A stretch of 64,000 nt of DNA, from contig JAIBBJ010000126.1 in assembly GCA_019694735.1 (NCBI GenBank), positions 1 to 64,000 of the forward strand, read 5' to 3'. Origin of the DNA: Gemmatimonadaceae bacterium. GTDB lineage: Bacteria > Gemmatimonadota > Gemmatimonadetes > Gemmatimonadales > Gemmatimonadaceae. Every line of letters begins with the position of its first letter. Within the stretch, counting starts at the first letter, position 1. A program made the position numbers and the translations under genes. The notes under the pieces were generated by a model, which saw only the letters and a program-made list of their open reading frames with translations, ran no database searches and had not been told where the DNA came from. Shown piece after piece: positions 1-64,000 of the stretch.

Positions 1-849
1 CAGCAGCACGCCGGGATGGCGGCGCACGGCTCGCCCGAGCCCCGCGCGCGCCTCCACCCTCGCCCCCGCCTCCGCCGCGCGCGCCGCGTCCGCCGCCAGC
101 GCCTGCGCCTTGAGCAGGCGGATGCGGTGCGCCGCACGCAGCCGGTCGAGCGGCCCGAGCGAGGGCACGTAGCGCGCCCGCAGGATGTCCCATTCCTTCT
201 CGAAGAGCTGCCCCTCCGCCACGGTCTTGCTGGTCGCGTGGAACCGGTAGCCCGCCACCGGCCGGTCGAGCGCGTGGCAGCGCACGCCGCGCGCGAGGAG
301 TGCGGCGTACAGATTGATGTCGAACAGGTAGCGCAGCGACACGTCGAAACCGCCGACCTGCTGCACGAGCGCTCGCGACCAGACGTGCCCCGGCTGCGCG
401 GCCTGGAAGCGCGACGAGAGGAGGTCGAGCATCGTGCGCGGCACCGCGGGCAGGTGCCACTCGTGCACCGGTGCGTCCGCCGTGCCGAAGCCCACGACTC
501 CCCCCGCGATCCATTGCGCCCCCGGGGAGCGCTGCAACGCGTCGAGGAGCGCGGCGAGCGCGCCCGGCAGGTACACGTCGTCGCTGTTCAGGTACGCCAG
601 CCACGTCCCGGTCGCGCGCGCGATCCCCTTGTTGAGGGCGTGCGACTGGCCACGGTCCTTCTCGCTCACCCACCACGCGAGGTGCCGCTCGTAGCGCCGG
701 ATGACCTCGACGCTCTCGTCGGTGCTGCCGCCGTCCACGACGAGGAGCTCGAGGCCGGCGATGCCCTGCGCGAGGATGGAGTCGAGCGTCTCGGCGAGGA
801 AGCGCCCCTGGTTGTACGAGGGCGTCACGATGCTCAGGAGGGGCGCCAT
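1..849 (-). CDS. Family 2 glycosyltransferase (3' end outside window)
   Basis: Reading the minus strand from an ATG at 849 gives a GT-A fold glycosyltransferase. It begins with the GT2 signature (SIVTPSYNQGRFLAETLDS), then VVDGGSTDES, and the DxD-like metal/nucleotide-sugar motif NSDD near residue 90. The frame stays open for 283 codons to the window edge, so the C-terminus is missing. It overlaps the upstream methyltransferase stop as TGATG, so the two are translationally coupled. It probably adds a sugar to the repeat unit of the exopolysaccharide made by this locus; donor and acceptor cannot be read from the sequence. Confidence 0.85.
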   Translation of the reverse strand, partial: MAPLLSIVTPSYNQGRFLAETLDSILAQGIAGLELLVVDGGSTDESVEVIRRYERHLAWWVSEKDRGQSHALNKGIARATGTWLAYLNSDDVYLPGALAALLDALQRSPGAQWIAGGVVGFGTADAPVHEWHLPAVPRTMLDLLSSRFQAAQPGHVWSRALVQQVGGFDVSLRYLFDINLYAALLARGVRCHALDRPVAGYRFHATSKTVAEGQLFEKEWDILRARYVPSLGPLDRLRAAHRIRLLKAQALAADAARAAEAGARVEARAGLGRAVRRHPGVLL

Positions 850-1691
850 CACCCCTCCTTGCGGGCGATGAGCGCGCGCGTGTCGGCGCACTCGTGACGC
901 GCCCGTTCCCAGGCCGTGCGATCGAACCGGGGCTCGTACGCGAGGTGCTCCTCGACGTGCACGACCGTGCAGCCGGCCGCGCGCAGCCGCGCCTCCACGC
1001 GCGGCCATTCGACATGGTCGTCCGGCCAGATGTGAAGGTCGCCTTCGGGCATCCAGCGCGGGTCGAGCCAGCGCTGCCAGACGAGCCACGGCCTCATCCG
1101 CGCCCAGTAGCGCCGCGGATCCACGAACCGGGACCAGCGCTTCTCGGGCCAGACGACCGCGCCGTGCAGGTACCGGGCGAGCGCCGGCGGCGGATCCCAG
1201 TAGGCGGGTGCCTTCTCGTGCTCGAGGAGGATGACGCCGCCCGGGCGCACCACGCGGGCCATCTCCTCCACCAGCGCGAGGTAGTCGGGCACGTGGTGGA
1301 GCACGGAGTAGGCGCCGACGAGGTCCACGCTCGCGTCGCCGAGCGGCCGAAGGTCGGTGCCGTTGAGGACCATCGTCATCAGGCGGTCGCCCGCGCCGAG
1401 GCGCGCCCGGAGCGTCTCGAGCATCCGCGGCGCGACATCGCTCGCGAGCACCTTCCCGGGATGGTCGAGGAGCTTCGCCGCGAGGTTCCCGGTCCCGGCG
1501 CCGATGTCGAGCATCACGCGCGTGTTCGGCTGGGTCGCGGAGCGGATCGCGCCCACGGCGCGGGCGACCGAGGCGACGAGGCGCGATTGCTCGACGTCGT
1601 TCCAGATCTCCGGATGCCGCGCATCGTAGCCGCCGAGGAGCCGGTCGTGGGCGGCACGGTTCGCCGCGATGCGGCGGCCCGCGGTCGTCAT
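849..1691 (-). CDS. Class I SAM-dependent methyltransferase
   Basis: This 280-residue protein has a Methyltransf_11-type Rossmann core: motif I is MLDIGAGTGNLAAKLL near residue 65, followed by an acidic region, LVGAYSVLHHVPDYLAL and the post-core RPGGVILLEHEKA. The C-terminal 90 residues are Trp/Arg rich. The ATG at 1691 overlaps the stop of the O-antigen-ligase-like gene (ATGA), and its own stop overlaps the start of the GT2 gene. The position inside the exopolysaccharide operon suggests it methylates a sugar or lipid-linked intermediate, but this is inferred from context only; UbiE-like small-molecule methylation cannot be excluded. Confidence 0.8.
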   Translation of the reverse strand: MTTAGRRIAANRAAHDRLLGGYDARHPEIWNDVEQSRLVASVARAVGAIRSATQPNTRVMLDIGAGTGNLAAKLLDHPGKVLASDVAPRMLETLRARLGAGDRLMTMVLNGTDLRPLGDASVDLVGAYSVLHHVPDYLALVEEMARVVRPGGVILLEHEKAPAYWDPPPALARYLHGAVVWPEKRWSRFVDPRRYWARMRPWLVWQRWLDPRWMPEGDLHIWPDDHVEWPRVEARLRAAGCTVVHVEEHLAYEPRFDRTAWERARHECADTRALIARKEG

Positions 1692-3136
1692 CGCCACCGG
1701 AGCTGCTGCGCGCGGTACGCGGCCGTCGCGCCCGAGGCGAGGTTGTGGGCGTGCGCCGAGACGCCGAAGCCGATCAGCACCCAGAAGAGCGTGCCCGGCG
1801 CCCCGGTGAAGATCTCCGAGATGAGGAGTGAGGCGAGCAGGGCCAGTGCACCGGAACGCGCGGCATTGGCGAACGGGTCGAATTGCGCATCGGCCAGGCG
1901 GATGCCCTGCACGACGATGCCGGCCACGCCGAGGAAGAAGAGCAGCCCGCCCGGCCAGCCGAAGAGGAAGAAGACTTCGAGGAGGCCGTTCTCGAAGTTG
2001 CGGATCCCGCCCGATCGGCGCGCCGTGACCGCCGAGCCGGTGGCGCCGAGCCCGGCGCCCTCGGCGTAGTCGAGCACCAGCGTGTACGCGGCGCGGGCGA
2101 CCATCACGCGGCTCCGGACCGAGGAGTCCGTCTCCCCGGACGCGATCGACACGATGCGCGACGTGATCCCCTCGCGGATGCGCGGGATGGTGATCACGGG
2201 CAGCGCCATCACCGCGACGAACGTGAGCGTCAGCCAGTTCCGCGGCAATCGGCGCACGGGCTGCGTGACGAGCTGCAGCACGAGGCCGAGCGCGAAGCCG
2301 AGCCAGGCGGTGCGAATGCGCGACAGGAGCAAGCCGATGAAGCCCAGCACGAGCGACGCGAGCCGCCCGCGCACGTCGGCCGAGAGGAGCAGCAGGAGCC
2401 CGACCTCCATCACGACGGCGAAGGTGCCCGGCATCGTCATCGACCCGAAGACGCGCACCGAGAACGGCTCCGGCCGGCCGATCGACTGCAGGTCGGTCGA
2501 GACCATCCAGAACGCGTCCCACGGCGGCATCGTGACGAATTGGAAGACGCCGTACGCGGCGGCGGGGCCGATCCCCCAGGCGAGCGTGCGCAGGAACGCC
2601 TGGCGCACGTCCGGGTACCGGCGCCAGTGGAGCGCCACGTGCAGCCCGACCATCGCCGGCGAGAGCCACGTGAGGTACGCGTAGAACGCGGCGACGAGGC
2701 CGTTGCGCAGCGCGCCGACGAGGAACCCGTACGTCACGGCCGCGATGACGAGGAGCGCCGGTGCGAAGAGCACCCCCCGGAGCTCCTTGAGGAAGCGCAG
2801 CAGGGTGATCACCGCGACCGCCGATGCGAGGACGGGCGCGGCGAGCGCGAGATTGGTCGGGTTGAAGCCGTGGTGCAGGTCGAGCACACGGCGGAGCAGC
2901 GGCGTGTAGAACCAGAGCGAGACGACGAAGGCGAGGTAGCCCGCCGGGTTCCGCCAGACGAGGGTCACCGCGGTCGCCGCGGCGGCGACCGCCCACGCCG
3001 GCGCGAACACCCCGCCGCCCGCGCCCGCGAACCCCGCGAGCGTGAGCAGCACGAAGCCGGTCACGGCGAGCGTCTGCAGCGACGGGAACGCGGAGGCGCG
3101 CGGCGCCTCGGCGACCGGCAGGGAGGAGGCCGTCAC
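1688..3136 (-). CDS. O-antigen ligase/polymerase-like membrane protein
   Basis: The product is about 482 residues with roughly ten or more hydrophobic segments and a large loop between later helices, typical of the Wzy/WaaL (O-antigen ligase) superfamily that polymerises or ligates undecaprenyl-linked glycans at the periplasmic face. Conserved-looking Arg-rich stretches occur between helices (e.g. SRIRTAWLGFALG and TSRIVSIASGETDSSVRSR). I chose the GTG at 3136: it follows the upstream stop by 7 bases and has GAGGG upstream, whereas the longer frame to 3211 would overlap the upstream gene by 68 bp and adds an Arg-rich, non-membrane leader. Operon partner of the Wzc/Wza homologues. Confidence 0.75.
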   Translation of the reverse strand: MTASSLPVAEAPRASAFPSLQTLAVTGFVLLTLAGFAGAGGGVFAPAWAVAAAATAVTLVWRNPAGYLAFVVSLWFYTPLLRRVLDLHHGFNPTNLALAAPVLASAVAVITLLRFLKELRGVLFAPALLVIAAVTYGFLVGALRNGLVAAFYAYLTWLSPAMVGLHVALHWRRYPDVRQAFLRTLAWGIGPAAAYGVFQFVTMPPWDAFWMVSTDLQSIGRPEPFSVRVFGSMTMPGTFAVVMEVGLLLLLSADVRGRLASLVLGFIGLLLSRIRTAWLGFALGLVLQLVTQPVRRLPRNWLTLTFVAVMALPVITIPRIREGITSRIVSIASGETDSSVRSRVMVARAAYTLVLDYAEGAGLGATGSAVTARRSGGIRNFENGLLEVFFLFGWPGGLLFFLGVAGIVVQGIRLADAQFDPFANAARSGALALLASLLISEIFTGAPGTLFWVLIGFGVSAHAHNLASGATAAYRAQQLRWR

Positions 3137-3143
3137 GCGGCCC

Positions 3144-3803
3144 TCAGGACGTCGGCGGACCCGGGCGCGGGGCGCGCGTCGCCGGCAGCACGCCGCGCCC
3201 GCGCAGCGCACGCCGCAGGCGGCGCCGCGCCGACGACGCCGCGTAGCCGAGCAGGCTCACCGCCACCGTCGCCGCCGTGCCGTGTACGAAGAGCGAGAAG
3301 GGGGCGAAGCCGTCGCCGCCGCCCACCGGGACCGCGATACCGCTGGACGTAGGGGCCGCCGCCATGCCGTTCAGCCGCCGGATCAGCTCCGCGTCGGCGC
3401 CCCAGAGCATCCCGGGGAGCGTGGTCGTGAAACCGGAGCTGAGCAGCGGGTCGCTCGCGCGGAAGATGAACATCGTGCCGAGCCAGAGCCCGATGAGCAT
3501 GATGGTGCTCAGATAGAGCAGGCGGGACGTCAGCCCGCGGCGGCCCCGGCCGCGCCGCCGGCCGGTCCACGGCTGGTCGAGCATCCACCAGACCAGGAGC
3601 GAGACCGCGAGCGAGAGGACCAGCACCAGCGGGGCCGCGACGAGCTCCAGCATCGCGAGCAGCGCGCCGACGAGCAGCGCCGCGCCGAACTGCCCCGACG
3701 ATGCGGGGCGCTCGGCACCCGTATCGAAGATCTCCGGCACGAGCTCCGGGCCCGTGTCGTTCCCCGCTGCCACGCGCGCCCCGCCACGGGAGGCGCGACT
3801 CAC
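3144..3803 (-). CDS. Exopolysaccharide-locus membrane protein, unknown function
   Basis: This is a 219-residue protein with a GTG start (GGAG about 9 bases upstream). It has about four membrane spans: two adjacent helices at residues 38-72, one near 95-112 and one near 170-185, ending in a basic Arg/Pro-rich tail. I do not recognise the family. It sits between the Wzc-like kinase gene (16 bp upstream) and the O-antigen-ligase-like gene (7 bp downstream), so it is likely an accessory component of polysaccharide assembly or anchoring. No catalytic motif is visible. Confidence 0.7.
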   Translation of the reverse strand: MSRASRGGARVAAGNDTGPELVPEIFDTGAERPASSGQFGAALLVGALLAMLELVAAPLVLVLSLAVSLLVWWMLDQPWTGRRRGRGRRGLTSRLLYLSTIMLIGLWLGTMFIFRASDPLLSSGFTTTLPGMLWGADAELIRRLNGMAAAPTSSGIAVPVGGGDGFAPFSLFVHGTAATVAVSLLGYAASSARRRLRRALRGRGVLPATRAPRPGPPTS

Positions 3804-3819
3804 GCCGCGGCTCCGTCGC

Positions 3820-6183
3820 TCATCGCCCGTAGTCGTAGTAGTAGCCGTAGCCCGACCGGTACCGCGACCCGCGGCGGAACTCGACGTCGTTCAGCACCGC
3901 GCCGGCGAGGTTCACCTGCACGTTGCGCAGCTGCGCGACGGCGAACCGCAGCTCGTCCCGGTCCGTCCGGTCCGACCGCGCGACGAGCAGCAGGGCGTCG
4001 GCGTGGGCGCCGATCAGCGCCGAATCGGTGAAGAGGTTGAGCGGCGGTGTGTCGAGGAGCACGTAGTCGTACTGCTGGCGCAGCCGGTCGAAGAGCGGCT
4101 GCAGCCGCTGCGCCACGAGGAGGTCGGCCGGGTTCACGCTCGGCGCCGAGCCGAGCGGGAGCACGTCGATCGAGCCGCCCCCTTCCATCGCGACGCGCCG
4201 GATGCACTCGCCCGGCGATGCCTGCCCGTACATGAGATCGAAGAAGCCCGGGGCCGGCGGGATGCCGAACACGTCGTGCACCGTGCCGCGCCGCGTCTCC
4301 GCATCGATCAGGATCACCCGCTGGCCCTGATGCGCCAGGGTCACCGCGAGGTTCACGGCGGTGGTCGTCTTCCCGTCGCCCGGCAGGGCGCTGGTCACGA
4401 CGATCACGCGCGGCGGCTTCGGCGGCGTGAGGTAGTTGAGGTTCGTCCGCAGCGACCGGTAGGCCTCGGCGGCCGGCGTATGGTAGTCGCGGCCGGTGGC
4501 CGGGACGCCGTCGCGCTGCGTCGCCGCGCCCGTGCCGCCCACCGCCACGGGGGGCCCGAGTCGATACGCACCGGTCCGGGCCTGCTGCTGCAGGTTGGGG
4601 ATGATGCCCACCACCGGGACGCCGACGAGGTTGGCGAGGTCCGCCTCGGTGCGCACCGTCGTGTCGAGCCACTCGCGCAGGAAGGCGATGCCGACGCCGA
4701 CGACGAGGCCGGCGAGCACCGCGATCGCGAAGATCAGCGCCTTCGATTGCGAGATCTGCGCCGGCGCGCCGAGGGCCTCGTCGAGCACCTGTGCGGTCGA
4801 GTCCTGCACGGCGGCCGTGATCTCGGCCTCCTTCAACCGCGACTGCACCATCATCGACAGGTCCTCGAGGACCCGCCGGTTCCGTTCCAGCCGCTGGAAC
4901 GTCAGCTGCTGCTCGGGGATCTTCTTGCGCGCCTCCTCGAGCGACTCGACCCGCTGGTCGAGCACGCGGATCTGCGCGTTGACACCGGTCAGGAAGCGAC
5001 GCGCGCGGTCCTCGATGACGTCCTGGACCGCGTCGATCCGGCGGTCGAGCGCGCGGACATCGGGATCGGTCGGCATCCGGCGGTTGAGCAGCGTCGTGCG
5101 CTCGTCCACCAGTTGCGAGAGCCGCTCCACCTCGGACTCGGCGATGCGCGCGTCCGAGAACGCGTCGGTCGAGAGGATGCGCTCGAGCAGGGCGCGGCGC
5201 CGCGTGGTCGAGTCCGTGGACTGGGCGCCCTGGAAGGCGAGATTCAGCTGCTCGCGGATGCCGCGCAGCGTCGCCGCCGCGCTCTTCAGCTCGTTGATCT
5301 CGGAGAAGAAGTACTGCGCCTGGTCCTCGGGGGTGGTGATCCCCTCGCGCAGCAGATAGTCGCGGATCTCGCCCTCGGCCCCGGCCAGCTGGCCGTCGAG
5401 CGAGCCGAGCTGCGCCTCGAGGTAGGCGACCGTCGCCCGCGCGCTGGCGCGCTCGAGGTCCATCTTCCGGCCGACGAAGCGCCGCGCGACGACGTTCGGC
5501 ACGTCGCGCGTCAGCTCGGGGTCGGTGCCGGTGAACGTGATCCGGAGGACGTTGGCGTCCCGGTTGGGCTGCAGCACCTCGAGGGCCGCCCGCAGGCCGC
5601 TGGCCACCGCGAGACGCGAGACGACCACGAGCGTCATCCGATCCTGCTGCCGCGCCTCCGGCTTGAACGCGAGCCGGAGCCCGGGCAGCACGATCGGCGT
5701 CGTGTCGGCGAAGGTGCCGAACGCGGTGTCGCGCGGGAGGCCGCGGACCGACCAGCCGCGGCCGTCCCGCTGGAAGCGGTACTCCGCGTCCGGCGCGTCG
5801 GGCGCGACCTCCGCCCACGCGACGAGGGCGCTGCGCGGCGTGCGCTGCGGCGACGCCACCGCGAGGCGCAGGCCGAGCGAATCCACGACCTCGAGTGCGA
5901 GGTTGCGGCTCGTGATGATCTCGGTGCTGGTCGCGAGCAGTTGCTGGTAGTCGGGCCCGAAGTAGAACTGCGCGGACGCGGCCGGCTTCGGCTCGTCGAT
6001 CCGCACGGTCACCTCGGCCTGGTACAGGGGCTCCACGCGCCCCGACGCGACGACGCCGGCGGCCACCGCGAGGCCCACGCACACCACGATGATCCACGCG
6101 CTGCGCGCGATCGTCGCCCACCCGCGCCGCAGGTCCAGCGGCTGGTTCGGCTCGACGGGCACCACCATCGGCAGGTTGCTCAT
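3820..6183 (-). CDS. Wzc-like polysaccharide co-polymerase / BY-kinase
   Basis: The 787-residue protein has the full Wzc architecture. An N-terminal membrane helix lies near residues 28-46, followed by a Wzz-type periplasmic region with long coiled coils (about 170-450). A second helix (about 480-500) leads to a cytoplasmic BY-kinase domain with Walker A SALPGDGKTTTAVNLA, an A'-like VILIDAETRRG and Walker B YVLLDTPP. The C-terminus is a tyrosine cluster (SGYGYYYDYGR), the usual autophosphorylation tail. It controls polymer length and export together with the Wza-like protein encoded 7 bp upstream. The PHP phosphatase at 9731-10570 is the expected counter-enzyme. The A' motif reads DAETRRG rather than the usual DADLR. 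Confidence 0.93.
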   Translation of the reverse strand: MSNLPMVVPVEPNQPLDLRRGWATIARSAWIIVVCVGLAVAAGVVASGRVEPLYQAEVTVRIDEPKPAASAQFYFGPDYQQLLATSTEIITSRNLALEVVDSLGLRLAVASPQRTPRSALVAWAEVAPDAPDAEYRFQRDGRGWSVRGLPRDTAFGTFADTTPIVLPGLRLAFKPEARQQDRMTLVVVSRLAVASGLRAALEVLQPNRDANVLRITFTGTDPELTRDVPNVVARRFVGRKMDLERASARATVAYLEAQLGSLDGQLAGAEGEIRDYLLREGITTPEDQAQYFFSEINELKSAAATLRGIREQLNLAFQGAQSTDSTTRRRALLERILSTDAFSDARIAESEVERLSQLVDERTTLLNRRMPTDPDVRALDRRIDAVQDVIEDRARRFLTGVNAQIRVLDQRVESLEEARKKIPEQQLTFQRLERNRRVLEDLSMMVQSRLKEAEITAAVQDSTAQVLDEALGAPAQISQSKALIFAIAVLAGLVVGVGIAFLREWLDTTVRTEADLANLVGVPVVGIIPNLQQQARTGAYRLGPPVAVGGTGAATQRDGVPATGRDYHTPAAEAYRSLRTNLNYLTPPKPPRVIVVTSALPGDGKTTTAVNLAVTLAHQGQRVILIDAETRRGTVHDVFGIPPAPGFFDLMYGQASPGECIRRVAMEGGGSIDVLPLGSAPSVNPADLLVAQRLQPLFDRLRQQYDYVLLDTPPLNLFTDSALIGAHADALLLVARSDRTDRDELRFAVAQLRNVQVNLAGAVLNDVEFRRGSRYRSGYGYYYDYGR

Positions 6184-6190
6184 CCGCCCC

Positions 6191-6874
6191 TCAATTCCGC
6201 AGCAGCACGGCGATCGAGATCACCGAGGCGATGATCGTGGAGACCGCCGCCACCGTCGTGATCTGGCGCTGGTTGCGGATCCACCACGACTGGTCCTGCA
6301 CGAAGATCGCGTCGCCCGAGCGCAGGTTGAACGCGCCGAGCGACTGTTCGACCGAGAGATCCATCCGCGAGCCGTCGTATCGGATCAGCTGCACGCGCGG
6401 CAGCCCCTCGGCGCCGATCGTGCCCCCCGCCCGCGCGATCACCTGCACCGTCGTCGACGTCGGGTCCACCGGATAGACGCCCGGCGCGCGCACCGAGCCG
6501 AAGACCGGCACCGGCCGCACGAGGCGCACGTCCACCGGCGTGTTCACGATCCGGTCGCGGAACTTCGCGATCAGCAGCGTGTTCAGCGAATCCGCCGTCA
6601 GCCCGCCGAGCTTGAGCCGCCCGAGCGACGGCACGATGGCGGTGCTGTCATTCTGCACCAGCAGCTCGCCGGACAGCTCGGGCTCGCGCCACACGTTGAT
6701 CTTCACGATGTCGCCCGGCTGCGTCGTCCACGGCTGCAGCATCGACGCCGGGAGGGGCGCGACCGTGGGCGGCCGCGAGGGTCGGCACGCGGCCAGCGCG
6801 GACACGGCCACGAGCGCGAGGGCCGTGCGCGACCAGCGCCGGCCGGGGCGGGGAGAGTGACGGGAGGATGGCAT
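6191..6874 (-). CDS. Wza-like polysaccharide export lipoprotein
   Basis: The protein of about 227 residues has a basic N-terminus and a lipobox (VSALAAC, Cys about residue 29). A Poly_export/SLBB region begins QPGDIVKINVWREPELSGE and continues with GSVRAPGVYPVDP and the SLBB-like AGGTIGAEGLPRVQLIRYDG. A hydrophobic C-terminal segment (TVAAVSTIIASVISIAVLL) corresponds to the helix that crosses the outer membrane in Wza. I chose the ATG at 6874 because TGAGGGACAG lies immediately upstream; the longer frame to 6913 lacks such a site. It is first in the wza-wzc order and forms the outer-membrane export channel. Confidence 0.88.
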   Translation of the reverse strand: MPSSRHSPRPGRRWSRTALALVAVSALAACRPSRPPTVAPLPASMLQPWTTQPGDIVKINVWREPELSGELLVQNDSTAIVPSLGRLKLGGLTADSLNTLLIAKFRDRIVNTPVDVRLVRPVPVFGSVRAPGVYPVDPTSTTVQVIARAGGTIGAEGLPRVQLIRYDGSRMDLSVEQSLGAFNLRSGDAIFVQDQSWWIRNQRQITTVAAVSTIIASVISIAVLLRN

Positions 6875-6929
6875 CTGTCCCTCAATACGACCGAGGGGCC
6901 GCGCCCGAAACAAACCCGGGGGGACCCGG

Positions 6930-8447
6930 TCAGTAGGCCCCGCGCATCGACAGAACCGCTGGCAGCGTCCGCGCGAGGATCACGAGGTCGCGCCACACCG
7001 TCCAGCCGCGGATGTACGCCGCCTCCAGCTGCACGACCGCCTCGAAGTCGGTGATGGCATTGCGCCCCCCCACCTGCCACGGGCCGGTGATGCCCGGCAG
7101 CACCTCGAACCGCACGAAGTGGTGCGGCTGGTAGCGCGCCACCTCGCTCGGCAGCGCCGGCCGCGGGCCGACCAGGGACATCTCGCCCCGGAGCACGTTG
7201 ACCAGCTGCGGGAGTTCGTCGAGCGACGACCGGCGAAGGAAGCGGCCCACCGGCGTCAGGCGCGGGTCGCCGCGGACCTTGAAGAGCGGCGCGTCCGCGT
7301 ACTGGTTCGCCGACGCGACCTCGGCCTGGCGGGACTCGGCATCCTCGACCATCGTGCGGAACTTGTAGAGCGTGAACGCGTCGCCGCCCAATCCCACGCG
7401 CACCTGACGGAAGAGGATGGGACCGCGCGAGGTGAGGCGGACCGCCGCCGCGACGAGCACGATCACGGGCGCGCCCAGCACCAGCCCCACCGCGGCCCCG
7501 GCGAGGTCGAGCGCGCGCTTCACCACGAGCTGCAGGCCGACGAGCGCCGGCCGGCTGAGCATCGCCAGCGGCTCCGCGCGCCGCAGCAGGAAGCTCGGTT
7601 CGTCGAGCCGCTGGAAGGCGCGGCGGCGCGTCGCGAACACGCGGCAACCCGCGCTCGTCGCGGCGATGATCAGGCTCTGGAGCGCGCCGTCGGCCAGCGG
7701 CCCCACGAGCACGACCGCATCCGCGCTGCGGCGCTGCAGCGCCTCGTAGAGCTCCCCCATGCCGTCGGCGGTGTCGGTCGGCCACGCATCGCTGATGGGG
7801 AAGAAGCCGGGCGGCGCGAGCTCGGGATCCTCGGCCACGCGCCGGGCCCACTCCGCGCGCACGCCGTCGAGGACGTCCGGCAAGGCGACGATGAGCGTGC
7901 GCGCCGGTTCCAGGCCCTTCGGGTCGATCGAGCGCAGCGCACGCGTGATGACGACGCGCTGCGCCATCAGCGCGCCCCAGGCCACGGCGAGCAGCACGCC
8001 CACCGCCCCGGCGCGCGCCACCAGGAACGCGGTCCAGATCTCGGTCCAGCGCGGCAGCGCGAGCCCGAGGAGGAGCGCGGCGAGGATGCGGCCCCCGTGC
8101 CGCTCGCGCTCGGTGTACGAATAGCTGCGCGTGGCGACGAGGCAGAACGCCAGCGCGCCGAGCCGGCGCGCGAGCGGCAACGGCTCGATCGGGATCAGGA
8201 ACCGGAGGAAATCGCCACCCCCGGGGCCCAGCGCGCGCCCCATCTCCTCGAGCGGGAGCACCGCGAGGGCGATGAACACGAGCGCGAGGGTGACGACGTC
8301 CCCCGCCACGATCCCGCCGCCGTACACGACCTCGCGCCAGAAACGGCGGCGCTGCAGCCGCACGGCGCGCTGGCGCGCGCCGAGCTTCGCGATGTGCGCG
8401 GTCGGCTCGGTCGGGGTGGCGAGGGGCATCGGCTGGATCGGGAGCAC
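6930..8447 (-). CDS. Polyprenyl-phosphate sugar phosphotransferase (WbaP/WcaJ type)
   Basis: The 505-residue initiating glycosyltransferase has several N-terminal membrane helices, a Rossmann-like CoA_binding_3 region (about 170-290), one more helix (about 320-340) and the C-terminal bacterial sugar transferase domain. That domain carries LYKFRTM, GRFLRRSSLDELPQLVNVL, MSLVGPRP and the final PGITGPWQV..GRN. It transfers a sugar-1-phosphate to undecaprenyl phosphate to begin the repeat unit. The GTG at 8447 opens the longest frame; an ATG at 8429 is an equally good start, as neither has a clear Shine-Dalgarno sequence. It is the first gene of this leftward run and is divergent from the PilT-like gene. 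Confidence 0.9.
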   Translation of the reverse strand: MLPIQPMPLATPTEPTAHIAKLGARQRAVRLQRRRFWREVVYGGGIVAGDVVTLALVFIALAVLPLEEMGRALGPGGGDFLRFLIPIEPLPLARRLGALAFCLVATRSYSYTERERHGGRILAALLLGLALPRWTEIWTAFLVARAGAVGVLLAVAWGALMAQRVVITRALRSIDPKGLEPARTLIVALPDVLDGVRAEWARRVAEDPELAPPGFFPISDAWPTDTADGMGELYEALQRRSADAVVLVGPLADGALQSLIIAATSAGCRVFATRRRAFQRLDEPSFLLRRAEPLAMLSRPALVGLQLVVKRALDLAGAAVGLVLGAPVIVLVAAAVRLTSRGPILFRQVRVGLGGDAFTLYKFRTMVEDAESRQAEVASANQYADAPLFKVRGDPRLTPVGRFLRRSSLDELPQLVNVLRGEMSLVGPRPALPSEVARYQPHHFVRFEVLPGITGPWQVGGRNAITDFEAVVQLEAAYIRGWTVWRDLVILARTLPAVLSMRGAY

Positions 8448-8564
8448 GGCGCGGCCGGGGGCCGTCCGGGGTTTACCTTCTCCGCGGTTGACTCGTCAGC
8501 GGTGCACGGAGTCACCGGACGCGCGTGCCCGCGTCCTCCCCTGTCGCGTCCACGCTCGAGTCCC

Positions 8565-9692
8565 ATGGCCGTAGAGTCCGGCATCACCCCGCCCGCCGAT
8601 CCCGTCGAGGTCGAGCGCCTGCGCGCGATCCTCGCCGAGGCCGTCGCGCGCCACGCCACGGACATCCACATCCGCGCCGGCGATGCCCCCTACGTGCGCG
8701 TCGAGGGCGAGCTCGTCCCGCTCGAGATGCCGGCGTTGAACGCGAAGCAGACGTTCGAGATGACGCGGCACATCCTCGTCACGTCGCAGAACGCCCCGGA
8801 CATCGCGCACGTCCACGACCATTCCGGTCCGTGGAGTGCACCCGGGATCGGCCGCTTCCGGCTCAGCCTCCTGAAGCAGCGCTCGTCGTTCATGATCGTC
8901 CTGCGCGTCATTCCCGATGTGCTGCCGACCTTCGAGTCGCTCGGCCTCCCCGCGTCCCTCGCCTCGATCGCCCTCGCCGACTTCGGCCTGATCCTGGTCG
9001 CGAGCGCGCAGGGCGGCGGTCGGTCCAGCACCACCGCCGCGTTCGTGAACCACCTCAACTCGAAGGCCGTCCGGCGCCGCCACGTCGTCACCGTGGAGCG
9101 CGCGCTTCGGTTCCTGCACAAGAACCACGCGTGCGCCGTGACGCAGCGCGAGATCGGCATCGACACGGACTCGTACGCCGCGGGCGTCCGCGCCGCCATG
9201 GAGCAGGACGCCGACGTCATCGTGATCGGCGACCTCGAGGACCCCCACATCGTCGAGCTCGCGGTCCGCGCCGCTGAACAGGGCCGCCTCGTGATCGGCC
9301 AGATCCGCGCCACGGACGCGACCACCGCGCTCCGCAGCTTCCTCGACCGCATCGCCCCCGACCGCCGCGACTCCGCGCGCCTGCAGCTCACCGAGCTGCT
9401 CCGCGGCGTGGTGGCCCAGCGCCTCCTCCCGCGCGCCGACTCGCGCGGACGCATCGCCGTCGCCGAGGTGCTGCTGATGACGCCGATGGTGCGCGACATC
9501 CTCGGCGACCCGGGGCGGTTCGCCGAACTGCGGAACGCCCTCGCTGAGGGGCGCGCCCAGTTCGGGACGCAGACGTTCGACCAGCACCTCGCCGACCGCG
9601 TCATCGCCGGCCAGGTCTCGTTCGACGTCGCGGTCTCGCTCGCGACCAACTCGCTCGATTTCGAACTGCAGCTCCGCGGCCTCCGCCGCTGA
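8565..9692 (+). CDS. PilT/PilU-like ATPase with altered catalytic motifs
   Basis: This 375-residue protein follows the PilT layout: an N-terminal PAS-like region (HATDIHIRAGDAPYVRVEGEL), then the RecA-like domain. The motifs are degenerate. The Walker A position reads AQGGGRSSTTAA, with Arg where the family has Lys. The Walker B segment is DADVIVIGDLED instead of the usual DPDVILVGEMRD, so the catalytic Glu is Asp. The His box is GQIRATDATTA instead of GTLHTTSA, so its His is missing. GVVAQRLLPR and the C-terminal region (AEVLLMTPMVRDIL) remain family-like. It may be a regulatory or non-hydrolysing paralogue in twitching or polysaccharide control. It is the only plus-strand gene in this part of the locus. 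ATG at 8565 was taken as start. Confidence 0.8.
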   Translation: MAVESGITPPADPVEVERLRAILAEAVARHATDIHIRAGDAPYVRVEGELVPLEMPALNAKQTFEMTRHILVTSQNAPDIAHVHDHSGPWSAPGIGRFRLSLLKQRSSFMIVLRVIPDVLPTFESLGLPASLASIALADFGLILVASAQGGGRSSTTAAFVNHLNSKAVRRRHVVTVERALRFLHKNHACAVTQREIGIDTDSYAAGVRAAMEQDADVIVIGDLEDPHIVELAVRAAEQGRLVIGQIRATDATTALRSFLDRIAPDRRDSARLQLTELLRGVVAQRLLPRADSRGRIAVAEVLLMTPMVRDILGDPGRFAELRNALAEGRAQFGTQTFDQHLADRVIAGQVSFDVAVSLATNSLDFELQLRGLRR

Positions 9693-9730
9693 GCGCGGCG
9701 CGCGCCGGCCACGGCGCGCCGACGGACGGG

Positions 9731-10570
9731 TCAGCGCTCGCCGAGCAGCCGCGCGAGTGCGCGGCCCCACCAGCTGCGGGCCTGCACGGACTCCACCGGC
9801 GCCACCGGCAGCGGCCCGTCGCCGGACAGGATGCGCGCCGGATTCTCGACGGTGAGCCGCTGCACCTGCGCCGCCGCCCCGCGCCGGGCCAGCAGCGCCG
9901 CGGCCTTCGCCGTCGACGGTTCGCCGCGCGCGTGGAAGTCGCTCGCGAGATAGTCGATCCAGCCGAGCGAGAGCAGCACGTTCGCCACGGTGCGCGCGCG
10001 CTCGCCGTGCTGCCCGAGGAACGAGCCGGCGTTCACCTGCAGGTGCGCCCCCGCCGCGCGGCAGCGCGAAAGCACCGTGAGGCGCGCATCGTGGTTCCGG
10101 TAGCGCTCGGGATGGGCGATGATCGGCCGCCAGCCCTGGCGGCGGAGGTTGTGCATCGCCCACTCGGCGTTCGGCGGGAGCTGCATCGCCGGGAACTCCA
10201 CCAGCACGAACGGGCCGCCGGCGAGCCGGAGCCGGGCGTCGGAGAGGTCGGGATCCGGATCGTCGAGCATCAGCTCCACGCCGCGCGCGATCCGCGGGAG
10301 CGCCGGCCCCTCGTACGCGGCATGCGCCGCCTCCAGCGCGGCCCACGCCGCGTCGAACGCCTCGAGCCGCGCGGCGAACGCCGCGGGGAGCTTGGTCAGC
10401 GAGGCATCGAAGTGCGGCGTCGTGAGACAGGTCGCCGCGCCCTGCCCCGCGAACTGCGCCAGCGCCCCCAGGGACTGCGCGACCGACTGGGACCCGTCAT
10501 CGACCGCCGGGAACAGATGACTGTGGAAGTCGGTGAAGCCCTGCCACAGCGCCGCGTCGCCCCCCGTCAT
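9731..10570 (-). CDS. CpsB/CapC-type PHP tyrosine-protein phosphatase
   Basis: The 279-residue PHP-domain protein has metal-binding motifs in the expected order: TDFHSHLFPAVDDGSQ at the N-terminus, TTPHFD near residue 53, a VELML segment near 100, IIAHPERY near 155 and ASDFHARG near 210. CpsB/YwqE enzymes dephosphorylate the tyrosine tail of BY-kinases and so tune capsule or exopolysaccharide synthesis; the Wzc-like kinase of this locus is the natural partner. ATG 10570 lies 4 nt after the stop of the fucose-synthase-like gene with GGTGAG upstream, preferred over an overlapping GTG at 10585. Confidence 0.88.
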   Translation of the reverse strand: MTGGDAALWQGFTDFHSHLFPAVDDGSQSVAQSLGALAQFAGQGAATCLTTPHFDASLTKLPAAFAARLEAFDAAWAALEAAHAAYEGPALPRIARGVELMLDDPDPDLSDARLRLAGGPFVLVEFPAMQLPPNAEWAMHNLRRQGWRPIIAHPERYRNHDARLTVLSRCRAAGAHLQVNAGSFLGQHGERARTVANVLLSLGWIDYLASDFHARGEPSTAKAAALLARRGAAAQVQRLTVENPARILSGDGPLPVAPVESVQARSWWGRALARLLGER

Positions 10571-10574
10571 GCGC

Positions 10575-12969
<2,395 letters not shown>

Positions 12970-12973
<4 letters not shown>

Positions 12974-13590
12974 TGCGGGGGATCGTCCACCCGTCTCCAG
13001 AGGTACCACGAGGCCACCGTGCGATAGGGAGCCCAGCGCGCGCCGACCTTCGCGACACGTGCCGGGGTCGGGTGCGTCCGCAGGCCGTAGAGGAGCTTGA
13101 TGGCCTTCTGGATCCCGAGATCGAGCACCGGCAGCACGTCCGGTCGGCCGAGGCGGAACATCAGGACCATCTGCGCCGTCCACTCGCCGATGCCGCGCAC
13201 CTGCGTCAGTGTCGCGATCACCTCCGCGTCCGCCATGTCATGGAGCGCGTCGATGCCGAGCGTCTTCGCGTGCGCGTGGCGCGCGAGGTCCTTGAGGTAC
13301 TCCACCTTCCGCCCCGAGAGTCCGACGGCCCGGAGGCGCGCCCCGGGTGTCCGCAACACCTCGGCCGGCGTCGGCGCGCGACCGCCGAAGAGCGCGAGGA
13401 CACGGCCGTGGATCGTGGATGCCGCCGCCCCGGAGAGCTGCTGGTACACGATGGAACGCGCGATGTGGTCGAAATGGGTCCCGTCCTGCTCGCGCCGCCA
13501 GCCGCAGGCGCCCGCCGTATCGATCCACCGGCCGAGCACCGGGTCCACCGCGCGCAGGTGCGCCAGCGCCTTCGCGTGGCGCGGCGGCAT
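12970..13590 (-). CDS. HhH-GPD DNA-3-methyladenine glycosylase (AlkA-like)
   Basis: The 206-residue protein matches the HhH-GPD fold: FDHIARSIVYQQLSGAAAS, then the helix-hairpin-helix LTQVRGIGEWTAQMVLMF and, downstream, VLPVLDLGIQKA, whose Asp is in the place of the catalytic Asp of AlkA. It removes alkylated bases (3-methyladenine and related) to start base excision repair. The length fits the short bacterial AlkA-like form without the N-terminal domain of E. coli AlkA. Start overlaps the response-regulator stop as TGATG. Confidence 0.88.
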
Positions 13591-13970
13591 CAGGCCGGCG
13601 TCGCCAGCGTCGCGGTGACGACCTTGAGCACCTCGTTCAGGTCGAAGGGCTTCGCGAGGAAGGGCGGCCGCGAGCCCGCGACGACCAGCCGCGACGGGTC
13701 GTGCGCGAGCCCGCTCATCAGGATCACCCGGGGCGGGCGGGCCGCCGCGAGCATCTGCTCCGCGAGCGCGACACCGCCCATCACGGGCATGACCACATCC
13801 GTCAGCAGCAGCGCGGGAGCCTCACCCAGTTCCGCGGCGCGCTTCAGGGCGTCGGCGCCATGCTCGGCCTCCTCGACCCGGAATCCATTGAACTCCAGCG
13901 CCCGCTTCAGCGTGCGCCGGATGGCGGCATCGTCGTCCACCACCAGCACCAGCGGTTCGGCGGCGGTCAT
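13590..13970 (-). CDS. Single-domain response regulator (CheY-like)
   Basis: The 126-residue receiver domain has no output domain. Phosphorylation-site features are present: acidic pocket LVVDDD near residue 10, phospho-acceptor Asp in LLLTDVVMPVMGG near 57, ILMSG (Ser/Thr switch) near 83 and the conserved Lys in PFLAKPFDLNEV near 103. ATG at 13970 overlaps the DNA methyltransferase stop (ATGA). Single-domain regulators act through protein contact or as phosphate relays. No histidine kinase lies beside it, and the link to DNA modification and repair neighbours is only positional. Confidence 0.88.
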   Translation of the reverse strand: MTAAEPLVLVVDDDAAIRRTLKRALEFNGFRVEEAEHGADALKRAAELGEAPALLLTDVVMPVMGGVALAEQMLAAARPPRVILMSGLAHDPSRLVVAGSRPPFLAKPFDLNEVLKVVTATLATPA

Positions 13971-15031
13971 GCGGGCACCGCCTGCGCGACCGCCTCGAAG
14001 GCCGTCTCGGCGATCGCCGAAGCGTCCGGTCCCGCCACGAAGATCCATTCCGTGTTCCGCACGTGACTCACCTGCCCCACGCGTTCACCGCGCCGATTGT
14101 GGATGCCGATCCGGGCCCCGACGTACCGCGGTGAGTCCACCGGGACCACCGCGACCTCGCCGAACCGCTCGGCGAGCAGGCCGCGGATCGCGGCCTCCGT
14201 GAAGAACCCTTCGTTCGAGAATGAGAGCAGGACATGCCGCGCCCGCACGTTCAGGACCACCTCCCGGAAGGCGGCCCACGCCGCGCCCCGGATGTTGAAC
14301 GCGCTCTTCGTGGTGCGGCAATCCGCCCGCTTGCGGGCCACCCCGTAGGCCGCCGGCGCATCGCCCCGCACCAGCGTCTCCCAGATGTGGTAGTTCGAGT
14401 GATACGAGTGCTGGTTGTACGGGGGGTCGAGGTACGCGACATCGTAAGTATCGGCGCGGGCGACGCAGACTCGCGCGTCCTCCTGCAGGACGTGCCCCGG
14501 CCCCGGGAGCAGGGGCGGCAGGCGGAGCGTGACCGGTCGGGCGCTCCGGGCCGACCACTGCTTGAGGTACGCCATCTGCAGGCCCGTGGTCGAATCCACG
14601 CGGTCGGCCGCGAGCAGCAGCGCCGTCAGCAGGATCGCGCGCTCGGCCGGCGTCGCATCGAGGCGGTCGAGGTGCGCGCGCATCGCGTCGATCCGCATCC
14701 CGTTCTCGGGGCGGAAGAAGCGCGCCTCCTCGCAGAAGGTGCGCGTGACATAGCCGCGGGCACCAGGCTGCGCTTCGAGCTCCGCCGCGAGCGCGTCCAG
14801 CCGGGCGCGGCGCACGGTGCGGGCGTCGGTGGCGATGCACGCCGTCGCGATCACCGCGCTGTACGAGGCGAGGTCGTTCGCCGTGACCGTGAACCCGGCC
14901 GCCTTGAGGCCCTGCGCGACGCGCGTCGTTCCCGTGAACAGGTCCAGCGCCGTGCGCGCCCCCGGCACCGCCTGCGCGAGCGCCACCAGATGCGGCACCA
15001 GCCGCCGCTTCGACCCGAGGTACTTGATCAC
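13967..15031 (-). CDS. D12-class DNA N6-adenine methyltransferase
   Basis: The protein starts IKYLGSKRRLVPHL, the usual N-terminus of Dam/D12-type methylases, with SAM motif I as ALDLFTGTTRVAQGLKAAG near residue 25 and the catalytic motif IV DPPY (VAYLDPPYNQHSYHSNYHIW) near residue 200. It should transfer a methyl group to the N6 of adenine in a specific site. No restriction endonuclease is visible nearby, so it may be an orphan methylase. The start is my choice: GTG at about 15031 is where family similarity begins; the open frame continues upstream to 15169 but encodes low-complexity residues. It is first gene of a four-gene overlapping operon. Confidence 0.85.
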   Translation of the reverse strand: MIKYLGSKRRLVPHLVALAQAVPGARTALDLFTGTTRVAQGLKAAGFTVTANDLASYSAVIATACIATDARTVRRARLDALAAELEAQPGARGYVTRTFCEEARFFRPENGMRIDAMRAHLDRLDATPAERAILLTALLLAADRVDSTTGLQMAYLKQWSARSARPVTLRLPPLLPGPGHVLQEDARVCVARADTYDVAYLDPPYNQHSYHSNYHIWETLVRGDAPAAYGVARKRADCRTTKSAFNIRGAAWAAFREVVLNVRARHVLLSFSNEGFFTEAAIRGLLAERFGEVAVVPVDSPRYVGARIGIHNRRGERVGQVSHVRNTEWIFVAGPDASAIAETAFEAVAQAVPA

Positions 15032-15180
15032 CTTCGGAAGGTACGGCCCGCCGCCCCCTCGCCACCAGTCGAGTACCCCACCTCGCGCCCGCCATGATAG
15101 CTTGCAGGCGGCCCGCGCCCTGCAACGGCCACTGCGGCCCCAGCGCCGCGCGCCCCGCATCACCACCACCCGGAGACCGC

Positions 15181-17529
15181 ATGCGGATCACCAAGGTCGG
15201 CGTCATCGGCGCCGGCGCGATGGGGGCCGGCATCGCCGCCCTCGCCGCCTCCACCGGGGTGCCGGTCGTCCTGCTCGACATCCCCGGCAGCGACGACCCG
15301 CGCTCCCCCGACCGCTCCAAGCCCGCCCGTGACGGGCTCGAGCGGCAGCGGAAGGCCAAGCCCGCCGCCTTCCTCGATCCTGCCGCCCACGTGCGGATCA
15401 CCGTCGGCAACACCGCCGACCACCTCGGCCTCCTCGCCGACTGCGACTGGATCTGCGAGGCCATCATCGAGAAGCCCGAGCCGAAGCAGGCGCTCTTCGC
15501 GCAGCTCGAGACCATCGCCCCCGACGCCATCGTGACCTCGAACACCTCGGGGATCCCGATGGCGCTGCTGCTCCAGGGGCGCACCGCGCGCTTCCGCGAG
15601 CGCTTCCTCGGCACGCACTACTTCAATCCGCCGCGCTACATGCACCTCCTCGAGCTCATCCCCACGGGGGAGACGAGTCCGGAGGTGCTGGCCACCGTGC
15701 GCCACTTCCAGGAACGCATCCTCGGCAAGGGCATCGTCGTCGCCAAGGACGTCCCCGGATTCGTCGCCAACCGACTCGGCGTGCACGGCATGGTGGTCGC
15801 CGGTCGGCTGATGGTGCAGCATGGCCTCACCATCCCCGAGGTCGACACGCTCACCGGCGCCCTCATCGCGCGCGCGAAGACCGCGACCTTCCGCACCGGC
15901 GACCTCTCCGGCCTCGACGTCCTCGTCCACGTGACGGCCGGACTCTCGGCCACCACCGGCGAGGACCTCGCCCTCGTGCCGTTCGTGCACGAACTGGTGA
16001 AGGCCGGTCGGCTCGGCGACAAGACCAGGCAGGGCTTCTACCGGAAGGATGGCAAGGCGATCCTGGCGCTCGACTGGCGGACGCTCGAATACCGGGACAT
16101 GGGGCGGTTCTCCTCCGAGGAGATCGATCGCATCGCGAAGCGCCCGGCCGCCGAGCGCGTCGCGCTCGCCAAGGACCTCGGCGGCGCGCACGGTGCGTTC
16201 CTGCGCGACCTGCTCGTCGAGCAGTTCCATTACGCGTGCACGCTCGCCCCGCAGCTCGCCTACGACCTCGCGGCGATCGACCGCGCGATGGAGTGGGGAT
16301 ACGGCTGGGAGATGGGCCCCTTCCGCACGATGGACGCCATGGGCCTCGACTGGCTGCGCGGCGAGATGGCGGCGCGCGGCCGGACCGTCCCGCCGCTCCT
16401 CGCGGCGGCCGGTGCGTCGTTCTACGCGCCGGCCGACGCCGTCACCGTGGCCGGCGGCGGCAGCCTGGAGACCGTCCCGGCGCTGGACGGTCCCGGCCGC
16501 GCGCCGGTGCCACCGATCCCCGGCCAGCTCCTGCTCGCGCATCTCCGCCGACAGGGCAAGGTCGTCCGCGAGAACGCCGAGGCCCGGCTCGTCGACCTCG
16601 GCGACGGCGTGCTCGGCCTCGAGTTCTGCGGGAAGATGAACACCCTGGGCGCGGGCGTGATGGAGATGGCGGCGATCGCACTCGACACGGCGGCCAAGGG
16701 ACCGTGGCACGGGCTCGTGATCGGGAACGACGACCCGCGCACCTTCACCGCCGGCGCGAACCTGGCCGGCGTGGGGCAGGTGGTGCAGGCCGGTGACTGG
16801 AGGACCGTCGACGCGATGGTGCGGCGATTCCAGGACACGGTGATGTCGTTCCGCTTCGCGCCCGTCCCCGTCGTCGCCGCGCCGTTCGGCCTGACGCTCG
16901 GCGGCGGCACGGAGATCGCGCTGCATTGTGACCGCATCCAGGCGCACGCCGAGCTGTACATGGGGCTCGTCGAGGTCGGGGTCGGGCTGATCCCCGGCGG
17001 CTGCGGCACCAAGGAGCTCGCCTTCCGCTTCACCAACGCACTGGAGCCATACGCCGAGGCGGATCCGTTCGAGGGCATCAAGCGCGCATTCCAGATGATC
17101 GCGCTCGCGCAGACGAGCACCTCGGCGCATGAGGCCCGCGCGATGGGCTTCCTGCGGCCGGTCGCCGACCGGATCTCGATGAACCGCGACACCCTCATCG
17201 CTGACGCGAAGGCGCGGGTGCTCGACCTCGCCCCCGACTACGTCGCGCCGGCCCCGCGCCGGATGACGGCGCTCGGCCGCGCCGGCGTCGCCAACCTCGC
17301 ATACGCCCTGTGGTCGTTCAAGGAGGCAGGCCAGGCCAGCGACCACGACGTGCGCATCGGCACCGAGATCGCGAAGGTCCTCTGCGGCGGCGATGGCGCC
17401 CCGCGCGAGGTGAGCGAGCAGGACCTGCTCGACCTCGAGCGCGACGCCTTCCTGCGTCTCCTGGGCACGAAGGAGACCCAGGCGCGCATCGCCCACATGC
17501 TCACCACCGGCAAGCCGCTGAGGAACTGA
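15181..17529 (+). CDS. 3-hydroxyacyl-CoA dehydrogenase / enoyl-CoA hydratase fusion (FadN-like)
   Basis: The 782-residue bifunctional beta-oxidation enzyme begins with a 3-hydroxyacyl-CoA dehydrogenase NAD site (VGVIGAGAMGAGIAALAAS) and carries SNTSGIPM and the catalytic-His region GTHYFNPPRYM. The second HCDH domain follows (about 200-420), then a C-terminal crotonase domain (about 470-700; FTAGANLAGV, APFGLTLGGGTEIALHCDR for the oxyanion hole). This dehydrogenase-then-hydratase order is that of B. subtilis FadN rather than E. coli FadB. The crotonase half has GxCGTK-like GGCGTKELAFR. Co-transcribed with the thiolase 3 bp downstream. Confidence 0.92.
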   Translation: MRITKVGVIGAGAMGAGIAALAASTGVPVVLLDIPGSDDPRSPDRSKPARDGLERQRKAKPAAFLDPAAHVRITVGNTADHLGLLADCDWICEAIIEKPEPKQALFAQLETIAPDAIVTSNTSGIPMALLLQGRTARFRERFLGTHYFNPPRYMHLLELIPTGETSPEVLATVRHFQERILGKGIVVAKDVPGFVANRLGVHGMVVAGRLMVQHGLTIPEVDTLTGALIARAKTATFRTGDLSGLDVLVHVTAGLSATTGEDLALVPFVHELVKAGRLGDKTRQGFYRKDGKAILALDWRTLEYRDMGRFSSEEIDRIAKRPAAERVALAKDLGGAHGAFLRDLLVEQFHYACTLAPQLAYDLAAIDRAMEWGYGWEMGPFRTMDAMGLDWLRGEMAARGRTVPPLLAAAGASFYAPADAVTVAGGGSLETVPALDGPGRAPVPPIPGQLLLAHLRRQGKVVRENAEARLVDLGDGVLGLEFCGKMNTLGAGVMEMAAIALDTAAKGPWHGLVIGNDDPRTFTAGANLAGVGQVVQAGDWRTVDAMVRRFQDTVMSFRFAPVPVVAAPFGLTLGGGTEIALHCDRIQAHAELYMGLVEVGVGLIPGGCGTKELAFRFTNALEPYAEADPFEGIKRAFQMIALAQTSTSAHEARAMGFLRPVADRISMNRDTLIADAKARVLDLAPDYVAPAPRRMTALGRAGVANLAYALWSFKEAGQASDHDVRIGTEIAKVLCGGDGAPREVSEQDLLDLERDAFLRLLGTKETQARIAHMLTTGKPLRN

Positions 17530-17532
17530 CCC

Positions 17533-18705
<1,173 letters not shown>

Positions 18706-18717
18706 TGGCAACGGTTT

Positions 18718-18747
18718 GGCGACCCCACCCGATCGGGCAGGGTCGCC
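18718..18747 (+). terminator. Hairpin downstream of thiolase gene
   Basis: The arms GGCGACCC (18718-18725) and GGGTCGCC (18740-18747) pair perfectly, and the 14-nt loop can fold further. It begins 12 bases after the thiolase stop. There is no T tract, so it may act as an mRNA-end stabiliser or as a GC-rich terminator. Confidence 0.5.
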
Positions 18748-18767
18748 CACCCGCCCAGGATTAATCC

Positions 18768-18787
18768 CTTGCACCTTTTGGTGCAAG
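18768..18787. repeat. Perfect 8-bp inverted repeat upstream of 18826 gene
   Basis: CTTGCACC and GGTGCAAG flank a TTTT centre. It lies 38 bases before the chosen start of the small gene at 18826. It could be an operator or part of the leader; nothing in the sequence decides which. Confidence 0.5.
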
Positions 18788-18825
18788 CGTACATCCTCTG
18801 GCAGACGCCTTCCCGGAGCGGAGTG

Positions 18826-19170
18826 ATGGCCACGATGACGCAACCCTATTCCCGCAGTGAGCGGTCGACCGCGATGTCGCGCGCCGAACGCATCGACGCG
18901 ATCGAGCAGGAGATCCGGTCGCGCACGCCGCGCCCGTCGGCGCGGCTCCACATCTCGCTCTCCAACCCGCCGATCCGCACCGTCTATCAGGCGCAGATGC
19001 GGATCAGCGGCCGCCGCGACGACGTGCTCGATTTCGTCGCGGCGCTGTACGACGAGGTGAAGGGCATGGTCCGCCCCGACGGCACGCTGCCGCTCGCGGT
19101 GCAGGCCATCGAGAGCGAGAGCTCGGAGCACATCCAGTTGCTGCTCGTCCGGGACCTCTACGAGGCCTGA
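18826..19170 (+). CDS. Small conserved-looking hypothetical protein
   Basis: This predicted cytosolic protein of 114 residues has an N-terminal charged helix (SRAERIDAIEQEIRSRTPR), a beta-rich middle (ARLHISLSNPPIRTVYQAQMRISG) and an acidic C-terminus (VQAIESESSEHIQLLLVRDLYEA). There is no signal peptide, membrane segment or known motif. I chose ATG 18826, which has CGGAG at a proper distance; a longer frame to 18769 starts within the inverted repeat. A strong hairpin follows, so it is likely a single-gene transcript. Function unknown. Confidence 0.65.
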   Translation: MATMTQPYSRSERSTAMSRAERIDAIEQEIRSRTPRPSARLHISLSNPPIRTVYQAQMRISGRRDDVLDFVAALYDEVKGMVRPDGTLPLAVQAIESESSEHIQLLLVRDLYEA

Positions 19171-19193
19171 GCCCCGGCTCGACCCCGCTGACG

Positions 19194-19232
19194 GACGAAC
19201 GCCCCGGTCGCGATGCGATCGGGGCGTTCGTC
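19194..19232 (+). terminator. Strong hairpin terminator
   Basis: A 13-bp perfect stem pairs 19194-19206 with 19220-19232 (GACGAACGCCCCG with its complement), and the loop can add four more pairs (TCGC/GCGA). It starts 24 bases after the stop of the small gene at 18826 and faces the leftward gene ending at 19338, so it may serve both. Only a weak T-rich stretch follows. Confidence 0.7.
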
Positions 19233-19307
19233 ATTCGGCGGGAGCGCGGGCCGGGTCGGTCCTGCAGATGACGAGGCGTGTGGGTCCGGCGGCGTGCTGA
19301 CCTGCGC

Positions 19308-19331
19308 GCGCTCGCATGCGCGCTCACATGC
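19308..19331. repeat. Tandem 12-bp direct repeat
   Basis: GCGCTCGCATGC is followed directly by GCGCTCACATGC (one mismatch), and a third, more degenerate copy runs toward the stop of the gene ending at 19338. Function unknown. Confidence 0.5.
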
Positions 19332-19337
19332 GCGCAC

Positions 19338-20096
19338 TCATTGCCGCCGGCGCCGCTCCGTGACCCATGCGGGCATTCCGCTCGACGTCGGGTCGAATGC
19401 CGACGCCTCGATCGGCACGCCCGTCCGGACCCAGACGTACTCTTCGCGCAGGGTCTCGGTCCCGTTCGTGAAGAAGCGGATCTCGCGCTCAACGAGCGCG
19501 TCCCCCTCGCGCGAGAAGCCGCCGACCTGCGTGTCGCTCCGTGCGCCGCTCGCGCCGGGCTGCAGGATGCGGACCACCACGAGATCCCGATCATCCACCC
19601 AGAACTGCCGTGACAGCGTGTCGCCCGCGGCCGCGCCCACCACCGTCACCGGGCGCCCCTGCCAGATGTCGGCGCGGGTCTTCGCGAGATCGAACCCCAG
19701 CGCGCGCAGCTTCGCGAGCACCGGGTCCACCGGGCCGACGTGCACGTCGTGCAGCAGCACGAGCAGCGGATGCACCAGCGCCCGCGCCACCGCCGGCCGC
19801 CCGCCCATGGACTGGTAGATCGAGTCACCACGGAAGATGGTGCGTCCGATGAGCGAATCCCCCCGCATCATGTCGAGCCGCAGCTTGCCGGGACGCTCCA
19901 TCGTCTCGTACCAGGTCTCTTCCGGCCGGCTCGAGCCGGGGAAGGTCGTCCGCTGTTCGAAGATGAGCGTCGTGAACCAGCGGTCCCGATGGGCTGCGTT
20001 CATCCGGCGGAGCAGCTCCTCACCGGCCTCGGCCGGCGGGTGCGCGACCGTCAGCAGCGCAGCGACGGCGAGGGGCAGCAGGAGGGGCGCTGGCAT
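19338..20096 (-). CDS. Secreted protein of unknown function, LolA/LppX-like
   Basis: The 252-residue protein has a clear signal peptide (hydrophobic stretch LLLPLAVAALLTVA, probable cleavage near residue 24). The mature part opens EELLRRMNAAHRDRWFTTLIFEQRTTF and is rich in beta strands such as ETMERPGKLRLDMM and GRTIFRGDSIYQS, reminiscent of the LolA/LolB-like outer-membrane lipoprotein carrier fold. No Cys lipobox. I cannot assign a specific role. Its start is 138 bases from the VOC gene on the same strand; I see no clear feature in the 138-base gap. Confidence 0.7.
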   Translation of the reverse strand: MPAPLLLPLAVAALLTVAHPPAEAGEELLRRMNAAHRDRWFTTLIFEQRTTFPGSSRPEETWYETMERPGKLRLDMMRGDSLIGRTIFRGDSIYQSMGGRPAVARALVHPLLVLLHDVHVGPVDPVLAKLRALGFDLAKTRADIWQGRPVTVVGAAAGDTLSRQFWVDDRDLVVVRILQPGASGARSDTQVGGFSREGDALVEREIRFFTNGTETLREEYVWVRTGVPIEASAFDPTSSGMPAWVTERRRRQ

Positions 20097-20234
20097 GCGA
20101 CTCCGGGGCGTGGACCACCGGAATCAACCGTGGCGCGCGGTGCACCGATAGTCCGCCCGGTGCGACCGGTGCGCCCGCCACGGGATCAGCCGAGGGGAGC
20201 CGCCACGGGATGGGCGCCGGTCCGACGCGAAGGA

Positions 20235-20612
20235 TCAGAGCGGCCGCTGCTCCGAGATGCCGATGAGGTTGCCCTCGGGATCCCGGCAGAACGCCATCCA
20301 CACCTCGAACGTCGCGGTCTTGCCCACGAGGTGCGGCGCATCGTCGAACGGCACGCCGCGCGCGCGGAGGTCGTCGTAGGCGCGCGTCACGTCCGGCACC
20401 GCGAAGTAGAGGATCGAGTTCCGGTGGTCGAGCTCCGGCGCGCTCGGCGGCGAGAGCATCAGCCGCACCCCGCCCGCGTCGAAGAACGCGAGCCCGTGCA
20501 TCTCGAACTGCAGCGGGAGGCCGAGCCCGTCGCGGTAGAAGGGCACCGCCCTCGCCACGTCGTGCTGGACGAGGGCGATCTGCTGCAGCGCGCCGAGCCG
20601 GATGCCGTCCAT
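20235..20612 (-). CDS. VOC-family (glyoxalase-like) protein
   Basis: This single VOC module of 125 residues has LQQIALVQHDVARAVPFYRDGLGLPL, the FFDAGGVRLML strand, SILYFAVPDV and the C-terminal FCRDPEGNLIGI. Such proteins bind a divalent metal for lyase, dioxygenase or isomerase chemistry, or bind drugs as resistance proteins; metal ligands would be His34-like and the Glu/Asp near the C-terminus, which I cannot confirm. ATG 20612 has AGGAG 8 bases upstream. It is divergent from the MarR gene at 20682, which probably regulates it. Confidence 0.8.
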   Translation of the reverse strand: MDGIRLGALQQIALVQHDVARAVPFYRDGLGLPLQFEMHGLAFFDAGGVRLMLSPPSAPELDHRNSILYFAVPDVTRAYDDLRARGVPFDDAPHLVGKTATFEVWMAFCRDPEGNLIGISEQRPL

Positions 20613-20645
20613 CGGTGCTCCTCGGTGGGGGCCGGCCGGGTGGCC

Positions 20646-20676
20646 TTGCCCGTTTGTTAGCAATGCTAAATATTAT
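20646..20676 (+). promoter_or_regulatory. Promoter with palindromic operator between VOC and MarR genes
   Basis: TTGCCC (20646-20651) and TATTAT (20671-20676, 5/6 to the -10 consensus) are separated by 19 bp. The perfect palindrome TTAGC-AAT-GCTAA (20657-20669) fills the spacer. The -10 box ends only 5 bases before the MarR ATG, so the MarR transcript would be leaderless or nearly so. The site is a natural target for MarR autoregulation and for control of the divergent VOC gene. Confidence 0.55.
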
Positions 20677-20681
20677 CCGGC

Positions 20682-21260
20682 ATGGCGGCGGAGCGCGCAA
20701 GGGGTGGGCGGCCGGCGAACGGCCGGACGGAGTCGCCGGCACGTGCGCACGGCACGCTCGCCGAACCGCTGCACCGGGTGGTGCTGCACCTGTTGCGCAC
20801 CCTCAGGCGCGAGGACGACGAGAGCGGCCTGTCCCCCGCCCGCCTCTCCGCCCTCTCCGTGCTCGTCTTCGGCGGCCCCACCACGCTCGGCCGGCTCGCG
20901 CAGACCGAGGGCGTGAGCGCGCCCACGATGTCGCGGCTCGTGGCGGAGCTCGAACGCGAGGGCTGGGTCCGGGGCGCGCCCGATCCGGCCGATGCGCGAC
21001 GCCGGCGGCTCGAGGCCAGTGCGGCCGCCCGACGGCTCCTCCTCGCCGGACGCGACCGACGCCTCGGTGCGCTCGACGCGGCACTCCGACGACTCGGCGC
21101 GACCGATCGCAGCCGCATCGCGCGCGCGCTGCCGGCACTGCAGCATCTGCTGGCCGCGCTCGACGACCCACATGCGGACGGGCCCAAGGCGGTGGCGAGG
21201 GCGGTGCCCAGGGTCGCGACCGCCCGTCCGCGGACCCGCGCGAGACGCCGCTTCGACTGA
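20682..21260 (+). CDS. MarR-family transcriptional regulator
   Basis: The protein of 192 residues has a winged helix-turn-helix core: SPARLSALSVLVFGGPTTLGRLAQTEGVSAPTMSRLVAELEREGWVRG is the recognition region, followed by the wing DPADARRRRLEAS. An Arg/Ala-rich N-terminal leader (25 residues) and a basic C-terminal tail are unusual extras. It is divergent from the VOC gene with a palindrome in the shared 69-bp gap. Its stop codon abuts the stop of the convergent phosphotransferase gene exactly (TGATCA at 21258-21263). Confidence 0.85.
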   Translation: MAAERARGGRPANGRTESPARAHGTLAEPLHRVVLHLLRTLRREDDESGLSPARLSALSVLVFGGPTTLGRLAQTEGVSAPTMSRLVAELEREGWVRGAPDPADARRRRLEASAAARRLLLAGRDRRLGALDAALRRLGATDRSRIARALPALQHLLAALDDPHADGPKAVARAVPRVATARPRTRARRRFD

Positions 21261-22304
21261 TCAGCCCGCGGCGGCCCGCCCGCCGAGCGCGGCCAGCAGG
21301 TGGACCGCCTCGCCGAGCCGCCCGAAGCGCTCATCCGTCGTGAGCCCCTTCCGATGGCGCGCGAAGAGCTGCTGCGCGATCACCGCGACCTTGAACAGCC
21401 CGAACGCGTGATACCACGCAGCGGGGCGCATCGCCCGCCCGCTGCGCTCGAGATAGCGCGCCCAGAGCTCGGCGCGCGTGAGGTTCCCCGGCAGCGCGGT
21501 GACCCCCAGGCCGAGCGCCTTGAACGTCGGGGGGTCGCCCGCCTCCACCCAGTAGGCGAGCGCCGTGCCCACGTCGAGCAGCGGATCGCCGAGCGTCGCC
21601 ATCTCCCAGTCGAGGACGGCGATGATGCGCGCGGGGTCGGTCGGATCGAGTACGAGATTGTCGTACTTGTAGTCGTTATGCACGAGGCACGCGCCGCTCT
21701 CACCCGGCTGCCGCTCGGCGAGCCACGCGGCGAGCTGCTCCATCGCCGGCACGGCATCGTCGCGGCTCCGATGCCACCGTTCGGTCCACCCCTCCACCTG
21801 CCGCCCGACGTACCCCAGCGGTCGCCCGAGGCCGCCGATCACGGGGTCGGCCGGCGTGGCGCCATGGATCGCGACGAGGGTGTCCACGAAGCTCGCGCCG
21901 AGGCGCGCGAAGGTGTCCGCCGTGCAGGCGGACGGCGCCGTGGCGCCACGCAGGATGAGCCCGCGCATCCGCTCCATCACGTAGAACGGCGCGCCGATCA
22001 CGGTCGCGTCGTCGCAGACGGCGAGCGCCTTCGGCGCGGGGATGCCGCGCAGCTCGAGGACCGACAGGATCCCCGCCTCGCGCGGCATGTCATGCGCCTT
22101 CCCGGCCGCGACGCCGTGCGGCGGGCGGCGCAGCACCGCCTCGCCGTGCGCGCACGTGAGCAGGTAGGTGAGGTTCGAGAACCCACCGGGGAACTGCGAC
22201 ACCTCGCGGACCGGGCCGAGGTGCGGCACGTGTGTGGCGAGCCACGCGTCGAGCGGCTCGCGCGGCAGCTCATCGCCGGCACGCACGGCGCGTGGCTCGC
22301 TCAT
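21261..22304 (-). CDS. Phosphotransferase (APH/ACAD10-like kinase domain)
   Basis: The 347-residue aminoglycoside-phosphotransferase-fold protein has the N-lobe FPGGFSNLTYLLTC, the catalytic loop CLVHNDYKYDNLVLD (HxDxxxxN), and the DFG-equivalent VLDWEMATLGDPLLDVG. Proteins of this group occur with, or fused to, acyl-CoA dehydrogenases (human ACAD10/11), where they are thought to phosphorylate 4-hydroxyacyl-CoA in 4-hydroxy-acid breakdown. The overlap with the acyl-CoA dehydrogenase gene upstream (ATGA) supports that reading here. Confidence 0.88.
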   Translation of the reverse strand: MSEPRAVRAGDELPREPLDAWLATHVPHLGPVREVSQFPGGFSNLTYLLTCAHGEAVLRRPPHGVAAGKAHDMPREAGILSVLELRGIPAPKALAVCDDATVIGAPFYVMERMRGLILRGATAPSACTADTFARLGASFVDTLVAIHGATPADPVIGGLGRPLGYVGRQVEGWTERWHRSRDDAVPAMEQLAAWLAERQPGESGACLVHNDYKYDNLVLDPTDPARIIAVLDWEMATLGDPLLDVGTALAYWVEAGDPPTFKALGLGVTALPGNLTRAELWARYLERSGRAMRPAAWYHAFGLFKVAVIAQQLFARHRKGLTTDERFGRLGEAVHLLAALGGRAAAG

Positions 22305-23494
22305 CGGCGGCCCCCCGGGGAGCGGGTCATCCCCGCGCCCTCCAGGATCCGCCGGCCGACCGCCGACTTGTGCACCTCGTCCGGTCCGTCGTAGATGCGC
22401 GCACCGCGCTCGTGGCGGTACCAGTAGGCGAGCGGCGTATCGTCGGTCATCCCGAGCGCCCCGTGGACCTGGATCGCACGGTCGAGCACCCGCTGGAGCA
22501 CGCCGGCGACATGGAACTTGATCAGCGAGATGCCGTCGCGGGCCGCATGCGCGCCCTCCCGCTCGATGCGGTGGGCGACGTCGAGCACGAGCAGCCGCGC
22601 TGCATCCATCTCCGCGCGAGATTCGGCGATCCAGTGTTGCACCACCTGCTGCCGCCCGAGTGGCTCGCCCGGCGCGAGCTCGCGCGTCACCGCGCGCTGG
22701 ACCATGAGCCGGAAGGCACGCTCGGCGATGCCGAGCCACCGCATGCAGTGATGGATCCGTCCCGGGCCCAAGCGCTCCTGGGCGAGGGCGAAGCCGGCCC
22801 CCTCGGGCCCGATGCGGTTCGCTTGCGGCACGCGGACGGCGTCGAACCGCAGCTCGGCATGGCTCGCGTAGTCGCTGCCGCCTTCGCCCATGACCGGGAT
22901 GTTCCGCACGAAGGTGATGCCCGGCGCCCCCATCGGCACGATGATCTGGCTCGCGCGTTGGTGCGGCGGGGCGGCGGGATCCGTCACCGCCATCACGATC
23001 GTGAAGGCGGCGCCGTCGGCCGACGAGGTGAACCACTTATGGCCGGTGATGACGTAGTCCGACCCGTCCGGCACGGCGCGGGTGTCCATCCACACGGGGT
23101 TGGATCCCGCGTACTCGGGCTCGGTCATCGCGAAGCAGCTGCGGATCTCGCCGCGCGCGAGCGGGGCGAGCCACTGCGCGCGCTGCGCGTCGCTCCCGTG
23201 CGCGAGCAGCAGCTCCTGGTTCCCGATGTCGGGCGCGTTGCAGCCGAAGAGGTAGTGGCCGATCGGGCTTTCGCCGAGCACGGCGCTCACCTCGCCGAAG
23301 GCGGGGAGCGCCAGCCCCATCCCACCGAGCGCCGCCGGAAGGTGCGGTGCCCAGAGCCCGCGGCGCTTCACCTCGGCGCGCACGGCGGCCAGGCGCGGCA
23401 CGAGTGCGGCGAACGGGCGCGCGAGGAACTCGCGCTCGAGCGGGAACGCGTACTCCTCGAGCACCGCGCGGACCGGGCCGACGGGGGCGCTCAT
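22301..23494 (-). CDS. Acyl-CoA dehydrogenase
   Basis: The 397-residue ACAD has CFAMTEPEYAGSNPVWM (FAD/substrate contact), YVITGHKWFTSSADGA, the middle beta domain and the C-terminal helical domain with QVHGALGMTDDTPLAYWYRHERGARIYDGPDEVHKSAVGR. The general base appears to be supplied by the GARIYDGPDEVH region; in ACAD11-like enzymes the Asp at this place is normal. ATG 23494 overlaps the upstream SDR stop (ATGA). With the downstream kinase-like gene it resembles a split version of ACAD10/11. Confidence 0.9.
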   Translation of the reverse strand: MSAPVGPVRAVLEEYAFPLEREFLARPFAALVPRLAAVRAEVKRRGLWAPHLPAALGGMGLALPAFGEVSAVLGESPIGHYLFGCNAPDIGNQELLLAHGSDAQRAQWLAPLARGEIRSCFAMTEPEYAGSNPVWMDTRAVPDGSDYVITGHKWFTSSADGAAFTIVMAVTDPAAPPHQRASQIIVPMGAPGITFVRNIPVMGEGGSDYASHAELRFDAVRVPQANRIGPEGAGFALAQERLGPGRIHHCMRWLGIAERAFRLMVQRAVTRELAPGEPLGRQQVVQHWIAESRAEMDAARLLVLDVAHRIEREGAHAARDGISLIKFHVAGVLQRVLDRAIQVHGALGMTDDTPLAYWYRHERGARIYDGPDEVHKSAVGRRILEGAGMTRSPGGRR

Positions 23495-24363
23495 GCGCCG
23501 CGGTCCTGCTGCGTGGCGCCGCGGGCGGACGCCTCGAGCGCCGCCCACTGGGCCGGCGTGAGCTGGCCCATCCACGAGAACTGGCCCCCGCCCTTCAGCT
23601 TCTCCCCGCCGTCGATGGTGATGCAGTCGCCGTTGATGTACTCGGAGATGTCGGCCATCAGGAACGCGGCGAGGTCAGCGAGCTCCTCGAGCCGGCCCGG
23701 GCGCTGCAAGGGGATGCGACCGAGCGCCGACTCGAGGATCGTGGCGTCCGGGAGCAGGCGGTCCCACGCGCCCTTGGTCGGGAACGGACCGGGGGCGATC
23801 GCGTTGCAGGTGATGCCGCGCGGACCCCACTCGACCGCGAGCGACCGCGTCATCGCCAGCACGCCGGCCTTCGCCGCCGCCGACGGCACCACGTAGGCCG
23901 AGCCGCCCTCGGCGTAGCTCGTCACGATGCTCAGCACGCGGCCCTTGCGCCCGGCCTCGAGCCAGCGCTTGCCCAGCTCGAGCGTGCAGTAGAACGAACC
24001 GTGGAGCACGATGCCCAGCACCGCGTCGACCGCGCGGTGCGAGAGGCGCTCGGTCGGCGCGGCGATGTTGCCGGCCGCGTTGTTGACGAGCCCGTCGAGT
24101 CCGCCGCAGCGCTCCCAGGCCGCGGCGATGGTGCGCGCCACCGCCTCGGGGTCGCGTACATCGCACGCGAGCGGCACCACGGTGCCACCGTGCGCGGCCA
24201 TCATCTCGTCGGCGGCACCCTGCAGCAGCGCCTCGCGGCGCGAGCTGATCACGACCGTCGCGCCGAGCTGGAGGAAGCGCTCACCCATCGCCCGGCCGAG
24301 TCCGGTGCCGCCACCGGTGACGAGGATCGCCTTGCCCTGCAGGAGGTCGGGTCGGAAGGTCAC
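23491..24363 (-). CDS. SDR oxidoreductase, 2,4-dienoyl-CoA reductase-like
   Basis: The 290-residue short-chain dehydrogenase has the cofactor site ILVTGGGTGLGRAMGERF and NNAAGNIAAPTERLS. At the usual YxxxK position the sequence reads SAAAK (VVPSAAAKAGVLAMTRSLAVEWGPRG): Ser replaces Tyr but Lys is kept. This is the pattern of 2,4-dienoyl-CoA reductases, which use a Tyr elsewhere. It would help degrade unsaturated fatty acids, matching the dehydrogenase and kinase genes that follow. GTG 24363 overlaps the peptidase stop as GTGA. Confidence 0.85.
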   Translation of the reverse strand: MTFRPDLLQGKAILVTGGGTGLGRAMGERFLQLGATVVISSRREALLQGAADEMMAAHGGTVVPLACDVRDPEAVARTIAAAWERCGGLDGLVNNAAGNIAAPTERLSHRAVDAVLGIVLHGSFYCTLELGKRWLEAGRKGRVLSIVTSYAEGGSAYVVPSAAAKAGVLAMTRSLAVEWGPRGITCNAIAPGPFPTKGAWDRLLPDATILESALGRIPLQRPGRLEELADLAAFLMADISEYINGDCITIDGGEKLKGGGQFSWMGQLTPAQWAALEASARGATQQDRGA

Positions 24364-26750
24364 TTGAGGAGCACCTCGTCCCAGAGCCGCATCATCCGCC
24401 GTTGCGAATCGAGCCGCGCCCAGCGCGACTGCCAGCCGTGCGCGTCGATGGGATACGTGACGAACTCGAAGTCCTTGCCGAGCTCCATGAGCCGCTGCAC
24501 GAGGCGCACCGCGTCCTGGTACTGCACGTTGTTGTCCACGAGGCCGTGCTGCAGCTGCAGCCGGTCGCGGAGCCCCTCGGCGTGGTAGATCGGTGAGCTC
24601 ACGCGGTACGCCGTCGTGTCGTCCACCGGCCCGCCGTTGAGGATGCGCGCCGTGTAGCCGTGGTTGTAGTGCGCCCAGTCCGTCACCGAGCACTGCGCCA
24701 CGCCGCCCTGGAAGACGCCCGGGTGCTTGAAGAGGGCCATCAGCGTGAAGAAGCCGCCGTACGAGCAGCCGAAGAGCCCGATCTTGCCGGGGTTCACCCC
24801 ATAGCGCTGCTGGAGCACCGGGATCGCGGCGAGGGCCGACTGGACATCGCGGTCGCCCATCGCCCGGTAGATGTCGGTCCGCATGTCCCGCCCGTAGCCC
24901 GAACTGCCGCGATAGTCGAGCACGAGGTAGGTGACGCCGCGCGCCGCGAGGTACTGGGCGGTCAGGGCACCGCCATGGGCGCTCGAGCCGGCGAAGGACT
25001 TGTGCACGCCCTGCGCATAGCCGGCACCGTGGATCTCGAGCACCGCCGGCCGGGTCGCCACCGTCGTCAGCGGCCGGTAGACCCTCGCGTACACGGGCTT
25101 CCCGCGATCGTCGGGGAACGAGATGAACTCGCTCTCCGGCCATGCGATCCGGTAGAAGGCATCGGTACCCGAGCGGGTCACACGCACCGCGGGCGCTCCG
25201 GCGCGCATCGGCTGCAGGTACAGATCGGTCAGCTCCCTCGGGTTCGACCAGCGGAACGCCAGGACCTGCCCGTCGGGGGACGGCGTCGGCTGGAGCTCGC
25301 CCTCGCCGACGCCATCGAGGCGCGTCAGCATGCCGCCGCGGAGCGGGAGCTCGTAGAGATGCTGCTCGTTCGGATGCTCCACGCCCGCACCGATCCACCA
25401 CTTCGTGCCGTCGGCGGAGCGCCGGATGCTGCGGATCTCCCAGTCCCCGCTCGTGAGCGCCTGCGACGTGCCGTCCATCGCCACGAGGTAGAGGTGCGCC
25501 CACCCGGTCTGCTCGCTCGTGATCGCGAGCGTCTCGCCATCGGGGAGGAACTCCATCCACGAGTCCCCGAGCCAGCCCTGGGCCTGGCCGGCGCCGCCGA
25601 ACCACGCGTCATCGTGGATGTGGTGCAGCACGCGCTCGTGCTTCCCGGTGGCCGGGTCGACGAGCACGACCCAGCGATCCTTGTGGTCGAGCGACTGGAA
25701 CTCCACGACGAATCGCGTCCCCTGGTCGTTCCAGCGCGCCTGCACCGCCGTCACGCGCTTGCCGCCGAACCGGCCGGTGTCGGCCTCGACGGCGATCGCC
25801 CTGACGGAGTCGGGGGTCGCCATCGGGTCCGCCGGGACGATCATCGCGCGCCGCACCGCGACCGGGGACCCGACCTTGGGCCGCGCGGTCCGCGTGACCA
25901 CGACGCCCGAGTCGTTGACGTAGTCGCTGAACGTCACCTGGGTCGTCTGCACCCGCGGCGTGAGCACGAAGGTCGCATAGCGACCGTTCGCGGGCAGCTC
26001 GAGTGACGAGATCGTCTCGCCCTCGTGGTACGGGATCGTGATCGGCGCCGGCGCGCGCTCGGTGAGCGAGCGGCGGTACGCGCTGTCACGGTCGGCCTTG
26101 GCCTTCCTCGCGAATTCGAAGATCTCGAGCTGCTCTCGGACGAGTTCGCTGCGGAGCCGGTCGGCGCGGACGCTGTCGCGCTGCTGGTACGCGCGGGTGA
26201 GCTGCCGCGTCGCGCCGGTCTCGGGGTCCACCTCCCACAGGTCGTTCTGCGCGATCCAGCGGACCGCCTTCTCGTCCGGGGTCCAGAAGGGGGCGATGCC
26301 GTCGGGGCGCGCGACGAGGAGGCGCGTGCCGGGGACGCCGCGCTTCCAGTAGCGGAGCTCCCCGCGGTGCGACCAGACCGCGCGACGGGCATCGCGCGTG
26401 TGCTGCACGGCGGTCGGGATCGCGAGCGCGGCGCGACGGTCGACCGCCTCGACGCGGCGGCCATCCCGCGAGACGCGCCACCACGGATCGTCCGGCTGCG
26501 TGCCGACCAGGACCGGCCTCGGATCGAGCGCGAACTGGAAGTAGGCCCACTGCCCCTCCACGTCCCATCGTGGCGCCGTGACGCCGCCGCCGAGCCAGCG
26601 GGCGTTCACCGTGGAGTCGAGCGGGACGCGGTAGCCTGGGTCGCGCGCTCCGGCATCGAGGGCGGATTGGCGGAGCGGGAGCGTCGGGGCCTGCGCGGAG
26701 AGCGCGCGGGCGAGGCCGACGACGGCGGGGAGCAGGAGGCGGAGGCGCAT
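24360..26750 (-). CDS. Secreted S9-family prolyl oligopeptidase (DPP-IV-like)
   Basis: The 796-residue protein has a signal peptide (LLLPAVVGLARALSAQA), an N-terminal beta-propeller region (about 60-540) and a C-terminal alpha/beta hydrolase. Nucleophile Ser is in GLFGCSYGGFFTL (about residue 661), the Asp in GLVDNNVQY (about 739) and the His in IDAHGWQSRW (about 767). It likely removes dipeptides from peptides in the periplasm. It overlaps the SDR gene by 4 bases although functions differ. The 173-base gap to the YceI gene holds two inverted repeats described separately. Confidence 0.9.
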   Translation of the reverse strand: MRLRLLLPAVVGLARALSAQAPTLPLRQSALDAGARDPGYRVPLDSTVNARWLGGGVTAPRWDVEGQWAYFQFALDPRPVLVGTQPDDPWWRVSRDGRRVEAVDRRAALAIPTAVQHTRDARRAVWSHRGELRYWKRGVPGTRLLVARPDGIAPFWTPDEKAVRWIAQNDLWEVDPETGATRQLTRAYQQRDSVRADRLRSELVREQLEIFEFARKAKADRDSAYRRSLTERAPAPITIPYHEGETISSLELPANGRYATFVLTPRVQTTQVTFSDYVNDSGVVVTRTARPKVGSPVAVRRAMIVPADPMATPDSVRAIAVEADTGRFGGKRVTAVQARWNDQGTRFVVEFQSLDHKDRWVVLVDPATGKHERVLHHIHDDAWFGGAGQAQGWLGDSWMEFLPDGETLAITSEQTGWAHLYLVAMDGTSQALTSGDWEIRSIRRSADGTKWWIGAGVEHPNEQHLYELPLRGGMLTRLDGVGEGELQPTPSPDGQVLAFRWSNPRELTDLYLQPMRAGAPAVRVTRSGTDAFYRIAWPESEFISFPDDRGKPVYARVYRPLTTVATRPAVLEIHGAGYAQGVHKSFAGSSAHGGALTAQYLAARGVTYLVLDYRGSSGYGRDMRTDIYRAMGDRDVQSALAAIPVLQQRYGVNPGKIGLFGCSYGGFFTLMALFKHPGVFQGGVAQCSVTDWAHYNHGYTARILNGGPVDDTTAYRVSSPIYHAEGLRDRLQLQHGLVDNNVQYQDAVRLVQRLMELGKDFEFVTYPIDAHGWQSRWARLDSQRRMMRLWDEVLLK

Positions 26751-26847
26751 GCGGGCTCGGGGGTGGACGCGCGGCGCGGGGCGCGGGGAGTCGTCGGGAA
26801 GCTACCGGTCGCGGCGCACTCGGCAACGGCGCGCCGCTCGAACGGAC

Positions 26848-26880
26848 GCGGGGGAGCGGCGCGCGGCGCCGCTCCCCCGC
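26848..26880 (-). terminator. 15-bp GC-rich hairpin after YceI gene
   Basis: GCGGGGGAGCGGCGC (26848-26862) pairs fully with 26866-26880 around a 3-base loop. It lies between the YceI stop and the S9 peptidase start on the same strand, so it should separate the two transcripts. No T tract follows. Confidence 0.65.
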
Positions 26881-26886
26881 TGCCCG

Positions 26887-26902
26887 GCCGTCAGCTGACG
26901 GC
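26887..26902. repeat. Perfect 16-bp palindrome
   Basis: GCCGTCAGCTGACGGC reads identically on both strands, 21 bases beyond the YceI stop and next to the 26848-26880 hairpin. It may be part of a compound terminator or a protein-binding site for the peptidase promoter. Confidence 0.5.
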
Positions 26903-26923
26903 GGGGCGCCCCGATCGGGCCGT

Positions 26924-27457
26924 TCAGGCCGGGACGGGCGCCGCCTTCACCGCCTCGACCTCGACGTGCAGCTTCACCTCGTCCGAGACCATCACGCCGC
27001 CGAACTCGAGCGCCATGTTCCACGTGAGGCCGAACTGCTCGCGCGAGATCTTGCCGGTCGCGACGAGCGACGTGCGCTCGTTGCCCCACGGATCCTTCAC
27101 GATCGGGCCGAGCTCGCCCTTGAGCGTGACCGACTTGGTGACGCCGCGGATCGTGAGATCACCGACGATGGTGACGTCCTCGCGCGTGCCCGAGATGCGC
27201 GTCGACTTGAACGTCAGCGTGGGATGGTTCGCCACATCGAAGAAGTCCGGCGACTTGAGATGGCCGTCGCGCTGCTCGTTGTTCGTCGAGATGCTCGCCG
27301 CATCGATCTGCATCGCGAGCGAGACCGGGAAGCCGTCCTCGTTGGTCGCGCCGGTGCCGTTGAAGAGGTTGAACGCGCCTCGCACGGTCGAGATGGCCAT
27401 GTGCTTGACGGAGAAGTCCACGTTCGCGTGGGTGGTGTCGATGTTCCAGGTGGTCAT
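26924..27457 (-). CDS. YceI-family lipocalin-like protein
   Basis: This 177-residue YceI protein opens TTWNIDTTHANVDFSVKHMAIS (hallmark N-terminus) and continues with AFNLFNGTGATNEDG, SPDFFDVANHPTLTFKS and VKDPWGNERTSLVATGKISREQFGLTW. YceI proteins bind isoprenoids or other amphiphiles in a barrel. No signal peptide is present, so it should be cytosolic. ATG at 27457 was chosen because the YceI domain starts there. It is 68 bp downstream of the dioxygenase stop on the same strand, so it may share the MarR-controlled transcript. Confidence 0.9.
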   Translation of the reverse strand: MTTWNIDTTHANVDFSVKHMAISTVRGAFNLFNGTGATNEDGFPVSLAMQIDAASISTNNEQRDGHLKSPDFFDVANHPTLTFKSTRISGTREDVTIVGDLTIRGVTKSVTLKGELGPIVKDPWGNERTSLVATGKISREQFGLTWNMALEFGGVMVSDEVKLHVEVEAVKAAPVPA

Positions 27458-27525
27458 GATGCGGGTCCTCGGTGGTGGTGGGGAGTGCGGTGATGTGGCA
27501 TGGGGTCGGTCGTCGTCCTGCAGGG

Positions 27526-28596
27526 TCAGTCCAGCGGGCCCAGGTCGCCCTCGATCGCCGCCCGGTGCGGCTCGAGCCAGGCCGGGAGCTTGAGCGCGCG
27601 GCCCAGCGTCTCGGCCGGCTCGTCCACGGCGAAGCCGGGCCCGTCCGTCGCGATCTCGAGCAGCTGGCCATCGGGTGACTGGAAGTAGATGGACCGGAAG
27701 TAGTGCCGGTCCATCACCGGGCTCACCTCGAGCCCCATCGCACGCAGGTGGTCCTGCCACGCGAGCTGTTCCTCGGCGTCCTTCGCGCGGAACGCCACGT
27801 GGTGCGTCTGGCCGATGCCAGCGCGCGCCTTCGGGTGCCGCGCCGACCACCCGAAGAGCGTCCAGCCGCTCCCGGGGAGCACGCGCGTCCCGTCGTAGTT
27901 CGCCCAGAACCAATGCGGTGTGTCCGGGTCGTCCTGATTGATGGTCCGCTTCACGAGCGTGAGCCCGAGCGCCTGCTGGTAGAAGTCGCTCGCCCGCTCG
28001 ATGTCGTCGGTCATCCCGCTCACGTGGTGCAGCCCCGTGAGCTCCATCTCGGGCGTGATCGCCGCGACCGGCTCCGGATGCGTGGTCGCCGCGATCTCCG
28101 CCTCGTCACGCGTGCCGGGCAGCTGCGACGGCGACGGCGCCATCACGGTCCGCCCGAGCGCTTCGATCGGCTCGTCGATCGCGTAGCCCGGCCCCGCCGT
28201 CGCGATCTCCAGCACCTGCCCGTCGGGGTCGCGGAAGTAGAGCGAGGTGAAGTAGCCCCGCGGCATCGGACCGCTGACGGCCAGCCCGCGGTCCTGGAGT
28301 CGGCGCTTCCACTTCAGCAGCGCCTCGTACGTCGGCACGCTGAACGCGAGATGATGCACGCCGCCCACCCCATACCGGCCGTGCGGCGCCGTCGGCCACT
28401 CGAAGAACGTCACGATCGTCCCCGGCGCGCCCGTCGCGTCCCCGAAGTACAGGTGGTAGCTCGTCGGGTCGTCGAAGTTGACCGTCCGCTTCACCAGCCG
28501 GAGCCCCAGCACCTCGCGGTAGAACGCGAGCGTCCGGCGCGCGTCCGAAGCCACGAGGGTGATGTGATGGAAGCCGAGGGTGCGAAGGCGGGGCAT
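27526..28596 (-). CDS. Ring-cleaving VOC dioxygenase (MhqO/LinE-like)
   Basis: The 356-residue protein has two VOC modules. Module 1 is LGFHHITLVASDARRTLAFYREVLGLRLVKRTVNFDD, with GGVHHLAFSV and DPDGQVLEIAT. Module 2 is LTGLHHVSGMTDDIERASDFYQQALGLTLVKRTINQDD, with GQTHHVAFRA and SPDGQLLEIAT. His pairs and the two Glu are kept as in hydroquinone-specific ring-cleavage dioxygenases. These enzymes open hydroquinone rings and are induced by quinone stress under MarR-type MhqR control, which fits the MarR gene just upstream and the operator at 28618-28631. Confidence 0.88.
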   Translation of the reverse strand: MPRLRTLGFHHITLVASDARRTLAFYREVLGLRLVKRTVNFDDPTSYHLYFGDATGAPGTIVTFFEWPTAPHGRYGVGGVHHLAFSVPTYEALLKWKRRLQDRGLAVSGPMPRGYFTSLYFRDPDGQVLEIATAGPGYAIDEPIEALGRTVMAPSPSQLPGTRDEAEIAATTHPEPVAAITPEMELTGLHHVSGMTDDIERASDFYQQALGLTLVKRTINQDDPDTPHWFWANYDGTRVLPGSGWTLFGWSARHPKARAGIGQTHHVAFRAKDAEEQLAWQDHLRAMGLEVSPVMDRHYFRSIYFQSPDGQLLEIATDGPGFAVDEPAETLGRALKLPAWLEPHRAAIEGDLGPLD

Positions 28597-28617
28597 GTGC
28601 GTCTCAACAGTGAACTT

Positions 28618-28631
28618 CTTACTGCTGAGAT
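28618..28631 (+). promoter_or_regulatory. Candidate MarR operator in front of dioxygenase gene
   Basis: CTTACTGCTGAGAT lies 21 bases before the dioxygenase start. It matches 12 of 14 positions of the element that touches the MarR start (29199-29212 on the other strand). The surrounding bases are AT-rich (ATATTAAGCGATAAG), in contrast to the local background. The likely binder is the MarR protein encoded at 28676-29200. Confidence 0.5.
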
Positions 28632-28675
28632 ATTAAGCGATAAGAAAAGGGCCGTCAAGCCCCCCTCGGCTCATG

Positions 28676-29200
28676 CTACTCGCCCGGCTTGGTGAGTGCG
28701 TCGGCCTCCCGGCCGAGGACCCGCAGCAGGTCGGTCGCCTGCCGCTGGTCCGCCAGGCCCAGCCCGCTCATCGCTCGCCGCACGGCCTCAGCGTGCACGG
28801 GGAAGATCTCGGCGATCAGCGCGCGCCCGGCACCCGTGAGCGCGGCATAACGGGCGCGCCGATCCGACGCGCAGAGCCGGCGCTCGACCAACCCCCGCTT
28901 CTCGAGCTTGTCCACGAGGAAGGTCGTGCCGCCACTCGACACGAGCGTGCGCTTCTGCACGTCGCCGAGGAGGAGCGGACCCTTGTGGTAGAGCGCCTCG
29001 AGCACGCCGAACTCTGCCGGCGTCAGCCCGTGCCGGTCGATGTCCGCGGTCACGTGCGCCTCGATCGCCGCGTTGGCGCGCGACAGCACCACCCACAGCT
29101 TCAGTGCCGTCGCGGTGGGCGCGTCGGTCGGCGGCATCGCGGGTCGATCGGCCTCGCTGAGCGCCGCCGGCTCTGATTGTGTAGTCTGATGGGCTGTCAT
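28676..29200 (-). CDS. MarR-family regulator, MhqR-like by context
   Basis: The 174-residue winged-helix regulator has KLWVVLSRANAAIEAHVTADIDRHGLTPAEFGVLEALYHKGPLLLGDVQKR as dimer helix plus DNA-binding region, then SSGGTTFLVDKLEKRGLVERR and the wing CASDRRARYAALT. One Cys lies at the wing (LCASD) and could be a sensing thiol. Lying directly upstream of a quinone-type ring dioxygenase, it resembles B. subtilis MhqR. ATG 29200 directly abuts the operator-like element, suggesting a leaderless mRNA; an internal ATG at 29137 is the alternative start. Confidence 0.85.
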   Translation of the reverse strand: MTAHQTTQSEPAALSEADRPAMPPTDAPTATALKLWVVLSRANAAIEAHVTADIDRHGLTPAEFGVLEALYHKGPLLLGDVQKRTLVSSGGTTFLVDKLEKRGLVERRLCASDRRARYAALTGAGRALIAEIFPVHAEAVRRAMSGLGLADQRQATDLLRVLGREADALTKPGE

Positions 29201-29212
29201 CTCAGTACTAAG
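29199..29212 (-). promoter_or_regulatory. Candidate MarR autoregulatory operator
   Basis: On the minus strand the element reads CTTAGTACTGAGAT, an imperfect palindrome around AGTACT, and it includes the first bases of the MarR start codon. It matches the element at 28618-28631 in 12 of 14 bases. The decarboxylase stop is only 4 bases away. Confidence 0.5.
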
Positions 29213-29216
29213 TTAA

Positions 29217-30689
29217 TCACGATTCCAAGGCGCGTCCAGACGACCCGGCCACATCCCGCCCGGCTACCATACGATGCGCTTCCGCCTCCAACCCGTCCAG
29301 CAGACGGTCCAGATGCGCCTCCGTCGTGCGCGGATTCATGACGGTCACCCGCAGCACGCGGCGCCCGTCCAGGGCGGTGGCGGTGATCCAGCCGTGGCCG
29401 CTGCGGTTGTAGCGCGCACGCAGGGAGGCATTGAAGGCGTCGTCCGCCCGATAGCGGAAGCAGAGGATGTTGGACTCGGGGCGGTGCAGCACTTCGAACG
29501 CCGATCGCGCCGCCACGCGGTCGTGTAGCGCGGACGTGAGGGCGCAGAGGTGGTCGTGCAGCACTCCGATGCCATCGGCACCGTACCGTTGCAACGCCAC
29601 CCAGACCTTGAGGGCGTCGGCGCGGCGTGAGCACTGGAAGCTCACGGGACCGAGGTCCGTGTCCGCCTCATCCGCCTCGTGGAACAGATATGGTGCGCGC
29701 TGCGCGTACGCGCGCCCGAGTGCCTCGACATCGCGCACGAGCACCGCGCCCGCCGCGAGCGGCAGGAGCATCATCTTGTGCGGGTCCCACGCGAGGCTCT
29801 GCGCCCGCGCGATCCCGCGTACCCGGTGCCGGTGTGCATCCGAGAGGAGCGCCGACGCCCCGTGCGCGCCGTCCACGTGCAGCCATGCCCCGGCGCGCTC
29901 GCAGACGGTGGCGATCGCCTCGAGGTCGTCGAATGCACCGGTCGCGGTGCATCCGGCGGTCGCCACCACGGCCAGGATCTCCCGGCCCTCGCGGCGGAGT
30001 CCGGTGAGCATCGTCTCCAGCGCCCCCGGATCCATCCGGTGGTCGCGCGACGGCACGGCGAGGCAGTGCGCGGCGCCGATCCCCATCACGCCGGCCGCGC
30101 GCGATACCGCATAGTGCGCGTGCTCGCCGGCGACGAGCACCGGCGGCGGCCCGGTGAGGCCGTCCTGCCACGCCCCGGGGCGCAGCGCCGCGCGCGCGGC
30201 GAGCAGTGCCGTGAGCGTCGCCTCGGTGCCACCCGAGGTCAACGTACCGCCGGCCCCGGCGCCGAACCCCGCGAGCTCCGCCATCCACGCGATCAGGCGC
30301 CGCTCGATCGGCGTCGTGACCGGCGACATCTCGCGTACCGCCTGTGAGTTGTTCACCGCGGAGATCACGAGATCGCTCCAGACGGCCACCGGAAGCGGCG
30401 CCGAGACCTGGTGCCCGAGATACATCGGGTGTGAGAGGCGATTCACGTCGGGGAGCACGTCGCGCGCGAGGCGATCCACGACCGCCCCGAGCGGACGGAT
30501 GCCCTGCGGGAGTGGTTCGTCGAATCGCGCGGCGAGCTCGCGCGCCGGACGGCCGGCCGAGACGGGGCCGGCCTCGGCGGCGGTGCGCGCGAAGTGGTCC
30601 GCCGCGAGGTGCAGGAACGGAGCGCCCCCCTCGACGGTGGCGTCGGCGGCGAGGGCGGCGAGGAGATCGGGCAGCGTGGGCGCGGGCAT
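29217..30689 (-). CDS. PLP-dependent group II decarboxylase
   Basis: The 490-residue protein belongs to the glutamate/aromatic/diaminobutyrate decarboxylase fold: HPMYLGHQVSAPLPVAVWSD, the TSGGTEATLTALLAAR cofactor loop, ATAGCTATGAFDD, WLHVDGAHGASALL and the PLP lysine in LAWDPHKMML (about residue 306). FQCSRRADALKVWVAL is typical of the tyrosine/2,4-diaminobutyrate branch. It makes an amine from an L-amino acid; substrate is not decidable. Only 16 bases separate it from the MarR gene downstream, so the pair may be one operon, and it is divergent (59-bp gap) from the GH20 gene. Confidence 0.87.
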   Translation of the reverse strand: MPAPTLPDLLAALAADATVEGGAPFLHLAADHFARTAAEAGPVSAGRPARELAARFDEPLPQGIRPLGAVVDRLARDVLPDVNRLSHPMYLGHQVSAPLPVAVWSDLVISAVNNSQAVREMSPVTTPIERRLIAWMAELAGFGAGAGGTLTSGGTEATLTALLAARAALRPGAWQDGLTGPPPVLVAGEHAHYAVSRAAGVMGIGAAHCLAVPSRDHRMDPGALETMLTGLRREGREILAVVATAGCTATGAFDDLEAIATVCERAGAWLHVDGAHGASALLSDAHRHRVRGIARAQSLAWDPHKMMLLPLAAGAVLVRDVEALGRAYAQRAPYLFHEADEADTDLGPVSFQCSRRADALKVWVALQRYGADGIGVLHDHLCALTSALHDRVAARSAFEVLHRPESNILCFRYRADDAFNASLRARYNRSGHGWITATALDGRRVLRVTVMNPRTTEAHLDRLLDGLEAEAHRMVAGRDVAGSSGRALES

Positions 30690-30748
30690 GCCCGGAAGCT
30701 ACCGCGACCGCGCTTGTCGCGGTCCGGTGCCCCGCGCACATTGCCCCG

Positions 30749-32944
30749 ATGCCCCGACCGCTCCGCCACGTCCTCGCCCTCGCGCTCGCCGTGGGCGCGT
30801 CCGCCCTGCCGGCCGCCGCCCAGGTGCCGCGTCTCGTCCCCGCCCCGCGGGAGGTCGCGGCGCCGGAGGCGCCGATGCGCTTCGCCGCGACGATCACGTT
30901 CGGCACCGTGGCCGACGCCGGTGACCGTGCCGCGGTGCGCGACTTCGTCGAGGCGATGCGCGAGCGAGGCATCCGCGCCGAGATGACGGGCGGTGGCGGG
31001 TGGCGCGTCGCGCTGCTGCGCACCGGCTCGGGCGATGCCGCGGAGGCGCTGCGCGGCGCGCAAGTGGAGTTCGACCCGGCCATGCACGACGAGGGCTACG
31101 TGCTGATCGCGACGGACCGCGGCGCCACGATCGTCGCCGCGACGGACGCCGGCACGTTCTACGGGCTGCAGACGCTGAAGCAGCTCTTCACCGGCGCCGG
31201 CGCGCAGACCACGCTGACGCGGGTGGTGATCCGCGACTGGCCGGCGCTCCGCTGGCGCGGGGTGCAGGATGACCTCTCGCGCGGCCCGGTGCCGACACTG
31301 GCGTACCAGAAGTCGCAGGTCCGCCGCTTCGCCGCGCTCAAGCTCAATGTCTACTCGCCGTACTTCGAGCACACGCTGGCGTTCCGCTCGCAACCCGTGG
31401 TCGCCCCGCCGGGCGGCGCGATGACACGGGAGGAGGTCCGCGAGCTCGTCGAGTACGCGGCCCGGTACCATGTCACGGTGATCCCGCAGCAGCAGACCTT
31501 CGGGCACCTGCACCACATGCTGAAGCTCGAGCTCTACGCGCCGCTCGCCGAGACGACGCACGGGCACGTGCTCGCGCCGGGACAGCCCGGCTCGCTCGAG
31601 GTGACGCGCCAGCTCTTCGCCGAGATCGACTCGCTCTTCCCCTCGCCCTTCGTGCACCTCGGCGCCGACGAGACCTTCGAGCTCGGGCGCGGCCAGACGA
31701 AGGCACGCGTGGACTCGGCGGGGATCGGCGCCGTGTACATCGACTACCTGCGCTCGATCGAGTCCGCGCTCCGCCGGCCGGGGAAGCGCTTCCTCTTCTG
31801 GGGCGACATCGCCATGAACGCGCCGACGCTCGTGCCGCAGCTGCCGAGCGACATGGTGGCCGTCGCGTGGGAGTACGGCCGCGCGGCCGGATTCGACCGC
31901 TTCCTCAAGCCGTTCCGCGACGCAGGCATGGAGACCTGGGTGGCGCCGGGCGTGTCGAGCTGGAACCGCGTGTGGCCGAACCACAATGCGGCACTCCCCA
32001 ACATCCAGGGCTTCATCCGAGAAGGGCAGGCGGGCGGGGCGAAGGGCGTCCTCAACACGACGTGGGACGACAACGGCGACGCGATCTTCGAGCAGGTGTG
32101 GCTGGGCGTCGCATTCGGGGCCGCGGCGTCATGGCAGGCGGGTGAGGCGAGCATCCCCCGCTTCCGCGAGGCGTACGGGCTCCAGTTCCACGGCGACACG
32201 ACGGGCCGGATCGACCGCGCGCACGCGAAGCTCGACTCGGCGCATGCGGCTCTCGCGGAATCCCGGGCCGGCGACGGCTCCAGCTACCTCTTCTTCGTGG
32301 ATCCGTACAGCGAGGAGGGCGTCGTCGACCTCCTCCGGCTGCGGCCGGTGCTGTCGCGGGTGCGTGTGCACGCCGAGTCCGCGCTCGTCCTGATCGCCCA
32401 GGCGCGCGAGCAGCGGCACCTGCGCGAGCTACCGGCGCTCGACGCGATGGAGCTGGGCGCGCGCCGCCTCGACTGGATCGCGGCGAAGTTCCAGTTCGCG
32501 GACGAGGTGGCGCGGGCGTACGCGCGCGCCGACTCGGCCGGGCGCGCCGGCACCGCGACCTGGCAGGAGCTCGCCGAGCTCTCCGGCATCAACGGGCGCC
32601 TGCAGGACCTCCGCGACGGCTATGTGCTCACCCGCGAGCTCTTCGAGCGGAGCTGGCGGTACGAGAACCGCCCGTACTGGCTGCAGAACGACCTCGCGCG
32701 CTACGACGCGGAGATCATCACGTGGGTGCAGCGCATCAATGCCGTGGACCGTGCCCGGCGCCGGTTCAGCCGCGAACGGGTGATGCCGACGGCGGAGGAG
32801 CTGGGGATCCCGCGGGCGCTGCTGCCGGCGGAGCCGGCGCCTGGTCCGCCACCGGTGCCAGCGGCAAGAGGCTCGGCGCCGACGCGCCCGGGCGCCGCTG
32901 GAGCCGGAACACGGCCGTCTCCGGGCCGTACATCCGCCCCGTGA
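30749..32944 (+). CDS. Secreted GH20 beta-N-acetylhexosaminidase-like protein
   Basis: This 731-residue protein has a signal peptide (ALALAVGASALPAAAQ), a GH20b-like N-terminal domain (about 35-140) and the GH20 barrel starting near 150 (PALRWRGVQDDLSRG). Substrate-assisted catalysis residues Asp-Glu are in FVHLGADETFELG (about 307-308). Strands such as FLFWGDIAM and NTTWDDNGD follow the family. It releases N-acetylhexosamine from chitin or peptidoglycan-type glycans. The last 60 residues are Pro/Ala/Gly-rich and overlap the convergent lipoprotein gene by 179 bp, so the true end could be earlier if a sequencing or real frameshift is present. Confidence 0.85.
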   Translation: MPRPLRHVLALALAVGASALPAAAQVPRLVPAPREVAAPEAPMRFAATITFGTVADAGDRAAVRDFVEAMRERGIRAEMTGGGGWRVALLRTGSGDAAEALRGAQVEFDPAMHDEGYVLIATDRGATIVAATDAGTFYGLQTLKQLFTGAGAQTTLTRVVIRDWPALRWRGVQDDLSRGPVPTLAYQKSQVRRFAALKLNVYSPYFEHTLAFRSQPVVAPPGGAMTREEVRELVEYAARYHVTVIPQQQTFGHLHHMLKLELYAPLAETTHGHVLAPGQPGSLEVTRQLFAEIDSLFPSPFVHLGADETFELGRGQTKARVDSAGIGAVYIDYLRSIESALRRPGKRFLFWGDIAMNAPTLVPQLPSDMVAVAWEYGRAAGFDRFLKPFRDAGMETWVAPGVSSWNRVWPNHNAALPNIQGFIREGQAGGAKGVLNTTWDDNGDAIFEQVWLGVAFGAAASWQAGEASIPRFREAYGLQFHGDTTGRIDRAHAKLDSAHAALAESRAGDGSSYLFFVDPYSEEGVVDLLRLRPVLSRVRVHAESALVLIAQAREQRHLRELPALDAMELGARRLDWIAAKFQFADEVARAYARADSAGRAGTATWQELAELSGINGRLQDLRDGYVLTRELFERSWRYENRPYWLQNDLARYDAEIITWVQRINAVDRARRRFSRERVMPTAEELGIPRALLPAEPAPGPPPVPAARGSAPTRPGAAGAGTRPSPGRTSAP

Positions 32945-33329
32945 GGGTGGAGTCGACCGCGAGCACTCGATGCGGGATCGCCGCTGGAACGAGGCGGCCG
33001 CGGGTCTCGAAGACGAAGAGCGTGAAGTGGTCCGACACCTCGATCTGCCGGGAGAACTCCGGCTGCCACGCCTCGCTGCGGAACGCCGCGGCGATCGTGG
33101 GTTCCGGGGTCCGCGGGCCCGCGATGTAGACGCGGTCGAACGCGAACGGGACCTCCACGAAGAGGCGCAGCGTCGCGGTGTCGCCGCGCGCCTCGGCGGC
33201 AGCCACTGCGGCGGTCAGATCGAGCTCGGTCTTCTCCAGCCGCTCCGGCCCGCAAGCGGCGATGGTGAGCAACAACGCGAGCAACGGGCGCAGCGCGGCG
33301 CGCTGCAAGGGGGACCGTCCGGCGTCCAT
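32766..33329 (-). CDS. Lipoprotein of unknown function
   Basis: The 187-residue protein has a lipobox (LLLTIAACGPERLEK; Cys about residue 26), then a helix of TELDLTAAVAAAEARGDTA and a beta-rich body (FAFDRVYIAGPRTP, HFTLFVFETRGRLVPAAIPHRVL). A Pro/Ala-rich C-terminus overlaps the GH20 gene. I do not recognise the family. The coding region outside the overlap looks genuine: lipobox, balanced composition and an ATG start at 33329. The 172-base gap to the BNR gene is a divergent promoter region without boxes I can defend. Confidence 0.7.
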   Translation of the reverse strand: MDAGRSPLQRAALRPLLALLLTIAACGPERLEKTELDLTAAVAAAEARGDTATLRLFVEVPFAFDRVYIAGPRTPEPTIAAAFRSEAWQPEFSRQIEVSDHFTLFVFETRGRLVPAAIPHRVLAVDSTLTGRMYGPETAVFRLQRRPGASAPSLLPLAPVADQAPAPPAAAPAGSPAPPPSASPVRG

Positions 33330-33501
33330 CGAGGCCTCGAGGCGGAGATGCGCGTGAACGGGGGGAACGTCAGGAATCTGCCGACCGGCCGCTCGGCCTT
33401 CCAGCCCCGCCCCGTCCGGGGCCCGCCCAACACCCGGCGCGTGCGACGCGTAGACTTCGCTTGCTGGAGTCGTCCACCCCACTTCCCACCTGACCCACGC
33501 T

Positions 33502-36500
33502 ATGCGACTGCATCGACTGCTCGCCGCCTGCGTCGGCACCGCGGTGCTCGGCACCGCCGTCCACGCCCAGGCGATCGACCAGGCCGTCATCGACGGCCTG
33601 CGCTGGCGCAACATCGGTCCTGCGAACATGCAGGGACGTGTCGCCGACGTGGAGGGCATCCCCTCCCCGTCCCGGACCTTCTTCGTGGCCGCGGCCGCAG
33701 GCGGCGTCTGGAAGACCACCAACAACGGCGTGACCTTCCGCCCCGTCTTCGACAACTACGGCGTCGCCTCCCTCGGCGACCTCGCGATCGCGCCCAGCGA
33801 TACGAACGTGCTCTACCTCGGCACGGGCGAGCCGAACTCGCGCAACTCGATGTCGCCGGGCGGTGGCGTCTTCAAGTCCACCGACGGCGGCCTCACCTGG
33901 GCGATGGTCGGGCTCCGCGAGACCGAGCACGTCGGACGCATCGTCGTGCATCCCACGAACCCGAACGTGGCCTTCGTGGCCGCGCTCGGGGCGGCCTGGC
34001 GCACGAGCAACGAGCGCGGGCTCTACAAGACCACCGACGGCGGCGCCACCTGGCGCCGGGTGAAGTTCATCAACGACTCCACCGGCTTCGTGGATGTCGC
34101 GATCCATCCGCGCGACCCGAACATCATGTTCGCGTCGAGCTACCAGCGGCTCCGCGGCCCGTACTTCCTGCGCTCCGGGGGCGCCGGCTCGGCGCTCTGG
34201 AAGTCGACCGACGGCGGCGAGACGTGGACCGAAGTGAAGGGCGGCGGGTTCCCCGAGACCACCAAGGGGCGCATCAACATCGCCATCGCGCCGTCGAACC
34301 CCGACATCATGTACACGATGGTCGAGGCCGACTCGCAGCCGAACCCCAAGCCGGCGCCGGGCGCGAAGGCCCAGCAGCTGCTCAGCGGTCTCTACCGTTC
34401 GGCCGACGGCGGCCGCACGTGGGAGCGGACCGCGACCGACAACACGCGGCCGTTCTACTACAACCAGGTCCGCGTGCATCCGAAGAACCCCGACCGCGTC
34501 TGGTTCTCGTCGACGCCGGTCAAGGTCTCCGATGAGGGCGGCAAGAACGCCCGCAACGCCACGGTCGGCCTGCACGTGGACCATCACGCGATGTGGATCG
34601 ACCCGGTCGACCCGCAGCGGCACATCGTCGGCAACGACGGCGGCATCGGGATCTCGAACGACAACGGCGGCAACTACATCTTCCCGAACGTCTTCGCGAT
34701 CGGCCAGCCGTACAACGTGTCGTTCGACTTCGCGGTCCCGTACAACGTCTGCGGCGGCCTGCAGGACAACGGCTCGTGGTGCGGCCCCAGCCGACGGCGG
34801 CAGGGCTCGATCACCAATTCGATGTGGTTCACGTTCAACGGCGGCGATGGCTTCGTGACGGCGCAGGACCCGACCGACCCGGACGTCATCTACGGCGAGT
34901 CGCAGGGCGGCAACATCGGCCGCTACATCGTCTCGCAGGGCCGGCGCACGGCGCTCCAGAAGCCGAACTGGCGTCCGCAGTACATGATGTGGGAGGACTC
35001 CATCATGAACGTGCGCGGCGACACGACCAAGGCGGCGACGCCGGCGCAGACGCGCCTCATCGCCGAGCTCCGCGCGAAGCAGAAGGCCGACTCGGCGGCG
35101 CTCCAGCTCCGCTGGAACTGGAACACGCCGTTCTTCATCTCGGCGCACAATCCGAGCACGCTGTACTTCGGCGCGAACCGCGTGCTGAAGAGCACGAAGC
35201 GCGGGGACGAGATGTACCCGATCTCACCCGAGCTCTCCTACGCCGACACGATGAAGATCCGCGTCTCGACGGTCACCACCGGTGGCATCACGGTCGACGC
35301 GACCGGCGCCGAGACCTTCGGCACCGTCGTCTCGCTCAACGAGAGCACGCTGAAGCCCGGCGTCCTCTACGCCGGCACCGACGACGGACGCCTGTGGAAG
35401 ACCGAGAACGACGGCGGCGCGTGGACCGAGCTGACCGCGAACGTGAAGGGCGTCCCGGCGGGCACGTACGTGTCGCGCATCGAGCCGTCCCATTTCGACA
35501 TCAACACGTTCTACGTCTCGTACGACAACCATCGCCGCGGCGACTTCACCGCCTATCTCTTCGTCACCAACGATGGCGGCCGCACCTTCCGCTCGCTCGC
35601 CGGCGGCCTCCCGGCCGGCGGCCCGGGCCTGCCCAACTTCGTGCACGTGGTGCGCGAGGACCTGCGCAATCCGAACCTGCTCTTCGTCGGCACCGACGTG
35701 GGCGCGTACGTCTCGGGTGATCGCGGCCAGACCTGGCAGAAGTTCATGACGGGCCTGCCGAACGTGCCGGTGCACGATCTCCAGATCCACCCGCGCGAGG
35801 CGGAGCTCATCGCCGCCACGCACGGCCGCGCGTTCTGGATCGTCGACATCCTGCCGCTGCAGCAGATGACCGCGACCGTCGCGGCCGCGCCGGCACACCT
35901 CTTCGCCCCGCGCACCGCCTTCCAGTGGGGCGAGCGCGCCTACAACGGCGAGTCGACCGGCAACCAGCTGTTCAACGGGCAGAGCAGCAGCTACGGCGCC
36001 GACATCTGGTACCGCCTCACCAAGCCGGGTGGCCCGACCCGCCTCGTCATCACGGACGCGAAGGGTGACACCCTGCAGACGCTCACCGGTCCCGGCGGCG
36101 CCGGACTCCACCGCGTGAGCTGGAACTTCAACGGCCGGCCCGCGCCGCGCGCCGCCCTGAAGGGGGCGGCGCTCCGCGACTCGATCCTGCAAGCGCGCCG
36201 GATGGCGGCGGCGTTCGACTCGATCGAGAAGGCCGGCACCGTGCCGAAGCCGGCACTCGACATGATCCGCCGCAACATGGCGCAGGGCGCGCAGGGCATG
36301 CAGGCGATGGCCCGCGCCTTCGGCTTCGGCGGCGGCGGTGGTGGGGGTGGGGGCTTCGGCGGCTTCGGCGCCGGCCCGCAGCGCTGGAACGAGCGCCCGG
36401 GTGAGCAGGCGCAGGCGCCGGGCGGCGGTGGCGGCCGTGGGGGAGCGGGCGGCGGCGGTGCCCCGGGCCAGGGTGGCGCGGGCGCCGCGATGGGCCTCGA

Positions 36501-36753
36501 CCAGGACCAGCTCTTCGCCATCATGCGCGCGCTCGGCGTGACCGGCGGGGGTGGCGGCGGGGGTGGCGGCTTCGGAGGCGGGGTTCCGATCGCCGGCACG
36601 GGCGACTACCTCGTCACCCTGACGGTCGACGGCCAGGTCATGAAGCAGGTGCTGCGCGTCGAGCAGCGCGCCGGCGGCGACTCGAGCGGCTTCCCCTTCG
36701 AACTCGAGCAGATGCTCGAGGCGTATGAGGAGTGGCTCCGCGACCAGCCGTGA
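33502..36753 (+). CDS. Large secreted BNR/VPS10-like repeat protein
   Basis: The 1083-residue protein has a signal peptide (LLAACVGTAVLGTAVHAQ) and a series of BNR/sialidase-type propeller repeats, with Asp-box-like motifs such as GGVWKTTNNGVTF, GGVFKSTDGGLTW, RGLYKTTDGGATW, SALWKSTDGGETW and GRLWKTENDGGAW over residues 60-790. After about residue 920 come two Gly-rich stretches (GGGGGGGGFGGFG type). It has the build of a cell-surface or secreted glycan-binding or hydrolase protein; such proteins are abundant in Gemmatimonadota and Bacteroidota, but the activity is unknown. It is transcribed alone and ends in a strong bidirectional hairpin. Confidence 0.82.
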   Translation: MRLHRLLAACVGTAVLGTAVHAQAIDQAVIDGLRWRNIGPANMQGRVADVEGIPSPSRTFFVAAAAGGVWKTTNNGVTFRPVFDNYGVASLGDLAIAPSDTNVLYLGTGEPNSRNSMSPGGGVFKSTDGGLTWAMVGLRETEHVGRIVVHPTNPNVAFVAALGAAWRTSNERGLYKTTDGGATWRRVKFINDSTGFVDVAIHPRDPNIMFASSYQRLRGPYFLRSGGAGSALWKSTDGGETWTEVKGGGFPETTKGRINIAIAPSNPDIMYTMVEADSQPNPKPAPGAKAQQLLSGLYRSADGGRTWERTATDNTRPFYYNQVRVHPKNPDRVWFSSTPVKVSDEGGKNARNATVGLHVDHHAMWIDPVDPQRHIVGNDGGIGISNDNGGNYIFPNVFAIGQPYNVSFDFAVPYNVCGGLQDNGSWCGPSRRRQGSITNSMWFTFNGGDGFVTAQDPTDPDVIYGESQGGNIGRYIVSQGRRTALQKPNWRPQYMMWEDSIMNVRGDTTKAATPAQTRLIAELRAKQKADSAALQLRWNWNTPFFISAHNPSTLYFGANRVLKSTKRGDEMYPISPELSYADTMKIRVSTVTTGGITVDATGAETFGTVVSLNESTLKPGVLYAGTDDGRLWKTENDGGAWTELTANVKGVPAGTYVSRIEPSHFDINTFYVSYDNHRRGDFTAYLFVTNDGGRTFRSLAGGLPAGGPGLPNFVHVVREDLRNPNLLFVGTDVGAYVSGDRGQTWQKFMTGLPNVPVHDLQIHPREAELIAATHGRAFWIVDILPLQQMTATVAAAPAHLFAPRTAFQWGERAYNGESTGNQLFNGQSSSYGADIWYRLTKPGGPTRLVITDAKGDTLQTLTGPGGAGLHRVSWNFNGRPAPRAALKGAALRDSILQARRMAAAFDSIEKAGTVPKPALDMIRRNMAQGAQGMQAMARAFGFGGGGGGGGGFGGFGAGPQRWNERPGEQAQAPGGGGGRGGAGGGGAPGQGGAGAAMGLDQDQLFAIMRALGVTGGGGGGGGGFGGGVPIAGTGDYLVTLTVDGQVMKQVLRVEQRAGGDSSGFPFELEQMLEAYEEWLRDQP

Positions 36754-36781
36754 GGCGGGCCCGCCGTCGTGCGTGACGGTG

Positions 36782-36830
36782 GGAACACGAACGGGGCGGG
36801 CGCCGTCGGCGCCCGCCCCGTTCGTGTTCC
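36782..36830. terminator. 23-bp perfect hairpin, bidirectional terminator
   Basis: The segment 36782-36804 is the exact reverse complement of 36808-36830, with a 3-base loop (GTC). It sits between the convergent BNR gene (+) and DigH-like gene (-), 29 and 21 bases from their stops. Base-paired ends GGAACACGAA/TTCGTGTTCC give A/T at both stem ends, so it can act in both directions. Confidence 0.85.
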
Positions 36831-36850
36831 TGCGCCCCGCCCTCGAGCCA

Positions 36851-38533
36851 TCAGTCGCGCAACCGCACCACCCGCGGCGGTCCGTCGATCGTCGCCGCAT
36901 CGACCGCCCGGATCGCCGCGCGCGCCGCGGTGCGCGAGAACGTCACCTCGGTGGCCGACCCCGGCAGCACCCGGAGGGTCCAGCGGCCTGCCGCATCGCC
37001 TTCCTGCACCGCCCACCATCTGGGCCGCGCGGCGCCGGCGCCAGGCGCGAGCGTCGCGTGGAAGGCGCCGCCGGATCGGGAGCGCCGCACCGTCACCGTC
37101 GGCTCCGGCTGCGGCGGCACGTCGAGCCAGGGGGACGGGGGCACGAGCGCCTTCGCGGCATACGCCGCCCGTCCGAGGCGCGACACCAGCGAGTCGCGGT
37201 CCTCGAGGAAGGCCTTCATCGAGAAATGGAGGTTCCCGCTCGCCCCGGGTTCGTCGCGCGTGACTGCCACCTGCGCGGTGATCTCCGCCGCGCGCCACGG
37301 CGTGCGCGACCGCTCGCCCACCCGGCTCGTGTAGTTCCCCGGCCAGAGGTGACGCCCGAACGCGTTCTGCTCCGCCCACCAGCGCAGCAGTGCCGGATAC
37401 GGTTGCGCAGGCTGCGCGATCGGCCAGTACAGCTGCGGCGTGAAGTAGTCCACCCAGCCGCTCGCGAGCCACTTGCGCGCGTCCGCGTACAGCTCGGCGT
37501 ACGCGTCGAACCCGCGCACCACCGCCGGATACCCCGGGCGCCAGATGCCGAACGGACTGATGCCGAACTTCACCCATGGCTTCTCGGCGTGGATCGCGCG
37601 CTGGAGTTCCTCGACCAGCCGGTCCACGTTGGCCCGGCGCCAGTCGTCTCGCTCCTGCGTGCCGCCTGCGGCGAGGTAGCGCGCATAGCTGGCGGAGTCG
37701 GGGAAGTCGAGCACCTCGCCGTTGCGGCCCTTCTCCTTGTAAGGATAGAAGTAGTCGTCGAAGTGCACCCCGTCGATGTCATATCGGCGGACGACGTCGG
37801 TGATCACCGCGATCGTATGGGCCCGCACGTCCGGTTCACCCGGATCCATCCATAGGTGCGTGCCGTACGTCCTCACGAGCTCGGGCCGCGTGCGCGCGAG
37901 GTGCCGCGGCGCGAGCGGCCCCTTCGCCGACGGATGGCGCGCACGATACGGATTGAACCACGCATGCAGTTCCATGCCGCGCGCGTGGGCCTCGAGCACG
38001 GCGAAGGCGAGCGGGTCCCAGCCGCCGGCGGGGGCGCGCCCCTGGCGGCCCGTGAGATACTCGGACCAGGGCTCGAGACGCGAGCGGTAGATGGCGTCGC
38101 CCGCCGGGCGCACCTGGAGCACCACCGCATTCATTCCGGCTGCCTGGGCACGGTCGAGGAGCGCCACCAGCTCGCGCCGCATCTGCCGCGTCGACAGCCC
38201 ACGCTTCGATGGCCAGTCGATGTTGTCCACCGTCGCGACCCAGACGCCGCGGAACTCGCGCGGGAGCGCCGGCACGACGCACGTCGGCTCCGCGAGCGGG
38301 CACGGCTCCGCGTACGGAGCGGATGCGCGCTCACGCCGCCGGTCAGCGGGTGCCGGGCGACCATCCGCCGCGTCCGCCGCCGGGAGCCGCACGCGGACCG
38401 CCTCACCCTGCGCGGGGAGCCGCGACGGTCGGCCGAGGACGCCCAGGCACGACGCCGCGAGCACGGCGACGCCCGTGACGAGCCGTCTCCGCCGTGCGGA
38501 CACCGGCGATCGGCGAGTGGAGGCCGGCGTCAT
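36851..38533 (-). CDS. DigH/YngK-type glycosyl hydrolase-like protein (GHL10)
   Basis: The protein of 560 residues has an N-terminal hydrophobic export signal (RLVTGVAVLAASCLGVLG) and a TIM-barrel GHL10 domain: REFRGVWVATVDNIDWPSK, GMNAVVLQVRPAGDAIYRS, ELHAWFNPYRARH, YDIDGVHFDDYFYPYKEK and WVDYFTPQLYWPIAQPAQPY. E. coli DigH cleaves denuded septal peptidoglycan glycans; this is the best functional guess. A C-terminal beta domain (about 450-560) is added. It overlaps the cupredoxin-like gene by 4 bases (ATGA), so it is last gene of the copper operon although functionally distinct. Confidence 0.87.
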   Translation of the reverse strand: MTPASTRRSPVSARRRRLVTGVAVLAASCLGVLGRPSRLPAQGEAVRVRLPAADAADGRPAPADRRRERASAPYAEPCPLAEPTCVVPALPREFRGVWVATVDNIDWPSKRGLSTRQMRRELVALLDRAQAAGMNAVVLQVRPAGDAIYRSRLEPWSEYLTGRQGRAPAGGWDPLAFAVLEAHARGMELHAWFNPYRARHPSAKGPLAPRHLARTRPELVRTYGTHLWMDPGEPDVRAHTIAVITDVVRRYDIDGVHFDDYFYPYKEKGRNGEVLDFPDSASYARYLAAGGTQERDDWRRANVDRLVEELQRAIHAEKPWVKFGISPFGIWRPGYPAVVRGFDAYAELYADARKWLASGWVDYFTPQLYWPIAQPAQPYPALLRWWAEQNAFGRHLWPGNYTSRVGERSRTPWRAAEITAQVAVTRDEPGASGNLHFSMKAFLEDRDSLVSRLGRAAYAAKALVPPSPWLDVPPQPEPTVTVRRSRSGGAFHATLAPGAGAARPRWWAVQEGDAAGRWTLRVLPGSATEVTFSRTAARAAIRAVDAATIDGPPRVVRLRD

Positions 38534-38865
38534 CGGACGATGTACACGAGGTTGCCGCTCGGGTGCGCCGAGCAGGTGCCGCCGTAGGTGCCGGGATAGG
38601 CGATCGTGTAGTCCACCGTCGAACCCGCGTCAGCACCGAAGAGCGCGAGCGTGTGCCGCACCGTGTCCGCGTTGACGACGCGGACGAGCGTGCTGCGGCC
38701 GCGCGCCGACACGAACAGGGTCTCCGGCAGGGGCTGGCCGCCCACCGTCGCCCGTCCCCCCGGCGCGATGTCGATCCGCACCGAGGGCCGCGGCCAGGTC
38801 CACCAGGCGACCGCGCCCGCCGCGAGCACGATCGCGGCCAGCGTGGCGCTACGGCTGGCGGACAC
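38530..38865 (-). CDS. Membrane-anchored cupredoxin-like small protein
   Basis: This 111-residue protein has an uncleaved-looking N-terminal helix (LAAIVLAAGAVAWWTW) and a beta domain with VRHTLALFG and YPGTYGGTCSAHPSGNLVYIV. The spacing His...Cys-x2-His resembles a type-1 or CuA-like copper site, as in cupredoxin_1 domains. Genes for SCO and PCuAC lie just upstream with overlaps, so it probably carries or donates copper for cytochrome oxidase assembly. GTG at 38865 has TGGAGG upstream. I infer the copper role from ligands and neighbours. Confidence 0.72.
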   Translation of the reverse strand: MSASRSATLAAIVLAAGAVAWWTWPRPSVRIDIAPGGRATVGGQPLPETLFVSARGRSTLVRVVNADTVRHTLALFGADAGSTVDYTIAYPGTYGGTCSAHPSGNLVYIVR

Positions 38866-39310
38866 CGGCCCGCACCTCCAGAGTCCGCCCGGACGAGAAT
38901 CGGAGCGTCAGGGCGATCGTGTCCCCCGCCGCGAGCCCGCGCGTCGTGCCGGTCAGCATCACGTGCTTCCCCATCGGGGCGAATACGACGCTGTCGCCGG
39001 CCGCGACCGGCACGGCGGCCAGCGACGCCATGTGCATCATGCCGTGCGACTCCATCGACTCGTGCAGGTCGGTCGAGGCCGCCGCGTCACTGGCGACTCC
39101 CACGATGGTGTCCGCGACCGCGGTCCCGTTGCGCACCGTGAGGTAGGCCGCCGTCGTTGCGCCGCTGTCCGCGGCTCGTGCCCAGGCCCCGACGGCCACG
39201 AACGCCGCCGCCGACGCGGCAGCGGCCGGCGGCCGCTCACCGCCGCAGGCCAGCAGGATGCCGAGCGCGCTAGCGCAGGCGGCGGAGGTCTTCAGCGATC
39301 TGCTCACCAC
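38849..39310 (-). CDS. PCuA(C) periplasmic copper chaperone
   Basis: The protein of about 153 residues has a lipobox (LGILLACGG, Cys about 22) and a DUF461/PCuAC domain. It holds the Cu(I) ligands in TDLHESMESHGMMHM and APMGKHVMLTG, that is His, Met...His, Met with the usual separation. It receives copper and delivers it to the CuA centre of cytochrome oxidase with SCO. GTG 39310 (or the next GTG, 39307) with CCCGGAG upstream overlaps the SCO gene by about 40 bases. Confidence 0.88.
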   Translation of the reverse strand: MVSRSLKTSAACASALGILLACGGERPPAAAASAAAFVAVGAWARAADSGATTAAYLTVRNGTAVADTIVGVASDAAASTDLHESMESHGMMHMASLAAVPVAAGDSVVFAPMGKHVMLTGTTRGLAAGDTIALTLRFSSGRTLEVRAGVRQP

Positions 39311-39860
39311 GGACTCCGGGAGGGATCATCAGGCGGAGGCGCCCCGCCGCGTCCACGACGTACGCGTGGGCCGGATGGGCGACGGTGTAGTTGGGGGTGC
39401 GCGGGTCCCCTTCGGGATACGCCGCGATGCCCCAGTCCCGCAGGATCAGCGCGAGCTCGGCGTCGGTCGTCGCGTATCCCTCGAACGCGGCGTCGTACTG
39501 CCGGGCGTAGCCCTGCGCGATGGCCGGCGAGTCGCGTCCGGGGTCCACGCTCACGAAGACGAATCGCACGCGCGCCGTGTCCGCACCCAGCGCCCGCCGC
39601 GCGCGCGTCCAGTCGGCCATCATCGTCGGACAGACATCGGGGCAGAAGGTGTAGCCGAAGTACACCACCGTCACCGCCCCGCGCGCTGACGCGAGCGTGA
39701 ACCGGCTCCCGTCGCCACGCGCGACCGCGAGGGGCGGCGCCGCCGACGGCGGATCGAGCAGGATCCCGTGCCACGGCCGCTCCGCGCACGCGAGCGCGAA
39801 CGCCAGGAGCGGCGCGACGGCACGCAGGGCGCGTGCGGCGTTCGATCGGGGGGCTCGCAT
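39270..39860 (-). CDS. SCO1/SenC-family copper chaperone
   Basis: The 196-residue protein has a lipobox-like signal (LLAFALACAE) and a thioredoxin fold with the copper-binding CxxxC in VVYFGYTFCPDVCPTMMADW. The third ligand is a His in NYTVAHPAHAYVVD, and FVSVDPGRDSP is family-typical. It assists CuA assembly in cytochrome c oxidase and senses redox state. ATG at 39860 overlaps the stop of the DUF1295 gene (TGATG); a TTG directly upstream is possible but unlikely. Confidence 0.92.
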   Translation of the reverse strand: MRAPRSNAARALRAVAPLLAFALACAERPWHGILLDPPSAAPPLAVARGDGSRFTLASARGAVTVVYFGYTFCPDVCPTMMADWTRARRALGADTARVRFVFVSVDPGRDSPAIAQGYARQYDAAFEGYATTDAELALILRDWGIAAYPEGDPRTPNYTVAHPAHAYVVDAAGRLRLMIPPGVRGEQIAEDLRRLR

Positions 39861-40636
39861 CAACGGAAGATAGTCGGCTTCCAGGGCACGAACGCACTCA
39901 CCTCACGCTGGTATCGTGCGTAGTCCACGCCGCGCGACCGCAGGGCGTGGGCCTCCGTCGCCGGGATCCCGGTGACGCGGAGCAGGAAGTACAGCATCAG
40001 CAGCGGACTGGTGACCGTCGCCCAACCCCACGGGGACCCCGCCGCGATCAGCACGAAGGCCACCCACGCCAGCCACTCGAAGAAGTAGTTCGGGTGGCGC
40101 GACCAACCCCACAGTCCCACACGGCACACGGCGCCCCGGTGCGCCGGGTCGGCCCGGAAGCGCCGGAGCTGCCCGTCGGCGACCGCCTCACCGAGCACCG
40201 ACACGAGCCCGAGCGCCAGTCCGGCGAACAGGAGCGGATGCAGCGCCGGGGACGGGTCCGCCGCCGCGACGAAGAACGGGACGCCGAGCACGGTCGCCAG
40301 CGCGCCCTGGAAGAGGAAGAACGCGAGGAACTTGAGCGGCAGGTTGCCCCCCCAGCGCGCCCGGAGCTCCGCGTAGCGCGCATCCTCAGGCTCCCGGGCG
40401 ACGCGCACGACGAGATGCCACGCCAGACGGACGCTCCAGGCACCACCCACGAGCCCCACGATCGCCCGCCGCACCGGGTCGCCGCCGCCGAGCAGGGCCG
40501 CGCTCACGGCCTGGGCCCCGACCGCGACCGTCCAGCCGACATCGACGACCGCGGCGTTCCGCAGTCGCAGATGCAGCACCCAGAGCACGAGCATGAGCCC
40601 GAGCGCGAACGCGAGCCCGGCCGCCACCATCATCAT
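39860..40636 (-). CDS. DUF1295 / steroid 5-alpha-reductase-like membrane protein
   Basis: The 258-residue protein has about six to seven membrane helices and the conserved C-terminal part VGLWGWSRHPNYFFEWLAWVAFVL (the RHPNYF motif of the ICMT/steroid-reductase superfamily), then RVTGIPATEAHALRSRG and YARYQREVSAFVPWKP. Family members reduce or methylate lipidic substrates with a bound NADPH or SAM; substrate unknown. I chose the first of three tandem ATGs (40636); the open frame extends to 40732 but would run into the divergent TauE promoter. Confidence 0.83.
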   Translation of the reverse strand: MMMVAAGLAFALGLMLVLWVLHLRLRNAAVVDVGWTVAVGAQAVSAALLGGGDPVRRAIVGLVGGAWSVRLAWHLVVRVAREPEDARYAELRARWGGNLPLKFLAFFLFQGALATVLGVPFFVAAADPSPALHPLLFAGLALGLVSVLGEAVADGQLRRFRADPAHRGAVCRVGLWGWSRHPNYFFEWLAWVAFVLIAAGSPWGWATVTSPLLMLYFLLRVTGIPATEAHALRSRGVDYARYQREVSAFVPWKPTIFR

Positions 40637-40688
40637 CGCTGCCCACCCCGGCCCACCCGCCGCATCCGCGCCTCCCCGGTGCCCGCAG

Positions 40689-40717
40689 TTGACCCACACC
40701 TCGGAATATTCTACTAT
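40689..40717 (+). promoter_or_regulatory. Sigma-70-type promoter for the sulfur operon
   Basis: TTGACC (40689-40694) and TACTAT (40712-40717) are separated by exactly 17 bp. Transcription would start about 40724, two bases before the TauE ATG at 40726, so the mRNA may be leaderless or begin translation at the ATG at 40732. The AT-rich stretch AATATTCTACTATTGAGCTATAT is a plausible ArsR operator. Confidence 0.55.
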
Positions 40718-40725
40718 TGAGCTAT

Positions 40726-41481
40726 ATGTCAATGCTCTCCGCCGCCCTCGCGTTCGGCATCGGCGTGGTCCTCGGCCTCGTCGGGGGGGGCGGGTCCATC
40801 CTCACGAATCCGGTGCTGGTCTACGCCGCCGGCGTCTCGCCGGCCGGCGCCATCGTGATGGGCTACCCCATCGTGGGCGGAGCGGCGCTCCTCGGGGCGG
40901 TGCAGCATCTCCGCGCCGGAACGATCGCCGCGCGCACGACCGTGCCGATGGGCCTCGCGGCGATGCTCGGCGCCTGGCTCGGGACCCGCATCGTGATCGC
41001 CCTCGGGCTCGACGGGCAAGTCCGGTTCGCGCTGCTCTCGCTCACGATGGTCCTCGCGGGCGCCGCGATGCTCCGTGACGTGTGGCGCGCGGCGCCACCG
41101 CGCGCGGGGGCCGTGGCGCGCTGGCCGGCGCTGCTCGCGATCGGGGTCGGCGTCGGCGTCCTCACCGGGGTCGTCGGCGTGGGCGGGGGCTTCCTCATCG
41201 TACCGGCGCTCATCATCCTCGGCGGCCTCGAGTTGCGGCCCGCGGTCGGCACCTCGCTGCTCGTCATCGCGATGAGCACGAGCGCCTCGTTCGCGGCGCA
41301 GCGTGGCGACGCGGATGTCGACTGGGGGATCGTCCTCCCGTTCCTCGCCCTCGCCGGCGCGGGCCTGCTCGCGGCCACCGCGGTCGCGGCGCGCCTCCCG
41401 CAGCGCGCCCTCAAGGGGGCGTTCGCCGTCGCCCTCGTGGGCATCGGCGGCACCATCCTCGTGCAGTACCTCACCGTCTGA
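40726..41481 (+). CDS. TauE/SafE-family sulfite/anion exporter
   Basis: The 251-residue membrane protein has about eight helices in two homologous halves, each with the Gly-rich motif of the family: GVVLGLVGGGGSILTNPVLV near the N-terminus and GVLTGVVGVGGGFLIVPALI near residue 145. These carriers move sulfite, sulfoacetate or related sulfur anions. Here it is followed by a persulfide dioxygenase-rhodanese gene 12 bp downstream, so sulfite export after persulfide oxidation is the natural role. Confidence 0.88.
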   Translation: MSMLSAALAFGIGVVLGLVGGGGSILTNPVLVYAAGVSPAGAIVMGYPIVGGAALLGAVQHLRAGTIAARTTVPMGLAAMLGAWLGTRIVIALGLDGQVRFALLSLTMVLAGAAMLRDVWRAAPPRAGAVARWPALLAIGVGVGVLTGVVGVGGGFLIVPALIILGGLELRPAVGTSLLVIAMSTSASFAAQRGDADVDWGIVLPFLALAGAGLLAATAVAARLPQRALKGAFAVALVGIGGTILVQYLTV

Positions 41482-41493
41482 CCCGGAGACCGG

Positions 41494-42933
41494 ATGTTCC
41501 TCCGTCGCTTCTATGATGAAGGGCTCGCCCAGGCGTCCTACCTCATCGGCTGCGCTGCCACCGGCGAAGCGGTCGTCATCGACGCCAATCGGGACCTCGA
41601 GCCGTACCTCGCCGTCGCAGCGGCCGAGAAGCTCCGCATCACGCACGTCACCGAGACGCACATCCATGCGGACTACGTCTCGGGTTCGCGCGAACTCGCG
41701 CACGCCACCGGCGCGACCCTCTACCTCTCGGCCGAGGGCGGACCCGATTGGCAGTACGCGTTCGCCACGACCGACCGCGCGGTCCTGCTCCGCGACGGGG
41801 ATGTGCTCCGGGTCGGGAACATCCGCCTGGCGGTGATGCACACACCCGGGCACACGCCCGAGCACCTGAGCTTCCTCGTGACGGACACGGCGGCGGCCAC
41901 CGAGCCCATCGGCATCGCGTCCGGCGACTTCGTGTTCGTCGGCGATGTCGGCCGGCCCGACCTCCTCGAGCGCGCCGCGAAGGTCGCCAACACCATGGAA
42001 GCGGGCGCCCGCACCCTGTTCCGCTCGCTCGGGCGCTTCCGTGCGCTCCCCGACTTCGTGCAGGTCTGGCCCGGGCACGGCGCGGGATCGGCGTGCGGGA
42101 AGTCGCTCGGGGCCGTTCCGACGAGTACCGTCGGCTACGAGCGCCGCTTCAACTGGGGCGTCGCCATGACCGACGAGGCCGCGTTCGTGGACGCCGTGCT
42201 CGCGGGGCAGCCCGAGCCGCCGGCCTATTTCGCCCAGATGAAGAGGATCAACAAGGAGGGGCCGCGCCTCCTCGGCGGCTTCCCCAAGCCTGCGCACGCC
42301 ACGCGCGGCGTGCTCGAACGCGCACTCGCCGGGGGCGTCGCGGTGATCGACACGCGACCCGCGCCCGACTTCGCCGCCGGCCATGTGCCGGGCACGCTGA
42401 ACATCCCGCTCTCGCGCACCTTCTCCACCTGGGCGGGCTGGCTGGTCGCGTACGATGTCGACATCCACCTCATCGCCGATGATGCGACGGTGGTGGCGCG
42501 GGCGGTGCGCGAGCTCGCGATGATCGGGCTCGATCGCGTCACCACCTGGTACACGCCCTCGGTCCTGGACGAATGGGCGGCCGCTGGGCGTGGGCTGGGG
42601 ACCGTCGCGAAGATCGACCACGCGGGCCTCGCGCCGCTCCTCGCGCGCGGCGCCGTGACGGTGCTCGACGTGCGCAACCGCACCGAGTGGGACGCGGGGC
42701 ATCTGCCCGGCGCCCACCACATTCCCATCGGGTACCTGCGCGAGCGTCTCGCCGACGTCCCGCGCGACCGCCCGATCGTCCTGCAGTGCCAGGGCGGCGC
42801 ACGCTCCGCCATCGCCGCGTCACTCGTGAGGACGCTCGGCGTCCCGGAACCCATCGACCTCGTGGGGGGCTTCGCCGCCTGGGAGGCCGCCGGACATCCC
42901 GTCGTCCGCGACCCTGTCGCGGCAGGAGTCTGA
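41494..42933 (+). CDS. Persulfide dioxygenase-rhodanese fusion (ETHE1-like)
   Basis: The 479-residue protein has a metallo-beta-lactamase domain (about 1-250) with THVTETHIHADYVSGSRELA, HTPGHTPEHLSFLV and GDFVFVGDVGRPDL, giving the His-His-Asp iron site of ETHE1-type persulfide dioxygenases. Two rhodanese modules follow. The first (about 275-350) lacks an active Cys; the second (about 375-475) has Cys432 in LQCQGGARS and is likely catalytic. The protein would oxidise glutathione persulfide to sulfite and transfer sulfane sulfur. It is encoded between a TauE exporter and an ArsR repressor. Confidence 0.92.
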   Translation: MFLRRFYDEGLAQASYLIGCAATGEAVVIDANRDLEPYLAVAAAEKLRITHVTETHIHADYVSGSRELAHATGATLYLSAEGGPDWQYAFATTDRAVLLRDGDVLRVGNIRLAVMHTPGHTPEHLSFLVTDTAAATEPIGIASGDFVFVGDVGRPDLLERAAKVANTMEAGARTLFRSLGRFRALPDFVQVWPGHGAGSACGKSLGAVPTSTVGYERRFNWGVAMTDEAAFVDAVLAGQPEPPAYFAQMKRINKEGPRLLGGFPKPAHATRGVLERALAGGVAVIDTRPAPDFAAGHVPGTLNIPLSRTFSTWAGWLVAYDVDIHLIADDATVVARAVRELAMIGLDRVTTWYTPSVLDEWAAAGRGLGTVAKIDHAGLAPLLARGAVTVLDVRNRTEWDAGHLPGAHHIPIGYLRERLADVPRDRPIVLQCQGGARSAIAASLVRTLGVPEPIDLVGGFAAWEAAGHPVVRDPVAAGV

Positions 42934-42935
42934 CC

Positions 42936-43271
42936 ATGGCCGTGAAGACGATGTCCCCGACCCTCATCGCTGAGCTCGCGGAACGCTTCAAGGCGCTCGG
43001 CGAACCCGCGCGCCTGCAGCTGCTCGCCGCCTTGCGCGAGGGCGAGCACAGCGTGACCGAGCTGGTCGAGGTGACCGGGCTCGGCCAGGCGAACGTCTCG
43101 AAGCACCTGCAGCAGCTCTGCACCGCCGGCTTCATCTCGCGTCGGAAGGAGGGGACGTTCGCGTACTACGCCCTCGCCGACGACGAGGTCTTCGCGCTCT
43201 GTGACACGATGTGCGGGCGCATCGAGGCCGAGCACCAGGCCAAGCGCGCCGCCCTCAGACTGACGCGCTGA
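42936..43271 (+). CDS. ArsR-family repressor, likely persulfide-responsive
   Basis: The 111-residue winged-helix regulator has LAERFKALGEPARLQLLAAL, HSVTELVEVTGLGQANVSKHLQQLCTAGFISRRKEG and the C-terminal helix DEVFALCDTMCGRIEAEH. The Cys-x3-Cys pair in this last helix, plus the Cys in the recognition region (LQQLC), could form a disulfide or tetrasulfide as in SqrR/BigR, but the N-terminal Cys of SqrR is absent. Context (persulfide dioxygenase, TauE) supports a sulfur sensor. ATG is 3 bases after the upstream stop with GGAG before it. The last 17 bases overlap the convergent small gene at 43255. Confidence 0.87.
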   Translation: MAVKTMSPTLIAELAERFKALGEPARLQLLAALREGEHSVTELVEVTGLGQANVSKHLQQLCTAGFISRRKEGTFAYYALADDEVFALCDTMCGRIEAEHQAKRAALRLTR

Positions 43272-43509
43272 TCCCGGACCGTGCGGTGCGGGCGCGCGCC
43301 GCGCGGCGCAGCGCGCGTCCGGTACGCACGAGGTCGATGGCCCAGCAGACGGCCAGCACCAGCGCGCCTCCCTCCAGCGGCGGGTATGCTCCGACGGTCC
43401 GGTACTGCAGCCAGCCGCTCGCGCCGAAGGCGGCGAGCCCGGACCATGCGATCCAGCACTGTGCCTCGAACCCGAGCGGGGTCGTCCAGCGCGCACGCCC
43501 GACGCTCAC
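43255..43509 (-). CDS. Small membrane protein downstream of puhE, unknown
   Basis: The 84-residue protein has two hydrophobic stretches (about 17-35, AWSGLAAFGASGWLQY; about 47-63, EGGALVLAVCWAIDLV) and a basic Arg/Ala tail. The GTG start overlaps the puhE stop as GTGA, which strongly suggests co-expression with bchI-bchD-puhE. I do not recognise the family. Being last in a photosynthesis operon, it may be an assembly or accessory factor of the pigment-protein complex. Its 3' end overlaps the ArsR gene by 17 bases. Confidence 0.65.
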   Translation of the reverse strand: MSVGRARWTTPLGFEAQCWIAWSGLAAFGASGWLQYRTVGAYPPLEGGALVLAVCWAIDLVRTGRALRRAARARTARSGISASV

Positions 43510-44318
43510 GTGCCGCGAGCCTTGAGGAACGAATCCCACGGCGTGGACGCCAAGGGGACACCCAGCAGCCAGACCTCCAGCACCGCGAGGGCGAGGATGG
43601 TCGCGTAGAGGATGGCCGCCTGCCGTCGGCCCGCATGCGAGGCCCGCCGACTCGTCCACGCCGCCCACGCCATCGCCGCCGCGAGGGCCGCGACGGAGGG
43701 CCAGAGGAACGCCGAGTTGCGCGCGGGTCCGAAGAACGCGTGCAGGTACGCGAGGTGCGGCGGCAGGAAGTTCGCCGCCGGGTTCTCGACCCCGAGGAAG
43801 ACGTTGAGCTTCGCGACCTGCTGCACGGCCCAGAAGAGCACCAGCGACCAGAGCCCCGTGTGATTCACGGCACCGCGCGTCAGCATCGCGGCCGCCACCA
43901 TGAGGATGAGGGCCGCGGCATCGCTGGCCAGCGTCGCCGCGATCGCCGGCAGCACCGCCGCCCACGCGGGGGCCGCCGCGACGGGACCGGACGGGGCGAG
44001 CCCGGTGAGGAAGCCGCCATAGAACGTCACCGACACCCATCCCCACAGCAGCGCCCCGCCGAGGAACGCGCGTCGCACCCCCGCGGGCGAATCATCATCG
44101 CGCGACCGGCGCATCTCGTGCATCCCCAGTGCGCCGAGCGCCGTCGCGATCACGAGCCCGGCGAGCCGCGTCGGCGCGCTGCGCTGCATCGCGATGATGA
44201 GCCCCGTTGCCACCCACCAGAACAGGACGACGAGTGCGATGCCGTGTCGGTGCAGCCGCAGCGGCGCTGCGTGCGCCGCCGTGACCGGGCCGGCGATGAC
44301 GGCACGGTCGGCCCTCAC
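43506..44318 (-). CDS. puhE: Photosynthetic complex assembly protein PuhE (DUF3623)
   Basis: The 270-residue membrane protein has about seven helices. Family-type features include ALVVLFWWVATGLIIAMQR at the N-terminus, FLGGALLWGWVSVTFYGGFLTG, and LWSLVLFWAVQQVAKLNVFLGVENP. PuhE helps assembly of the reaction-centre/LH1 complex; disruption in Rhodobacter affects RC and BChl levels. In this genome it is linked to bchI-bchD instead of puhABC. The start overlaps the bchD stop (ATGA). Confidence 0.85.
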   Translation of the reverse strand: MRADRAVIAGPVTAAHAAPLRLHRHGIALVVLFWWVATGLIIAMQRSAPTRLAGLVIATALGALGMHEMRRSRDDDSPAGVRRAFLGGALLWGWVSVTFYGGFLTGLAPSGPVAAAPAWAAVLPAIAATLASDAAALILMVAAAMLTRGAVNHTGLWSLVLFWAVQQVAKLNVFLGVENPAANFLPPHLAYLHAFFGPARNSAFLWPSVAALAAAMAWAAWTSRRASHAGRRQAAILYATILALAVLEVWLLGVPLASTPWDSFLKARGT

Positions 44319-46054
44319 GCGCGCTCCGGCAGCGCCGAACGGACCGCAGCATGGATCCCGCGGGCGTCGCTGCGCGGCAGCGCCACGTAGCGCGCCCCGA
44401 GCGCCGCTGCGACGCCCTGCGCCTGCGTCGAGGGGCGCGGTGCGGTGTCGATGAAGAGCGTGGTGCCCCCGAGCGCGCGGAGGGCACGCGCCGAGGCCAT
44501 CGCGTCCGCCTCGGCCTGCGGCCGGCCCGGTGAGCCGTCGCGCGCGATGTTCGCCCGCGCGTCGGTCAGGAACACCACGACCGTGTCATTCCCGCCGCGG
44601 CGGGCCTGTTGCACGAGCTCGCGCGCCTTGTCGATCGCGTGCGCGAGCGGCGTGCCGCCGCCGCCGGGGAGTGCCGCGAGCGCGCGCTTCGCCGCTGCGA
44701 TCGCCCGTGTGGGAGGGAGGAGCACATCGGCGCCGGTCCCCCGGAACGCGACGAGCCCCACTTCGTCGCGGCGGGAATACGCGTCCGCGAGCAGCAACTC
44801 GACCGCGCCCTTCGCCTCCCCGAGCCGTTGGACCGCCGCGGATCCCGATGCGTCGACGACGAAGATCGCGGTCGTCCCGGCGGGCTCGACGAGGTGCCGC
44901 AGGCGGAAGTCGTCGGCACGCACCTGCACGCGCGCGCGTGACGACGAGGACGCGCGCAGGCGCTGCCAGGGGGCGGCCGCGCGCAGCGTCTCAAGGAGAT
45001 CGAGGCGCCCACCTGCACGCGGATCGCCGCGGCGCGTCCCCACCTGACGACCGCGCTGACCGCCGGCACGGTCCGAGCCAGCGCGCCCCGCCGCGCCGCT
45101 CCGTCGACGCGTGCGCTCGGCGGCCGATTCGAGCCGGACCGGCAGCATCGCCGCGACCGCCGCGATCACGCGGTCCTCCATGCCCCTGGAATCCTCGAGC
45201 GTCGGTCCGTCGGACTCGGCCGCCTCGGTCTCCTCGGATGGTGGCGGCGCCGCGTCGGACTCGTCCGGCGGCGCGGGATGGCGCGTCGCGCGCGGCCCGA
45301 GGACCAGCGTGGCCGCGAGCGCGATGTCCTCCTCCTGCAGGACCGTGCGTCCGTCGAGCGCGGCCGCGGCGCGCGCGGCGCGCACGGCGAACGTCACCGC
45401 GCGAAGGGACGCGACGCCGAGCGCCTCGGCCACCTGCACGAACGCGAGCAGCTGCGCCTCCGACGCCGTGACGCCGGGCAGCAAGGCGCGCGCCGTGGCG
45501 ACGTCCGACCTCGCGAACGGCAACGTCGCGTCGCTCCCCGACAGGTCCAGCGTGAAGGCCAGCCGGTCCACGAGCGCCGATGAGACCGGTGTCTCGTCCG
45601 GCTCGCCCTCGTCGATCGCGACCAGGGCGAAGGTCGTCGGCGCGTCCGTTCCGCCGGCGATCCGCGCCGGCACGTGCCGGGCATCTAGGGCTGCGACGAG
45701 CCGTCCCACCAGCCGGGATTCCACGCGCTCCGCGCTCGGCAACACCAGCACGCCGCCATCCGACCGCACCAGCAGCCCGCGCTCCGCGACCGGCCGCCCT
45801 GTGGCGAGCGTCATCGCGAGATCGAGTCCCCCCAGCAGCCGATCGTCGGGGATGCCCGTCGGCACGCGATTCATCGGAGACTGCGGCGGCAGGAGCGCCC
45901 GCAGCGCATCGAGCCACGAGGTGACCCGATCCGGCCGCAGCGCGCGGAGCACGGCGCCCCCGAGCGCCGGCGGGTCCACCGCGAGCAGGGCAGCCGCAAG
46001 CGCAGCGCGTTGCGACGCGTCGGGCCCCGCGAGGGTCAGCGCCGGCGTCGGCAT
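44315..46054 (-). CDS. bchD: Magnesium chelatase subunit D
   Basis: The 579-residue protein starts with an AAA+-like domain without a Walker A motif, as is normal for BchD, and continues through a Pro/acidic linker (about 300-340; PPDESDAAPPPSEETEAAESDG). The C-terminal von Willebrand A integrin-I domain carries the metal site DASGSAAV (MIDAS, about residue 401) with GGGTPLAHA and LTDARANIA. With BchI and BchH it inserts Mg2+ into protoporphyrin IX, the first committed step to bacteriochlorophyll. ATG at 46054 is 4 bases after the bchI stop. Confidence 0.94.
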   Translation of the reverse strand: MPTPALTLAGPDASQRAALAAALLAVDPPALGGAVLRALRPDRVTSWLDALRALLPPQSPMNRVPTGIPDDRLLGGLDLAMTLATGRPVAERGLLVRSDGGVLVLPSAERVESRLVGRLVAALDARHVPARIAGGTDAPTTFALVAIDEGEPDETPVSSALVDRLAFTLDLSGSDATLPFARSDVATARALLPGVTASEAQLLAFVQVAEALGVASLRAVTFAVRAARAAAALDGRTVLQEEDIALAATLVLGPRATRHPAPPDESDAAPPPSEETEAAESDGPTLEDSRGMEDRVIAAVAAMLPVRLESAAERTRRRSGAAGRAGSDRAGGQRGRQVGTRRGDPRAGGRLDLLETLRAAAPWQRLRASSSSRARVQVRADDFRLRHLVEPAGTTAIFVVDASGSAAVQRLGEAKGAVELLLADAYSRRDEVGLVAFRGTGADVLLPPTRAIAAAKRALAALPGGGGTPLAHAIDKARELVQQARRGGNDTVVVFLTDARANIARDGSPGRPQAEADAMASARALRALGGTTLFIDTAPRPSTQAQGVAAALGARYVALPRSDARGIHAAVRSALPERA

Positions 46055-46058
46055 GCGC

Positions 46059-47087
46059 TCACGCGCCAAGCACCTCGCGGACCGCACGATCCACGCGGAC
46101 CGTCGAGCCGACATCGTCGAGCGGATCACGGCGGAGCCGGTGGCGCAGTGCGCTCGCCGCGATCGTGCGCAGATGCTCGAGCCCGACCGCGCGCGCCCCC
46201 TCGTACGCCGCGAGCGCGCGCGCGCCCCGCAGCAGTGCGAGCTCACCGCGGATGCCGTCCGTGCCGACGGCCGCGCACAGGCGCGCCGCCTGATGGAGCA
46301 CCTCATCCGGGACCGCGATCGTCTCCAGCTTCTTCCGGGCGCGCTCCACCCTCCGACGCGCGACGGCGTCCGCGTCCGCCCACGCCGCCACGAAACCCTC
46401 CGGGTCGCGGTCGAACGCGTCGCGGCGGCGCACGACTTCCACGCGTTGGGCGATGTCCGTGGTCGTCGTCACCTCGACCGAGAGACCGAAGCGATCGAGG
46501 AGCTGCGGTCGGAGGTCCCCCTCCTCGGGGTTGCCGCTGCCGACGAGCACGAACCGTGCGGGATGCCGCACGCTGATGCCCTCACGCTCGACGACGTTCT
46601 CGCCCGTCGCGGCGACGTCGAGGAGGAGGTCGACGAGATGATCCTCGAGGAGGTTGATCTCGTCGACGTAGAGGTAGCCGCGATGGGCACGCGCGAGGAG
46701 GCCGGGCTCGTACGCCTTCTCCCCGCGGGCCAACGCCCGTTCCAGGTCGAGCGCGCCGACCACGCGGTCCTCGGTGGCACCGAGCGGGAGATCGACCACC
46801 GGCACGGGGCGCTTCTCCGAGCGCAGCGCCTCGCCGGCGCGTTCGCGCGCGAGACACTCGGCACACTTGCGGCCGTTCGCCGAGGGATCGCAGCCGTAGC
46901 GACAACCTTTGACGGAGGCCATCGCCGGGAGCAGGGCGGGGAGAGCGCGGACGGCCGTCGACTTCGCGGTACCGCGATGACCGAGGATGAGCACGCCGCC
47001 GATGGTCGGGTCGACCGCGGTCAGCAGGATCGCCCGCTTCATCTCATCCTGCCCGACGATCGCCGAGAAGGGGAAAGCGATGCGCAC
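46059..47087 (-). CDS. bchI: Magnesium chelatase ATPase subunit I
   Basis: The 342-residue AAA+ protein starts VRIAFPFSAIVGQDEMKRAIL and carries Walker A GHRGTAKST (residues 36-44), the insertion with CRYGCDP...CAEC characteristic of BchI, Walker B YLYVDEINLLEDH and sensor FVLVGSGNPEEGDLRPQLLDRF. I chose GTG at 47087 because GGAG precedes it by 5 bases and because a promoter (-10 at 47116-47121) lies inside the longer open frame to 47144. It drives ATP-dependent rearrangement of the chelatase ring with BchD. Confidence 0.95.
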   Translation of the reverse strand: MRIAFPFSAIVGQDEMKRAILLTAVDPTIGGVLILGHRGTAKSTAVRALPALLPAMASVKGCRYGCDPSANGRKCAECLARERAGEALRSEKRPVPVVDLPLGATEDRVVGALDLERALARGEKAYEPGLLARAHRGYLYVDEINLLEDHLVDLLLDVAATGENVVEREGISVRHPARFVLVGSGNPEEGDLRPQLLDRFGLSVEVTTTTDIAQRVEVVRRRDAFDRDPEGFVAAWADADAVARRRVERARKKLETIAVPDEVLHQAARLCAAVGTDGIRGELALLRGARALAAYEGARAVGLEHLRTIAASALRHRLRRDPLDDVGSTVRVDRAVREVLGA

Positions 47088-47115
47088 TTCGACTCCGGGG
47101 GAGAGTGTCAAGCCT

Positions 47116-47144
47116 AGTTTACGACAACCGACCTTCTGTCGCAA
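47116..47144 (-). promoter_or_regulatory. bchI-bchD-puhE promoter (minus strand)
   Basis: Read on the minus strand, TTGCGA (47144-47139) and TAAACT (47121-47116) have a 17-bp spacer. The -35 box lies within the first TGT-N12-ACA palindrome, so a repressor there would block RNA polymerase. Transcription would start about 47109, leaving a short leader with GGAG before the GTG of bchI. Confidence 0.55.
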
Positions 47145-47180
47145 CCTCCTGACATTTTGTATTGTCTAGCCCTATTGACA
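47137..47180. promoter_or_regulatory. Paired PpsR/CrtJ-type operators between bchI and crtF
   Basis: Two palindromes match TGT-N12-ACA exactly: 47137-47154 (TGTC...GACA) and 47163-47180 (TGTC...GACA). They are separated by exactly 8 bp, the spacing known for cooperative binding of PpsR/CrtJ in purple bacteria. The first covers the -35 box of the leftward bchI promoter and the second ends in the -35 box of the rightward crtF promoter. No ppsR gene is in the window. Confidence 0.75.
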
Positions 47181-47203
47181 CTACGCGGAAACGGTCGTAT
47201 CCT
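47175..47203 (+). promoter_or_regulatory. crtF promoter
   Basis: The consensus -35 TTGACA (47175-47180) and TATCCT (47198-47203) are separated by 17 bp. The -35 box is the right half of the second PpsR-type palindrome. The predicted transcript starts near 47210, giving a leader of about 57 nt before the ATG at 47267. Confidence 0.6.
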
Positions 47204-47266
47204 CGCAACGTGCTGGACCGACCGGTCCAGTGGGAACGCAGGGTAAGCTGGAGTCCTCAGGGTCGA

Positions 47267-48436
47267 ATGGGATCGAGAGAGACCGCGATCGCGGGCGTGT
47301 CGGTCGACGCCGAACCGGTGCCACTCACGTGGCGCGATCGGTTGTTGGCGTGGCGCGATGCGATCCAGTCGAGCCCTCGTTTCCAGCGGTGGGCCGCAAG
47401 TTTCCCGCTGACACGTCCGATTGCGCTGGCGCGTTCGCGGCGGCTGTTCGACCTGACGGCCGGGTTCGTCTACACGCAGACCCTGACCGCGTGCGTACGG
47501 GTCGGACTGTTTGACTTCCTGGCAGAGCGGCCACGGACGCGCGCGGAGATCGCCGCGCACATCGGCGTGCCGCTCGAGGAGACGGAGCGACTGTTGCGGG
47601 CGGCGGCTGCGCTGGAGCTGGTGCAGGGCCGGTCAGGTGGGCGGTTCGGCTGTGGACCGATGGGTGCGCCGCTCATCAAGAACGATGGATTGGCGCGAAT
47701 GATCGAACACAACGCGTTGCTATACCGCGACTTGGTCGATCCAATCGAGTTCTTTCGGACTTTTGAGCGCAGAGACAGCGCAGTATCAGAGCACTTTCCG
47801 TACACTAAGGTAAGAGATCCTCAGAATTTCGGTCGCGGGGTGGTCGCGGAATACAGCGACCTGATGGCTGAGACCGTTCGACCGCTCGCTGAGGACATCC
47901 TGGATCGATTCCCACTTCAGGGGCGCCGGACGCTCCTCGACGTGGGCGGAGGCGAAGGGGCCTTCCTCGCGGAAGTCGCGTGGAGGTACCAGAGCCTGCA
48001 GTTGAAGTTGTTCGACCTCCCGGCCGTCATCGAGGGAGCGCAGGTACGTCTGGCCCGGCTGGGTCTTGTGGGGCGGGTGGAATTGTCCGGGGGGAACTTT
48101 CATCAGGACCCCCTCCCAGCCGGTGCCGACGTAATCACCTTGGTGCGTGTGCTGCTCGATCACGACGACGAGTCGGTGCTGCAGCTGCTCCACAAGGTGA
48201 AGCGGGCTCTTGAGCCCGGTGGCGTCCTGCTCATCGTCGAGCCGTTCTCCGGCGTGCGCGGCGCCGAGGCGGTCGGGGACGCCTATTTCGGCCTCTACCT
48301 CCGCGCGATGGGAAGAGGTCGGGCACGGCGAGCGGACGAGCTACGCGCATTGCTGGGGAAGGCCGGCTTCACGCGGACCAGGGTCCATAAGACGCGGTAC
48401 CCGGTCTACGCCGGCCTCATCTCCGCGCAGCACTAG
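47267..48436 (+). CDS. crtF: Carotenoid (hydroxyneurosporene/demethylspheroidene) O-methyltransferase CrtF
   Basis: The 389-residue protein has an N-terminal winged-helix dimerisation region (FDLTAGFVYTQTLTACVRVGLFDFLAERPRTRAEIAAHIG) and a methyltransferase domain with TLLDVGGGEGAFLAEVA (SAM motif I), LKLFDLPAVIEGA, LVRVLLDHDDESVLQLLHKVKRALEPGGVLLIVEP. This matches O-methyltransferases of the CrtF type that methylate the tertiary hydroxyl of acyclic carotenoids. ATG 47267 gives the usual family length; the frame opens at a TTG (47162) inside the operator, which I reject. Part of the gene (about 47740-47830) is visibly less GC-rich than its surroundings. Confidence 0.88.
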   Translation: MGSRETAIAGVSVDAEPVPLTWRDRLLAWRDAIQSSPRFQRWAASFPLTRPIALARSRRLFDLTAGFVYTQTLTACVRVGLFDFLAERPRTRAEIAAHIGVPLEETERLLRAAAALELVQGRSGGRFGCGPMGAPLIKNDGLARMIEHNALLYRDLVDPIEFFRTFERRDSAVSEHFPYTKVRDPQNFGRGVVAEYSDLMAETVRPLAEDILDRFPLQGRRTLLDVGGGEGAFLAEVAWRYQSLQLKLFDLPAVIEGAQVRLARLGLVGRVELSGGNFHQDPLPAGADVITLVRVLLDHDDESVLQLLHKVKRALEPGGVLLIVEPFSGVRGAEAVGDAYFGLYLRAMGRGRARRADELRALLGKAGFTRTRVHKTRYPVYAGLISAQH

Positions 48437-48448
48437 CGCAGCACTAGC
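48427..48448. repeat. 11-bp tandem duplication across the crtF stop
   Basis: GCAGCACTAGC occurs twice back to back (48427-48437 and 48438-48448). The first copy contains the TAG stop of crtF. It looks like a small recent duplication. Confidence 0.7.
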
Positions 48449-48515
48449 GCCGCACGGGGCAGGCCGGCACGGCCCCACCGATCCAGCTTGGTTGGAAGGT
48501 GCCGTTCGGTCCTAC

Positions 48516-48559
48516 TGTCAGGTTTGCTTGACGTTTTGGGTTGTAAGTCGTACGTTACC
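48516..48559. promoter_or_regulatory. Paired PpsR/CrtJ-like operators and promoter upstream of bchC
   Basis: TGTCAGG...CTTGACG (48516-48533, TGT-N12-ACG) and TGTAAG...GTTACC (48542-48559, TGT-N12-ACC) each differ by one base from TGT-N12-ACA and are again separated by exactly 8 bp. TTGACG (48528-48533) is a good -35; 17 bp on, TACGTT is a weak -10. Their position over the presumed promoter copies the classic R. capsulatus bchC layout. The 155-base gap from crtF holds nothing else I can name. Confidence 0.65.
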
Positions 48560-48591
48560 TTTGCTGAGCGGTTCCCCCCGAAGGACCCCAG

Positions 48592-49527
48592 GTGAAATCG
48601 GTTGCGGTAGTCTTCGATTGCCCGAAGCAGCTCTCGCTGCGCGAGCTCGCGCTCGCCCCAGCGGGAGCTGGCGACGTGGTGGTCGACATCGCGTTCTCCT
48701 CGATCAGCGCCGGCACGGAACGGTTGCTGTGGGAGGGGCGCATGCCGCAGTTCCCTGGGCTCGGCTACCCGCTCGTGCCCGGCTATGAATCCGTCGGCGT
48801 CGTCACGGCCGCGGGTCCCGAGGCCGCGCTCCCGGTCGGCACCACGGTCTTCGTGCCGGGCGCCAACTGCTACGGAGACGTCCGCGGCCTGTTCGGCGGC
48901 GCATCGCACACCGTGGTCGCGCCAGCCGCGCGCGTGATCCCCGTCGATGCCGCCCTGGGCGAGCGCGCGACGCTGCTCGCACTCGGCGCGACGGCCTACC
49001 ATGCCCTCGTCGCCGGCAGCGTCCTGCCCGAGCTCATCATCGGGCACGGCGTCTTCGGCCGGCTCACCGCCCGCCTCACCCGCGCGCTGGGCGGCTCGCC
49101 CACGGTGTGGGAGAAGGCACCGCAACGCATGGCGGGCGCACTCGCGTATCCCGTCCTCGCGAGCGACGCCGACCCGCGGCGCGACTACCGCTGCATCCTG
49201 GACGCGAGCGGCGACGCCGCGCTCCTCGACAGCCTGATGTTCCGCCTCGCGAAGGGGGGCGAGATCGTCCTCGCCGGCTTCTACGCCACCCCGATCGCCT
49301 TCCAGTTCCCGCCCGCCTTCATGAAGGAGGCGCGGCTGCGGATCGCCGCCGAGTGGTCCCCGGGCGACCTGGCGCACGTGCTGGACCTGGTCAATAGCGG
49401 CCGCCTCTCGCTCGACGGCCTCATCACCGACATCGCCCCCGCCGACCGCGCAGCCGACGCCTATCGCGCCGCCTTCGAGGATCCGGCCTGCCTGAAGATG
49501 GTCCTCGACTGGAGAACGCTCTCGTGA
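48592..49527 (+). CDS. bchC: Bacteriochlorophyllide a dehydrogenase
   Basis: The 311-residue MDR-type dehydrogenase has SSISAGTERLLWEGRMPQFPG, YPLVPGYESVGVV, FVPGANCYGDVRGLFGGASH and LIIGHGVFGRLTARL as in BchC. It oxidises the 3-hydroxyethyl group of the chlorin ring to 3-acetyl on the way to bacteriochlorophyll a. The start is GTG 48592 with AAGGA upstream. It overlaps bchX (GTGA) and heads the bchCXYZ operon, preceded by paired PpsR-like sites. Confidence 0.95.
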   Translation: MKSVAVVFDCPKQLSLRELALAPAGAGDVVVDIAFSSISAGTERLLWEGRMPQFPGLGYPLVPGYESVGVVTAAGPEAALPVGTTVFVPGANCYGDVRGLFGGASHTVVAPAARVIPVDAALGERATLLALGATAYHALVAGSVLPELIIGHGVFGRLTARLTRALGGSPTVWEKAPQRMAGALAYPVLASDADPRRDYRCILDASGDAALLDSLMFRLAKGGEIVLAGFYATPIAFQFPPAFMKEARLRIAAEWSPGDLAHVLDLVNSGRLSLDGLITDIAPADRAADAYRAAFEDPACLKMVLDWRTLS

Positions 49528-50537
49528 TCGACACCGGCCACGCCTCGGGCGATGCCCTGGTCCAGCTCCATCGCAGCGTGCGCGACGAGGCCGCGGCGGA
49601 GCCCGCGCCCGTGAGCACCGCCGCCCCCACCAAGGAGACGCAGATCATCGCGATCTACGGCAAGGGCGGCATCGGCAAGAGCTTCACGCTCGCGAACCTG
49701 TCCTACATGATGGCGCAGCAGGGCAAGAAGGTCCTGCTCATCGGCTGCGACCCGAAGAGCGACACCACCTCGCTGCTCTTCGGCGGTCGCGCCACGCCGA
49801 CCATCATCGAGACCTCGTCCCGGAAGAAGCTCGCCGGCGAGGAGGTCACGATCTCCGACGTGTGCTTCAAGCGGGACGGCGTCTTCGCGATGGAGCTGGG
49901 CGGCCCCGAGGTCGGGCGCGGCTGCGGCGGCCGCGGGATCATCCATGGCTTCGAGCTGCTCGAGAAGCTCGGCTTCCACGACTGGGGCTTCGACTACGTC
50001 CTGCTCGACTTCCTGGGCGACGTGGTCTGCGGCGGCTTCGGGCTGCCGATCGCGCGCGACATGTGCCAGAAGGTGATCGTCGTCGGCTCCAACGACCTCC
50101 AGTCGCTCTACGTCGCCAACAACGTCTGCTCGGCGGTCGAGTACTTCCGCAAGCTCGGCGGCAATGTCGGCGTGGCGGGCATGGTGATCAACAAGGACGA
50201 CGGCACCGGCGAGGCGCAGGCGTTCGCCGAGAAGGTCGGCATCCCGGTCCTGAGCGCGATCCCGGCGCACGAGGACATCCGCCGCAAGAGCGCCAACTAC
50301 GAGATCGTCGGCACCCCCGGCGGCCAGTGGGGCCCGCTCTTCGAGACCCTGGCGACGAACGTCGGCGAGGCGCCGCCGATGCGCCCGCGGCCGCTCACCC
50401 AGGACCAGCTCCTCGGCCTCTTCAAGTCCGACGTGGTCGGGCGCGACGTGAAGCTCGAGCCCGCGACCATGGTCGACATGGTCGGCCGCGAGGAGCTCGT
50501 GAAGCCCACCCTCGAAGTCGTGTACGACACGGTCTGA
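49524..50537 (+). CDS. bchX: Chlorophyllide a reductase iron protein
   Basis: The 337-residue NifH-like ATPase has the P-loop YGKGGIGKS (residues 45-53), [18 protein letters not shown], and the Cys ligands for the intersubunit [4Fe-4S] cluster in [10 protein letters not shown] and [14 protein letters not shown]. It passes electrons to BchYZ for reduction of the C7-C8 bond of the chlorin ring. GTG start overlaps bchC stop. The C-terminus ends [11 protein letters not shown]. Confidence 0.96.
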
Positions 50538-50542
50538 GCCCC

Positions 50543-52066
50543 ATGGCGACCTCCCTGCCCATCGTCGAGACCCCCGCCGCGCTGACCGGCGACGGCCTCG
50601 GCTGCCACAGCGGCGCGGCGCAGCTGGAGGCGGCCGCGCGCGCGGCGGGCAAGAGCGAGGCGCTCGACCGCTACGCGCAGGACTATCCGAAGGGCCCGCA
50701 CGACCAGCCGCAGTCGATGTGCCCGGCGTTCGGCTCGCTCCGCGTCGGGCTCCGCATGCGCCGCACCGCGACGATCCTCTCCGGTTCGGCCTGCTGCGTC
50801 TACGGGCTGACCTTCACGTCGCACTTCTACGGCGCGCGCCGCACGGTCGGCTACGTGCCGTTCAACTCGGAGACGCTCGTGACCGGGCAGCTCTTCGAGG
50901 ATATCCGCGACGCGGTGCACCAGCTCGCCGATCCCGCGCTCTACGACACGATCGTCATCACGAACCTCTGCGTGCCGACCGCGTCGGGCGTGCCGCTGCA
51001 GCTGCTGCCGCCGGAGATCAACGGCGTCCGCATCATCGGCATCGACGTGCCCGGCTTCGGCGTCCCCACGCACGCGGAGGCGAAGGACGTGCTCGCCGGC
51101 GCGATGCTGAAGTACGCGCGCACCGAGGCCGAGCAGGGCCCGGTGCAGGCGCCGCGCGGTGGCCGGGCGCAGCGGCCCACGGTGACCCTGCTGGGCGAGA
51201 TGTTCCCCGCGGACCCGGTGGGCATCGGGATGATGCTCGAACCGCTGGGACTGGCGGCAGGGCCCGTGGTGCCGACGCGCGAGTGGCGCGAGCTGTACGC
51301 GGCGCTGGACTGCAGCGTCGCCGCCGCGATCCATCCGTTCTATACCGCGAGCATCCGCGAGTTCGAGGCGGCGGGCCGTCCGGTGGTCGGTTCGGCGCCG
51401 GTCGGGCTCGACGGCACGGCCGCGTGGCTCGAAGCCATCGGACGGGCGGCGAACGTCGCCGACGGGAAGGTGGATGCCGCCAAGGCGCGCATCCTCCCCG
51501 CCATCCAGGGGGCGCTGGCGAAGCAGCCCATCCGGGGGCGGATCACGATGAGCGGTTACGAGGGCTCCGAGCTCCTCGTCGCGCGGCTGCTCGTCGAGAG
51601 CGGCGCCGACGTGCGGTACGTGGGCACGGCGTGCCCGCGCACGCGCTGGAGCGACGCGGACCGCCAGTGGCTCGAGGCGAAGGGGGTGCACGTGCAGTTC
51701 CGCGCCTCGCTCGAGCACGACCTCGCCGCGATGCACGAGTTCTCGCCCGACCTCGCGATCGGCACGACGCCGGTGGTCCAGGCCGCCAAGGAGCGGACGA
51801 TCCCCGCGCTCTACTTCACGAATCTCATCTCGGCGCGGCCGCTGATGGGACCCGCCGGGGCGGGCTCGCTCGCGCAGGTCGTGAACGCGGCGCTGGGGAA
51901 CAAGGCCCGGTTCGAGCGCATGAAGGACTTCTTCGCCGGCGTCGGCGAGGGGCATGCCGCCGGCGTCTGGGAGGACGTCCCGCAGGACCATCCGGAGTTC
52001 CGCGAGCACTACAAGCGCCACCTGGCGAAGCTCGCGCGGCAGCGGAAGGCCGAGGAGATGGTCTGA
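50543..52066 (+). CDS. bchY: Chlorophyllide a reductase subunit Y
   Basis: The 507-residue NifD-like protein has the cluster/pigment region [48 protein letters not shown] and [14 protein letters not shown], which provides Cys ligands. [37 protein letters not shown] is typical of BchY. With BchZ it forms the catalytic component of chlorophyllide a oxidoreductase. It starts 5 bases after the bchX stop and overlaps bchZ by one base (TGATG). Confidence 0.96.
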
Positions 52067-53520
52067 TGCTCGTCCTCGACCATGACCGCGCGGGCGGGTA
52101 CTGGGGCTCGGTGTACGTCTTCACCGCCATCAAGGGGCTGCAGGTCGTCATCGATGGCCCGGTGGGCTGCGAGAATCTGCCGGTGACCTCGGTGCTGCAC
52201 TACACCGACGGGCTGCCGCCGCATGAGCTCCCGATCGTGGTGACCGGGCTCGCCGAGGAGCAGCTGGGCCGCGAGGGGACGGAAGGCGCGATGAAGCGCG
52301 CCCATGCGACGCTCGACCCCGAGCTGCCGAGCGTGGTGGTCACCGGATCGATCGCCGAGATGATCGGCGGCGGCGTGACGCCCGAGGGCACGGGCATCCA
52401 GCGCTTCCTGCCCCGCACGATCGACGAGGACCAGTGGCAGAGCGCGAACCGCGCGCTGTTCTGGCTCTGGACGGAGTACGGGCTCAAGAAGGGCGTGCGG
52501 CCGAAGCGCCGCGAGCGTGAGCCCGGGACGAGACCGCGGGTCAACATCGTCGGTCCGATCTACGGCACGTTCAACACGGCGAGCGACCTCCACGAGATCC
52601 GGCGCCTGGTCGAGGGGATCGGCGCCGAGGTGAACCTGACGTTCCCGCTCGGCAGCCACCTGCAGGACGTGCCGCGGCTCGTTGATGCGGACGTGAACAT
52701 CTGCCTCTACCGCGAGTTCGGGCGGATGCTCTGCGAGAACCTCGACATGCCGTACCTCCAGGCCCCGATCGGGATGGAGTCGACGACGAAGTTCCTCCGG
52801 GCGCTCGGCGGCCTGCTCGGGCTCGACCCGGAGCCGTTCATCACGCGGGAGAAGCACACCACGCTGAAGCCGGTGTGGGACCTGTGGCGCTCGGTGACGC
52901 AGGACTTCTTCGGCACGGCGAGCTTCGCGATCGTCGCCAATGAGACGTACACGCGCGGCGTGCGGCACTTCCTCGAGGACGAGCTCGGGCTGCCCTGCAC
53001 CTTCGCCATCGCGCGCGTCGCCGGCCAGAAGACGAAGAACGACGAGATCCGCCGCCTCGTGAAGGAGCGGACCCCGCTGGTGCTGTTCGGCTCCTACAAC
53101 GAGCGGATGTACCTGAGCGAGGCGGGGGGCCGGGCGATGTACATCCCGGCCTCCTTCCCCGGCGCGATCATCCGCCGCCACACGGGCACGCCGTTCATGG
53201 GGTACGCCGGGGCGACGTATCTCGTGCAGGAGGTGTGCAATGCGCTCTTCGACGCGCTGTTCCACATCCTCCCGCTGGGGACCGAGCTCGACAAGGTCGA
53301 CGCCACGCCGTCGCGCCTGCAGGCCGAGATGGCGTGGGACGACGAGGCGAAGGCGCTGCTCGACGAGCTGGTGGAGTCGCAACCGGTGCTGATCCGCATC
53401 TCGGCAGCCAAGCGGTTGCGCGACGCGGCGGAGCGTGATGCGCGGGGCCTGGGCGACACGACGGTCACCCGCGACCACGTCCTCGCGTCACGCCGGACCC
53501 TCACCGCGGCGGGCGTCTGA
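52066..53520 (+). CDS. bchZ: Chlorophyllide a reductase subunit Z
   Basis: The 484-residue NifK-like protein has [74 protein letters not shown] and [37 protein letters not shown]. It ends the bchCXYZ operon. Its last 33 bases overlap the 3' end of the antisense bchO gene, so the usual direct continuation into puf is broken here. Confidence 0.96.
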
Positions 53521-54405
53521 CATGGCACACCTGATCGCCTCCGCCGCTGCCGCGGGACGCTCCTCGTGGAGCAGGTGCCCGGCGCCTTCCCACGCGACCA
53601 CGGTCGCGGCCGGGATCGTGGCGGCGACGGCGCGGAGCTCGGCGATCGGGACGAACGCGTCGCGGGTGCCATGCACGAGCGTGATCGGCGGCAGCGCCGC
53701 GGACGCGAGCGTCCGCACGAGCCCGGCGAGGTCCCAGTGCGCCATCCAGGCGAGCGCCCCCGCGACGTGCGCGCGCGACGCGAAGAGCGCGCGGTACCTG
53801 GCCCGTTGCGGCTCGGGCACGGCCGAGCCGGTGGCGGAGAGCAACGCGTCACCGACGGCGCGCTGCGCGCCGAGCGCGGCGCCGATGGACGCGGTCCATG
53901 GCGCCGTGACGAGCGGGTGGAGCAGCGGAGCGAGCAGGTCGCGGTACGCGGCGGGCGGCGCGACGAGCGCGGCCCCGAACCCGACGATGGCCTCGAGCGG
54001 CAGGCGCCGGTCGCGCGCCATCGCGAGCAGGATCGCGGCCCCGGCGGAGTGGCCGGCGGCGGCGATGGGCGTGACGGACAGCGCCGTGCACAGCGCGTGC
54101 ACGGCGCGAGCCATCGCGTCGATGGTGGGCGGCTCCCCGAGCGCGGGCGTGAAGCCCTGGCCCGGGAGGTCCGGCACGAGGACGGTGTGGTCGCGGGCGA
54201 GGAGCGGCACGATGTCGCCCCACGAATGCGAGGCACCGCCGGTGCCATGGAGCAGCAGGATCGCCGGCCCGGTGCCGGCGCGCTGGACGTGCCACCGCAC
54301 GCCGGCGGCCTCGACGAACGTGCTCGCGTCGGCGTTGGGCCAGCCGGCGCGCAGGGCGGCCCAGTCGGGGGCGTCGGTGGATGAGGGCATGCGTGGGTGA
54401 AACAT
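53488..54405 (-). CDS. bchO: BchO-type alpha/beta hydrolase
   Basis: The 305-residue alpha/beta hydrolase has [38 protein letters not shown] (oxyanion and early strands), the nucleophile elbow [27 protein letters not shown] (acid) and [13 protein letters not shown] (His). This pattern is that of BchO, which accompanies Mg-chelatase genes; its precise activity is unknown. Here it is separated from bchID and sits antisense between bchZ and pufB. ATG at 54405 (or 54390) has no clear Shine-Dalgarno sequence. Confidence 0.83.
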
Positions 54406-54492
54406 GGCAGGACCCCGGGTCTCGAACGAGCCCGGGCCCCCGGACCGCGCGGGTACACGCGGGACTACTCGATACCCACTTGGAGGTGGCGT
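54406..54492. promoter_or_regulatory. Divergent bchO/puf control region
   Basis: This 87-base gap must hold the puf promoter, or the leader of one inside bchO, because bchO is antisense to puf. It contains a hairpin-forming CCCGGG...CCCGGG repeat (54414-54436) and TTGGAGGTGG just before the pufB ATG as a strong ribosome-binding site. I see no TGT-N12-ACA site and no convincing -35/-10 pair. Confidence 0.4.
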
Positions 54493-54627
54493 ATGAGTGA
54501 CAACAAGGGAATGACCGAAGACGAAGCGAGGGCCTTCCACGGTTACTTCGTGACTGGCTTCATCGGCTTCACGGCGGTGGCCATCGTGGCCCACTTCCTC
54601 GTTTGGTCGTGGCGTCCGTGGCTCTGA
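54493..54627 (+). CDS. pufB: Light-harvesting antenna beta subunit
   Basis: The 44-residue protein begins with a polar N-terminus ([21 protein letters not shown]), followed by one membrane helix [22 protein letters not shown]. The His in IVAHFLVW ligates bacteriochlorophyll and the upstream AFHGYF His is the second conserved one of beta polypeptides. Strong GGAGG site upstream. It is the only beta gene visible, although two alpha genes follow. Confidence 0.95.
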
Positions 54628-54650
54628 GCCACTCAACCTGAGGAGAGACC

Positions 54651-54821
54651 ATGTACAAGATCTGGCAGGGCGCCGATCCTCGGCTGACGCTCGCAGGACT
54701 GGGCTTCTTCCTCGGATGCCTGGCGATGGTGATCCACATCTTCGCCTTCAGCGTGATCGGGTATCCGAAGACCACGAAGGCGAAGTACAACCCGCCGGCG
54801 GTCGCGTCCGCGCTTCGCTGA
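54651..54821 (+). CDS. pufA: Light-harvesting antenna alpha subunit, first copy
   Basis: This 56-residue alpha polypeptide starts MYKIWQGADPRLTL, has one helix GLGFFLGCLAMVIHIFAFSVIG with the BChl-ligating His in MVIHIF, and a short C-terminal tail (YPKTTKAKYNPPAVASALR). The region after the helix lacks the W-containing stretch seen in most LH1 alpha chains. TGAGGAGAGACC precedes the ATG, 23 bases after pufB. It differs clearly from the second alpha at 54932, so the two may build different antenna rings. Confidence 0.92.
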   Translation: MYKIWQGADPRLTLAGLGFFLGCLAMVIHIFAFSVIGYPKTTKAKYNPPAVASALR

Positions 54822-54856
54822 CCTGAACCGCTCGTCCGACTGAGGGTCGTTGGTGT

Positions 54857-54883
54857 CGGGTGCGTCGTTCCCGGGCGCACCCG
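54857..54883 (+). other. Intercistronic hairpin between the two pufA genes
   Basis: CGGGTGCG (54857-54864) pairs with CGCACCCG (54876-54883) around an 11-base loop. It lies in the 110-base gap between pufA1 and pufA2. In Rhodobacter a hairpin after pufA protects the pufBA mRNA and sets antenna:RC ratio; this may do the same for pufB-pufA1. Confidence 0.5.
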
Positions 54884-54931
54884 CCCCATCGCCCGAGGTC
54901 ACGGGACCCATTTCCTCACGAGGAATTCTGT

Positions 54932-55147
54932 ATGCACCGCATCTGGTTGGCGTTCGACCCGCGCCGCGTCATGGTGGCCCTCACGGGCTTCCTCGCGGTG
55001 CTGGCGCTGTTGATCCACTTCATCCTGCTCAGCTCGAACCGGTTCTCGTGGATCGAGAACGGGACGCTGCCGGCGGCCTCGGCCCCGGTGGGCGCCTCGT
55101 CCCCGGTCGCTGCCGCCGAGATGGCGCCGCTTCCGGCGGGCCGGTAA
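54932..55147 (+). CDS. pufA: Light-harvesting antenna alpha subunit, second copy
   Basis: The 71-residue LH1-type alpha polypeptide has [44 protein letters not shown], with N-terminal HRIW..FDPR motif, BChl ligand His in LLIHFILLS and Trp in RFSWIE. The C-terminal tail (about 27 residues) is Ala/Pro/Ser rich. CACGAGGAATTCTGT precedes the ATG. This copy looks like classical LH1 alpha, unlike the first. No second beta gene lies between them, so the single beta may be shared. Confidence 0.93.
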
Positions 55148-55282
55148 GCAGTTCCCGGGAATGGTGGCGCGGGGCCGGGGCACCGGAACGACGATGCCTC
55201 GTCCCCCCCACCACCTCCCGTCGGATCGCCGGTCGCGTCTGCCGGCGTGAAAGCACAGACGCCTCTCTCGGAGAACTTCGCG

Positions 55283-56107
55283 ATGGCGATGCTCAGTTTT
55301 GAAAAGAAGTACCGGGTGCGCGGGGGGACGCTGCTGGGCGGGGACCTGTTCGATTTCTGGTTCGGGCCCTTCTATGTCGGCTTCTTCGGCGTCACCACGG
55401 TCTTCTTCACGGCCCTCGGTACGCTCCTGATCATCTATGGGGCGGCGATCGGGCCGACCTGGAACATCTGGCAGATCAACATCGCACCCCCGGACCTGAA
55501 GTACGGCCTCGGCTTCGCGCCGCTCGCCGAAGGGGGACTCTGGCAGCTCATCACCATCTGTGCGGTCGGCGCGTTCGGTTCGTGGGCGCTCCGGCAGGCA
55601 GAGATCTCGCGCAAGCTCGGGATGGGGATGCACATCCCCTGGGCGTTCTCGGTGGCGGTCCTCGCCTACGTGACGCTCGTCGTGATCCGGCCGCTGCTGC
55701 TCGGCGCCTGGGGACACGGCTTCCCCTACGGGATCTTCTCGCACCTCGATTGGGTGTCGAACGTCGGGTACCAGTACCTGCACTTCCACTACAATCCGGC
55801 GCACATGATCGCCATCACCTTCTTCTTCACCAACGCGCTCGCCTTGGCGATGCACGGGTCGCTGATCCTGTCGGTGACCAATCCGAAGAAGGGGGAGCCG
55901 GTCAAGACCAGCGAGCACGAGAACGTCTTCTTCCGTGACTTCCTCGGCTACTCGATCGGCGCGATCGGCATCCACCGGCTCGGCCTCTTCCTCGCGCTCA
56001 GCGCGGCGTTCTGGAGTGCGGTCTGCATCATCATCTCCGGCCCGCTCTGGACGAAGGGATGGCCCGAATGGTGGGGCTGGTGGCTCAACCTTCCCATCTG
56101 GCGCTAG
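55283..56107 (+). CDS. pufL: Reaction-centre L subunit
   Basis: The 274-residue type-2 RC protein starts [38 protein letters not shown] and has five membrane helices. Bacteriochlorophyll and iron ligands are in [27 protein letters not shown] and [10 protein letters not shown], with [14 protein letters not shown] for the quinone-iron site. I chose the ATG at 55283 (family-typical MAMLSF start); the frame opens at 55247. The 135 bases between pufA2 and pufL hold a weak GC-rich inverted repeat only. Confidence 0.96.
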
Positions 56108-56116
56108 GAGAGATCC

Positions 56117-57196
56117 ATGCTCGAATACCAGAATCTCTTCACTCGCGTCCAGATCCGGCACGCGCCGGACCCCGGGCTCCCGATCGAGCAGTCGCTCGGC
56201 CGGCGCTACGGCGAGGGGACGTTCAGCTACTGGATGGGCAAGCTCGGTGACGCCCAGATCGGCCCGATCTACCTGGGCCCGTGGGGCGTGCTGTCCCTCA
56301 TGTTCGGCTTCGTGGCCATCGAGGTCATCGGCCTGAACTTCTTCAAGCAGGTGGGGTGGAGCCCCATCGAGTTCGTGCGCCAGCTCCCCTGGCTCGCCCT
56401 CGAACCGCCGTCCCCCGAGTACGGGTTGCACATCCCGCCGCTCGCCAAGGGCGGCTGGTACCTCATCGCGGGGTTCTTCCTCACGATGAGCATCCTGCTC
56501 TGGTGGGTGCGGACCTACACGCGCGCCCGCGCCCTCGGCATGGGCACGCACCTCGCCTGGGCCTTCGGGTCGGCGATCTTCCTCTACCTCTCCTTCTTCT
56601 TCCAGCCGCTGCTCGTCGGGAGCTGGAGCGAGATGGTGCCGTTCGGGATCTTCGCCCACCTCGACTGGACCTCGGCGTTCTCGATCCGCTACGGCAACCT
56701 GTACTACAACCCGTTCCACGCGCTCTCGATCGCCTTCCTGTACGGGTCGGCGGTGCTGTTCGCGATGCACGGGGCCACGATCCTCGCGGTGAGCCGCCTC
56801 GGCGGCGAACGCGAGATCGAGCAGATCACCGACCGCGGCACCGCCGCGGAACGCTCGGCGATCTTCTGGCGCTGGACGATGGGCTGGAATGCCACGATGG
56901 AGTCGATCCATCGCTGGGCGTGGTGGTTCGCCGTGCTGGTGACCTTCACCGGCGGCATCGGCATCCTCCTCACCGGCACCGTCGTCGACAACTGGTACCT
57001 CTGGGCGGTCAAGCACGGCGTCGCCCCGCAGTACCCGGCGCAGAACGTCCTCACCCCGGAGCAGCTCGAGAAGCTCCGCGGGCAGTACGCCGGCCGGCTG
57101 CAGAACGGCTTCCCGACGTACACGGTCCCGGCGCCGACCGCGCCCGTGGACACCACCACTTCCGCGCCGGCGGTCCCGCCGACGGGAGGGAACTGA
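56117..57196 (+). CDS. pufM: Reaction-centre M subunit
   Basis: The 359-residue RC protein has the N-terminal [56 protein letters not shown] (special-pair and accessory BChl ligands), and [19 protein letters not shown] (iron/quinone). The C-terminal extension after the last helix (about 45 residues, rich in Pro/Thr/Ala) is longer than in Rhodobacter and resembles PufM with a bound cytochrome subunit. It ends 2 bases before pufC. Confidence 0.96.
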
Positions 57197-57198
57197 CC

Positions 57199-58278
57199 AT
57201 GACGCCCCTCTCGAAGCTGGGCCTCGCCGGCGTGGTGCTCCTCGCCACCGGCTGCCAGTTCTTCGCCACGAAGGACCGGGACGTGGTGCAGAAGGGCTAC
57301 CGCGGCACGGCGATGGAGGTCAACTATGTCGCGGCGACGCAGGCGTCCGCGATGGCGGACCTCGCCAAGAAGCTGCCGCCGATCCTGCCGCCGATCACCG
57401 GGGACCAGCCCCCGGGCCCGTCGCCGTGGAAGAACGTGCAGGTGCTGACCGACGTGTCGACGGGCGAGTTCAACCGCACGATGATCTCGATGGCGACGTG
57501 GGTCGCGGGCGGCGCGGGCAACTGCGCCTACTGCCACAACCTCGCCGATCTCGCGTCCGACACGTTCCCCGACGGCAAGGCCATCTACACCAAGGCCGTC
57601 GCCCGCCGGATGATCCAGATGACCCGCAACATCAACACCAACTGGGTCGACCACGTCGGCAACACCGGCGTGACCTGCTACACCTGCCACATGGGCAAGC
57701 CGCTCCCGAACGGCCTCTGGTTCTATACCAACGAGAACCAGATCCTGCGACACTACCTCGACGGCCAAGGGGCCCGCGTCGTCTCCCAGACGATCGCCCC
57801 CTCGAACGCCAACCGCTCGAGCGTGAAGCAGACGGAGTGGACCTGGGCGCTGATGATCAGCCAGTCGAAGTCGCTCGGGGTCAATTGCACCTTCTGCCAC
57901 AACACCCGGCAGTTCTCCAGCTGGGAACAGGCGCCGGCGCAGCGCGTCACGGCGTACGCGGGCATCCTGATGCTCCGCGACCTCAACACGAACTACCTGG
58001 CACCGCTCGCCGGCACGTACCACCCGTCGCGCCTCGGCCCGATGGGCGACGCGCCGAAGGCGCAGTGCCTGACCTGCCACAACGGGGTCTACAAGCCGCT
58101 CTACGGGCTGCAGATGGCCAAGCACTATCCGGCCCTCTGGGGCACGCGGACCGACTGGACGAGCCCGCTGCCGCCGAAGTTCACCACGCCGGTCGCCGCG
58201 ACGGCCCCGGTGGACACGTCGGCGATGCCGATCGACACCGCGGCCACGGCCGCGCCGCCAGCGACGCGCATGCCCTGA
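57199..58278 (+). CDS. pufC: Tetraheme reaction-centre cytochrome c subunit
   Basis: The 359-residue lipoprotein has a lipobox (GVVLLATGCQFF, Cys about 19) and four CxxCH heme sites: CAYCH, CYTCH, CTFCH and CLTCH. Met axial ligands are likely in the preceding helices (MISMATW, MIQMTRN, ALMISQS, GILMLRD), as in RC cytochromes of Blastochloris. It reduces the photo-oxidised special pair. The tail is Ala/Thr/Pro-rich. It is the last gene of the puf operon. Confidence 0.95.
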   Translation: MTPLSKLGLAGVVLLATGCQFFATKDRDVVQKGYRGTAMEVNYVAATQASAMADLAKKLPPILPPITGDQPPGPSPWKNVQVLTDVSTGEFNRTMISMATWVAGGAGNCAYCHNLADLASDTFPDGKAIYTKAVARRMIQMTRNINTNWVDHVGNTGVTCYTCHMGKPLPNGLWFYTNENQILRHYLDGQGARVVSQTIAPSNANRSSVKQTEWTWALMISQSKSLGVNCTFCHNTRQFSSWEQAPAQRVTAYAGILMLRDLNTNYLAPLAGTYHPSRLGPMGDAPKAQCLTCHNGVYKPLYGLQMAKHYPALWGTRTDWTSPLPPKFTTPVAATAPVDTSAMPIDTAATAAPPATRMP

Positions 58279-58332
58279 CGCGCGCCGGCGATGGCGGAGG
58301 CCGCGAGGGCGGCGGCGCAGGGGACAGGACGA

Positions 58333-58371
58333 GCGAAGGGGGCTTGGCGGATTCCGCCGAGCCCCCTTCGC
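58333..58371. terminator. Bidirectional terminator between pufC and puhC
   Basis: GCGAAGGGGGCT (58333-58344) pairs with AGCCCCCTTCGC (58360-58371); inside, GGCGG and CCGCC pair around ATT with one mismatch between the stems. It lies between convergent pufC (+) and puhC (-), 19 bases from the latter's stop. TTCGC at both ends allows either direction. Confidence 0.8.
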
Positions 58372-58389
58372 GCCTCCCGTCGGATCGCG

Positions 58390-58899
58390 TCAGCGCGCCG
58401 CGCCGAGGACCGTCCCGTCGCGGTCGAGCAGGGCCACGAAGCTGCGGACCTGCGTCGGACCGAACGAGCTGACCGCCACCCGCTGCTTCGTCAGCGGATC
58501 CTCGAGGGTGACACGGCCATCCTCCCACGCGGTGAGGAGGAACGGGGCATCGTGGGGCAACCGCGCCACGCGCCGCCGGTCGGCCAGCCCGCGCAGCGCG
58601 CCGCGCAGGAAGCCGTTGGTGCCCTGCGGCAGTGTCAGCGCGATCGCACCCGTGGTGCCGTCGCGCACGACGATGCCGCCGTCCGGCGCGTCGCTGAAGG
58701 CGAGCGGACGCTGCGCCACGGGCGTGCCGTAGCGGTCGGCGCTCTTGCCGAGCCCGAACTGCGAGGCCGCGACCGCGAGCCCGAAAGTCAGGACGGCCAT
58801 CGCCACCGCCACCCGCAGCACGGGCTTCGGGGGCGCGAGTTGGTGCATCGCGGACTTCGATCCGGGTTCCGGCTCGAAATGGATCTCTGCGGAGCTCAT
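58390..58899 (-). CDS. puhC: Photosynthetic complex assembly protein PuhC
   Basis: The 169-residue protein has one membrane helix (VLRVAVAMAVLTFGLAVAAS) and a periplasmic domain with RPLAFSDAPDGGIVVRDGTTGAIALTLPQGTNGFLRGALRGLADRRRV, a PuhC signature. PuhC is needed for correct assembly of RC-LH1. ATG at 58899 has GAGGTCCTG upstream, 7 bases after the puhB stop; a longer frame to 59055 overlaps puhB. It ends the leftward operon. Confidence 0.9.
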   Translation of the reverse strand: MSSAEIHFEPEPGSKSAMHQLAPPKPVLRVAVAMAVLTFGLAVAASQFGLGKSADRYGTPVAQRPLAFSDAPDGGIVVRDGTTGAIALTLPQGTNGFLRGALRGLADRRRVARLPHDAPFLLTAWEDGRVTLEDPLTKQRVAVSSFGPTQVRSFVALLDRDGTVLGAAR

Positions 58900-58906
58900 C
58901 AGGACC

Positions 58907-59578
58907 TCAGGCGGACACGGGGGGGGCGACCACGGCGTCGGGCGCATCGGCGGGGACCGCGAGCACCGCCTCGCGGAGCACGGCGCCCACGCGGTCGGCA
59001 TCCACGAGCCCACGCAGCAGCGGCTCAGGCCGGGAGAAGCTGAAGGGGCGGACATGCGGGAAGAGCACGAGCCAGGCGAGCCGCTCCTGCGTGCGAAGCT
59101 GCAGCGCGATCTGGCCGGTGCCGTCCGCGAACCGCTTCACCTTCGCCCCCTCGATGTAGCGGAGCGGCAGGTTCACGGTGAGCGGCAGGATGATGCCGAG
59201 CCGGAGGACGAGCCGTCGGTCGGTCACGGCGTACGTCGCGCTCTGCGCGATCCAGCGGGCCAGGGCGCGCGCGCCGCCGATGACGAGCGCCGAGAGCGCG
59301 ACCTGCACCGCGACGGTCGTCCAGAAGGCAGCGGTGGCGATCGTCGCGCGATTCGCCACCATCCACCACGCGATCATGGACGCGAAGTAGGCGGCCAGCG
59401 GCCGCACGAACAGGAGGTGCCGCGCGAGCGCACGGGCATCGGGCGCACCCTGCCAACGGATGTGCTCCCCCGCCGGGAGCCATTCGTTCACGCCCAGCAC
59501 GCGCTCCCGCGCCGGGACCGGCGCGCCCGTCCCGGGCACCGCCGGTCCCGCCAGGGGGTCCAGCACCGTCGTGGCCAC
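58907..59578 (-). CDS. puhB: Photosynthetic complex assembly protein PuhB
   Basis: The 223-residue protein has a cytosolic N-terminus (GEHIRWQGAPDARALARHLLFVRPLAAYF), two membrane helices (about 62-82 and 88-105) and a PH-like domain (TYAVTDRRLVLRLGIILPLTVNLPLRYIEGAKVKR...LRTQERLAWLVLFPHVRPF). PuhB assists RC assembly and binds RC-H. GTG start 2 bases after the stop of puhA-C, so the genes are translationally coupled. Confidence 0.92.
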   Translation of the reverse strand: MATTVLDPLAGPAVPGTGAPVPARERVLGVNEWLPAGEHIRWQGAPDARALARHLLFVRPLAAYFASMIAWWMVANRATIATAAFWTTVAVQVALSALVIGGARALARWIAQSATYAVTDRRLVLRLGIILPLTVNLPLRYIEGAKVKRFADGTGQIALQLRTQERLAWLVLFPHVRPFSFSRPEPLLRGLVDADRVGAVLREAVLAVPADAPDAVVAPPVSA

Positions 59579-59580
59579 GG

Positions 59581-60123
59581 TCAGATCCAGGGCTCGGCGC
59601 GCGCGGCGTCGGCGTAGAGGTGACCGCCGGCATAGTACGCCATGATGCGGTCCTCCTCGAGCAGCGTGATGCGGTCGTCACGCTTGGTCGTGGGGACGTT
59701 GGCGAACTGCGCGGCCGTGATGGCCTTCACGATCACGTGGTCGTTGCCCCAGAGGCCGAAGTGCGGCCACTGCACATACGGCGCCGGGAGAAGCTTGTGC
59801 GCCCCGCCCGCCGCGAGCTCGACCTCGTAGTACCGGACCTGCGGCTCCGAGCGGTCGACCCAGATGTCGACGATGGTGCCGGCGACGTTGCCGTCGCACG
59901 CCTTCACCGGGAGCCCGCGCGGGTCGGGGTCACCGGCGGCGACGGAGTAGCCCGGCGCGACGCGCATCGGGACGATCTTCGCCTCGCCGTACGCCGTCAG
60001 GTCCGGCACATCCGCGCGCGCGGCCCACGCGGCCGGGCCGACGCCGTCCACCATCGGATCGCCGGTCGGCACCATCGGCGAACCATTGAAGCCATCCACG
60101 GGCACTGCCTTGATGTCGGACAT
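59581..60123 (-). CDS. puhA: Reaction-centre H subunit, cytoplasmic part (split puhA)
   Basis: The 180-residue protein corresponds to the cytoplasmic PRC-barrel part of RC-H: NGSPMVPTGDPMVDGVGPAAWAARADVPDLTAYGEAKIVPMRVAPGYSVAAGDPDPRGLPV, GTIVDIWVDRSEPQVRYYEVEL and ITAAQFANVPTTKRDDRITLLEEDRIMAYYAGG. It has no membrane helix. Normal PuhA (about 250-260 aa) has helix and this domain in one chain; here the helix is encoded by the preceding ORF, and the stop and start overlap as TGATG. It caps the RC L/M quinone side. Confidence 0.93.
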   Translation of the reverse strand: MSDIKAVPVDGFNGSPMVPTGDPMVDGVGPAAWAARADVPDLTAYGEAKIVPMRVAPGYSVAAGDPDPRGLPVKACDGNVAGTIVDIWVDRSEPQVRYYEVELAAGGAHKLLPAPYVQWPHFGLWGNDHVIVKAITAAQFANVPTTKRDDRITLLEEDRIMAYYAGGHLYADAARAEPWI

Positions 60124-60326
60124 CAGTGGGTCCCCCCGTCAACGTGCTTGGTGACATGCAGGTATTCCTTCTTGGGGGGAACGGTCGGCCAGCCCTCACG
60201 CGGCCCCTGCGGCGAGTCGAGCGGGTAGCCCTCACGCTTGTCCTCGCGCCGCAGGTAGATCACGAGCCCGATGAAGAACGCCCAGAAGACGTACAGGGCG
60301 ATCTGTGCCCCATCGATGTACTCCAT
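60123..60326 (-). CDS. puhA: Reaction-centre H subunit, transmembrane part (split puhA)
   Basis: This 67-residue protein is the N-terminal piece of [28 protein letters not shown] helix followed by the family signature [32 protein letters not shown]. It ends in TGA exactly at the ATG of the cytoplasmic part. The Shine-Dalgarno GGAGAGGGACA upstream is strong. The total of both parts, 247 residues, matches one normal PuhA, so this is a split rather than a loss. Confidence 0.93.
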
Positions 60327-60359
60327 TGTCCCTCTCCTCCCCTGGATGACTTTCCGACG

Positions 60360-61814
60360 CTAGGCGGGCAGATCCGCCAAGCCGAACTCCCCGTCCGGGT
60401 CGCGACGGATCGCGCCCGACCGGACCAGCCGCACGAGGGGCCCGAGGGCCACCAGCGTGCCGAACAACAACAACGTCTCGAGGTGATAGACCGCGCTGTA
60501 CGGGACGCTCGGGTCATTGAAGGCGTACGCGAGGTTCCCCGCCCGCACCTGCGTCGAGAGCCAGTCGCGGATGAGCCCAGCGGCGGCCATCGACAGCCCC
60601 TCGCAGGTGGCGAAGACCGCCCCCCACGCGCCCAGGGCGATGCCATACTGCGTCGCATCGCGCAACCCCATCGCCGCGCTCAGCGTCCCGACCGCGAAGA
60701 GCCCCTCCCCCGTCCCCATCAGGAACGTGCCCGCCGCGAACAGGGCGCTCGAGTGCAGCGGCGACGCGAAGATCACGCAGATGAAGCTCACGACGCCGAC
60801 CACCGCGCCGATGGCCGCGACCTTGATCGGGTCGTGCCAGCGCTCGAGCAGGCGCGCGGCGAGCACGAAGGCCACGATCGCCCCCACCGCGGCGATGCCC
60901 GTGAGCGCGGTGGTCTGCGCCACGCTCCAGTGCAGGATCTCGCCGCCGTAGGGCTCGAGCAGGACATCCTGCATGTTGAAGGCGAAGAAGCCCATCCCCG
61001 TCGCGACGAGCAGCCGCACCGCATGGCCCCCGGCGATGAAGGTGCGCCAGGCATCGCGGAACGCCGGCCGTCGCTCTCCCTTCGCGTATGGCACGATGCC
61101 GCGCACCCGGGCCTCCTGCTTCCAGAGCGCCACCGAGTTCGTGACCAGCGTGAACACCGCGGCACCCTGGATCACCTGGATGAGTCGGATCTGCTGGAAG
61201 TCGCGGAGCAATCCCCCGAGCACCACGGCGCTGGCCGTCGCGCCGACGAGCATCATCAGGTACATCAGCGCCACGACGCGCGGGCGCTTCGCCTCGTCGG
61301 CGAGGTCGGTGGCGAGGGCGAGGCCGCTGGTCTGGACGGTGTGCGCGCCCGCGCCGACCAGGAAGAAGGCGAGCGCCGAGCCCACGTACGCGATCGATCG
61401 GTGACCCCAGGTCTGGTCCCCCGAGAGGAGGATCAGCGCGAACGGCATGATCGCGAGACCGCCGAACTGCAGCAGCGTCCCGCCCCAGATGTACGGCACG
61501 CGCCGCCAACCCAGGATGGAGCGGTGCGTGTCGGACCGGAAGCCGATGAGGGCGCGGAAGGGCGCCACCAGCAGCGGGATCGCGATCATCGCCGCGACGA
61601 TGCTCGCCGGGACGCCAAGCTCGAGGATCATCACGCGGTTCAGCGTCCCGTAGAACAGCGTCGTCGCCATCCCCACGGTGAGCTGGAAGAGGCTCAGCCG
61701 GAGGAACCGGGACAGCGGGACATCGGCCGTCGCGATGTCGGCGAACGGCATCCATCGCGGACCGAGGTACTGGACGGTCCGCGTGATGAGCGAGGGCTGG
61801 CGCGGCGCGGTCAC
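60360..61814 (-). CDS. lhaA: LhaA/PucC-family antenna assembly protein
   Basis: The 484-residue major-facilitator-type protein has about 12 helices. Family motifs are RWMPFADIATADVPLSRFLRLSLFQLTVGMATTLFYGTLNRVMILELGVPASIVA and FRALIGFRSDTHRSILGWRRVPYIWGGTL. LhaA aids insertion of LH1 antenna and may deliver BChl. The start is GTG at 61814, 4 bases after the acsF stop; 33 bases separate it from puhA-N downstream. Confidence 0.94.
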   Translation of the reverse strand: MTAPRQPSLITRTVQYLGPRWMPFADIATADVPLSRFLRLSLFQLTVGMATTLFYGTLNRVMILELGVPASIVAAMIAIPLLVAPFRALIGFRSDTHRSILGWRRVPYIWGGTLLQFGGLAIMPFALILLSGDQTWGHRSIAYVGSALAFFLVGAGAHTVQTSGLALATDLADEAKRPRVVALMYLMMLVGATASAVVLGGLLRDFQQIRLIQVIQGAAVFTLVTNSVALWKQEARVRGIVPYAKGERRPAFRDAWRTFIAGGHAVRLLVATGMGFFAFNMQDVLLEPYGGEILHWSVAQTTALTGIAAVGAIVAFVLAARLLERWHDPIKVAAIGAVVGVVSFICVIFASPLHSSALFAAGTFLMGTGEGLFAVGTLSAAMGLRDATQYGIALGAWGAVFATCEGLSMAAAGLIRDWLSTQVRAGNLAYAFNDPSVPYSAVYHLETLLLFGTLVALGPLVRLVRSGAIRRDPDGEFGLADLPA

Positions 61815-61818
61815 GGCA

Positions 61819-62895
61819 TCACCAGACGGGTTGCAGTCGGACGTTGGCCGGGAGCCGGTCGTGCCGGGCCGGGAGGAGCATCAGCCGCAGGAACGTGAGA
61901 CCGTTGTCGAGCCGGGCGAGCGTCCCGCGCACCTTGCCGCCGAGGCCGCCGGCCGCGTCGGCGGCCGCGATCGTCCCCATGTTGCGGTGCATCCGTTCGA
62001 GCAGGGCCCAGAACCGCGGATTGTCCACGTCGATCGTCACCGGGAAGACCTGCTTCGCGATCTCGTTCGTGAGCCGGATGACCTTGCGGTCGAAGTCGTC
62101 CACGTCGAATCCGAGCGCATGGAAGAACGTCGTCCGGGCATGGTCCCGCACGTACATCGTGGCGAAGACGGCCAGCAGGAAGAAGCGGATCCAGACCTTG
62201 TTGAAGCCCTCGAGCGTATGCGGGTTGGCCCGCATCAGCACCGCGAACGCCTCGCCGTGCCGGAACTCGTCGTTGCACCAGTTCTCGAACCACTTGAAGA
62301 TCGGGTGGAACCGGAACTCCGGGTGCTTCTCGAGCTGCCGGAAGATCGTGATGTAGCGCGCGTACCCGATCTTCTCGGAGAGGTACGTGGCGTAGTAGAT
62401 GTACTTGGGCTTGAAGAACGTGTACTTCTTCGCCTTGGTCAGGAACGAGAGGTCCACGGCCACGTCGAAGTCGTTCAGCGTGTGGTTGATGAAGCCGGCA
62501 TGGCGCCCCTCGTCGCGGCTCATGAAGCCGAACAGGTCGCGGATGTCCTTGTTCCTCACCCGCTTCTTGACCTCGGCGTAGAGGATGCACCCCGAGAACT
62601 CCGCGGTCACCGAGCTCACGAGGAACTCGACGAAGGCCTTGCGCAGCTCGGGATCCCAGCCGGTCCAGTCGAACGCCTCGAACTCCGGCGTGCGCTTGAA
62701 GTGGTCCTTGTTGGGGTCGCGCCGGAACTCGGCGACGAGTTCATCCCACTGCTCCCGCAACGCGGAGACGTCGAGACGGTCGAGCTCGGCGAAGTCGGTC
62801 GTGTAGAAGCGCGGGTTGAGGACGGCGTCCTCGGTCGCGGCGCGCGTCGACTCGTTCACGTCGGTCACGGGCGGGGCCATCGTGGCATCGTACAT
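61819..62895 (-). CDS. acsF: Aerobic Mg-protoporphyrin IX monomethyl ester cyclase
   Basis: The 358-residue diiron enzyme has iron ligands in [20 protein letters not shown] (Glu), [19 protein letters not shown] (ExxH-type) and [19 protein letters not shown] (second ExxH-type), and [32 protein letters not shown]. It makes the isocyclic ring of bacteriochlorophyll using O2, which implies synthesis under aerobic conditions. No anaerobic cyclase bchE is in the window. ATG 62895 is 3 bases after the stop of the upstream 108-residue ORF. Confidence 0.96.
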
Positions 62896-62898
62896 GGC

Positions 62899-63225
62899 TC
62901 AGCCCTCGAATCCGACTTCGTACAGCTCGGTGATCCCGCTCGTCCCGAGGACGCGCGTGAGCACCCGCCGCGGCCAGCTGGCGTGCTGGACCGTCGCCGT
63001 CGCCTGCAGCGTGCGGACCTCGCCGATCGCGACCCGCGCCGGCGCACCGTGGACGAGCACCTCGTCGCCCTCGTTGACCTCCACGCCGTCGAGCTCGACG
63101 TGCGCATGGAACATCGTCGGCGTGCTCTGGAGGTCGATCGTGCATGCGACCTCCGATCGCCGGCGGTACGCCCACCAGGCCGCCAGCGCCAGCGCGGCCG
63201 TGCCTGCCATCGTCCAACCGTTCAC
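62899..63225 (-). CDS. Small membrane-anchored protein in acsF operon, unknown
   Basis: The 108-residue protein has one N-terminal helix (MAGTAALALAAWWAYRRR) and a soluble beta-rich domain: ACTIDLQSTPTMFHAHVELDGVEVNEGDEVLVHGAPARVAIGEVRTLQATATV. The GTG start overlaps the bchM stop as GTGA and the stop is 3 bases from acsF, so it is made with bchM and acsF. I do not recognise a named family. It may assist the cyclase or pigment hand-over. The STPTMFHAHVELDGVEVNEGDEVLVHG segment looks conserved in style and would be the region to search. Confidence 0.75.
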   Translation of the reverse strand: MNGWTMAGTAALALAAWWAYRRRSEVACTIDLQSTPTMFHAHVELDGVEVNEGDEVLVHGAPARVAIGEVRTLQATATVQHASWPRRVLTRVLGTSGITELYEVGFEG

Positions 63226-63956
63226 GGGTTCCTCCGGGGGGTGAGGGACAGCTCCATCGCCTGCGAGGTGTAGAAGCCCTGCCGGACCACTTGCGTGCGG
63301 CCCACCTGCCATCCGACGAGCGCCGTGGCGCCCGCGACCGCCTCCCGCACCGCCTGCTCCGCCACCGGCACGATCCGGGGCGCGCGGTCGCCGTGCGGGA
63401 ACCACCGCCCCACCGCGTGCATCACCGCGAGCAGCGGCGTGCGCGGCGCGAACGTCCATACCATCGAGTGCCGGACGCGCGGGGCGAGCGTCGCGAGCGC
63501 CGAGAGCGCGTCCGGCCCCTCGTAGTGGATCAGCGAGTCCATCGCGAGCACGTGGTCGAACGTGCCCAGCGCCGGGTCGAGCATGTCGCCGGCGCGGAAG
63601 TCGATCCGACCGCGCAGCGACGATTGCGCGGCGCGCTCGCGCGCGACCTGCACCAGCGTCGGCGAAAGGTCGATCGCCAGCACCTCGGCGCCGCGGCGCG
63701 CCAGCTCCACCGCCGCGGCGCCGGTGCCGCAGCCCGCGTCGAGCACGCGCGCGCCGGTGAGGTTCGTCGGCAGCCAGGAGGTGAGCAGGTGCCGCATCCG
63801 TGCGCGGCCGGCACGCACCGTCGCCCGGATCCCGCTCACCTTCTCGTCCGACGTCAGCGCCGCCCACGCCTCGGCCGCGTGGCGGTCGAAGTAGTCGTGC
63901 AGCCACGCCCGCGTGCGGGCGTAGCCGTCGGGCAGCGGCGACGTCGGCGTCGTCAT
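63222..63956 (-). CDS. bchM: Mg-protoporphyrin IX O-methyltransferase
   Basis: The 244-residue SAM methyltransferase has ARVLDAGCGTGAAAVELARRGAEVLAIDLSP and FDHVLAMDSLIHYEGPDAL, RHSMVWTFAPRTPLL and QGFYTSQAMELSLTPRR, as in BchM/ChlM. It methylates the C13 propionate of Mg-protoporphyrin IX, giving the substrate of AcsF. ATG 63956 overlaps the bchL stop (TGATG). Confidence 0.95.
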   Translation of the reverse strand: MTTPTSPLPDGYARTRAWLHDYFDRHAAEAWAALTSDEKVSGIRATVRAGRARMRHLLTSWLPTNLTGARVLDAGCGTGAAAVELARRGAEVLAIDLSPTLVQVARERAAQSSLRGRIDFRAGDMLDPALGTFDHVLAMDSLIHYEGPDALSALATLAPRVRHSMVWTFAPRTPLLAVMHAVGRWFPHGDRAPRIVPVAEQAVREAVAGATALVGWQVGRTQVVRQGFYTSQAMELSLTPRRNP

Positions 63957-64000
63957 CAGTCGTAGCCCAGGAGGTCGAAGATCTCGCGGTCCTTCAGGGG
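63956..64000 (-). CDS. bchL: 3' end of bchL (dark-operative protochlorophyllide reductase ATPase)
   Basis: Only the last 14 codons and stop are in the window. They read PLKDREIFDLLGYD, which matches the conserved C-terminus of BchL (LKDREIFDLLGFD). It overlaps bchM by one base (TGATG), a normal neighbour in purple-bacterial clusters. The rest of the gene is outside. Confidence 0.85.
   Translation of the reverse strand, partial: PLKDREIFDLLGYD

Follow-up and report, generated by a model that had tools for sequence, protein, structure and literature searches.

The intergenic region between bchI and crtF in a Gemmatimonadota MAG, whose closest named records are also Gemmatimonadota MAGs, raises the question of whether two divergent photosynthesis promoters share one PpsR/CrtJ operator, and whether such control was kept from the donor of the genes. 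In the window (the whole stretch of DNA analysed, 64,000 nucleotides), palindrome 1, TGTCGCAACCTCCTGACA, occupies 47137–47154 and palindrome 2, TGTCTAGCCCTATTGACA, occupies 47163–47180, and the 8 bp between them read TTTTGTAT; as for all PpsR-type sites below, no strand is assigned. Both match TGT-N12-ACA exactly, and the first-pass annotation, which had reported these sites and this gap, was correct to the base. The promoters are also as it described them. That of bchI, TTGCGA-17-TAAACT, runs on the minus strand at 47116–47144 (−35 at 47144–47139, −10 at 47121–47116; relatives have TAnnnT at the same position), and that of crtF, TTGACA-17-TATCCT, on the plus strand at 47175–47203 (−35 at 47175–47180, −10 at 47198–47203; the −10 of relatives is TATCGT-like). 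The outer half of palindrome 1 overlaps the bchI −35 and the outer half of palindrome 2, TTGACA, is the crtF −35; because each outer half-site is thus one promoter's −35, the two hexamers stand back to back with 30 bp between them. From these promoters, transcripts of bchI and crtF are predicted to begin near 47109 and 47210. This arrangement is that by which a PpsR/CrtJ operator is defined, a TGT-N12-ACA palindrome, usually paired, over photosynthesis promoter elements.

On the left of the operator, bchI (46059–47087, minus strand; Mg-chelatase ATPase subunit I; TIGR02030, 513.7 bits, above the cut-off) has a probable GTG start at 47087 with GGAG just upstream, as read from the sequence, and bchD comes next after it. 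On the right, crtF (47267–48436, plus strand) encodes a hydroxyneurosporene-type O-methyltransferase, with a methyltransferase-family match under the equivalog cut-off, a probable ATG start at 47267 and a match of ∼50–82% to crtF of named Gemmatimonadota loci. Because crtF is the first gene of crtF-bchCXYZ-puf, in which bchC lies at 48592–49527 (plus strand; TIGR01202, 416.5 bits, above the cut-off), the genes that its promoter drives are probably those for pigment and the reaction centre more than those for carotenoids. Hence the earlier suggestion that a single repressor assembly could shut both pigment and carotenoid genes holds in so far as one −35 of each divergent promoter is overlapped, but its carotenoid part is probably overstated. 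A candidate BchY-BchZ fusion ORF (50719–53520) was rejected, because the frame seems merely to stay open ahead of bchZ, without a fusion.

Single sites of this kind carry no signal. The window holds two perfect TGT-N12-ACA matches, both of them the bchI/crtF palindromes, where 3.2 are expected, and across the genome single TGTN12ACA sites are not enriched (153 compared with 142 for a reversed control pattern), a tally that we dropped as uninformative. The comparison of TGTCN10GACA with its reversed pattern (26 and 2) was also set aside, because codon bias may differ between the two. The pair is more than chance: in the genome scan that the first-pass annotation had proposed, the 8-bp-spaced pair occurs once in 3.52 Mb (G000, 226 contigs), with ∼0.013 TGT-N12-ACA pairs at gaps of 7–8 expected, and it turns up in 2.5e-5 of mononucleotide shuffles of the bchI/crtF intergenic region. 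A third, degenerate PpsR-type site, TGTCAAGCCTAGTTTACG, lies over the bchI −10 (47106–47123; scored at 12.5 by a matrix built from other genera) and is conserved in relatives in part only; it had been overlooked at first pass, as had the degenerate 8-bp pair at bchC (48516/48542) described below.

The pair is also conserved in related phototrophs, as would be expected of a PpsR/CrtJ operator. Both palindromes upstream of bchI are intact, at a gap of 7 or 8, in six of the seven assessable phototrophs of the genus (G000, G001, G002, G004, G011 and G012); in G003 one base has changed and the second palindrome begins CGT, not TGT, and G008, whose contig ends at bchI, was left out of the count. The palindromes might be only a by-product of back-to-back promoters, with the −35 boxes TTGACA and TTGCGA giving the outer halves and the rest arising by chance, and since the outer half-sites are the −35 hexamers, promoter constraint alone would conserve those halves. 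The inner halves speak differently. In palindrome 1 TGTCGCAA and TGACA are invariant in the seven same-genus genomes, and in palindrome 2 TTGACA is invariant and the left TGT is kept in six of the seven; the inner TGACA at 47150–47154 and TGT at 47163–47165, which no −35 explains and no promoter needs, are thus conserved while the palindrome interiors vary. Moreover, the spacing classes are few and tied to genomes with ppsR, and a by-product of promoter constraint therefore appears already disfavoured and, in our judgement, very improbable.

This tie to ppsR is seen across 179 family genomes, in which pairs with gaps of 0–30 were considered. In ppsR+ genomes the pairs peak at gaps 7, 8 and 17 (11, 12 and 10 of 47 pairs), and gaps 7–8 are present in 21 of 48 ppsR+ versus 3 of 131 ppsR− genomes (Fisher 2e-11, a value that overstates the evidence because the family genomes share kinship and are not independent, in a count where having ppsR is confounded with having the gene cluster). 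Gaps other than 7–8 showed no difference between ppsR+ and ppsR− genomes in this set. Two of the three ppsR− genomes with a gap of 7–8 (G002 and G118) have other photosynthesis-cluster operators or genes, ppsR not having been found in the assembly. The 17-bp class is the bchI/crtF junction in Gemmatimonas, where the gap is longer by approximately one helical turn; in G. groenlandica TET16 the bchI/crtF pair is degenerate and has a 6-bp gap, and at this junction no intact pair was found in G034 and G019. As a separate observation, several ppsR− family members (G061, G069, G074–G077, G138, G022, G139, G162, G030, G196 and G197) have TGTC-N10-GACA pairs spaced by 5 bp, which are probably the operator of another regulator. 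Two further genomes, G013 (L205, G013:C56) and G016 (L206, G016:C253), have ppsR, aerR and bch genes, with BchI not found in the assemblies, which reflects either incomplete assembly or a partial cluster.

The repressor itself, which the first-pass annotation had expected as a PAS-PAS-HTH protein, is encoded outside the window on the same contig, at C80:73063–74379, 26 kb from the palindromes. With this gene present and the palindromes conserved in relatives, both checks by which the first-pass reading could have fallen came out in its favour. This PpsR homologue scores 459.5 bits against a cut-off of 275.4 (TIGR02040), resembles R. sphaeroides PpsR (4hh2) and has the PpsR/CrtJ architecture of that family, with three PAS domains and a Fis-type HTH (PAS_4, PAS, PAS_9, HTH_8) rather than two PAS. 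Directly upstream of ppsR is the gene of an AerR-like B12 protein, best matched in the PDB by AerR (7te2), which has the B12-binding domain and keeps the residues at the positions of the His145 ligand and the Trp94/Phe101 cap (counted on the 7te2 alignment, numbering of PMC9144470), the features of an AerR/PpaA antirepressor. The gene bchG follows ppsR, and bchF-N-B-H-L is divergent from aerR. A perfect TGTC-N10-GACA also lies within aerR (L010:12792–12809, C80:72792), ∼180 bp before ppsR, with its position shared by five genomes of the genus, and could be an operator or a coding constraint. The true ligand of the bchI/crtF palindromes could instead be another regulator with a TGT-N12-ACA-like site, such as a CarH-type MerR/B12 repressor, and the genome does have, at another locus, a gene for a CarH-family protein preceded by a TGTC-N10-GACA site (C61:22811). 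The match of this protein lies under the family cut-off, however, while the motif at bchI/crtF is the published PpsR/CrtJ motif and the distribution of the sites follows ppsR, and we consider CarH or its like a highly unlikely ligand. The site upstream of the CarH-like gene is TGTCTAGCAACACTGACA (L200:1812–1829, G000 C61:22811), accompanied by a further TGTC...GACA element.

Further PpsR-type sites were sought with a leave-clade-out motif scan, in which the matrix trained on other genera was applied to the genus of the window, and the reverse, with a line at 11 bits. Most genomes examined have matches at bchI/crtF, bchF/aerR, bchC and bchG, and a match inside aerR is confined to the window's genus; none was found in the window's first 40 kb (non-PGC), in 80 kb of relatives' flanks, or upstream of puf in the window genome. 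At bchC, the site TGTCAGGTTTGCTTGACG (48516–48533, score 17.2) ends in the −35 (TTGACG), and a degenerate partner, TGTAAGTCGTACGTTACC (48542–48559, score 9.3, under the 11-bit line), lies 8 bp on over the −10 (TACGTT); G034 and G131 have perfect 8-bp pairs at bchC. The bchF/aerR operator, outside the window between divergent bchF and aerR-ppsR (C80:72028–72061, L010:12028–12061), consists of two palindromes overlapping by 2 bp, TGTCAA...TTnACGTnn...TTGACA, a form present in 33 of 48 ppsR+ versus 1 of 131 ppsR− genomes. From these matches, phototrophic Gemmatimonadaceae would keep at least four PpsR-type control points, at bchF/aerR-ppsR, bchI/crtF, bchC and bchG. One intergenic TGTC-N10-GACA site, TGTCCTGTTCTGCTGACA (L011:11911–11928, C80:91911), was kept out of this regulon as it lies beyond the photosynthesis genes; it precedes a long ORF that, judged by eye, resembles type III glutamine synthetase. 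Outside the cluster in Gemmatimonas, a 7-bp-spaced pair lies upstream of a squalene/phytoene-synthase-family gene (L152:1501–1543, which is G101:C1:2891071–2891113, and L160:1501–1543), and further Gemmatimonas genomes have pairs like it.

It had been proposed that the donor's light and oxygen control was kept after transfer, and at bchI/crtF the junction itself does not support this as worded: it is divergent in 8 of 8 Gemmatimonadota loci with a name, whereas not one of 72 proteobacterial loci examined has it. In 13 of these 72, crtF lies ∼5–7 kb downstream on the same strand, and in the others it was not found within the DNA covered; the orientation of the sub-cluster has been described as particular to Gemmatimonadota (PMC7844134). 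Because the divergent junction is seen in Gemmatimonadota only, the context of the operator is, as far as gene order tells, not simply kept from the donor, and its two sites would each have been either brought along and then joined, or have arisen in place. The bchF/aerR operator probably has a different history. Of the 34 genomes of proteobacterial phototrophs that were tested, 12 have its overlapping form, 11 of them at the bchF/aerR junction, and because alpha-, beta- and gammaproteobacteria all carry it there, this operator was probably transferred together with the cluster. In Dinoroseobacter shibae, PpsR sites between divergent bchF and ppaA were tested by reporters (PMC10890935); like here, the sites stand between divergent photosynthesis promoters and an antirepressor–ppsR gene pair adjoins, but they correspond to the bchF/aerR operator (C80:72028–72061) and not to bchI/crtF, and D. 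shibae also uses the LOV protein LdaP.

The 8-bp gap had been equated with the known cooperative spacing of PpsR/CrtJ. It does match R. capsulatus bchC, where CrtJ sites lie at −47 to −30 and −21 to −4 with 8-bp spacing (PMC5362033), and there as here two TGT-N12-ACA palindromes for the same regulator family lie over promoter hexamers; the R. capsulatus sites, though, take in both hexamers of a single promoter, −35 and −10, and the bchI/crtF sites take in the −35 of each of two divergent promoters. It is the bchC pair of the window that has the R. capsulatus layout over −35 and −10, in degenerate form. The word cooperative fits less well, for Rubrivivax gelatinosus PpsR, which uses similarly close pairs at other genes (8 bp at crtI, 9 bp at pucB), binds sites 8 bp apart with less cooperativity than sites 9 bp apart, and its binding was redox-dependent at the 9-bp spacing but not at the 8-bp one (PMC4452267).

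The claim of retained oxygen control is not supported by the protein or by the nearest studied relative. Redox-dependent binding of CrtJ is controlled by Cys420 in the HTH (PMC9144470). At that position (PpsR HTH, L010:12988–14418), 38 of 38 Gemmatimonadota PpsR rows, which count a few loci of the same genome twice, have Phe, versus Cys in 6 of 7 proteobacterial rows, and the HTH cysteine that marks a redox-responsive Rhodobacter-type PpsR/CrtJ is thus missing. A Rubrivivax PpsR with Cys changed to Ala at the equivalent position still represses (PMC4452267). In Gemmatimonas phototrophica the cluster showed no oxygen response, the light response was transient, weak and ∼2-fold, and ppsR was unchanged (PMC11406998). 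Because of the Phe in the HTH, the redox-independent 8-bp spacing in Rubrivivax and these responses, we infer that control is more likely exerted by B12/AerR (light) than by oxygen. The same observations allow that the operators and PpsR persist but do little, with weak or constitutive binding and with sites kept for basal promoter tuning: because G. phototrophica showed no oxygen response and a weak, transient light response, the operator may have little effect in vivo, and the HTH cysteine is lost in all Gemmatimonadota PpsRs examined. However, matching sites at four promoters across several genera, together with retained B12-binding residues in AerR, would be hard to maintain without function, and we regard so inert a circuit as unlikely, though worth keeping in mind.

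The reading we prefer, with a probability of roughly three in four, is that the palindromes form a tandem PpsR/CrtJ operator that two divergent promoters, those of bchI(D) and crtF-bchCXYZ, have in common, as one of four or more control points, with a light/B12 signal via AerR. Two PpsR dimers, or a tetramer, would sit on the two palindromes, ∼26 bp centre to centre, and bound PpsR would cover both −35 hexamers and lower transcription in both directions. The entry point of the signal would likely be the AerR-like B12 protein whose gene immediately precedes ppsR, and the signal would therefore be light; the HTH redox thiol would not be the route in a lineage without that thiol. More tentatively, the whole PpsR-AerR circuit may possibly have crossed from purple bacteria with the cluster, the bchF/aerR operator being inherited and the bchI/crtF one new, and the repressor now acting as a thiol-free B12/light switch and not an oxygen/redox one.

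Judged by its bases and their conservation, the PpsR-type operator at bchI/crtF is real and conserved; it is of a known kind, at a divergent junction specific to Gemmatimonadota, and the lineage appears to have kept a small set of such predicted PpsR switches since acquiring photosynthesis from purple bacteria, with the redox cysteine lost. In G. phototrophica a single PpsR site was reported in the cluster, at the start of bchID-puhE (PMC11406998), that is, at the same genes and in the same phylum as the operator described here, and the transfer has been described as presumably giving none of the donor's regulatory circuits (PMC12817894). In contrast to that single site, G101 (probably AP64) has two bchI-side palindromes 17 bp apart, sites also at bchF/aerR, bchG and bchC, and the intact pair outside the cluster. 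With matched operators at four promoters and with ppsR and aerR kept across several genera, the published single-site, no-circuit view should be revisited, and it becomes directly testable whether a pathway and its control circuit were transferred together over a long distance, the prediction being that the surviving signal would be B12/light and that what was lost would be the HTH thiol.
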